A stretch of 32,193 nucleotides of DNA, from assembly GCF_001043115.1 (NCBI RefSeq), contig NZ_LFME01000046.1, positions 1-32,193 on the forward strand, written 5' to 3'. Positions 1 through 32,193 of the stretch are shown here, piece after piece. The notes under the pieces were generated by a model. The model saw only the letters and a list, made by a program, of their open reading frames with translations, was not told the DNA's origin and did no database searches. Source of the DNA: Xanthomonas sp. NCPPB 1128. GTDB taxonomy: Bacteria; Pseudomonadota; Gammaproteobacteria; Xanthomonadales; Xanthomonadaceae. Position 1 is the first letter of the stretch. Each line of letters opens with the position of its first letter. The translations under genes and the position numbers were made by a program.

Positions 1-180
1 GAGTGGTGGGGCGGGGCACGCCGCGCCGACTCGAATCCGCCCGTCCTGGATGATGCGGTGTGCGCGGTAACGTTCCCCCGCTCCATTAACCTTAGTGGGC
101 CGCCATCACAGAAATGCCGCGTCGTTATGTGGGCGGCACCAATGGTTATGTCGTTGACTGTCGGGCGCTCCGTGCGGCCG
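1..180. other. Non-coding lead-in, nothing recognised
   Basis: I see no convincing gene, RNA or promoter here. Short open frames exist but show no codon bias or recognisable protein. The segment separates whatever lies to the left of the window from the repeat array that begins near 181. Confidence 0.5.
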
Positions 181-938
181 TACCCTCACCCCAACCCCTC
201 TCCCGGTGGGAGAGGGGCTAGCGCTTCCCTTCTCCCACCGGGAGAAGGTGCCCCGAAGGGGCGGATGAGGGTACGGGCGAAGCCTCGAACTGTTTGCGAC
301 CGCCGGGCGCTGTGGGCGGCCGTACCCTCACCCCAACCCCTCTCCCGGTGGGAGAGGGGCTTAGCGCCTCCCTTCTCCCCTCGGGAGAAGGTGCCCCGAA
401 GGGGCGGATGAGGGTACGGGCGAAGCCTCGAATTGTTTGCGACCGCCGGGCGCTCCGCGGCGGCCGTACCCTCACCCCAACCCCTCTCCCGGCGGGAAAG
501 GGGCTTAGCGCTTCCCTTCTCCCTGCGGGAGAAGGTGCCCCGAAGGGGCGGATGAGGGTACGGGCCAAGCCTCGAATTGTTTGCGACCGCCGGGCGTTCC
601 GTGGCGGCCGTACCCTCACCCCAACCCCTCTCCCGGTGGGAGAGGGGCTAGCGCTTCCCTTCTCCCTGCGGGAGAAGGTGCCCCGAAGGGGCGGATGAGG
701 GTAAGGGCGAAGCCTCGAAAGGGTTGCTGCCGCCAGGCGTTCCATGGCGGCCGCACCCTCACCCCAACCCCTCTCCCGGTGGGAGAGGGGCTAGCGCTTC
801 CCTTCTCCCTGCGGGAGAAGGTGCCCCGAAGGGGCGGATGAGGGTACGGGCGAAGCCTCGAACTGTTTGCGACCGTCAGGCGTTGCGGGCGGCCGTACCC
901 TCACCCCAGCCCCTCTCCCGATGGGAGAGGGGCTAGCC
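181..938. repeat. Tandem array of ~143-bp palindromic repeat units
   Basis: Equivalent points of successive units (the TACCCTCACC motif or its variant) fall at 181, 323, 467, 611, 754 and 896, giving spacings of 142-144 bp: five full units and a truncated sixth. Each unit contains nested inverted repeats: CCTCTCCC/GGGAGAGG, CTTCTCCC/GGGAGAAG and GCCCCGAAGGGGC, all enclosed by TACCCTCA...TGAGGGTA. The stems are conserved while the loop of the second hairpin varies (ACC, CTC, TGC). A related fragment lies at the right end of the window. The array begins about 30 bp past the stop of the tonB-like gene, so transcripts of gshB-tonB would run into it. It is not a CRISPR array because there are no variable spacers. 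Confidence 0.9.
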
Positions 939-966
939 TGCTGAGAGGTGCTGCCGTGCGCGCAGC

Positions 967-1848
967 TCAGCGGTCGTCGACCAAGCTGCCGCCGGGCAGG
1001 AACACCCAGGTGCGGGTCACCTGCAGGATGTCGATGTTGTCGTCGGTGCGCGGCAGCGGCGGGAACGGCTGCGCCAGCTGCACGATCCGCAGGGCGGCGG
1101 CATCGAGCATCGGCACGCCGCTGGAACGCAGGATGCGGCTGCTCTCCAGGCTGCCGTCGCGGCGCACGCCGACGCTGATCACCACCTGGCCGCCGAGCCG
1201 GCGCCGCCGTGCTTCGTCGGGATAGTTGAGATTGCCGACGCGCTCGGCGCGGTCGACCCAGGCGCGCAGGTAGTTGGCGTAGGCGTATTCGCGGGTGCTG
1301 GCGGAGACGAACTTGCGGTTGGGACGCTTGGCGTACTGCTCCGAGCGCAAATGCACCTCGGCGGCCAGTCGCGCCATCTCGGCATCGCGCTGTTCGCGCT
1401 GCGCGTCCACTGGCCGTTGCGGCTCGTCGGTGCGCGGCTGGGTCTGCGCCACCGGCAGCGGCTGCTCGCCGCGCGCGCTGCTGACCACGCGCGGGGTCGG
1501 TTCCGGCGCGGCGGCCGCGGTCTGCGCGCGCAGCGCCTGCGGCGCCAGGCCATCCTGACGCTGCGGCACCACGCCCGGCTGGCTGTCGCGTGGGCGCTGG
1601 GGCTTGTCGTGGTCGCCGCCGCCCTGCTGATTGGCCTGGGCCAGGAAGTCGGCCTGTTTTGGGGTCAGCGGGGTGCTGGTCTGGCTGAAGATCACGTCCA
1701 GGGTCGGCACCAGCGGCGCATCGTCGTCGATCGCGAAGCCCACGCCGAGGATCAGCAGCCCATGCACGATCAGCGACAGCACCAGGGTGGCGCTGAGCCG
1801 TTCGCGCTCGCCGATGCGCGGCGCGGGCGTCGCGGCGGCCGCGCTCAT
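967..1848 (-). CDS. TonB-like energy transducer, C-terminal TonB domain
   Basis: The 293-aa product is built like TonB. It has a cytoplasmic N-terminus, one membrane segment at about residues 21-40 that carries the S-x3-H pattern (Ser25, His29) used by TonB to contact ExbB/ExbD, a long Pro/Gln/Ala-rich periplasmic linker, and a C-terminal TonB_C domain (about 200-293) starting at the LNYPDEAR motif. TonB proteins pass proton-motive energy to outer-membrane transporters. The ATG at 1848 overlaps the gshB stop as ATGA, so the two are probably co-translated. In Pseudomonas aeruginosa the same pair (tonB3 and gshB) sits beside pilG, and tonB3 affects twitching motility, so a role linked to pili is possible. 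No exbB/exbD genes are in view. Low-complexity shadow frames in the linker were ignored. Confidence 0.88.
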   Translation of the reverse strand: MSAAAATPAPRIGERERLSATLVLSLIVHGLLILGVGFAIDDDAPLVPTLDVIFSQTSTPLTPKQADFLAQANQQGGGDHDKPQRPRDSQPGVVPQRQDGLAPQALRAQTAAAAPEPTPRVVSSARGEQPLPVAQTQPRTDEPQRPVDAQREQRDAEMARLAAEVHLRSEQYAKRPNRKFVSASTREYAYANYLRAWVDRAERVGNLNYPDEARRRRLGGQVVISVGVRRDGSLESSRILRSSGVPMLDAAALRIVQLAQPFPPLPRTDDNIDILQVTRTWVFLPGGSLVDDR

Positions 1849-2795
1849 CGCGCCGGATAGGCCTCGATGGCGTCGAACAGCAGCCCGGCGATGTTGAGCC
1901 CGAACTGCGCGTCCAGCTCGCGCACGCAGGTGGGGCTGGTCACGTTGACCTCGGTGAGGTAGTCGCCGATCACGTCCAGGCCGACGAAGCGCATGCCGCG
2001 CCGCTTCATCTCCGGGCCGACCTGGGAGGCGATCCAGCGGTCGCGCTCGCTCAGCGGGCGGCCTTCGCCGCGGCCGCCAGCGGCCAGGTTGCCGCGGAAC
2101 TCGTCGCCCTGCGGAATCCGCGCCAGGCAGTAGTCCACCGCCACGCCGTCCACCAGCAGGATGCGCTTGTCGCCGGCGCTGATGTCCGGGATGAAGCGCT
2201 GCGCCAGGGCCAGCTTGCGCCCGCCGTCGGTCAGCGTCTCCAGGATCACGTTGAGGTTGGGGTCGCCGGTGCCGCTGCGGAAGATCGAACGCCCGCCCAT
2301 GCCGTCCAGCGGCTTCAGCACCGCCTGGCCGTGCTCCAGCACGAAGGCCTTGAGCGTGGCGGCGTCGCGGCTGACCAGGGTCGGCGGACAGCATTGCGGG
2401 AACAGCAGGGCGGCCAGCTTCTCGTTGAAGTCGCGCAGGCCCTGCGGGTCATTGACCACCTGCGCGCCGGCGCGCTGGGCCACGCTCAGCACGTGGGTGT
2501 CGTACAGGAACTCGGCATCGAACGGCGGGTCCTTGCGCATCAGCACGACCTGGCCGGGGCCGAAGGTCAGGTCGGCGAAGGCGTCCAGCTCGAACCAGCC
2601 GGCCTTGTCGTCGCGCACTCGCAGCGGCGCGGCCTGGGCCAGCGCGCGGCCGTCGCGCAGGGTCAGCCCGCCCGGCCGCACGTAGTGCAGGCGGTGCCCA
2701 CGGCGCTGCGCTTCCAGCAGCATCGCGAAGGTCGTGTCTTTGGCGATCTTGATGCTGGCGATGGGGTCCATCACCACGATGACATCGAACGGCAT
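1845..2795 (-). CDS. gshB: Glutathione synthetase
   Basis: GshB makes glutathione from gamma-glutamylcysteine, glycine and ATP in the cytosol. The 316-aa length is that of bacterial GshB. The N-terminus shows the MDPIxSIxxxKD(T/S)T pattern of the family; the ATP-grasp region includes NDPQGLRDFNEK, the ATP lysine in AVLKPLDGMGG (Lys about 161) and the C-terminal metal/substrate segment EVNVTSPT. The frame is open further upstream to 2897, but ATG 2795 gives the family's canonical start and has AGGTG about 6 nt before it. The gene overlaps the tonB-like gene by 4 bp and is transcribed away from pilG. The pairing with pilG is a conserved neighbourhood in pseudomonads and xanthomonads; the enzyme itself has no known pilus function. 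Confidence 0.96.
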   Translation of the reverse strand: MPFDVIVVMDPIASIKIAKDTTFAMLLEAQRRGHRLHYVRPGGLTLRDGRALAQAAPLRVRDDKAGWFELDAFADLTFGPGQVVLMRKDPPFDAEFLYDTHVLSVAQRAGAQVVNDPQGLRDFNEKLAALLFPQCCPPTLVSRDAATLKAFVLEHGQAVLKPLDGMGGRSIFRSGTGDPNLNVILETLTDGGRKLALAQRFIPDISAGDKRILLVDGVAVDYCLARIPQGDEFRGNLAAGGRGEGRPLSERDRWIASQVGPEMKRRGMRFVGLDVIGDYLTEVNVTSPTCVRELDAQFGLNIAGLLFDAIEAYPAR

Positions 2796-2902
2796 GGGGG
2801 CACCTGAGAGACTGAGCGGACGATGGTAGCGGGTCGGCGGGGGCGCCGCGCATCGGGTGTCGGGCGCGGCTTCGCGGTGTCGCACGTTATCCGCCAAACT
2901 GT

Positions 2903-2931
2903 GACATAGTTTGTGCTGTTACGTGGTTCAA
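2903..2931 (-). promoter_or_regulatory. gshB: Possible sigma70 promoter for gshB-tonB
   Basis: Read on the minus strand, TTGAAC (2931-2926) is followed after 17 nt by TATGTC (2908-2903). The -35 is fair and the -10 weak. The site lies about 110 nt upstream of the gshB start within the gshB/pilG divergent gap. It is a by-eye call without experimental support. Confidence 0.25.
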
Positions 2932-2952
2932 CGCAGACCCGCAGCGGCGGCC

Positions 2953-2981
2953 TTGACAGTCGCAGCGGGTCTTGGGATACA
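2953..2981 (+). promoter_or_regulatory. pilG: Possible sigma70 promoter for the pil-chp operon
   Basis: A perfect TTGACA at 2953-2958 is followed after 17 nt by GATACA, which keeps only the ATA core of a -10 box. Transcription would begin about 50 nt before the pilG ATG at 3038. The location in the divergent intergenic gap fits. The weak -10 could mean an activator is needed, or that the match is chance. Confidence 0.4.
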
Positions 2982-3037
2982 TGGCGTTTCGCAGCGAAGC
3001 CGGATCCGATGAAGCGTCGCGCGCTTGGGGGCAAGTG

Positions 3038-3439
3038 ATGAGTGAAAACACGACTGCGGGTGGGGAACTCGCAGGCTTGCGGGTCATGGTGATCGACGAT
3101 TCGAAAACAATCCGTCGTACCGCCGAAACGTTGCTGAAGCGCGAAGGGTGCGAAGTGGTGACGGCGACCGACGGCTTCGAGGCCCTGGCCAAGATCGCCG
3201 ATCAGCAGCCGCAGATCATCTTCGTGGACATCATGATGCCGCGGCTGGACGGCTATCAGACCTGCGCGCTGATCAAGGGCAACCAGCTGTTCAAGGCTAC
3301 GCCGGTGATCATGCTGTCCTCCAAGGACGGCCTGTTCGACAAGGCGCGCGGGCGCATCGTCGGGTCCGAGCAGTACCTCACCAAACCCTTTACACGCGAA
3401 GAGCTGCTGGGCGCGATCCGTACATACGTCAACGCCTGA
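3038..3439 (+). CDS. pilG: Type IV pilus response regulator PilG
   Basis: This is a stand-alone CheY-like receiver of 133 aa. The acidic pair is Asp20-Asp21 in MVIDDSKTIRR, the phospho-acceptor is Asp64 in FVDIMMP, and the conserved lysine is Lys116 in YLTKPF. In the Pil-Chp system PilG is phosphorylated by ChpA and promotes pilus extension and signalling at the pole. The frame is open upstream to 2972, but ATG 3038 yields the family's normal N-terminus (MSENTTAG) and follows a G-rich ribosome site. It is the first gene of the pil-chp operon, 17 bp before pilH. Confidence 0.97.
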   Translation: MSENTTAGGELAGLRVMVIDDSKTIRRTAETLLKREGCEVVTATDGFEALAKIADQQPQIIFVDIMMPRLDGYQTCALIKGNQLFKATPVIMLSSKDGLFDKARGRIVGSEQYLTKPFTREELLGAIRTYVNA

Positions 3440-3456
3440 CCAGGGGGAAAGGCAGC

Positions 3457-3819
3457 ATGGCCCGTATCTTGTTGATCGAGGACTCACCGACCGACCGGGC
3501 GGTGTTCACGCAATGGCTGGAAAAAGCCGGGCACCAGGTCCTGTCCACCGACAACGCGGAGGACGGGATCAAGCTGGTGCGCGAGCAGGCACCGAGCCTG
3601 GTGCTGATGGACGTGGTGCTGCCGGGCATGAGCGGCTTCCAGGCCACCCGCGCGCTGTCGCGCGACGAGGCCACCCGGCACATCCCGGTGCTGATCATCA
3701 GCACCAAGAGCATGGAGACCGACAAGGTCTGGGGCATGCGCCAGGGCGCCACCGACTACATCGTCAAGCCGCCGCGGGAAGACGAGCTGATCGCCCGCAT
3801 CAACCAACTGGTGGGCTGA
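3457..3819 (+). CDS. pilH: Type IV pilus response regulator PilH
   Basis: This is a second single-domain receiver, 120 aa, with Glu8-Asp9 in LLIEDSPTDR, phospho-acceptor Asp52 in LMDVVLP and Lys104 in YIVKPP. In Pseudomonas PilH acts on retraction, or as a phosphate sink that opposes PilG; the same role is inferred here from order and sequence. The start at 3457 has AGGGGGAAAGG upstream. It lies 17 bp after pilG, and pilI begins 1 bp after its stop, so all three are very probably translated from one mRNA. Confidence 0.97.
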   Translation: MARILLIEDSPTDRAVFTQWLEKAGHQVLSTDNAEDGIKLVREQAPSLVLMDVVLPGMSGFQATRALSRDEATRHIPVLIISTKSMETDKVWGMRQGATDYIVKPPREDELIARINQLVG

Positions 3820-3820
3820 C

Positions 3821-4351
3821 ATGCGCTCGCCCTTCGACATCCTCGAGGCCTACGAGCGGCGCAGCCTGGCGCACGCGGTGCAGATGCCCGAACGCGCCTT
3901 CGACGACGACGTCTGGCGCGGGGTCGGCTACCGCGTCGGCAAGCGCCACCTGGTGTCGGACTTCCGCGAAGTGGTGGAAATCGTGCGCATGCCGCCGGTC
4001 ACCCCGGTGCCGGGCGCGCAGCCGTGGCTGCTGGGCGTGGGCAACCTGCGCGGCAACCTGTTCCCGGTGGTCGACCTGAAGCAGTTCCTGGAAGGCGAAC
4101 GCACCGCGCTGCAGGAAGGCCAGCGCGTGCTGATCATGCGCCAGAGCGGCGGCGACGTGGCCCTGACCATCGACGAGCTGTTCGGCCAGCGCAGTTTCAC
4201 CGAGGCGCAGGCGGTGGAGGCGGGCGATCTGGCCCAGGGCCGCTACGCGCACTTCATCGACCGCGCCTTCCGCGGCGACGCCCAGGACTGGGGCGTGTTC
4301 TCGCTGTCGCTGCTGTCGCGCACTCCCGAATTCCGGCAAGCCGCCGCCTGA
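3821..4351 (+). CDS. pilI: CheW-like adaptor PilI
   Basis: The 176-aa product is a CheW-family scaffold that couples the receptor PilJ to the kinase ChpA. CheW-type beta-strand features are visible around residues 40-165: the entry segment VVEIVRMPPVTPVPGAQPW, LGVGNLRGNLFPVVDLKQF (the typical CheW 'G-x-x-N-x-R-G' stretch), and VALTIDELFGQRSF. The start lies 1 bp after the pilH stop, which points to translational coupling. A second CheW-like gene (15239-15715) ends the operon, so the array may use two adaptors. Confidence 0.95.
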   Translation: MRSPFDILEAYERRSLAHAVQMPERAFDDDVWRGVGYRVGKRHLVSDFREVVEIVRMPPVTPVPGAQPWLLGVGNLRGNLFPVVDLKQFLEGERTALQEGQRVLIMRQSGGDVALTIDELFGQRSFTEAQAVEAGDLAQGRYAHFIDRAFRGDAQDWGVFSLSLLSRTPEFRQAAA

Positions 4352-4391
4352 GCGCGCGCGCTGCCTCCGCATCGAAGACCGAGGTCGCATC

Positions 4392-6428
4392 ATGAGTACT
4401 GCTCCGGACGCCCGCAAGGCCAGCAAGCTCGGCAGCGTGGGCACGAGTTTCTGGCTGGGCCTGCTGGCGTTGTCGCTGGTCGTGTTCGGCGCCAACACCG
4501 GCGTGGCCACCTGGCAGGGCAACCGCCTGGCCGGCGCCAGCACCGGTGCGGCCGACCTGCAGGTGCTGTCGCAACAGTTGGCCAACCAGGCCCGCGACGC
4601 GGTGTCCGGCAATGCTGAGACCTTCAAGCAGTTCAAGCAGACCAAGGCGAAGGTAGAGAGCACCGTCGCCGAGCTCAATGCACGCTATGCCAACGAGACC
4701 GGCGTGTCCGGGCCGTTGCAGACCCTCAACGGCACCTGGGCGCCGCTGGCCAAGAACGCGCAGCAGGTGGTGGACAGCGAACCAGCGGTGCTGGCCTTGG
4801 CCGGCAATGCCGACCGCTTCGTCGGCGGCGTGCCGCAGTTGCAGGCGCAGTTGAACGAGGTGGTGCGCGCGATGACCGTCGGCGGCGCTCCCGCCGCACA
4901 GATCTACAACACCCTGCAGCAGGTGGTGGTGGCCGGCACCATGGCCCGCCGCGTCACCGAAATGCGCGCCGGCGGCCGCGGTGCCGCCAGCGCCGGCGAC
5001 GCGCTGGCGCGCGACGCAGTGGTGTTCGGGCAGATGCTCGAGGGCCTGCGCAACGGCAACGAAGAGCTGGGTATCGCCCCGGTGCGCAACGCCGCGGCAT
5101 TGGCCGCGCTGGAGCAGTCGCAGGCGCAGTGGGCGGAAATGAAGAAGGACCTGGACGCGCTGCAGGCCAGCTCGCGCAGCCTGTTCGCCGCGCAGTCCGC
5201 CGCGGCGGCGCTGACCGCCGGCTCGGGCAAGATGCTGGAGGACAGCAAGAAGCTGTTCGACGCGTTCTCCGCGTTCGGCTCCACCCGCGACACCCGGTGG
5301 TTCCCGAACTTCTGGCTGGGCGTGATCTCCGGCCTGCTGGCGCTGCTGTCGATCGTCGGCTTCGTCTGGACCACGGTGCGCAGCCGCAGCCGCGAGCAGG
5401 AAATCCGCCTGCAGACCCAGGTCGAATACAACAGCCGCAACCAGCAGGCGATCATGCGCCTGCTCGACGAAATCAGCTCGCTCGGCGAAGGCGACCTGAC
5501 GGTCAAGGCCTCGGTCACCGAGGACATGACCGGCGCCATCGCCGACGCGATCAACTACGCCGTCGACGAACTGCGCCACCTGGTGACCACCATCAACGAC
5601 ACCTCGGCCAAGGTCGCCGTGTCCACCGAGGAAACCCAGGCCACCGCGCGGCAGCTGGCCGACGCGGCAGGGCATCAGGCCGAGCAGATCGGCTCGGCCT
5701 CGGTGCGCATCAACGAAATCGCCGCCAGCATCGAGCAGGTCTCGCGCAACTCCACCGAATCGGCGGAAGTGGCGCAGCGCTCGGTGGTGATCGCGGCCGA
5801 AGGCGCCGGCGTGGTCCGCGAGACCATCCAGGGCATGGACCAGATCCGCGACCAGATCCAGGAGACCTCCAAGCGCATCAAGCGGCTGGGCGAGTCGACC
5901 CAGGAGATCGGCTCGATCGTGGAACTGATCAACGACATTTCCGAGCAGACCAACATCCTCGCGCTCAACGCCGCGGTGCAGGCCGCCTCGGCCGGCGAGG
6001 CCGGCCGCGGTTTCGCCCTGGTCGCCGACGAAGTGCAGCGCCTGGCCGAACGCACCTCCGGCGCCACCCGCCGCATCGAGGGCCTGGTGCAGACCATTCA
6101 GGCCGATACCAACGAAGCGGTCAGCTCGATGGAGCAGACCACCTCCGAGGTGGTGTCCGGCGCGCGCCTGGCCGAGGATGCCGGCACCGCGCTGACCGAG
6201 ATCGAGCGCGTGTCCAACGCGCTCAACACCCTCATCAAGAACATCTCCATCGCCGCGCACCAGCAGTCGGCGGCGGCGATCGACATCACCCAGACGATGG
6301 ACGTGATCCGGCAGATCACCGGACAGACCTCGCAAGGTGCGGGACAGACCGCCGAATCGATCGGCCGCCTGGCGCAACTGGCGGCGGACCTGCGGCGCTC
6401 GGTCGCCGACTTCAAGCTGCCGGCGTAA
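4392..6428 (+). CDS. pilJ: Methyl-accepting chemotaxis receptor PilJ
   Basis: The 678-aa product is the inner-membrane chemoreceptor of the Pil-Chp system. It has a membrane segment near residues 17-36, a periplasmic helical sensor region (about 37-300), a second membrane segment near 305-328, a HAMP-like stretch (LGEGDLTVKASVTEDM), and a long cytoplasmic coiled coil. The signalling hairpin tip, EQTNILALNAAVQAA, starts near residue 518 and continues to GRGFALVADEVQRLAERT. PilJ senses pilin or surface-related cues in Pseudomonas. The gene starts 40 bp after pilI. Since no methyltransferase gene follows and the CheB-like protein looks inactive, whether its glutamate sites are used for adaptation is open. 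Confidence 0.96.
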   Translation: MSTAPDARKASKLGSVGTSFWLGLLALSLVVFGANTGVATWQGNRLAGASTGAADLQVLSQQLANQARDAVSGNAETFKQFKQTKAKVESTVAELNARYANETGVSGPLQTLNGTWAPLAKNAQQVVDSEPAVLALAGNADRFVGGVPQLQAQLNEVVRAMTVGGAPAAQIYNTLQQVVVAGTMARRVTEMRAGGRGAASAGDALARDAVVFGQMLEGLRNGNEELGIAPVRNAAALAALEQSQAQWAEMKKDLDALQASSRSLFAAQSAAAALTAGSGKMLEDSKKLFDAFSAFGSTRDTRWFPNFWLGVISGLLALLSIVGFVWTTVRSRSREQEIRLQTQVEYNSRNQQAIMRLLDEISSLGEGDLTVKASVTEDMTGAIADAINYAVDELRHLVTTINDTSAKVAVSTEETQATARQLADAAGHQAEQIGSASVRINEIAASIEQVSRNSTESAEVAQRSVVIAAEGAGVVRETIQGMDQIRDQIQETSKRIKRLGESTQEIGSIVELINDISEQTNILALNAAVQAASAGEAGRGFALVADEVQRLAERTSGATRRIEGLVQTIQADTNEAVSSMEQTTSEVVSGARLAEDAGTALTEIERVSNALNTLIKNISIAAHQQSAAAIDITQTMDVIRQITGQTSQGAGQTAESIGRLAQLAADLRRSVADFKLPA

Positions 6429-6459
6429 GCGGGCCGGAACCGGGTGGAAGGAAGCGCAC

Positions 6460-6543
6460 ATGACGTACCGTGAACAACTCCCGCATGCCGTCGCCGCGCT
6501 CGCGCGGCACGGCGCGTGCCCGGCCGCGGAGACGCGGCGATGA
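6460..6543 (+). CDS. 27-codon mini-ORF translationally coupled to chpA
   Basis: An ATG at 6460 preceded by a strong GGAAGGA ribosome site opens a 27-codon frame (MTYREQLPHAVAALARHGAC...) whose TGA at 6541-6543 overlaps the chpA ATG at 6540 as ATGA. The ribosome site in front of this mini-ORF is clearly better than the one directly before chpA, so ribosomes may reach chpA by reinitiation. The position is where Pseudomonas carries pilK (a CheR methyltransferase); the peptide is too short to be one and has no recognisable similarity. It could be a leader peptide, a gene remnant, or simply the true upstream start region of the operon joint. Confidence 0.45.
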   Translation: MTYREQLPHAVAALARHGACPAAETRR

Positions 6544-9500
6544 GCGCGCTGCGCGATGCGATGAGCCATGCCGCGCTGGGCTGGGTCAAGCCGGAACTGG
6601 ACGAGACCCTGCGCCAGGTGCGCGGCGAGATCGAAGCCTTCGTCGAAGAACCGGCCGACACCGGCCGCATGCGCTTCTGCGCCGGCTACCTGCACCAGGT
6701 GCAGGGCACCTTGCGCATGGTCGAACTGTACGCGCCGGCGATGGTTGCCGAGGAACTGGAGCTGCTGGCGGTCGCCGTGCAGAACGGCCAGGCGGCCGAC
6801 CGCGACGAGGCCTGCGCCACGCTGATGCGTGGCACCGTGCTGCTGCCGGACTACCTGGAGCGCCTGCAGGACGGCCATCGCGACATTCCGATCGTGCTGC
6901 TGCCCTTGCTCAACGAGATCCGCGCTGCGCGCGGCGAAGCCGGCCTCAGCGAGGGCGCGCTGTTCGCGCTGGCGCCCGATGCCGCCGCCGCCACCGAGGC
7001 CGAGCTGGACCACGCACGCGGCAGCCTCGCCGGGCGCAACCGCGAGCTGCTCGACACCGTCGGCACTGCGATCAAGGAAGAACTGCTGCGGGTCAAGGAC
7101 GCGCTGGACCTGCACCTGCGCACCGGCGGCGACGTCGCCGCGTTACAGGCCCAGGTCGACGAGCTGGGCGGCGTCGCCGACACCCTGGGCGTGATGGGCC
7201 TGGGCGTGGCGCGCAGCGTGGTGGTGCAGCAGCGCGACGCGCTGCGCAGCATTGTCGACGGCGCCCGCGCGGCCGACGAAGGCCTGCTGCTGGATATCGC
7301 CGGCGCGCTGCTGTACGTGGACGCCTCGCTCGACGACCAGGTCGCCTACCTGGGCGCCGGCGGCGACGTGCAGGACGAGGCCAGCGCCGCCGAGGCGCGG
7401 CGTACGGTGGAGGTGCTGGCGCACGAGGCGATCGCCAACTTCGGCAGTGCCCGCGAGCATTTCGTCGCCTTCATCGAGACCAACTGGGACCATGCGCGCC
7501 TGGACGAAGTGCCGCGCCTGCTCGGCGAGGTCGCCGGTGCCTTGCGCATGCTGGAGCTGCCGCAGCCGGCCGACTACCTGGAAGGCGTGCGCCGCTATGT
7601 CGCCACCGAACTGATCGGCAAGCGCCGCGTGCCCAGCGGCCGCCAGCTCGACACCCTGGCCGACGCGATGGCCAGCCTCGAGTACTACCTGGAAGCGTTG
7701 CGCGAGCGTCGCCCCGGGCGCGAAGAAATTCTCGACATCACCCGCAGCAGCCTGGAAGCGCTGCGCTACTGGCCGCTGCCCGACACCGCGCCGGCCGTGC
7801 CGGGCGTGTTGCCGAGCGGAAGCGAGGCGACCGAATCGGTCGCGCCGCCGCCAGTGGCCGCTGATCCCACCGTCGAGTCCGCGCCGCCGTCCATCGCCGC
7901 ACCGGCCGCGCCGGCCTGGGATCTGGCGCCGGCCGAGGACGTGCCGGAGACGATGCCGCGCACCCAGGACGCCGCGTCGTCCGCCCCGCAGGCGCCGCAG
8001 TGGAGCTTGGCGACGGACGAACACGATGCCGCGGCCGAACACGCCTCCGCGCCGGCCGACGACGTGCGCGACGCGCGCGAGCAGGAATCCGCGGCACCAT
8101 CGCAGGCGCTCAGTTTCGATCCGGTCGCGGCCGAACAGGACAGCTGGACCGGCACCGCCGAGCCGCTGCACATCAGCCTCGATTCCCTGGTGCTGGAACA
8201 GGACGCGTTGCGGTCGGAGACGCCGCCCGCGTTCACGCAGGAAGACGAAGCTGCAGCCGTTCCCGCGGCGCCCGCGTCCGATGTTGCCGGTTTCGATCCG
8301 GTGGCCGCCGAGTACCCGGATGAGGCGCAGGCCGATGTGCCGGCCGCGTTTGCCGAGCTTGGCGAACACGACGATCCCAACCTGATCATCGTCGACGCAC
8401 CGGTTGCTGCGGAAGATACCGACGCGTCCAGGCCACCGCTGATCATCGAACTGGAAGACGCGCCGGCGTTTGTCGACGCGCCGAACATGGCCGATGAGGC
8501 ACATGCACTCGATTGGCATGCCGCCCCGGCGTCGCCGGACCAGGAGGCAGCATCTGCGCTGCCCCCGGATGCGGCCGAGCTGGCCGACGCCGACGCCGAC
8601 ATGGCGCATGGCGAGCGCCCCGACGCGGCACGGCAGGCTGAGTCCTCCGACGCCGGTGCCGACGCAGAAGACGCCGCGCATGCGATTCCGAGCGAGATCA
8701 CGCAGGTCGCCGCCACCGACGTCGCAGGCGGGACCGATTCTCACGCTTCCCAGGATGGCCAGGCGCATGCCGATGCCGACCTTGCCAGCATTGGCGACGA
8801 AGCGCACACCGACGCCGTGGCCGCTGCGCCGTCGGCGCCGGGGCATGCCACGCTGGACGCCGAGGAACAGGCGACGTCCGCGCCGGTCTCGGAACACGCT
8901 GCTCCCACGACGCCGGTGTCGGACGCCGAAGCCGCGTTCCTCGCCGATCTGGAGGCGGCGGCCGCGCAGTTCGATGTCGCCACCGCCACCAGCGATGGCG
9001 AGTCTGCCGCCGCCACGTCCGCCGAAGCGCAGCATGCCGCGCCCAGCGCCGCACCTGTCGCCTCCGCTCCCGCCGTCGAGGCGGGCTTCATCGACGGCGA
9101 AGGTGAGATCGACGAGGAAATCCGCGAGGTGTTCCTCGAGGAGTTCGACGAGGAACTGGTCAATCTCGGCACGCTACTGCCGGCCTGGCGCGCCGCGCCC
9201 GGGCACATGGAAAGCCTGCGGCCGATCCGCCGTGTGTTCCATACCTTGAAGGGCAGCGGCCGCCTGGTCGGCGCGCGCGTGCTCGGCGAGTTCAGCTGGA
9301 AGATCGAGAGCATGCTCAACCGCGTGCTCGACGGCTCGCGCCCGGCCAGCCCGGCGGTGGTCGCCATGGTCGAGCAGGCCTACGCGGTGCTGCCGCAACT
9401 CAATGCCGCACTGCGCGGCAACGGCACGGTGCAGGCCGACCTGGACGCGATCCAGGCGGTGGCCGAGCGCATCGCTGCCGGCGAGGACGCGTTCTATTTC

Positions 9501-12500
9501 GCCACGCCGCAGGCCGCGGCCGCGCCGCGCGCGGGCACGCCGGCGTCGGTGGACAGCGTGCTGCGCGAGATCCTCGAAGCCGAGGTCGCCACTCACTTGG
9601 AGACCGTGCATGCCTGGCTGCAGCACGCGCCGCAGCCGGCCACCGAAGCGCTGCTGCGTGCAGTGCACACCATGAGTGGCGCGTTCGCGATGACCGACGT
9701 GCCGGAGATCACGGCGGTCACCGGTCCGGCCGAGAGCTACGTCAAGCGTGCGCTGGCCGCCGGCAGCGTGCCCAGCGCCGAAGGCGTGCGTGCGCTCGAG
9801 GACGCGGCGCGCGCCATCGCCGCCACCATCGCGGAACTGCAGGCGCCGTCGCCGGTGATTCCGCCGTTCACCGACCTGGCACAACGCCTGCGCGCACTGG
9901 TGGAGACCCTGCCGGAAGTGCAGTGGCCGCCGATCGCGCACGACGAGGACGACGAAGACCTGTCCGCGTCTGCACAGGGCGACACCGGTCTGGATGCGCA
10001 GGCCGTGCAGGCGGTGGAACTCACCGCGGCCGACGACTTGTCGGCGTTCGTGGGCGACGCCGTGCATCTGCACGAGACGCTGCCAGCGGACGAAGCGGTC
10101 GATCAGGCAGGCGAAAGTGCGGCGGACCAGCATGTCGCCGATGCCCATGCGGATGTGTCGTCCGCACCGGCAGAAGCCAACGCCACCCTCGATGCCGATG
10201 CCGAGGCGGCTACGTCGGCATCGGGGAGCGAGCATCTGCTGCCTGCTGCGGATGCGTCCGCGCAGGAGCAGCCGCCGAGCAAGGACGCGGCACCGGTCGA
10301 AGAACTGGTGGCGCCCCATGACGAGTACCAAGCCGACGAACAGGCGGCATTGGCACAGGACGGTCGGCTCGACGAGCTGACGGTCGAAGCGCCACTGAGC
10401 GCCGGGCAGGTGCCGGCCGAGCCGTCGCCGGAGGCGTTGGATTCGGGGACAGAGCAGGACGCGATCGTCGATGCGGTCGCCGACGATGCCGCGACCGTCA
10501 CGACGACGGACGCGCAAGACGTGCAGGCACCGTCGCAGGAGAGCGAAGCGCATGGCGCCGAGAGTCGCCAGGACAAGGTGCAGGCTCACGAAATGCAGGA
10601 CGCGTCCGTCCACGCGCAGGATGCCCAGGCATCCGATCACGCGGCAGCGGATGGCCATGCGGCCGACGCGCAGGCGGGCGACACCCAGGATGCGCGCGTG
10701 CAGACGCAAGATGCGCAGGCGCCGGATGGCACGACAGTGGGCCGCGATGCCGCGGACCAAGTGACCGAAGCGCAGGCCGACGACACCCAGGATGCACAGG
10801 CGGAGGAGTCGCAGGCAGCGGATCACGACGCTGCGCACGGCGACGCAGACGCGTCCGCCGACGACACCGCGGACGCGCACGAGCAACAGCTCAACGAGGA
10901 CGCGCCCGCGATTGGCCTGCACCAGCAGCCGCTGGCGCCGTCGAGTGGTTGGCGCCACGATGGCGTGGCCTCGGCCAACGACGATACCGAGGCTGCCGCC
11001 GAGCATGGCGACGCGACGCCGGATGCCGCAGCGCCTGTGGACGAGGCAACGCACGAGGGCGATGCGGCTTCGCTCGCCACACACGCGGTCGGCGAACACA
11101 CCGACACCGAAGCGCTTGCCGAACACGTCGAGCCGACCGGTGGTGCAGCTGATGGCGCGCCGCACGACGCCGCCACCGAAACGGAGCACGCCGCGCACGC
11201 GGCGCCGTCCGACGTCGATGAAACGACGGAAGCGCATCATGCGGCGTTCGACGAAGCGCCCAACGTGCCGCAGGACGCCGCCGATCAGGGCGACACGGCC
11301 ACGGCGGCCGATGCCGACGCGGCATCGGCCGAACACGCCCACGAAGCGATCCACCCGCACGCGCCGGAGGCAGCCGTACCTGCGCTGTCCGACGCCGACG
11401 CCGCGCATGCCGTCGCCGATGGCGCGCGGCCCGATCTGTCGGCCGTCGATCTCGGCCCGCTGGACTTCGCCGACCTCGATCGCGAACTGGTCGATATCTT
11501 CGTCGACGAAGGCAAGGACCTGCTCGACCACTGCGATCGCCTGATCGCCGAGTTGCGTGCCGCGCCGCAGGACCGCGACGTCCTCGGCGGCCTGCAGCGC
11601 GATCTGCACACGCTCAAGGGCGGCGCACGCATGGCCGGGATCAACGCCATCGGCGACCTCGGCCATGGCATTGAGTCGTTGCTGGAGGCGGTCGCCGCCC
11701 ACCGTACCGAGCTCGACCGCCAGGACGTGCAGTTGCTCGAGCGCGGCTTCGATCGCCTGCACCAGTTGTTGACCCTGACCGGCAACCACCGCGCGGTGGC
11801 GATGCCGCAGGACCTGATCGCTGCGTTCGACGCGCGCACGCATGGGCAGTCGTCCGTCGCCAGCGGCGACGCCGAGACCGCTGCCGCCGCGCCCGCCATT
11901 GCAGCCGACGCTGCCCTGTCCGCCGCGGCCCTGGCGGCCGTATCGGCGCCACTGTCGGCGCCGCTGCCGGTGGACGGCGCGCCAGACGAAGAGTCGATGC
12001 TCGCGCGGCCGATGCAGGAACAGGTGCGCGTGCGCGCCGATCTGCTCGACCGCCTGGTCAACAATGCCGGCGAAGTGGCGATCTACCGTTCGCGGCTGGA
12101 GCAGCAGTTGGGGGCGTTCCGCGGCGCGATGGCCGAACTGGACCGCACCAATGCGCGTCTGCGCGACCAGCTGCGGCGCCTGGACCTGGAAACCGAGGCG
12201 CAGATCGTCGCCCGCTACCAGCGCGAACAGGACCAGGCCGAGCAGAGCTTCGACCCGCTGGAGCTGGACCGCTTCTCCACGCTGCAGCAACTCAGCCGCG
12301 CGCTCAACGAGTCCGCGGCCGACCTGGGTGGCCTGCAGGGCGTACTCGACGACCTGGCGCGGCAGTACGACGGTCTGCTGCAGCAACAGTCGCGCGTCAG
12401 TTCGGAACTGCAGGACGGGCTGATGCGCGCGCGCATGGTGCCGTTCGACGGCCTGGTGCCGCGGCTGCGGCGCGTGGTGCGCCAGGCCGCCAGCGAAACC

Positions 12501-13823
12501 GGCAAGCAGGTGCACCTGAGCCTGGAAGGCACCCACGGCGAACTCGACCGCAACGTGCTCGACCGCATGGTCGCGCCGTTGGAACACATGCTGCGCAATT
12601 CGGTTGCGCACGGCCTGGAAGCGCCGGAACAGCGCCGCGCCGCGGGCAAGGCGGAGGAGGGCAACATCGCCATCCGCCTGCGTCGCGAAGGGTCGGAAAT
12701 CGTGCTGGAAGTGGCCGACGATGGCGCCGGGCTCGACCGCGAGGCGATACGTCGCCGCGCCGAGCAGCGCGGGCTGATCGCCGCCGACGCGGTGCTGTCC
12801 GACGACGAACTGGATGCGCTGATCTTCGCGCCCGGGTTCAGCACCTACGACCAGGTCAGCCAGTTGGCCGGCCGCGGCGTGGGCATGGACGTGGTACGCA
12901 ACGAAGTGCGCCAGCTCGGCGGCTCGGTGGACATCCACTCGGTGCGTGGCCAGGGCGTGACCTTCACCCTGCGCCTGCCGCAGACCCTGGCGGTGACCCA
13001 GGCGGTGTTCGTGCAGATCGGCGACACCACCTTCGCGGTGCCGGTGGCGTCGGTCAGCGGCATCGGCCGCATCGGCCGCGAACGCTTCGAGGCCGGCACC
13101 GGCGGCTACCGCTACAGCGGCGAGGAGTACGCCTTGCACGACCTCGGTTCGCTGGTCGGGCAGGCCCCGGCGCGCGCCGAAGGCCAGGCGCAGGTGCCGC
13201 TGCTGCTGGTGCGCGCGGGCGACCTGCGCGCGGCCGTGGCGATCGACCAGGTGCTCGGCAACCGCGAAATCGTGGTCAAGCCGGTCGGCCTGCAGATCGC
13301 GTCGGTGCCCGGCATCTACGGCGCCACCATCACCGGCGATGGCCGCGTGGTGGTGATCCTCGACATCGCTCCGCTGGTGCGTCGCTTCCTGGCGCAGCCG
13401 TTGCGGCCGGTGGTGGAGGCGGTGCCGACCGAACAGCGCCGCGTGCCGCTGGTGATGGTGGTCGACGATTCGCTGACCATGCGCAAGGTCACCGGCCGCG
13501 TGCTGGAACGGCACAACTTCGACGTGGTGTCCGCGCGCGACGGCGTCGAGGCGCTGGAACGCCTGGAAGAGCGCGTGCCCGACCTGATGCTGCTGGACAT
13601 CGAGATGCCGCGCATGGACGGCTACGAACTGGCGACCGCGATGCGCGCCGATCCGCGCTACGCCGCCGTGCCGATCGTGATGATCACCTCGCGCAGCGGC
13701 GAAAAGCACCGCCAGCGCGCCTTCGAACTGGGCGTGCAGCGCTACCTCGGCAAGCCTTACCAAGAGTTGGATCTGATGCGCAACGTCTACGACCTGCTGG
13801 GGATCGCCCGTGTTCGCGAATGA
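6540..13823 (+). CDS. chpA: Hybrid chemotaxis histidine kinase ChpA (PilL)
   Basis: The 2427-aa product is the giant CheA-type kinase of the Pil-Chp system. Visible parts, in order: an N-terminal Hpt-like helical region (HQVQG, His52); further helical Hpt-like segments to about 410; a low-complexity acidic Ala-rich linker (about 415-855); an Hpt with HTLKGSGR (His901); an Hpt-like domain with HTMSGA (His1043); a second, larger linker (about 1130-1637); an Hpt with HTLKGGAR (His1690); a dimerisation region; a HATPase with N-box Asn2020, DDGAG (2060-2064) and GRGVGMD; a CheW-like domain (about 2150-2290); and a C-terminal receiver (from about 2301, phospho-acceptor Asp2353). It should phosphorylate PilG and PilH. 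Its length matches Pseudomonas ChpA (about 2470 aa). ATG 6540 is preferred over GTG 6516 because of the ATGA coupling. Confidence 0.96.
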   Translation: MSALRDAMSHAALGWVKPELDETLRQVRGEIEAFVEEPADTGRMRFCAGYLHQVQGTLRMVELYAPAMVAEELELLAVAVQNGQAADRDEACATLMRGTVLLPDYLERLQDGHRDIPIVLLPLLNEIRAARGEAGLSEGALFALAPDAAAATEAELDHARGSLAGRNRELLDTVGTAIKEELLRVKDALDLHLRTGGDVAALQAQVDELGGVADTLGVMGLGVARSVVVQQRDALRSIVDGARAADEGLLLDIAGALLYVDASLDDQVAYLGAGGDVQDEASAAEARRTVEVLAHEAIANFGSAREHFVAFIETNWDHARLDEVPRLLGEVAGALRMLELPQPADYLEGVRRYVATELIGKRRVPSGRQLDTLADAMASLEYYLEALRERRPGREEILDITRSSLEALRYWPLPDTAPAVPGVLPSGSEATESVAPPPVAADPTVESAPPSIAAPAAPAWDLAPAEDVPETMPRTQDAASSAPQAPQWSLATDEHDAAAEHASAPADDVRDAREQESAAPSQALSFDPVAAEQDSWTGTAEPLHISLDSLVLEQDALRSETPPAFTQEDEAAAVPAAPASDVAGFDPVAAEYPDEAQADVPAAFAELGEHDDPNLIIVDAPVAAEDTDASRPPLIIELEDAPAFVDAPNMADEAHALDWHAAPASPDQEAASALPPDAAELADADADMAHGERPDAARQAESSDAGADAEDAAHAIPSEITQVAATDVAGGTDSHASQDGQAHADADLASIGDEAHTDAVAAAPSAPGHATLDAEEQATSAPVSEHAAPTTPVSDAEAAFLADLEAAAAQFDVATATSDGESAAATSAEAQHAAPSAAPVASAPAVEAGFIDGEGEIDEEIREVFLEEFDEELVNLGTLLPAWRAAPGHMESLRPIRRVFHTLKGSGRLVGARVLGEFSWKIESMLNRVLDGSRPASPAVVAMVEQAYAVLPQLNAALRGNGTVQADLDAIQAVAERIAAGEDAFYFATPQAAAAPRAGTPASVDSVLREILEAEVATHLETVHAWLQHAPQPATEALLRAVHTMSGAFAMTDVPEITAVTGPAESYVKRALAAGSVPSAEGVRALEDAARAIAATIAELQAPSPVIPPFTDLAQRLRALVETLPEVQWPPIAHDEDDEDLSASAQGDTGLDAQAVQAVELTAADDLSAFVGDAVHLHETLPADEAVDQAGESAADQHVADAHADVSSAPAEANATLDADAEAATSASGSEHLLPAADASAQEQPPSKDAAPVEELVAPHDEYQADEQAALAQDGRLDELTVEAPLSAGQVPAEPSPEALDSGTEQDAIVDAVADDAATVTTTDAQDVQAPSQESEAHGAESRQDKVQAHEMQDASVHAQDAQASDHAAADGHAADAQAGDTQDARVQTQDAQAPDGTTVGRDAADQVTEAQADDTQDAQAEESQAADHDAAHGDADASADDTADAHEQQLNEDAPAIGLHQQPLAPSSGWRHDGVASANDDTEAAAEHGDATPDAAAPVDEATHEGDAASLATHAVGEHTDTEALAEHVEPTGGAADGAPHDAATETEHAAHAAPSDVDETTEAHHAAFDEAPNVPQDAADQGDTATAADADAASAEHAHEAIHPHAPEAAVPALSDADAAHAVADGARPDLSAVDLGPLDFADLDRELVDIFVDEGKDLLDHCDRLIAELRAAPQDRDVLGGLQRDLHTLKGGARMAGINAIGDLGHGIESLLEAVAAHRTELDRQDVQLLERGFDRLHQLLTLTGNHRAVAMPQDLIAAFDARTHGQSSVASGDAETAAAAPAIAADAALSAAALAAVSAPLSAPLPVDGAPDEESMLARPMQEQVRVRADLLDRLVNNAGEVAIYRSRLEQQLGAFRGAMAELDRTNARLRDQLRRLDLETEAQIVARYQREQDQAEQSFDPLELDRFSTLQQLSRALNESAADLGGLQGVLDDLARQYDGLLQQQSRVSSELQDGLMRARMVPFDGLVPRLRRVVRQAASETGKQVHLSLEGTHGELDRNVLDRMVAPLEHMLRNSVAHGLEAPEQRRAAGKAEEGNIAIRLRREGSEIVLEVADDGAGLDREAIRRRAEQRGLIAADAVLSDDELDALIFAPGFSTYDQVSQLAGRGVGMDVVRNEVRQLGGSVDIHSVRGQGVTFTLRLPQTLAVTQAVFVQIGDTTFAVPVASVSGIGRIGRERFEAGTGGYRYSGEEYALHDLGSLVGQAPARAEGQAQVPLLLVRAGDLRAAVAIDQVLGNREIVVKPVGLQIASVPGIYGATITGDGRVVVILDIAPLVRRFLAQPLRPVVEAVPTEQRRVPLVMVVDDSLTMRKVTGRVLERHNFDVVSARDGVEALERLEERVPDLMLLDIEMPRMDGYELATAMRADPRYAAVPIVMITSRSGEKHRQRAFELGVQRYLGKPYQELDLMRNVYDLLGIARVRE

Positions 13824-15165
13824 CGGCGACGCCACCTCCACGCCGGTCGCGTTGCTGGCCCGCCCCGGCAAGGCGCGCGAGCGCCTGCGCGAAGCCCTGC
13901 ACCTGGTCGGCGCGGCGATCGTGCTGGAAGACGATCCGGGCGCGATCGACGCGCAGACCCTGGCCGATGCCGCCCCCAGCGCGGTACTGATCGCGCTGGA
14001 GCCGGCGATCGAGGACGCACTGGAGCGGCTGGATGCGGCGCTGGCACTGCCCGGCGTCACCGTGATCTTCGACGAAGCCGAGCTGGCCGCGCGCCGCGAA
14101 GGCTGGGAAGCGCAGCGCTGGGCGCGGCATCTGGCGGCCAAGCTGCAAGGCCACCAGGACGTGCTGCCGCCCGGCCGCGAGACCGAGACCGGCCTGCAGC
14201 CGGAGCCGGGCCTGCCGGCGACGCCGGCGCAGTTGCACGAGGACGCGCCGATCGGCCTGCATGTCGACGAAGCCGCTGGCTTCGCCGCGACCGTGCCGGA
14301 AGACGGCGTCTACACCTGGCAGCCGCCGGCCGACGTCGCGCCGGGTTTCGAAGAACTGCAGTTCGCGCGCGCCGAGGCCGCTGCCAGCGAAGCGTCTGCG
14401 GCACCGGCTGCAGCGTCGGCTGCAGCGTCGGCTGATGATGCGACACCGGCTGCGTCCGCAGCCGCACCCGCGGCGCTGCCGGCCAGTGCCTGGTCGCTGG
14501 TCGATGACGACGCGCCGCTGAGCGCGCCGCAGCCGCGCGAACCGCAGCGCAGCGTGCAGTTCTCCACCGAAGGCCTGTCGCTGGTGGCGCTGGACTCTGA
14601 GGAGTCCGCATCTCCAAGTGGCCCCGGCGCCCGCGCCGACGTCGCGCGCGGCGCCGTGCTGGTGATGGCCGGCATCGGCGGCCCCGACGCGATCCGCCGC
14701 CTGCTCGCTGCACTGCCGGACAACTTCCCGCTGCCGCTGCTGGTGCAGTTGCGCCTGGACGGCGGCCGCTACGGCAACCTGGTCAAGCAGATCGCACGCG
14801 TGTCCGCGCTGCCGGTGCTGCTGGCCGAGGCCGGCGAGCCGGTCACTCCCGGCAACGTCTACATCCTGCCCGACGATGTCGGCGTGCAGGGCAGCGCCGG
14901 CCTGCGCTTCGTTGCCCAGGACGCCGGCGCCTCCGTGGTCGCCGGCCTGCCGGCCGCGCACAGCGCGGTGCTGCTGCTCAGCGGCAGCGATCCGCAGCAG
15001 GTTGAGGCCGTGTTGGCACTGGCCGCGCAGGGCGCCTGGGTGGCCGGGCAATCCGGCGACGGCTGCTACGACCCCGCCGCCGGTGCGCAACTGATCCTGC
15101 AGGGTCATCCTGGCGGCGATCCGGCGCAGCTGGCCCAGGCCTTGACCGCGCGGTGGAGCGGCTGA
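13810..15165 (+). CDS. chpB: Degenerate CheB-like protein, catalytically dead by sequence
   Basis: The 451-aa product starts at GTG 13810, inside the last codons of chpA, after GGGGAT. Residues 1-115 resemble a receiver that has lost its acidic pair and phospho-acceptor (LIALEP where LxDxxMP is expected). After an Ala-rich linker, residues about 280-445 align along their length with the CheB methylesterase domain (GGPDAIRRLLAALP, PGNVYILPDD, GAWVAGQ). The triad is missing: Ser of GASTGG is Gly288, His of TQHMP is Leu314, and Asp of LTGMGNDG is Gln396. CheB enzymes demethylate receptors; this protein cannot do so by the known chemistry. Position matches chpB of Pseudomonas. A structural or regulatory role in the ChpA array is inferred. 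Confidence 0.85.
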   Translation: MFANDGDATSTPVALLARPGKARERLREALHLVGAAIVLEDDPGAIDAQTLADAAPSAVLIALEPAIEDALERLDAALALPGVTVIFDEAELAARREGWEAQRWARHLAAKLQGHQDVLPPGRETETGLQPEPGLPATPAQLHEDAPIGLHVDEAAGFAATVPEDGVYTWQPPADVAPGFEELQFARAEAAASEASAAPAAASAAASADDATPAASAAAPAALPASAWSLVDDDAPLSAPQPREPQRSVQFSTEGLSLVALDSEESASPSGPGARADVARGAVLVMAGIGGPDAIRRLLAALPDNFPLPLLVQLRLDGGRYGNLVKQIARVSALPVLLAEAGEPVTPGNVYILPDDVGVQGSAGLRFVAQDAGASVVAGLPAAHSAVLLLSGSDPQQVEAVLALAAQGAWVAGQSGDGCYDPAAGAQLILQGHPGGDPAQLAQALTARWSG

Positions 15166-15238
15166 GCGAGGCGGCACACGCCATTCACCGCCGAGCCCGC
15201 ATCGCGCGTTTTTTCCGCTTCCAGGACGAAGTCACTCC

Positions 15239-15715
15239 ATGAGCAGCTACGCCAGCAACGACGAAATCCGCGGTGTCCTCATCCTGGCCGGCAGCGAGCG
15301 CGTACTGCTGCCCAACGCCACCATCGCCGAAGTGATGTCGCGCGTGCCGGTCGAACCGCTGCCCGACGCCCCGCACTGGCTGCTCGGCCAGATCGCCTGG
15401 TACGGCTGGAAAGTACCGCTGGTCTCCTTCGCCCGCCTGACCGGCCTGGGCGCCGACACCGTCGCCGCCAACAACAAGATCGTCGTGCTCAAGGCCCTGG
15501 GCGGCAACCCCGACCTGCCGTACTTGGCACTGCTCACCCAATCCTTCCCGCAACTGATCTCCGTCCCCCGCGACGGCCTGCTCGCCGACGCCTCCGAAGA
15601 AACCCTCCCGCCCGGCGTGCACATGCGCGTGCTGCTGGGCGAGCAGAGCGCGTTGTTGCCCGATCTGGAGGCGATCGAGGGGATGGTGGTGGAGCGGTTT
15701 GTGCTTGCGGGATGA
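15239..15715 (+). CDS. chpC: CheW-like adaptor, ChpC-type
   Basis: The 158-aa product is a CheW-family protein. VLILAGSERVLLPNATIAEV is the first CheW strand pair, WLLGQIAWYGWKVPLVSF the central block, and the C-terminus ends LLPDLEAIEGMVVERFVLAG. ChpC in Pseudomonas is a second adaptor linking extra receptors to ChpA; the same is inferred here. The start at 15239 follows AGGACGA and lies 73 bp after the CheB-like gene. It closes the conserved operon. About 100 bp of its 3' end are repeated at 21422-21525, which shows that this gene was the left edge of a duplication. Confidence 0.9.
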   Translation: MSSYASNDEIRGVLILAGSERVLLPNATIAEVMSRVPVEPLPDAPHWLLGQIAWYGWKVPLVSFARLTGLGADTVAANNKIVVLKALGGNPDLPYLALLTQSFPQLISVPRDGLLADASEETLPPGVHMRVLLGEQSALLPDLEAIEGMVVERFVLAG

Positions 15716-15719
15716 CTCT

Positions 15720-15737
15720 GTGTTTTTAATAAAACAC
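15720..15737. other. AT-rich palindrome after chpC
   Basis: GTGTTTT-TAAT-AAAACAC forms a 7-bp perfect stem with a TAAT loop directly after the chpC stop. It is too weak in G/C for a standard intrinsic terminator, but it sits where one would be expected and has T/A runs on both strands. Confidence 0.35.
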
Positions 15738-15808
15738 CAGATGTAAGTTGGATTTAATCCAGGCTTGTGAAACCTGGCGTTCGGTGTCAAAAATTCTCCA
15801 CGCCAATC

Positions 15809-15824
15809 TGGCCGGCAGCATGCT
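15809..15824 (+). promoter_or_regulatory. Possible sigma54 (-24/-12) promoter before rhs1
   Basis: TGGCCG at 15809-15814 and ATGCT at 15820-15824 place GG and GC exactly 10 nt apart, as in the TGGCAC-N5-TTGCA consensus. A start near 15834 would give a ~20-nt leader containing the ribosome site AAAGGA. The match is partial and found by eye. I see no equivalent at the right spacing upstream of the second RHS gene. Confidence 0.25.
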
Positions 15825-15853
15825 GCTTTCATTGAGTGAAAGGAATCGTGGCT

Positions 15854-18800
15854 ATGAAGTTGAATTTTTCTATCGTCGCGTTGTTTTTGGTGGCGTTAGT
15901 TCTATGGCTTGTTCCTTCGGTGAATCTGCATGCGCAAGCTTCTCAGTACTGCTATGGCGAATCGTGTTTTGCCAGCCTTCCCGAGGCCGAGTCTTACATG
16001 CGCAGCCAGGCAGACCATGGGGCCTATCTGGAACGTTCGGGCTCGAGCATAAAAAATACTGGAAGTAATTCTCCATCTCTTGTTATCTCTTATACGGTTA
16101 ACGATCGGCCTCCTGTCCGATTTTACGAGCCAGGGTATAGTAATGGCTCGAGTTCGCCAGGTGGTACTCCGTCTTGTTCAAAAGCGGATGATCCCTATTT
16201 TGGATATGGAGGCATGTGCGCAAATGAGGCGGAAATGAATGAGGAGTTCCTCGCCTATATGCGCCAAGCCTATGCCGGCTGCTCATTCAATAACGAAAGT
16301 TACGAAGGCTCCTACGGCGAGCCTTTTGTTTTTAGTAGTTCAGTGGGTGGGCATGGGCAGATAAGCTTCGATACTCCACAAGGAAGATGGTTCCATTACG
16401 ATACACAATGTCCAAGTTGGCCGACCAGCGATCCGCGCAAAAATGAATTGCGGAAATTTCAGAACTTTGATTGTGAAGCGGGTTTTTGGCCAGTCTGGGG
16501 GTATAATCCGCAATATAATAACTCCGGAAATCCTGACTACATCGCAATTTGGCCAAATCTATGCACTGCAGGCCAGGTTTATGCTTCCATCGAAGTGCGG
16601 TCGCCTTTAGGGATTACGCAGACATCATCGTGTGCCGCGAATTTGCATCCGTGCTTTCCTGCAACAGGCGATAAGTTGCGGGTAGAAGAGGATTTCGAAT
16701 TTGCGGGTCGCCCCTTTGCGCGTTATTACCATTCTCTGCAGCAGATTCAGGTCTCTGACACCATGGCCCAGGGCTGGGGTCATTCTTATTTGGAGAAAAT
16801 TGGTTACGATGGATTGCCTTATCTGATGTCGGCAGAGGGCTACTTCGAAAAATTTTTGCTGTTGTCCGATAATACCTATCGTGGTTCTCGTAATGAGGCC
16901 GACCTGTTGATCCGTCAGGGTAATGCCTGGCTGCTCAAGCGGGCTGGTGGAGAGCAACGGACTTACAATGCAGATGGCTTGTTGGCGAGCATCTTTTTCC
17001 CGGCGGCACCCGGCCGGAGTGTGACATTGTCCTACCAGAAGGGGCGCTTGCTTCAAGTGGTGGATGGCTTGGGGCGCACCTTATCGTTCTATTACGAAAA
17101 CGGCTTGCTTTCCGCCATTGCATTGAGCGACGGAAGCAGTGTGCACTACGAGTACGATACAGAGCGTAACCTCGCTGCTGCCGTGCGCCAAGATGGTAGT
17201 CGTCGTACCTATGTTTACAATGAGTCTGGCGCTGCGCCGGCATCGATACGTCATTTGTTGACGGGAATAGTGGAGGATGGCGTGCGTTATGCCTCTTTCA
17301 CTTATGTCGATGACGGCAAGGTCGCCTCGAGTGGCTTGAATGTCGATGCCGGTATGGTCGAGAAGACGATGTTGAACTACGTCGACAACGGCACTGTTGT
17401 GGTGACTCAGCCTAACGGGACCGACTATCAGTACGCCATCGGCGCGGGTGCGTTTAGACAAGTCATCGGTATTTCTGGGCCAAATTTATCTGTTTCGCGG
17501 ACGTTTACTGCTGATGGGCGCCTGGCGGCATCCGTCGATGGAAATGGCGTGCGTAATACCTGGTCCTATGACGAATCCTTGAGTAACGGCGGTTCGTCTA
17601 TTACCGAAGTCGAGGCGGAGGGTAAAGCGCAGCAACGCACACGCACGCGGATGCGTGACGCCAATAATCAGCTTGTCCAGTTGCAGTCTTCCACTTCGCA
17701 GGGCGTTAGTTCCATCATCCGCTATGTCTACTCGGCGGATGGTGCCTTGGCTGCGCAGTGCACGATTGACCCAAGTAGCGCGAGCGCTGTGGCTTACAAT
17801 TGTGGTTCCGCGTCGGCACCGCAAACTGGTGTTCGTCAGCAGTTGCTTACGTATTGCTCAGCGGACGACGTCACTGGGAACACTTGTCCAATGGCAGGGC
17901 TGCTGAAGCAAAAGAGCGGTCCGCGTACAGACGTCAACGACGCCGTCACCTTCACCTATTACCCGACCGATGACAGCACCTGCGCCACATCCCCGACCAC
18001 CTGTTCGCACCGCAAGGGCGACTTGTGGAAGGCGGGCAATGCGCTCGGCCAGGTCACCGAGTACCTGGCCTACGACGGTGCTGGCCGCGTGCTGTCGGCG
18101 AAGGACGCCAATGGCGTGGTCACCGATTTCACCTACCACCCGCGTGGCTGGCTGACCGCCAGCAAGGTGCGCGGGTCCGACGACAGCAGCGAAAGTGACG
18201 ATCGCATCACCACGATCGACTACTGGCCGACCGGGCTGGTCAAGCAGGTGACCCAGCCCGATGGCGCGTTCACCCGCTTCACCTACGACGCCGCGCACCG
18301 GCTGACCGATATCGCCGACAACGCCGGCAACACCATCCACTACACCCTGGACAACGCCGGCAACCGATCCAAGGAAGACACCAAGGACACGTCCGGCACG
18401 CTCAAGCGGACCTTGTCGCGCGTGTACAACCAGCTCGGCCAACTGGCGACACAGGCCACCGCGCAGGGCGATCCGACCGACTTCGGCTATGACGGCAACG
18501 GCAACACCAAGACCGTCACCGATGCGCTGGGTCATGCCACCCATAACGATTACGACCCGCTCAATCGCCTGGCGCGTACGCTGCAGGACGTGGGGGGCAT
18601 CGCCGCCGAGACCACCTTCGGCTACGACGCCCTGGACAACCTGACCAAGGTCACGGATCCCAAGGGCCTGGACACCACCTACGCCTACAACGGCCTGGGC
18701 GACCTGACCAAGCTCACCAGCCCGGACACCGGCAGCACCACGTATACCTACGACAGCGCCGGCAACCGCGCCACCCAGACCGATGCGCGCAACATCAAGA

Positions 18801-20683
18801 CCAGCTACGGCTACGACACGCTGAACCGGCTGACCCTGGTCACCTATCCGACCACCAGCCTCAACGTCAGCTACACCTATGACGTCAGCCAGAGCACCTG
18901 CGCCAGCGGCGAAACCTATGGAGTCGGCCGCCTTACCCGGATGCAGGACGGCAGCGGCAGCACCGACGACTGCTACGACCGCTTCGGCGATCTGGTGCGC
19001 AAGGTGCAGACCACCAACGGCAAGGTGTTCGTGGTCCGCTACGCCTACACCAAGTCCGGGCAACTGAGCCGCCTGACCTACCCGGATGGGGCGGTGGTGG
19101 ACTACGTGCGCAACGCCCAGGGCCAGACCACCGAGGTTGGGGTGACCCCGCCTGGCGGCAGCCGCCAGGTGCTGTTGAACCAGGCGACCTACTATCCGTT
19201 CGGCCCGGTCGCCGGCTGGACCTACGGCAACGGCCGGCCAATGCAGCGCGTGCTGGACCAGGACTACCGCCCGCTGGCGGTCAACGACACCCGCAGTGAC
19301 GGCCTGGCGGTGGGCTTCGCCTTCGACCCGGTCGGCAATCTCAGCGCGCTGACCGCGCCGGGCAACACCGCACCGGTCATCAAACTGGACTACGACCCGC
19401 TGGGCCGGCTGACCGCGTTCAAGGACGGCCCGACCGATACGGTGATCGACGGCTATAGCTACGACGCCACCGGCAACCGCCTCAGCGCCAAGGTCAACAC
19501 CACCACCCAGACCTACACCTATCCGACCACCAGCCACCGCCTGAGCAGCGTGGCCGGTACCGCACGCAGCTACGACGCGGCCGGCAACACCACGGCCATC
19601 GGCGGCACCGCCGTGCAGTACGTCTATGGCGCCAATGGGCGGCTGACCCAGGTCAAGCGCAGCGGCACGGTGGTAGCGAACTACGCCTACAACGGCCGTG
19701 GCGAACAGGTGCGGCGGGTGGGCAAGACCAACGTCTACACGCTGTACGACGAGAGCGGCCACTGGCTGGCCGACTACGACAACAACGGCGCGGTCGTGCA
19801 GCAGGCGATCTGGCTGGACGACCTCCCGGTCGGCGTGCTGGCCAAGACCACGCTGCGTTATGTGCAGCCGGATCACCTTGGCACGCCGCGCGCGGTGATC
19901 GACCCGGTCCGCGACGTGGCAATCTGGCGCTGGGACCTGAAGGGCGAAGCCTTCGGTACTACTGCTCCGGACCAAGACCCGGACAAGGACGGAACCGCCT
20001 TCGTGTTCGACATGCGCTTCCCGGGGCAGCGTTACGACGCGCTGAGTGGGCTCAACCAGAACTACTTCCGCGACTACGAGGTGGGTACGGGTCGGTATGT
20101 GCAGAGTGATCCGATTGGATTGGGCGGTGGGTATTCAACTTTTGGTTATGCCTTGGCACGACCAATAAGCTCGTCTGACATGAGTGGCCTACAAGTCGTT
20201 CTTCCTCCTTTGTATTGGGCCACGCCCGGTCCTATTTCGCCCGGAGGTCGTTATGACGATTCATCTGGAGAAGATTTGGCCGGGACATATCGGGATCCAC
20301 GGATGAGGGCGCCGACTTCCTCTGAAGTGCTATCTGGCATCTTGATGGCAGGTGTGGATTTTTATAATTTGCCTATTTTCGGGGGTAACGGCTACCTGGC
20401 AAATAATGCATCCGATGATTCGGCGCGCAGAAAAGAAGAGTATAGTGCATACAAAGAGTTTCAACGGTCTGGCTATCAGCGCGATCCTGATCATTGTAAG
20501 GAGTTAAGGAATCGAATTAATTTTTTGAAGGCGCTGAATTCCATGCGCCAGACTTGGGACGCCTCTTGGCCTCATCCCAATTGGCCAGAGGGCAGGCATG
20601 CTAAGGCTATTTCGGAGGACGCTGAGACTATTAGGCGGCTTGAACAGCAATACAGGATGCAGTGCCCAAATGAATGCTCATGA
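15854..20683 (+). CDS. Sec-exported RHS/YD-repeat protein 1, polymorphic tip
   Basis: The 1609-aa product starts at ATG 15854 behind AAAGGA (an in-frame GTG at 15836 is rejected). A Sec signal peptide (MKLNFSIVALFLVALVLWLV..., cut after ...LHAQA) leads into a Cys-containing N-terminal domain (to about 255), then a DUF6531-like entry (HPCFPATGDKL), many YD repeats, and the RHS-associated core ending GRYVQSDPIGL. A ~162-aa tip follows from about residue 1448. RHS shells encapsulate a C-terminal effector in other systems. No PAAR or VgrG part is present, so this is not a standard T6SS Rhs. DNA before about 17,900 and after about 20,100 is much AT-richer than the core. The ankyrin gene overlaps its end by 14 bp. 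The tip's activity is unknown. Confidence 0.9.
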   Translation: MKLNFSIVALFLVALVLWLVPSVNLHAQASQYCYGESCFASLPEAESYMRSQADHGAYLERSGSSIKNTGSNSPSLVISYTVNDRPPVRFYEPGYSNGSSSPGGTPSCSKADDPYFGYGGMCANEAEMNEEFLAYMRQAYAGCSFNNESYEGSYGEPFVFSSSVGGHGQISFDTPQGRWFHYDTQCPSWPTSDPRKNELRKFQNFDCEAGFWPVWGYNPQYNNSGNPDYIAIWPNLCTAGQVYASIEVRSPLGITQTSSCAANLHPCFPATGDKLRVEEDFEFAGRPFARYYHSLQQIQVSDTMAQGWGHSYLEKIGYDGLPYLMSAEGYFEKFLLLSDNTYRGSRNEADLLIRQGNAWLLKRAGGEQRTYNADGLLASIFFPAAPGRSVTLSYQKGRLLQVVDGLGRTLSFYYENGLLSAIALSDGSSVHYEYDTERNLAAAVRQDGSRRTYVYNESGAAPASIRHLLTGIVEDGVRYASFTYVDDGKVASSGLNVDAGMVEKTMLNYVDNGTVVVTQPNGTDYQYAIGAGAFRQVIGISGPNLSVSRTFTADGRLAASVDGNGVRNTWSYDESLSNGGSSITEVEAEGKAQQRTRTRMRDANNQLVQLQSSTSQGVSSIIRYVYSADGALAAQCTIDPSSASAVAYNCGSASAPQTGVRQQLLTYCSADDVTGNTCPMAGLLKQKSGPRTDVNDAVTFTYYPTDDSTCATSPTTCSHRKGDLWKAGNALGQVTEYLAYDGAGRVLSAKDANGVVTDFTYHPRGWLTASKVRGSDDSSESDDRITTIDYWPTGLVKQVTQPDGAFTRFTYDAAHRLTDIADNAGNTIHYTLDNAGNRSKEDTKDTSGTLKRTLSRVYNQLGQLATQATAQGDPTDFGYDGNGNTKTVTDALGHATHNDYDPLNRLARTLQDVGGIAAETTFGYDALDNLTKVTDPKGLDTTYAYNGLGDLTKLTSPDTGSTTYTYDSAGNRATQTDARNIKTSYGYDTLNRLTLVTYPTTSLNVSYTYDVSQSTCASGETYGVGRLTRMQDGSGSTDDCYDRFGDLVRKVQTTNGKVFVVRYAYTKSGQLSRLTYPDGAVVDYVRNAQGQTTEVGVTPPGGSRQVLLNQATYYPFGPVAGWTYGNGRPMQRVLDQDYRPLAVNDTRSDGLAVGFAFDPVGNLSALTAPGNTAPVIKLDYDPLGRLTAFKDGPTDTVIDGYSYDATGNRLSAKVNTTTQTYTYPTTSHRLSSVAGTARSYDAAGNTTAIGGTAVQYVYGANGRLTQVKRSGTVVANYAYNGRGEQVRRVGKTNVYTLYDESGHWLADYDNNGAVVQQAIWLDDLPVGVLAKTTLRYVQPDHLGTPRAVIDPVRDVAIWRWDLKGEAFGTTAPDQDPDKDGTAFVFDMRFPGQRYDALSGLNQNYFRDYEVGTGRYVQSDPIGLGGGYSTFGYALARPISSSDMSGLQVVLPPLYWATPGPISPGGRYDDSSGEDLAGTYRDPRMRAPTSSEVLSGILMAGVDFYNLPIFGGNGYLANNASDDSARRKEEYSAYKEFQRSGYQRDPDHCKELRNRINFLKALNSMRQTWDASWPHPNWPEGRHAKAISEDAETIRRLEQQYRMQCPNECS
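17940..20190 (+). repeat. RHS core, copy A of a long direct repeat
   Basis: This segment is collinear without gaps with 23875-26125 at a constant offset of 5935 bp. Sampled 60-bp blocks differ at 2-7 positions, mostly third codon bases. The stretch 19459-19869 shows no difference that I can find from 25394-25804. The repeat covers most YD repeats and the RHS-associated core and ends at the SGLQ motif where the tips begin. Confidence 0.92.
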
Positions 20684-21059
20684 TGAATCGTTCCTGGATT
20701 CGGTTCTTGCTAAGTTTAGGATGATGGCAATGTTTGAGGGCTATCAGGTGGAGGGGCCTGATAGTCCTGGAATGGATGGGGACACGCCATTGCACGTTGC
20801 AGCAATGGATGGAAATTTTGAGGCTGTCAAGATATTTATTCCATTTGTAAAAAATATTGATGTTGGCGGTGGTATTGGTAATACTCCTCTTCATTATGCT
20901 GTAATGTGGAACCATCCGGAGGTAGTAAGACTTCTTTTGAAGCATGGCGCGGATATCAATCTGCAGAACGACTATGGGGACACGCCGATGAGCTTGATGA
21001 AAGGTCGGGCGTGCTTCGACGCAATCTTGCAGGAGCAGGCGGGCCGAGGTGCTCACTGA
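20670..21059 (+). CDS. Ankyrin-repeat protein 1, candidate partner of RHS tip 1
   Basis: The 129-aa product starts at ATG 20670, 14 bp inside the end of rhs1, with a weak AGGA upstream. An earlier in-frame ATG at 20598 lies deep inside rhs1 and is not preferred. Ankyrin repeats are clear: GDTPLHVAAMDGNFEAVKIFI, GNTPLHYAVMWNHPEVVRLLLKHGAD and a partial third (YGDTPMSLM). There is no signal peptide, so it should be cytoplasmic. Ankyrin proteins mediate protein binding. A small gene overlapping the end of an RHS gene is the usual position of an immunity gene, and a different ankyrin gene occupies the same spot after rhs2, so immunity is the leading inference, without direct proof. The DNA is AT-richer than the neighbourhood. 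Confidence 0.82.
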   Translation: MNAHDESFLDSVLAKFRMMAMFEGYQVEGPDSPGMDGDTPLHVAAMDGNFEAVKIFIPFVKNIDVGGGIGNTPLHYAVMWNHPEVVRLLLKHGADINLQNDYGDTPMSLMKGRACFDAILQEQAGRGAH

Positions 21060-21063
21060 TGCA

Positions 21064-21410
21064 AGCAGGTCATTCAATCCCATCCCGCTCTGCCGCATGA
21101 TGTAAGGCAACACGCACGCCATCCCGCGCGCCCTCCCAACGCCGGAGCCTTCCCATGCTGCAACGTCGCCACTTCCTAAAAACCGCTGCCTTCGGCGCCC
21201 TGGCCGCCGGGTTGGGCGGTGTGCGCCCGGGCGCGTGTGCTGCGACCAACAGGCCAAGACCGGCGTCAGTCCATTGCCACAGGCGCGCGTGGGTGATTTC
21301 GACTTGGGCTTCGGAGCCGCGGCCAACCAGGCGGCGTTGCGGGTTTTGTCGTGCGGCGGGGTGACGCTGGATTCGCTGGAGGGATGTCCGAAGCGGATTC
21401 TGAAAACCCG
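21064..21410 (+). pseudogene. Frameshifted 5' fragment of the glycosylasparaginase gene
   Basis: This copies the leader and first ~85 codons of the intact gene at 27341. Leader homology begins at GCAGGTC (21064, matching about 27250). The ATG at 21155 opens a Tat signal nearly identical to the intact one (QRRHFLKTAAFGALAAGLGG). A 2-nt deletion near 21250 shifts the frame; the next frame reads QAKTGVSPLPQARVGDFD, matching QAKTGVGPLPNGAARV of the intact gene. A second small deletion near 21380 shifts it again. Homology stops near 21410, where the chpC 3' fragment begins. No catalytic threonine remains. It is a duplication scar. Confidence 0.88.
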
Positions 21411-21421
21411 ATCCTCTTTCG

Positions 21422-21525
21422 CCGGGGTGCACATGCGCGTGCTGCTGGGCGAGCAGAGCGCCTTGCTACCGGATCTGGAGGCGATCGAGGGGATGGTGGT
21501 GGAGCGGTTTGCGGCGGTCGGCTAA
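21422..21525 (+). pseudogene. 3' fragment of chpC
   Basis: From about 21422 the sequence matches the last ~100 bp of chpC (from about 15612) at an offset of 5810 bp, with only a few changes: GVHMRVLLGEQSALLPDLEA, then EGMVVERF, then AAVG in place of VLAG. It has its own stop at 21523-21525. The frame is fused to the preceding asparaginase remnant, so a ~96-codon chimeric frame exists (21235-21525), but nothing suggests that it is translated. Confidence 0.88.
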
Positions 21526-21899
21526 ATCGGACAGCAGTCTTGCAACGGCATTGCTTCTGACTGCGTATCGCAACCATCCTGTCCGATGCTATGCACGCTT
21601 GAGCGAAGACCGCATCGGCTTGTTGCCAGTAGGTAGCGCCATCGTCTAGCATCGCTTCCCGTAATGACAAGGATTGTCGTATGCGTAACGTGCGTGCACC
21701 CGTTCGCTGTACTCTGTCGCTCAGGGATGACGCGATTGCCCGCGCTCGGGCATCCCACCTATTTGGTTTTCCGATAACTCTGCCGAGCCTTTGGCTGCAA
21801 TTGGCGGCGCGCTGTTGTGCGTTGATCGGTCTGCGGCTGGACAGGCAGCCGCAGACCGCTGATTCGATTGGCTTGATGGATTTCTTGCAAGGAAGCGCG
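21526..21899 (+). other. Leader region of rhs2, non-coding
   Basis: This holds no convincing gene. The RHS2 frame stays open upstream to 21681, but that extension (MRNVRAPVRC...) precedes a normal signal peptide and is not expected in the protein. The region contains a strong hairpin (21827-21858). It does not resemble the shorter leader of rhs1 by eye, so this part of the duplicated block was replaced, inserted or lost in one copy. Confidence 0.6.
21827..21858. other. Perfect 13-bp inverted repeat upstream of rhs2
   Basis: CGGTCTGCGGCTG (21827-21839) and CAGCCGCAGACCG (21846-21858) are exact reverse complements around a 6-nt loop. There is no T-run behind it, so it is not a standard terminator. 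It lies 41 bp before the RHS2 start and would form a stable hairpin in the leader mRNA, or could bind a dimeric protein as DNA. Confidence 0.7.
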
Positions 21900-24800
21900 A
21901 TGAACACGATGCGCCACGAACGTACCTCCGGCGGCGCCAGCCGCCTCGCGCTGGTAATGGCGCTGTTCTTTCTGTTCGTGGGTTCGGCGTTCGCCGAGAC
22001 AGAAGGGCCGAAGCAGCAGTTTCTTGTCCGTGATGCGGAAGGAAATGATCACGGCACCTACTACACCCAGCCGCAGGCGGAGGCGGCGATCAAGGCGATT
22101 CCTGGGCCTCAGAATATGGAGGATGTGTACCAGTACGTCGATACGATCAAGGACACCGTCGTACAAGAAAGCGGGACAACCGTGATCACCTATTGGATGG
22201 GTCGTACCGAAGCCAGGGACGAAAACTGGACCTATCAAAGTTGGCAGGCGTCCAAGATCCCGACCGAAGACCAAGCTGCCGCCGTTCTTGCACAGGAAAT
22301 CAGTGCTACCAGACCCAATTGCCCTTCGGCCTCGGTCGCACCAGAAGGGCCATGGGAGCTGTCGTTCGGTCCATATCCCGAGTATGACGCCGGCATTGAA
22401 GCGCAAAGCAGGCGGTATAGCGTTCGGACGTACTATGACGATTGCAGCGGCCCTAACGAATACACCACCTTCATGGGGCGTACGCGTCGCTCCGATTGTC
22501 CGAAACCCTATGCCACATGGCATATCAGCGACCAGGGCTGCACGAACAAGGAAATCTTCGCGACCATCGAAGTCTCGACACTTCAGTGTGAGAGACCGCA
22601 AGCGGGCGGCAACTCCGGAATGCGAGGCAACCCCTGCGACGTCAAGACCGGCGAGAAATTCCAGACCGAACGCGACGTGGATCTGGGCTGGATCACCCTG
22701 ACGCGCTACTACCACTCCGGCATCGCACTGAATACCGGTGGTTTCGGTCCCGGCTGGACTTTCTCGCACAGCCTGCGCCTGACGATCCAGGGCGACGCGC
22801 TGGGCCTGGTGGAGGGCAGCGGCTACGCCGTGCCGTTCCGCAAGATGGGCTCCGAGTATCGCGCAGCCAATGCCTCGGGCGAACGCATCGTCGCCAATGG
22901 CGACCAGTGGGTGCTGTATCGCGAGGATGCGATCTACACCTTCGATGCCAAGGGCAAGCTGGTCTCGCGCATGGTCGAGGATGGCAGTGGGTGGGTGTAC
23001 GGCTATAACGTACGTGGACGCTTGCAAAGCATCGCGTCGCTGCAGGGGCGCTCCATCGAACTGGTGTATGCCGACGACAATGACGACGCCCTGATCACCG
23101 GCATCGTCTCTGGTGGAGTGCGGCTAGCGAGCTACGGCTACGACCAGCAACGCCTGGTGAGCGTCACGTATGCCGATGGCAAGAGCCGGATCTATCACTA
23201 TGAGGACGCACGCTTCCCGCGCCATCTGACGGGTGTGACCACGGAAGATGGCCAGCGCTTCAGCACCTTCGCCTACGACGAGGTTGGCCGGGCGATCTCC
23301 AGCCAGCACGCTGGTGGCATCGACGGCATCACCCTGGCGTACTCGGCTGCCGGTACTCGTGTCACCGATGCGCTGGGCGATGTCAACGATTACACGATGA
23401 CCGAGGCGGGTGGTGCCTCGCCGAAGGTCGCCACCGTGACCAGGACCGACGGGACGCTGCAGTACAGCTACAACGACCAGTCCAGCGACTTCCGCCGCCG
23501 GCTGAGCAGCGTCACCGATCGCCGTGGTATCCAGACCCAGCACAGCTACGCCGAAGCGACCGAGAACGGTGTCGCGGTGAACATCCACACCGTACGCGAG
23601 GCGATCGGACAACCGCAGGAGCGCACCACGACGACGCGTACCGCGGCTGGCAGCAATCGCCTGCTGTCGGTGCAGACCGGCGGGCGCACCGTGTCCTACA
23701 GCTACAACGATCGCCTGCAGCCGGTGCAGATGACGAGCAGCGACACGGCTTCAGGCAAGCAGCGCACTATCACCTACAGCTACTGCGAAGCGTCCGACGT
23801 AGCCGCGACCGACAGCACCTGCCCGATCCTGGGCCTGCCCAAGTCGGTCGATGGCGCGCGCACCGACGTCAACGACATCACCAGCTTTACGTATTACCCC
23901 AGCGACGAAAGTAGCTGCGTCACGTCCGCGACCGCCTGCTCGCACCGCAAGGGCGACCTGTGGAAGGTGACCAACGCGCTTGGCCAGGTCACCGAGTACC
24001 TGGCCTACGACGGCGCCGGCCGCGTGCTGTCGGTGAAGGACGCCAATGGCGTGGTCACCGACTACACCTATCACCCGCGCGGCTGGCTGACCGCCAGCAA
24101 GGTGCGTGGGGCTGACGACAGCAGCGAGAGCGATGACCGCATCACCACGATCGACTATTGGCCGACCGGTCTGGTCAAGCAGGTGACCCAGCCCGATGGC
24201 GCGTTCGCCCGCTTCACCTACGACGCCGCGCATCGGTTGACCGATATCGCCGACAACGCCGGCAACACCATCCACTACACGCTGGACAATGCCGGCAACC
24301 GATCCAAGGAAGACACCACGGACGCGTCGGGCACGCTCAAGCGCACGCTCTCGCGGGTGTACAACCAGCTCGGCCAATTGGCGACGCAGGCCACCGCACA
24401 AGGTGATCCGACCGACTTCGGCTACGATCCCAACGGCAACACCAAGACCGTCACCGACGCGCTCGGGCATGCCACCCAGAACGACTACGACCCGCTCAAC
24501 CGCCTGGCGCGGACGCTGCAGGACGTGGGCGGCATCGCCGCCGAAACCAAGTTCGGCTACGACGCGCTGGACAACCTGACCAAGGTCACTGACCCCAAGG
24601 GCCTGGACACCACCTACGCCTACAACGGCCTGGGTGACCTGACCAAGCTCATCAGCCCGGACACCAGCGCTACCACCTACACCTACGACAGTGCCGGCAA
24701 TCGCGCCACCCAGACCGATGCGCGCAACATCAAGACCAGCTACGGCTACGACGCGCTGAACCGGCTGACCCAGGTCACCTATCCGACCACCAGCCTCAAC

Positions 24801-26612
24801 GTCAGCTACATTTACGACGCCAGCCAGACCCCCTGTGCCAGCGGCGAGACCTATGGTGTTGGCCGCCTGACCCGGATGCAGGACGGCAGCGGCAGCACCG
24901 ACTACTGCTACGACCGCTTCGGCGATCTGGTGCGCAAGGTGCAGACCACCAACGGCAAGGTGTTCGTGGTCCGTTACGCCTACACCAAGGCCGGACAGCT
25001 GAGTCGCATGACCTACCCGGACGGGGCCGTGGTGGACTACGTGCGCAACGCCCAGGGCCAGACCACCGAGGTTGGGGTGACCGCGGCCGGCGGCTCGCGC
25101 CAGATATTGCTTAAGCAAGCTACCTATTATCCGTTTGGCCCTGTCGCCAGCTGGACCTACGGCAACGGCCGCCCGATGCAACGGGTGTTGGATCAGGACT
25201 ACCGTCCGTTGGCGATCAACGACACCCGCAGCGACGGGCTGGCGGTGGGCTTCGCCTTCGACCCGGTCGGCAATCTCAGTGCACTGACCGCGCCGGGCAA
25301 CACTGCACCGGTGGTCAAACTGGATTACGACCCGCTGGGCCGGCTGACCGCGTTCAAGGACGGCCCGACCGATACGGTGATCGACGGCTATACCTACGAC
25401 GCCACCGGCAACCGCCTCAGCGCCAAGGTCAACACCACCACCCAGACCTACACCTATCCGACCACCAGCCACCGCCTGAGCAGCGTGGCCGGTACCGCAC
25501 GCAGCTACGACGCGGCCGGCAACACCACGGCCATCGGCGGCACCGCCGTGCAGTACGTCTATGGCGCCAATGGGCGGCTGACCCAGGTCAAGCGCAGCGG
25601 CACGGTGGTAGCGAACTACGCCTACAACGGCCGTGGCGAACAGGTGCGGCGGGTGGGCAAGACCAACGTCTACACGCTGTACGACGAGAGCGGCCACTGG
25701 CTGGCCGACTACGACAACAACGGCGCGGTCGTGCAGCAGGCGATCTGGCTGGACGACCTCCCGGTCGGCGTGCTGGCCAAGACCACGCTGCGTTATGTGC
25801 AGCCCGACCACCTGGGCACGCCGCGCGCCGTCATCGACCCGGTCCGCGACGTGGTAATCTGGCGCTGGGACCTGAAGGGCGAAGCCTTCGGCACCACCGC
25901 CCCGGACCAGGATCCGGACAAGGACGGAACCGCCTTCGTGTTCGACATGCGCTTTCCTGGGCAGCGTTACGACGCGCTGAGCGGGCTGAACCAGAATTAC
26001 TTCCGAGACTACGAGCCGGGCACTGGTCGGTATGTGCAGAGTGATCCGATTGGGTTGGATGGGGGTATTAGTACATATGGCTATGTGGCTGGCGCTTCAC
26101 TGATGTTAAGTGATGCCAGTGGGTTACAGGCTTTTGTCATTAGCTACGGACCGGGCATGACTGGCGCAGCTGGTGCCGCTGCGGCATATAACTCAAATAA
26201 CATCGAGAATAAATACGACTTAAATAGCTGTGGGCCAAAGGTGACGGAGGAAAATGTTTCGTTCCTTATGAATTTATTTGAATTGGTCGGTCCACAAAGT
26301 GTGTTTAGCATCAAGGGGTTGCCCTGGATGGCCACTAACGCAGCTGTTGGGCGCGCACAGCAAGCGGTAGAAAGGCGGGAGTATAGTAGGGTTTGTAAGT
26401 CGCCAATACCGCCTACGGGCGATAAATGTAAGGACGCTCTTGCAAACCTCCAGCGTCTTAAGCAGTGCCTTCAATTGCGCGACGCTTTTAGTAAGAAATG
26501 GTTTAATGATCAGGATGCTGGGCACGTAATTGAGGTTGATAATACTCGAAGGGCAATCAAGAAGCTGGAGGATTTTATTGGTCGCAATTGTCCCGCAATG
26601 ATCATTAATTGA
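21900..26612 (+). CDS. Sec-exported RHS/YD-repeat protein 2, polymorphic tip
   Basis: The 1570-aa product starts at ATG 21900 after AAGGAAG. A signal peptide (core LALVMALFFLFVGSAFA, cut before ETEG) is followed by an N-terminal domain built like that of RHS1 (AEAAI motif, VITYWMGR, paired Cys, ATIEV), then DUF6531 (GNPCDVKTGEKFQTERD), YD repeats and the RHS core ending GRYVQSDPIGL. A ~160-aa tip follows from about residue 1411. The core is a near copy of RHS1 but the N-terminal third is high-GC and differs at DNA level. The tip shares with tip 1 a C-terminal pattern CK-x9-LK...W...GH...I-x2-LE...CP. An ankyrin gene follows 7 bp later. The same caution applies: export beyond the periplasm and tip activity are unknown. 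Confidence 0.9.
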   Translation: MNTMRHERTSGGASRLALVMALFFLFVGSAFAETEGPKQQFLVRDAEGNDHGTYYTQPQAEAAIKAIPGPQNMEDVYQYVDTIKDTVVQESGTTVITYWMGRTEARDENWTYQSWQASKIPTEDQAAAVLAQEISATRPNCPSASVAPEGPWELSFGPYPEYDAGIEAQSRRYSVRTYYDDCSGPNEYTTFMGRTRRSDCPKPYATWHISDQGCTNKEIFATIEVSTLQCERPQAGGNSGMRGNPCDVKTGEKFQTERDVDLGWITLTRYYHSGIALNTGGFGPGWTFSHSLRLTIQGDALGLVEGSGYAVPFRKMGSEYRAANASGERIVANGDQWVLYREDAIYTFDAKGKLVSRMVEDGSGWVYGYNVRGRLQSIASLQGRSIELVYADDNDDALITGIVSGGVRLASYGYDQQRLVSVTYADGKSRIYHYEDARFPRHLTGVTTEDGQRFSTFAYDEVGRAISSQHAGGIDGITLAYSAAGTRVTDALGDVNDYTMTEAGGASPKVATVTRTDGTLQYSYNDQSSDFRRRLSSVTDRRGIQTQHSYAEATENGVAVNIHTVREAIGQPQERTTTTRTAAGSNRLLSVQTGGRTVSYSYNDRLQPVQMTSSDTASGKQRTITYSYCEASDVAATDSTCPILGLPKSVDGARTDVNDITSFTYYPSDESSCVTSATACSHRKGDLWKVTNALGQVTEYLAYDGAGRVLSVKDANGVVTDYTYHPRGWLTASKVRGADDSSESDDRITTIDYWPTGLVKQVTQPDGAFARFTYDAAHRLTDIADNAGNTIHYTLDNAGNRSKEDTTDASGTLKRTLSRVYNQLGQLATQATAQGDPTDFGYDPNGNTKTVTDALGHATQNDYDPLNRLARTLQDVGGIAAETKFGYDALDNLTKVTDPKGLDTTYAYNGLGDLTKLISPDTSATTYTYDSAGNRATQTDARNIKTSYGYDALNRLTQVTYPTTSLNVSYIYDASQTPCASGETYGVGRLTRMQDGSGSTDYCYDRFGDLVRKVQTTNGKVFVVRYAYTKAGQLSRMTYPDGAVVDYVRNAQGQTTEVGVTAAGGSRQILLKQATYYPFGPVASWTYGNGRPMQRVLDQDYRPLAINDTRSDGLAVGFAFDPVGNLSALTAPGNTAPVVKLDYDPLGRLTAFKDGPTDTVIDGYTYDATGNRLSAKVNTTTQTYTYPTTSHRLSSVAGTARSYDAAGNTTAIGGTAVQYVYGANGRLTQVKRSGTVVANYAYNGRGEQVRRVGKTNVYTLYDESGHWLADYDNNGAVVQQAIWLDDLPVGVLAKTTLRYVQPDHLGTPRAVIDPVRDVVIWRWDLKGEAFGTTAPDQDPDKDGTAFVFDMRFPGQRYDALSGLNQNYFRDYEPGTGRYVQSDPIGLDGGISTYGYVAGASLMLSDASGLQAFVISYGPGMTGAAGAAAAYNSNNIENKYDLNSCGPKVTEENVSFLMNLFELVGPQSVFSIKGLPWMATNAAVGRAQQAVERREYSRVCKSPIPPTGDKCKDALANLQRLKQCLQLRDAFSKKWFNDQDAGHVIEVDNTRRAIKKLEDFIGRNCPAMIIN
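23875..26125 (+). repeat. RHS core, copy B of a long direct repeat
   Basis: This is the partner of 17940-20190, offset 5935 bp, with no indel across the whole stretch. The near-identical part (about 25317-25804) is a natural substrate for homologous recombination between the two RHS genes, which would swap tips and ankyrin partners or delete the intervening scar. Confidence 0.92.
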
Positions 26613-26619
26613 GGTTGGC

Positions 26620-26979
26620 ATGAAAGTAGAGGACGTTTTGTTGTTGTATAGAGATCTTCCTGAGTATGCTGGAATTGAATTGGATGGCGTAAAAAAGATC
26701 AGTCTGTTCGGCGACTATCCAATTAATGTTGCGGCAACGCGCGGCTCTGTGCGAGAAATGTCTGCTCTCTTTAATGCTGGTGCGAACCTTAATGCTTCTG
26801 GTGAGCATGGATATACACCTCTGCATAATGCGGTAGAGCAAGGCAATGTTGATGCGGTTAAATGGCTTTTAGAGAATGGCGCGGATAAAGGGCTGTGTAA
26901 TTCCTCAGGTGAGACTCCAGCTGACCTGGCAACTATTTTGTGCGAGAATTTAATTGAGTCGATCTTGAATGCTTCGTGA
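26620..26979 (+). CDS. Ankyrin-repeat protein 2, candidate partner of RHS tip 2
   Basis: The 119-aa product starts 7 bp after the rhs2 stop, behind GAGGTTGG. Ankyrin repeats: YPINVAATRGSVREMSALFNAGANLN, YTPLHNAVEQGNVDAVKWLLENGAD and a partial third (GETPADLA). There is no signal peptide or membrane segment, so it is probably cytoplasmic. It occupies the same position after rhs2 that ankyrin protein 1 holds after rhs1, and the two differ strongly outside the ankyrin consensus, as expected if each matches its own tip. The DNA is AT-rich like the tip region and unlike the flanking housekeeping genes. An immunity role is inferred from position. Confidence 0.82.
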   Translation: MKVEDVLLLYRDLPEYAGIELDGVKKISLFGDYPINVAATRGSVREMSALFNAGANLNASGEHGYTPLHNAVEQGNVDAVKWLLENGADKGLCNSSGETPADLATILCENLIESILNAS

Positions 26980-27051
26980 GGTGTGTTTAGATATTTGATG
27001 TTGCCTTGATTACGGCCCTGCAGCACGCTTGAGGCCTCCATCGCCGGCTGA

Positions 27052-27189
27052 CGTGGCATTGGCGAAAATGCTACCCATCGTCTTGGCAACCTCATCGACC
27101 AACTCTCCCAGCATCCGCGGCCAGCGCATCTCTATCTGGATTTTGATGGCTATGCACGCACTGTTATCATTTCTATGGATGAGTATTGA
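27052..27189 (+). pseudogene. Possible C-terminal gene remnant without a start
   Basis: A 45-codon open frame ends HLYLDFDGYARTVIISMDEY and looks like the C-terminus of a real soluble protein, yet it has no usable start codon after the TGA at 27049-27051 and no ribosome site. It could be what is left of another small partner gene of a lost RHS tip. I do not recognise the family; chance openness is also possible. The rest of the 26980-27250 gap shows nothing. Confidence 0.3.
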
Positions 27190-27249
27190 TCTTCCGGTTA
27201 ATCCTGCACGTCTGCAGGAGCATGCGCGGCAGGGAGCTCTGCAACGCCC

Positions 27250-27340
27250 AGCAGGTCGTTTAATCTCTTCCCACTCTGCCGCATGATGTAAGGCCACGCG
27301 CACCTCCTCCCGCGCGTCCTCCCAAAGCCGAAGCCTCCCC
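27250..27340 (+). repeat. Asparaginase leader, intact copy of the duplicated segment
   Basis: This leader matches 21064-21154 with a few substitutions and small indels (both contain CTCTGCCGCATGATGTAAGG). It marks where the duplicated block resumes after the ankyrin module and shows that the copied piece included the leader as well as the first codons of the asparaginase gene. Confidence 0.8.
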
Positions 27341-28402
27341 ATGCCGCAACGCCGCCACTTCCTGAAAACCGCCGCCTTCGGCGCCCTGGCCGCCGGGTTG
27401 GGCGGTGTGCTTCCTGGCGCACGCGCCGCGGCCAAGATGCAGGCCAAGACCGGTGTGGGGCCGCTGCCAAACGGCGCTGCACGGGTGATCTCCACCTGGG
27501 ACTTCGGCATCGCCGCGAACCAAGCGGCGTGGCAGGTGCTCTCCCGCGGTGGCGCGGCGCTGGATGCGGTGGAAGCCGGGGTGCGGGTGCCGGAGGCGGA
27601 TCCGGACAATCACACTGTGGGGTTGGGCGGTTATCCGGACCGCGATGGGCGGGTCACGCTGGATGCCTGCATCATGGATCACACCGGTGGGTGCGGGTCG
27701 GTCGCGGCGCTGGAGGACATCGTGCATGCGATCTCGGTGGCGCGGCGGGTGATGGAGAAGACGCCGCATGTGATGCTGGTCGGCGATGGCGCGCTGCAGT
27801 TCGCGCTGGCGCAGGGCTTCGAGCGCACCAAGCTGCTGACGCCCGAATCGGAGCAGGCGTGGAAGGAGTGGCTGAAGACTTCCCACTACGCGCCCGAGGC
27901 CAATATCGAGAACCGCGCCTATCGCCGCGGCACGCTGCCCGGCGGCAAGGACAACCACGACACGATCGGCATGCTGGCGCTGGATGCGCACGGCAATCTG
28001 TCCGGCGCTTGCACCACCAGCGGCATGGCCTGGAAGATGCACGGCCGGGTCGGCGACAGCCCGATCATCGGGGCGGGGCTGTACGTGGACAACGAGGTGG
28101 GCGGGGCGACCTCCACCGGCGTCGGCGAGGAGGTGATCCGCAACGTCGGCAGTTTCGCGGTGGTGGAGATGATGCGGCAGGGCAAGAGCCCGGCCGAGGC
28201 CTGCCGCGAGGTGGTGATGCGCATCGTGCGGCGCAAGCCGCAGCTCACCCGCGACCTGCAAGTGGGGTTCCTGGCGATGAACAAGCGTGGCGAGGTCGGT
28301 GCGTTCGCGATCCAGCCCGGTTTCAGTTACGCGGTCTGCGATGCGCAGCGGCAGGACCTGCTGCTGCCTGGGCAGAGCCATTTCGCGGCGCCGGCGGCAT
28401 GA
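27341..28402 (+). CDS. N4-(beta-N-acetylglucosaminyl)-L-asparaginase, Tat-exported
   Basis: The 353-aa product is an Ntn-hydrolase of the glycosylasparaginase family. A twin-arginine signal peptide (QRRHFLK, then a hydrophobic stretch and an Ala-rich cut near residue 30) predicts folded export to the periplasm. The self-cleavage site is in GGKDNHDTIGML: Thr208 becomes the N-terminal nucleophile of the beta chain. GCGSVAALEDI and DNEVGGATSTGVGE are further family motifs. The enzyme cuts the GlcNAc-asparagine bond of N-glycosylated asparagine after the protein has been degraded. Its stop overlaps the cutC start as ATGA. A broken copy of its 5' end lies at 21064-21410. The nearby fucosidase suggests a glycoprotein-scavenging function. 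Confidence 0.93.
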   Translation: MPQRRHFLKTAAFGALAAGLGGVLPGARAAAKMQAKTGVGPLPNGAARVISTWDFGIAANQAAWQVLSRGGAALDAVEAGVRVPEADPDNHTVGLGGYPDRDGRVTLDACIMDHTGGCGSVAALEDIVHAISVARRVMEKTPHVMLVGDGALQFALAQGFERTKLLTPESEQAWKEWLKTSHYAPEANIENRAYRRGTLPGGKDNHDTIGMLALDAHGNLSGACTTSGMAWKMHGRVGDSPIIGAGLYVDNEVGGATSTGVGEEVIRNVGSFAVVEMMRQGKSPAEACREVVMRIVRRKPQLTRDLQVGFLAMNKRGEVGAFAIQPGFSYAVCDAQRQDLLLPGQSHFAAPAA

Positions 28403-29136
28403 GCGGGACGGTGCCGATGGGACTGGAAGTGGCCGCCGATGCGATCGGCTCGGCACTGGCCGCGCAGGATGGCGGGGCGATGCGGGTGGAGTTGTGCGGC
28501 GGCCTGGATGGCGGTGGGCTGACGCCGTCGTTCGGCACGCTGGCGGCGGTGCGCGATCGGTTGCGCATTCCGCTGTACGTGCTGATCCGTCCGCGGGTCG
28601 GCGATTTCGTGTTCGACGATGCGGAGGTGGAGGCGATGCGCCGCGACGTGGAGCAGTGCGTGCGCCTGGGCTGCGATGGGGTGGTGCTCGGTGCGCTGAC
28701 CGCGGATGGTGAGGTGGACATGGCGACAATGCGCGAGCTGATCGCCGCGGCCGGTTCGCTCGGCGTCACCTTCCATCGCGCCTTCGATGTCAGTGCCGAT
28801 CCACGGCGCGCGTTGGAAGACGTGATCGCGCTGGGTTGCGAGCGGGTGCTGACCTCCGGTGCGCGTGAGACGGCGGAAGAGGGTGCGGCGCTGATTGCCG
28901 AATTGGTGCAGCAGGCCGGTACGCGGTTGAGCGTGATGCCCGGGTCTGGCGTTACCGAAGCCAACCTGGCGCAGTTGCGTGCACGCACCGGCGCGCGCGA
29001 GTTCCATGGCTCGGCGCGTGGGCCGTTGGCGTCGCGGGCGCTGTCGCCGCATCCGCATGTGCGTAGCCTGGGCGGCGACCGCATGCAGACCGATGTGGCG
29101 CGGGTGCGGCGGATGGTGGCGTTGTTGGCGGAGTAG
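28399..29136 (+). CDS. cutC: CutC family protein
   Basis: The 245-aa TIM-barrel protein carries CutC family motifs: RVELCGGLDGGGLTPS, LIRPRVGDFVF, GCDGVVLGALTADGEVD, TFHRAFDVS and, near the end, FHGSARG. CutC was first linked to copper tolerance in E. coli, but that role is disputed and the biochemical function is unsettled. The ATG at 28399 overlaps the asparaginase stop, which makes co-translation likely; a later in-frame ATG at 28417 (MGLEVAADA) would also give a family-like start. There is no signal peptide, so it is cytoplasmic. Confidence 0.92.
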   Translation: MSGTVPMGLEVAADAIGSALAAQDGGAMRVELCGGLDGGGLTPSFGTLAAVRDRLRIPLYVLIRPRVGDFVFDDAEVEAMRRDVEQCVRLGCDGVVLGALTADGEVDMATMRELIAAAGSLGVTFHRAFDVSADPRRALEDVIALGCERVLTSGARETAEEGAALIAELVQQAGTRLSVMPGSGVTEANLAQLRARTGAREFHGSARGPLASRALSPHPHVRSLGGDRMQTDVARVRRMVALLAE

Positions 29137-29207
29137 GGCGCCGCCGATGCGGTGGTGTGGGTGGAGATTGGGGGCGCGGTGCCGCGGCGCGATGACGAGA
29201 TTTGCGT

Positions 29208-29230
29208 GTCGCGGCTGAAGCCGCTCCTAC
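29208..29230. repeat. Dispersed palindromic repeat, copy 1
   Basis: GTCGCGGCTGAAGCCGCTCC followed by TAC; the GCGGCT-GA-AGCCGC core is a perfect inverted repeat. It belongs to the short intergenic repeats common in xanthomonads and relatives. It lies between the convergent cutC and BNR-protein genes. Confidence 0.75.
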
Positions 29231-29303
29231 AGGAGACTGCGGTGGCGGCTGTCGGGCTATGTGTTTCAGCGGTTGCGTTGTGGACGCCGATGGGAACGCT
29301 TCG

Positions 29304-29326
29304 GTCGCGGCTGGAGCCGCTCCTAC
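29304..29326. repeat. Dispersed palindromic repeat, copy 2
   Basis: GTCGCGGCTGGAGCCGCTCC followed by TAC, in the same orientation as the copy at 29208 and 96 bp away, with one loop change (GA to GG). The rest of the 29137-29403 gap shows no gene. Confidence 0.75.
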
Positions 29327-29403
29327 GAGGGGCGGCTGTCTGGGTATGCAGCTGCCACGGGCGTGCCACGGCTGATGGCGCGCTGCGCGCTGCCGCATCG
29401 CGG

Positions 29404-30492
29404 TCAGCGTGACGCACCCGCTGCGAGCGTCCCAGTCAACCGCTTCGGATCCAGCACCACATGCTTGATGCGCGTGCGCTTCCAGGTGTAGCTGATGTGC
29501 ACCTGGCCGTCGCGGGTCTGGATCACCGCCGGATAGGAGAACTCGTCCTTGGGGCTGTCTTCCAGGGTCAGCACGCGGGTCCAGTGCAGGCCGTCGTCGG
29601 ACAGGGCGACGGCGAGCACGCCGCGGCCGTCCCACCAGTCCTTGCCGGCCTGGGTGGGGTTGTAGACCAGCAGCGAGCGGCCGTCGGCCAGGACCACGGC
29701 GTCGGTGCCGGAATTGGGGTTGGCCAGGTCGAGCAGGGTCATCGGTTCCCAGGTGCGGCCCTGGTCGCGCGACCAGGTGCTGAACACGTGGTTCTGTTGG
29801 CTGCGGCCCACCGCCTGCAGGCGGCCGTCGTGGTGCAGCAGCACGCTGGGCTGGATCGCACCGATCCTGGCCGGGTCGTTCATCGCCGGGCCACGCGTCC
29901 AGTGCGCGCCGTTGTCGTCGGACCATTCCATGTGCGCCACCCAGCCGGCGTCCTCGCTGCTGCTGGGGCTGAGGATGCGGCCGCCGGGCAGTTGCACCGG
30001 CTTGTTCTTGATCGGGCCGAGGATGCCGGCGGGCAGGCGCTCGGGCGTGGACCAGTGCTGGCCGCCGTCGCTGGACGTGGTCTGCATGCCCCACCAGCGC
30101 TTCGGGTCGGGGCCCACCTTGTAGAACAGCCGCAGCGGTCCTTGCGCGGGCTGGAACAGTACCGGGTTCCAGGTCGGCAACGGTGTGCCCTGCGGCTGCG
30201 CACCGTCGGCCACGCGCTGCGCCGCCTGCCAGCCGTGCGCGTCGCGGCGCGCCACCCAGATGGCCACGTCGTCGGCGCCTTCGTGGCGGCCGCCGAACCA
30301 GGCCGCGAGCAGGCCGTCGCGGGTTTCCACCAGGGTGGAGGCGTGGCACTGCGCGGTCGGCGCCTGCGCGTTGACGAATTCGCTGTAGACGATGGGCGAG
30401 GGCGGCACCGGCGGCGGAGCGGCGGCGGCCGGACCGGCGATGGCGCGCACGGCGAACAGCGACAGCAGGGGAAACAGCGAAGGCGACATCAT
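29404..30492 (-). CDS. Exported BNR-repeat (sialidase-fold) protein
   Basis: The 362-aa product has an N-terminal signal peptide (LFPLLSLFAVRAIAGPAAAA) and a six-bladed propeller pattern with Asp-box motifs SxDxGxxW at 140-147 (one residue out of register is possible), 191-198 and 241-248, and a shortened one near 298-304. Conserved blocks include HASTLVE, AWFGGRHEG, IKNKPVQLPGG, SGTDAVVL and FSYPAVIQTRDG. Such proteins are often labelled exo-alpha-sialidase, but this subfamily also occurs in plants and in bacteria without sialic acid, so another glycoside or lyase activity is quite possible. It is transcribed divergently from the fucosidase gene across a ~110-bp AT-rich gap, which suggests a shared control region. 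Confidence 0.85.
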   Translation of the reverse strand: MMSPSLFPLLSLFAVRAIAGPAAAAPPPVPPSPIVYSEFVNAQAPTAQCHASTLVETRDGLLAAWFGGRHEGADDVAIWVARRDAHGWQAAQRVADGAQPQGTPLPTWNPVLFQPAQGPLRLFYKVGPDPKRWWGMQTTSSDGGQHWSTPERLPAGILGPIKNKPVQLPGGRILSPSSSEDAGWVAHMEWSDDNGAHWTRGPAMNDPARIGAIQPSVLLHHDGRLQAVGRSQQNHVFSTWSRDQGRTWEPMTLLDLANPNSGTDAVVLADGRSLLVYNPTQAGKDWWDGRGVLAVALSDDGLHWTRVLTLEDSPKDEFSYPAVIQTRDGQVHISYTWKRTRIKHVVLDPKRLTGTLAAGASR

Positions 30493-30517
30493 GTGGTACG
30501 GTCCTGGCCCGCAAACG

Positions 30518-30552
30518 GGGATACCTATTTATCATCAATTAAATACCATATG
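30518..30552. promoter_or_regulatory. AT-rich divergent control region with ATACC direct repeat
   Basis: In an otherwise GC-rich setting the sequence ATACCTATTTATCATCAATT and its continuation form an AT island between the divergent BNR-protein and fucosidase genes. ATACC occurs at 30521 and 30543, 22 bp apart, about two helical turns. Promoters for one or both genes and a regulator site are likely here, but I cannot assign clear -35/-10 boxes. Confidence 0.35.
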
Positions 30553-30604
30553 CTGACACCACTGGCAGCGCCGCCTGCCAGACCGACGATTGCGAGGATC
30601 CGCC

Positions 30605-31981
30605 ATGCCGAACCGCCCGCTCTCTCCGCTCCGCTGGCTGGCCGCACTCGGCCTGACCGCCCTGGCCGCGCCGCCGCTGCGCGCCGAGAACTTCGCCGAG
30701 GTCAAACCCTCGCCGCAGCAAGTGGCCTGGCAGGATCTGGAATTCGGGGTGATCGTGCATTTCGGCACCAACACCTTCCTGGACCGCGAGTGGGGCGACG
30801 GCACCGCCAGCCCGAAGGTCTTCGCACCGGATCAGGTGGACCCGGCGCAGTGGACCCGCGCCTCCAAGGCGGCCGGCGCCAAGTACCTGATCCTGGTCGC
30901 CAAGCACCATGACGGCTTCGCGCTGTGGCCCACCGAAGAAAGCGCCTACTCGGTGAAGAACAGCCCGTGGCTCGGCGGCAAGGGCGACCTGGTGAAGATG
31001 ACCAGCGAGGCCGTGCGCAAGGAAGGCATGGGTTTCGGCATCTACCTGTCGCCGTGGGACCGCCACGAACCCAAGTACGCCGATCCCAAGGCCTACGACA
31101 AGTTCTACGCCGCACAGTTGGTGGATCTGGCCTCGCACTACGGCCCGCTCACCGAGTGGTGGCTGGACGGCGCCGGCAGCGCCGGCCACGTGTACAACTT
31201 CGACAAGTACATGGAAGAGCTGCGCACCTACCAGTCCAATGCCATGGTCTTCGCCGACACCGCGCTGTTCGAATACGGTGACGTGCGCTGGGTCGGCAAC
31301 GAGGCCGGGGTGATCGAAGGCGAGAACTGGAACACCATCGATCGCCACGGCTATCTGCGCTGGCGCCCGGTCGAGGTGGACACGCCGCTGCACAAGCTGC
31401 AGTGGTTCTGGCACCCGAACAGCGACCAGACGCTCAAGAGCGTCGACGAACTGGTGCAGATCTGGGAAGACAGCGTCGGCCGCGGCGGCCAACTGGTGCT
31501 GGGCATCGCACCGGACAAGCGCGGGATGCTGCCCGAGGCCGACGTGAAGCGGCTGGAGGAAATGGGCCAGGCGCTGCAGGCGCGCTACGGCGCCGACCGT
31601 AACCTGGTGCGCGGCCGGCTCAAGAACGACGACGGCATCGCCGCGGCGGTGGACGGCGACCGCGACACCTTCTGGAGCGCGCCGGACGGCGCGCATCACG
31701 CCACCCTGGAGCTGCAGTTCAAGCAGCCGGTGACCTTCGACACGGCCATGTCGATGGAATGGCTCAACGATGGCCAACTGGTGCAGAAATACGCGGTGGA
31801 AGTGTTCCGCGACGGCGCCTGGGTCAAGGTGGCGCAGGCGCAGGCGATCGGCCACATGAAGATCGATCACTTCCCCGCGGTCACCGCCTCGCGCGTGCGC
31901 CTGAACATCCTGTCCAGCGTCGATGCCGCGCACATCCGCGAGTTCCAGCTGTTCAACGTGGGCGCTGCTGCCACGCGTTGA
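30605..31981 (+). CDS. Alpha-L-fucosidase, GH29, with F5/8-type C-terminal domain
   Basis: The 458-aa product starts at ATG 30605 behind GAGGA; a TTG at 30590 in frame is rejected. A signal peptide (LRWLAALGLTALAAPPLRA) predicts export. The GH29 barrel shows FGVIVHFGTNTF, LVAKHHDGFALWPT, GFGIYLSPWDRHEP and the nucleophile region EWWLDGAG (Asp188). GENWNTID and LVLGIAPDKRG follow. Residues about 330-455 form an F5/8 type C (discoidin-like) domain that may bind sugars. GH29 enzymes release alpha-linked fucose by a retaining mechanism; alpha-1,3/1,4 linkages on plant N-glycans or xyloglucan are possible substrates. The linkage cannot be read from sequence alone. An intrinsic terminator follows 23 bp after the stop. 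Confidence 0.93.
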   Translation: MPNRPLSPLRWLAALGLTALAAPPLRAENFAEVKPSPQQVAWQDLEFGVIVHFGTNTFLDREWGDGTASPKVFAPDQVDPAQWTRASKAAGAKYLILVAKHHDGFALWPTEESAYSVKNSPWLGGKGDLVKMTSEAVRKEGMGFGIYLSPWDRHEPKYADPKAYDKFYAAQLVDLASHYGPLTEWWLDGAGSAGHVYNFDKYMEELRTYQSNAMVFADTALFEYGDVRWVGNEAGVIEGENWNTIDRHGYLRWRPVEVDTPLHKLQWFWHPNSDQTLKSVDELVQIWEDSVGRGGQLVLGIAPDKRGMLPEADVKRLEEMGQALQARYGADRNLVRGRLKNDDGIAAAVDGDRDTFWSAPDGAHHATLELQFKQPVTFDTAMSMEWLNDGQLVQKYAVEVFRDGAWVKVAQAQAIGHMKIDHFPAVTASRVRLNILSSVDAAHIREFQLFNVGAAATR

Positions 31982-32004
31982 ATCCTGCCGCGGCGTAAGA
32001 CCGG

Positions 32005-32041
32005 AGCCGTACCCGGCGTGTTGCCGGGTGCGGCTTTTTTG
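32005..32041 (+). terminator. Intrinsic terminator after the fucosidase gene
   Basis: AGCCGTACCCGGC (32005-32017) pairs with GCCGGGTGCGGCT (32023-32035) across a GTGTT loop, with one G-T wobble, and runs directly into a T tract. This is a textbook rho-independent terminator 23 bp past the stop codon. Confidence 0.92.
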
Positions 32042-32140
32042 TTGGAGCCGTGCGCCGCGCTTGTAGCGAGGGCGCCGGTGTGCAGGCGCGGCAGTCCCGG
32101 CTCCGGCTGCCACGAAGACAGGCGAGTGCCGCCGGGCAAC

Positions 32141-32180
32141 TCCCCTCTCCCCCGGGAGAGGGGGCGGGGTGAGGGGGCGG
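32141..32180. repeat. Fragment of the palindromic CCCTCTCCC/GGGAGAGGG repeat
   Basis: CCCCTCTCCCCCGGGAGAGG followed by GGGCGGGGTGAGGGG is an inverted-repeat element related to the arms of the units at 181-938, in the opposite orientation (GTGAGGGG matches CCCTCAC). It lies near the window edge, so its full extent is not visible. Confidence 0.7.
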
Positions 32181-32193
32181 GGTGATGGTGACG

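What the first reader, a model, noticed from the sequence alone, without database searches (positions are those of the whole stretch)
15612..27610. Head-to-tail duplication of an RHS-ankyrin module, with both edges preserved as gene fragments
The order is chpC - rhs1 - ank1 - [asparaginase 5' piece | chpC 3' piece] - rhs2 - ank2 - intact asparaginase. The scar between the modules joins the right edge of one unit (asparaginase codons 1 to ~85) to the left edge of the next (last ~100 bp of chpC), with the breakpoint between about 21405 and 21424. This is the expected product of a tandem duplication of the block from chpC 3' to asparaginase 5'. The module then diverged at its ends while the cores stayed alike. 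The locus looks like a hotspot where effector-like modules are carried between a motility operon and a glycan gene.
Basis: seen in the sequence. Interest (0 to 1): 0.85.

Follow-up and report, generated by a model that had tools for sequence, protein, structure and literature searches.

The report
Two stacked Rhs toxin gene alleles
Between a motility-control gene and an asparaginase gene this bacterium carries two different versions of a probable bacterial-warfare toxin gene side by side, joined by scraps of the two neighbouring genes, and relatives suggest they are two distinct alleles stacked together rather than copies of one gene.

Summary
In detail: chpC – rhs1 – ank1 – [asparaginase 5' piece | chpC 3' piece] – rhs2 – ank2 – asparaginase, joined near 21388–21421. 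"Duplicated, then diverged" does not. (1) rhs1 and rhs2 belong to different N-terminal classes, each found as the only full module at this site in other species. (2) The chpC piece beside rhs2 carries the tail and leader of rhs2's class, as in both other two-module species. (3) Module 2 matches another site in Xanthomonas sp. F10 end to end (5.4 kb, 89.6%), module 1 only over the 2.2-kb core. (4) Outside one 479-bp tract with one mismatch, best read as gene conversion, the cores are no closer to each other than to other species' cores.

Best reading: two complete alleles of a polymorphic Rhs toxin–immunity locus were joined illegitimately. All 19 same-genus genomes with chpC and asparaginase within 17 kb carry an Rhs gene between them; 3 have two modules, with different joins. 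Across 38 modules the ends are shuffled, while 20 of 30 cores from multi-module genomes are nearest to one of the same genome. New variant of a known kind; the join mechanism and the toxin and immunity functions are inferred.

The parts
15239..15715 (+). chpC (CheW-like), intact left boundary gene; its last codons and leader match those of G003 module 1 (class A)
   Evidence: CheW PF01584 E 1.1e-14; leader linked only to L001 module 1
15836..20683 (+). rhs1, N class A, 1615 aa, signal-peptide-like start, RHS core 17906-20155, C-terminal tip CT1
   Evidence: N class and tips
20670..21059 (+). ank1, ankyrin-repeat gene whose likely ATG (20670) overlaps the rhs1 stop; inferred immunity gene (the mechanical ORF starts at 20598)
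   Evidence: Ank_4 E 3.4e-24; start read from the sequence
21060..21406 (+). asparaginase upstream region and 5' piece (about 80-90 codons), broken relic
   Evidence: 78.7% to 27213-27573; groups within its own host clade in the asparaginase tree
21388..21421 (.). join (breakpoint zone)
21422..21525 (+). chpC 3' piece with class-B tail
   Evidence: 94% to 15612-15701; 21388-21700 matches L006 chpC plus leader 279/302, while the match to the own chpC stops at 21517
21638..27039 (+). module 2 cassette as one unit, colinear with a cassette at another site of Xanthomonas sp. F10
   Evidence: 5407 columns at 89.6% to L105:3796-9197
21681..26612 (+). rhs2, N class B; the signal-peptide-like start is at 21900; RHS core 23841-26084; tip CT2 (weak Ntox16 match)
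26620..26979 (+). ank2, ankyrin-repeat gene, inferred immunity gene
   Evidence: Ank_5 E 6.7e-17; 82% to the gene behind the same tip in L105
27341..28402 (+). intact asparaginase (Asparaginase_2), right boundary gene
   Evidence: E 1.9e-71
19391..19869 (+). tract read as gene conversion, copy in rhs1 (1 mismatch in 479 bp; 411 bp identical)
25326..25804 (+). the same tract, copy in rhs2

Best explanation
This is allele stacking at a polymorphic Rhs toxin-immunity locus. The chpC-asparaginase gap is a fixed address for Rhs cassettes in this genus. A cassette is leader, N-terminal class, shared RHS core, variable tip and downstream small gene. In this lineage two complete cassettes of different N class (A and B), each with its own class-specific end of chpC, came to lie head to tail through an illegitimate join between the asparaginase 5' part of one allele and the chpC 3' part of the other. 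The likely route, inferred, is that incoming DNA carrying a second allele recombined homologously on one side and joined illegitimately on the other. Stacking rather than replacing would keep the old toxin-immunity pair, so the cell would stay immune to its kin (inferred). Once stacked, the two cores recombine: one 479-bp tract is near-identical. The same core homology can swap N ends and tips within and between genomes and, if two cores cross over, collapse the stack into a chimera with the first N end and the last tip (inferred; no collapse was observed). Shown: architecture, class-specific flanks, separate histories of the two modules, near-identical tract, shuffled ends. Inferred: the join mechanism, its selective value, and the toxin and immunity functions.
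For: The leader plus chpC tail follows N class: 16 of 16 BLASTN links among 23 modules beside chpC or a chpC piece join same-class modules; 15 of the 23 have a link, 8 have none. No shuffle of 20,000 reaches 16 (best 13; links are not independent). In 3 of 3 two-module genomes module 2's chpC piece carries the tail/leader of its own class: window to L006 89%, G003 to L005 71%, G013 to L010 78%. Module 2 is colinear (5407 columns, 89.6%) with a cassette at another site in Xanthomonas sp. F10, tip and ank2 included. Outside the tract, cores 1 and 2 are 89.3% identical and sisters in 0 of 200 bootstrap trees; core 1 groups with G003 module 1 (95/98). On variable sites the tract scores 108 against at most 76 for the other 35 pairs of clade cores, 0 of 5000 shuffles. 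All 19 same-genus genomes with the two genes within 17 kb have a full RHS core between them. Among 38 modules: 12 N classes, 28 tip clusters, 5 of 8 shared tips on different N classes. On the core tree 20 of 30 modules from the 12 multi-module genomes are nearest to one of the same genome (0 of 5000 shuffles, also within host clades), and holding class B or A together is rejected (p-AU 7.6e-89 and 2e-4).
Against: On the whole core the two window cores are each other's sisters (80/97; 95/98), as a duplication would predict; this goes away only when the tract is left out. A looser segment score over all sites does not single the pair out (794; three other pairs reach 856-975). In G003 both modules fall in the same broad N class A (N parts about 44% identical, leaders not linked), so only 2 of the 3 stacks join different broad classes. 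Class B shows some clustering on the core tree (6 changes; 18 of 500 shuffles as low), classes A and C none to speak of (176 and 133 of 500), and the bootstrap of that tree had not settled. Duplication of one module followed by replacement with a foreign cassette, leader and chpC tail included, gives the same end product. The asparaginase piece has diverged more than the chpC piece (69/361 against 5/90, Fisher p 0.001), so the two sides of the scar may differ in age, constraint or source. Independence of the three scars rests on different breakpoints and on fragments grouping with their host clades (at least 2 origins forced); the window and G003 scars could share an ancestor reshaped by deletion. 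The grouping of the chpC piece with L006 has support 85/76 only. Neither toxicity nor immunity was tested.
Confidence: 0.72

Rival explanations
1. True tandem duplication of one module, then replacement of one copy's cassette (leader, N end, tip) by homologous recombination with a foreign allele.
For: The scar geometry is that of a tandem join; cassettes are shared between sites and species; a conversion-like tract shows that the cores recombine; in G003 both modules are of one broad N class.
Against: Needs an extra step, with one crossover inside the ~100-bp chpC piece so that the B tail and leader come along; the same coincidence would be needed in three species. Outside the tract the cores show no trace of recent common descent.
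Confidence: 0.2
2. One reading: duplication of the block, then divergence of the ends while the cores stayed alike.
For: Architecture and scar; window cores sisters on the whole alignment.
Against: N ends about 27% identical against 92% cores in the same genes; each N class exists in other species at the same site; class-specific tails; full-length match elsewhere; core history.
Confidence: 0.03
3. Insertion of a second module by a dedicated mobile element or site-specific recombinase that uses the asparaginase 5' region as target.
For: Asparaginase 5' relics recur next to RHS modules, also at an ectopic place in G014 (L020) and in G006 and G003.
Against: End points of the asparaginase pieces differ (about codons 58, 76, 80-90, 100, 101 and 150, some read by eye). 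On the + strand between chpC and asparaginase, ORFs of 90 aa or more are rhs, ank, frames overlapping them, and one 96-aa frame across the scar; these overlapping frames were not searched against a library. No target-site duplication was looked for.
Confidence: 0.05

Closest known systems
Rhs C-terminal displacement (Jackson et al. 2009, PMC2935791; passages seen)
   Same: Conserved core, clade-specific N-terminal domain, exchangeable C-terminal tip, dissociated tips downstream of the core
   Different: There the N-terminal sequences agree with the core phylogeny (passage); here they do not, and whole cassettes with scraps of both housekeeping neighbours are stacked. 'Concerted' and 'homogeni' do not occur in its held text
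Sequential displacement of T6SS effector-immunity modules in Vibrio cholerae (Kirchberger et al. 2017, PMC5361080; passages seen)
   Same: Addition of a foreign module with retention of old immunity, proposed to use homology-facilitated illegitimate recombination
   Different: There the old effector is replaced and immunity genes pile up; here both full toxin genes stay open and the scar keeps pieces of both boundary genes
Orphan Rhs/CDI toxin-immunity modules (Poole et al. 2011, PMC3150448; Koskiniemi et al. 2014, PMC3967940; titles and starts of abstracts only)
   Same: Orphan toxin-immunity units linked to rhs genes; core fragments also occur in relatives here
   Different: Module 2 here is a complete gene with its own leader and signal-peptide-like start, not an orphan tip
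Homologous recombination between tandem immunity paralogues (PMC9484751; title and start of abstract only)
   Same: Recombination between tandem paralogues shapes a toxin-immunity locus
   Different: That work concerns immunity genes of type VII secretion; here the shared RHS core is involved, also between distant sites

Membership tests
Rhs polymorphic toxin-immunity locus | RHS/YD repeats with a conserved core | tested here: met
   RHS_repeat PF05593 E 1.8e-57 and 4.3e-65. TIGR03696 (core end) appears in 8 of 10 tip stretches scanned, 2 of them above its cut-off; the two window stretches, cut behind most of that domain, gave no hit
Rhs polymorphic toxin-immunity locus | Variable C-terminal tip after the core | tested here: met
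   28 tip clusters among 38 modules; of 198 family genomes, own included, CT1 in 1 and CT2 in 3, one of these partial at 36%
Rhs polymorphic toxin-immunity locus | Small gene directly downstream that moves with the tip | tested here: met
   ank1 overlaps the rhs1 stop and ank2 starts 7 bp behind rhs2; tip 91.6% and ank2 82% are together in L105. One case only; ank1 has no such second case
Rhs polymorphic toxin-immunity locus | Toxicity of the tip and protection by the downstream gene | not testable with these tools
   Bench question
Ntox16 toxin domain (PF15523) | Score above Pfam's gathering cut-off | tested here: not met
   CT2 20.6 bits against 25, E 5.4e-4; CT1 no hit. Not filed as members
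Ntox16 toxin domain (PF15523) | Alpha-helical, conserved R and [DNE]xxH (Zhang et al. 2012, PMC3482391, passages) | tested here: inconclusive
   CT2 R...DAGH and CT1 R...EGRH align (BLASTP 8e-9, 24%, partly in the shared core end); the confident part of the CT2 model, about residue 92 on, is helical, but mean pLDDT is 54
T6SS-delivered Rhs | PAAR or similar N-terminal delivery domain | tested here: not met
   Only DUF6531 and RHS in Pfam at E up to 0.001; N-termini look like Sec signal peptides (read by eye, no predictor run)
Simple tandem duplication | Copies closer to each other than to other species' modules over the whole unit | tested here: not met

The most novel reading that the evidence does not exclude
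The genus runs a stack-and-collapse system. Foreign Rhs alleles are added whole by illegitimate joins at a fixed address, so old immunity is not lost. The RHS core, kept alike within each genome by gene conversion across its Rhs sites, then serves as the recombination handle that collapses stacks and mixes N-terminal ends with toxic tips. N-terminal classes would thus be a second polymorphic axis, decoupled from the core, and the scraps of chpC and asparaginase would be a record of each addition.
Probability: 0.35. Interest if true: 0.7.

Novelty: new variant of a known kind. Interest (0 to 1): 0.52.

Why it matters
How a cell changes a toxin-immunity allele without becoming prey to its own kin is an open problem for polymorphic toxins (my framing). 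This locus suggests an answer that can be read in sequence: alleles are added, not swapped, and an addition leaves a scar of two housekeeping genes. It also shows Rhs genes that are polymorphic at both ends around a core that follows the host genome rather than the N-terminal class, unlike the pattern reported for Enterobacteriaceae (PMC2935791, passages). Scars of this type can be searched for across strains to count additions and collapses.

Tried and rejected
Plasmid search with the scar: no match. Dating from the two fragments: dropped, because the chpC and asparaginase pieces have diverged unequally and are short. A constant end point in asparaginase: considered, rejected after the aligned end points differed. 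Relocation of module 2 from site 2 of the same genome: site 2 in G000 (L118) shows no RHS but about 1.5 kb of other sequence; the direction of movement between the F10 site and the chpC site cannot be told. Tip families: for 9 of 10 tips scanned Pfam gave nothing, and for all 10 NCBIfam gave nothing but the end of the RHS core and hits far below cut-off. An Ntox16-like tip in another genus (L123, 36%) is followed by a gene without similarity to ank1 or ank2, so that toxin family is not tied to ankyrin immunity. The structure model of CT2 is too poor (pLDDT 54) for a fold search, so none was run.

Print: chpC with Xanthomonas and Rhs gave 1 paper, not opened; Xanthomonas translucens with Rhs 6, not opened; Rhs with gene conversion, toxin, tandem and core 2, not opened; homology-facilitated illegitimate recombination with Rhs 4, of which only PMC5361080 was looked at, in passages; of 211 papers with two of Rhs, concerted evolution and polymorphic toxin, the 10 listed hold no 'concerted evolution'; broader listings. 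I do not claim that this is unpublished, only that these searches did not show it.

Odds of the best reading went from 0.75 to 0.72 because of G003, and of the mobile-element rival from 0.07 to 0.05 so that the four add up to 1.
Full report
What is there. The window holds chpC, two RHS genes each followed by an ankyrin-repeat gene, and an intact asparaginase gene, with a broken asparaginase 5' piece fused to a chpC 3' piece between the modules. Apart from those pieces the two modules share DNA over the core (17922-20135 and 23857-26069, 92.2%); the asparaginase piece is 78.7% and the chpC piece 94.4% identical to the intact genes. The join lies between about 21388 and 21421.

The address. I searched the 20 same-genus genomes that the tool holds, the window's own included. 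In 19 the two boundary genes lie within 17 kb, and in all 19 at least one full RHS core lies between them; 16 have one full module and 3 have two: the window, G003 and G013. Core fragments also occur, for instance in G007, G012 and G006. In the twentieth (G001) chpC is followed by an RHS gene, but the asparaginase lies about 1.6 Mb away on the same contig. In 13 outgroup loci with both genes (L019, L025-L035, L038) no RHS match was printed, core hits under 50% identity having been left out of the print; in all 13 a gene of up to about 190-215 aa with shared residues, read by eye, lies between them.

Not copies of each other. The N-terminal parts of rhs1 and rhs2 are about 27% identical where they align. 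I clustered 38 modules: 23 beside chpC or a chpC piece and 15 at other sites; the 14 members of a 68-70% core family and the core fragments were left out. This gives 12 N classes by single linkage; rhs1 is in a class of 9 (A), rhs2 in one of 13 (B). Class-B genes are the only full module beside chpC in G019, G007, G012, G005 and G006. The last codons of chpC and the following leader go with class: all 16 detectable links among 23 leaders join the same class, while 8 leaders have no link and class A holds three unlinked leader groups. The chpC pieces behind all three scars have the tail of the module to their right. The window's piece runs from chpC into a leader that matches L006 at 279 of 302 positions, whereas its match to the resident chpC stops at 21517. 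Module 2 as a whole, 21638-27039, matches one cassette at a different site in F10 over 5407 columns at 89.6%, tip and ankyrin gene included. In G003 the two modules are both of broad class A, with N parts about 44% alike.

Core history. The two cores are 91.4% identical; cores of the clade are 89-93% identical to each other. The exception is 19391-19869 against 25326-25804, with one mismatch in 479 bp. On variable sites the segment score is 108, against at most 76 for 35 other pairs, and 0 of 5000 shuffles; a looser score over all sites does not set the pair apart. Without the tract the identity is 89.3%, core 1 groups with G003 module 1 (95/98), and cores 1 and 2 are sisters in 0 of 200 bootstrap trees; with it they are sisters (80/97, 95/98). 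The simplest reading is two old alleles plus recent conversion. G013's two cores are 93-99% alike in the middle windows and 77-82% in the end windows.

Genome-wide pattern. On the tree of 38 cores the 13 clade-1 cores other than L104 form one side of a branch (99/98), while keeping class B or class A together is rejected (p-AU 7.6e-89 and 2e-4); class B is somewhat clustered (18 of 500 shuffles as low), and the bootstrap had not settled. Of 30 modules from the 12 genomes with at least two, 20 have their nearest core in the same genome: 16 of these 20 at another site, 13 of these 20 with another N class; no shuffle of 5000 reaches 20, also within host clades. Ten do not. Tips fall into 28 clusters, and 5 of the 8 shared ones sit on different N classes. 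In G011 and G004 the tip and following DNA are 96-100% alike for about a kilobase while the N ends just before the core are about 50%. So the core behaves as common ground over which ends are exchanged.

Scars elsewhere. G003 has asparaginase to about codon 58 joined to chpC from about codon 71-81, and besides it an asparaginase piece of about 150 codons joined to an RHS core fragment; G013 has a decayed join at about asparaginase codon 100, read by eye. G006 and an ectopic RHS of G014 also carry asparaginase 5' relics. In trees the fragments group with their own host clades, which forces at least two origins. Whether the window and G003 scars are one event reshaped or two cannot be decided.

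Function. The architecture is that of Rhs polymorphic toxins: open genes with signal-peptide-like starts (read by eye), core, variable tip, and a small gene directly downstream. CT2 matches Ntox16 weakly (E 5.4e-4, 20.6 bits against a cut-off of 25); CT1 and CT2 share the R and [DNE]xxH pattern given for Ntox16 in PMC3482391 (passages; alignment). That paper's table lists ankyrin repeats as immunity proteins with Tox-AHH and no immunity protein for Ntox16. Immunity by ank1 and ank2 is therefore inferred. Ank1-like genes (68-71% over 118 residues) also stand just before asparaginase, or before the asparaginase piece in G003, in three relatives (G003, G018, G012) behind other tips, which fits retained old immunity.

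Mechanism and rivals. A single illegitimate join between two different alleles explains flanks, tails and core histories at once. Duplication followed by cassette replacement is the serious rival (0.2), a dedicated element a minor one. Illegitimate joining in such loci has been proposed before (PMC5361080, passages), so this is a new variant of a known kind: whole alleles stacked, both boundary genes leaving scraps, N ends decoupled from the core.

Noticed in passing
window 21235-21525: A 96-aa open frame (GTG start) runs across the scar and fuses a stretch of the asparaginase piece in frame to the chpC C-terminal end; no evidence that it is expressed.
   Followed up: no
L020:7885-8190 (G014, about 150 kb from its chpC site): An ectopic class-C RHS module is followed by an asparaginase 5' relic, as if a chpC-site cassette had moved with part of its right neighbour.
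   Followed up: partly
L118 (G000 C29:45500-54000), L105, L103, L110, L111, L113: A second RHS site: occupied in G019, G012, G014, G006 and G013, without a detected RHS in G000, G003, G007, G010 and G018; the other genomes were not sorted.
   Followed up: partly
L117 (G000 C4:108387-110630): A separate RHS family with a 68-70% core, 14 members, was not analysed.
   Followed up: no
L001:8843-10018 (G003): Two asparaginase pieces in a row, one joined to an RHS core fragment, the next to a chpC piece: a multi-step scar.
   Followed up: partly
window, about 27000-27140: Short stretch between ank2 and asparaginase that matches sequence upstream of the ank1-like gene in G018, G012 and G003; possibly a remnant of an older module end.
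   Followed up: no
L021 and L114 (G001): RHS genes at two sites of one genome with 99-100% identical core stretches and the same tip (92% aa) but different N classes.
   Followed up: partly
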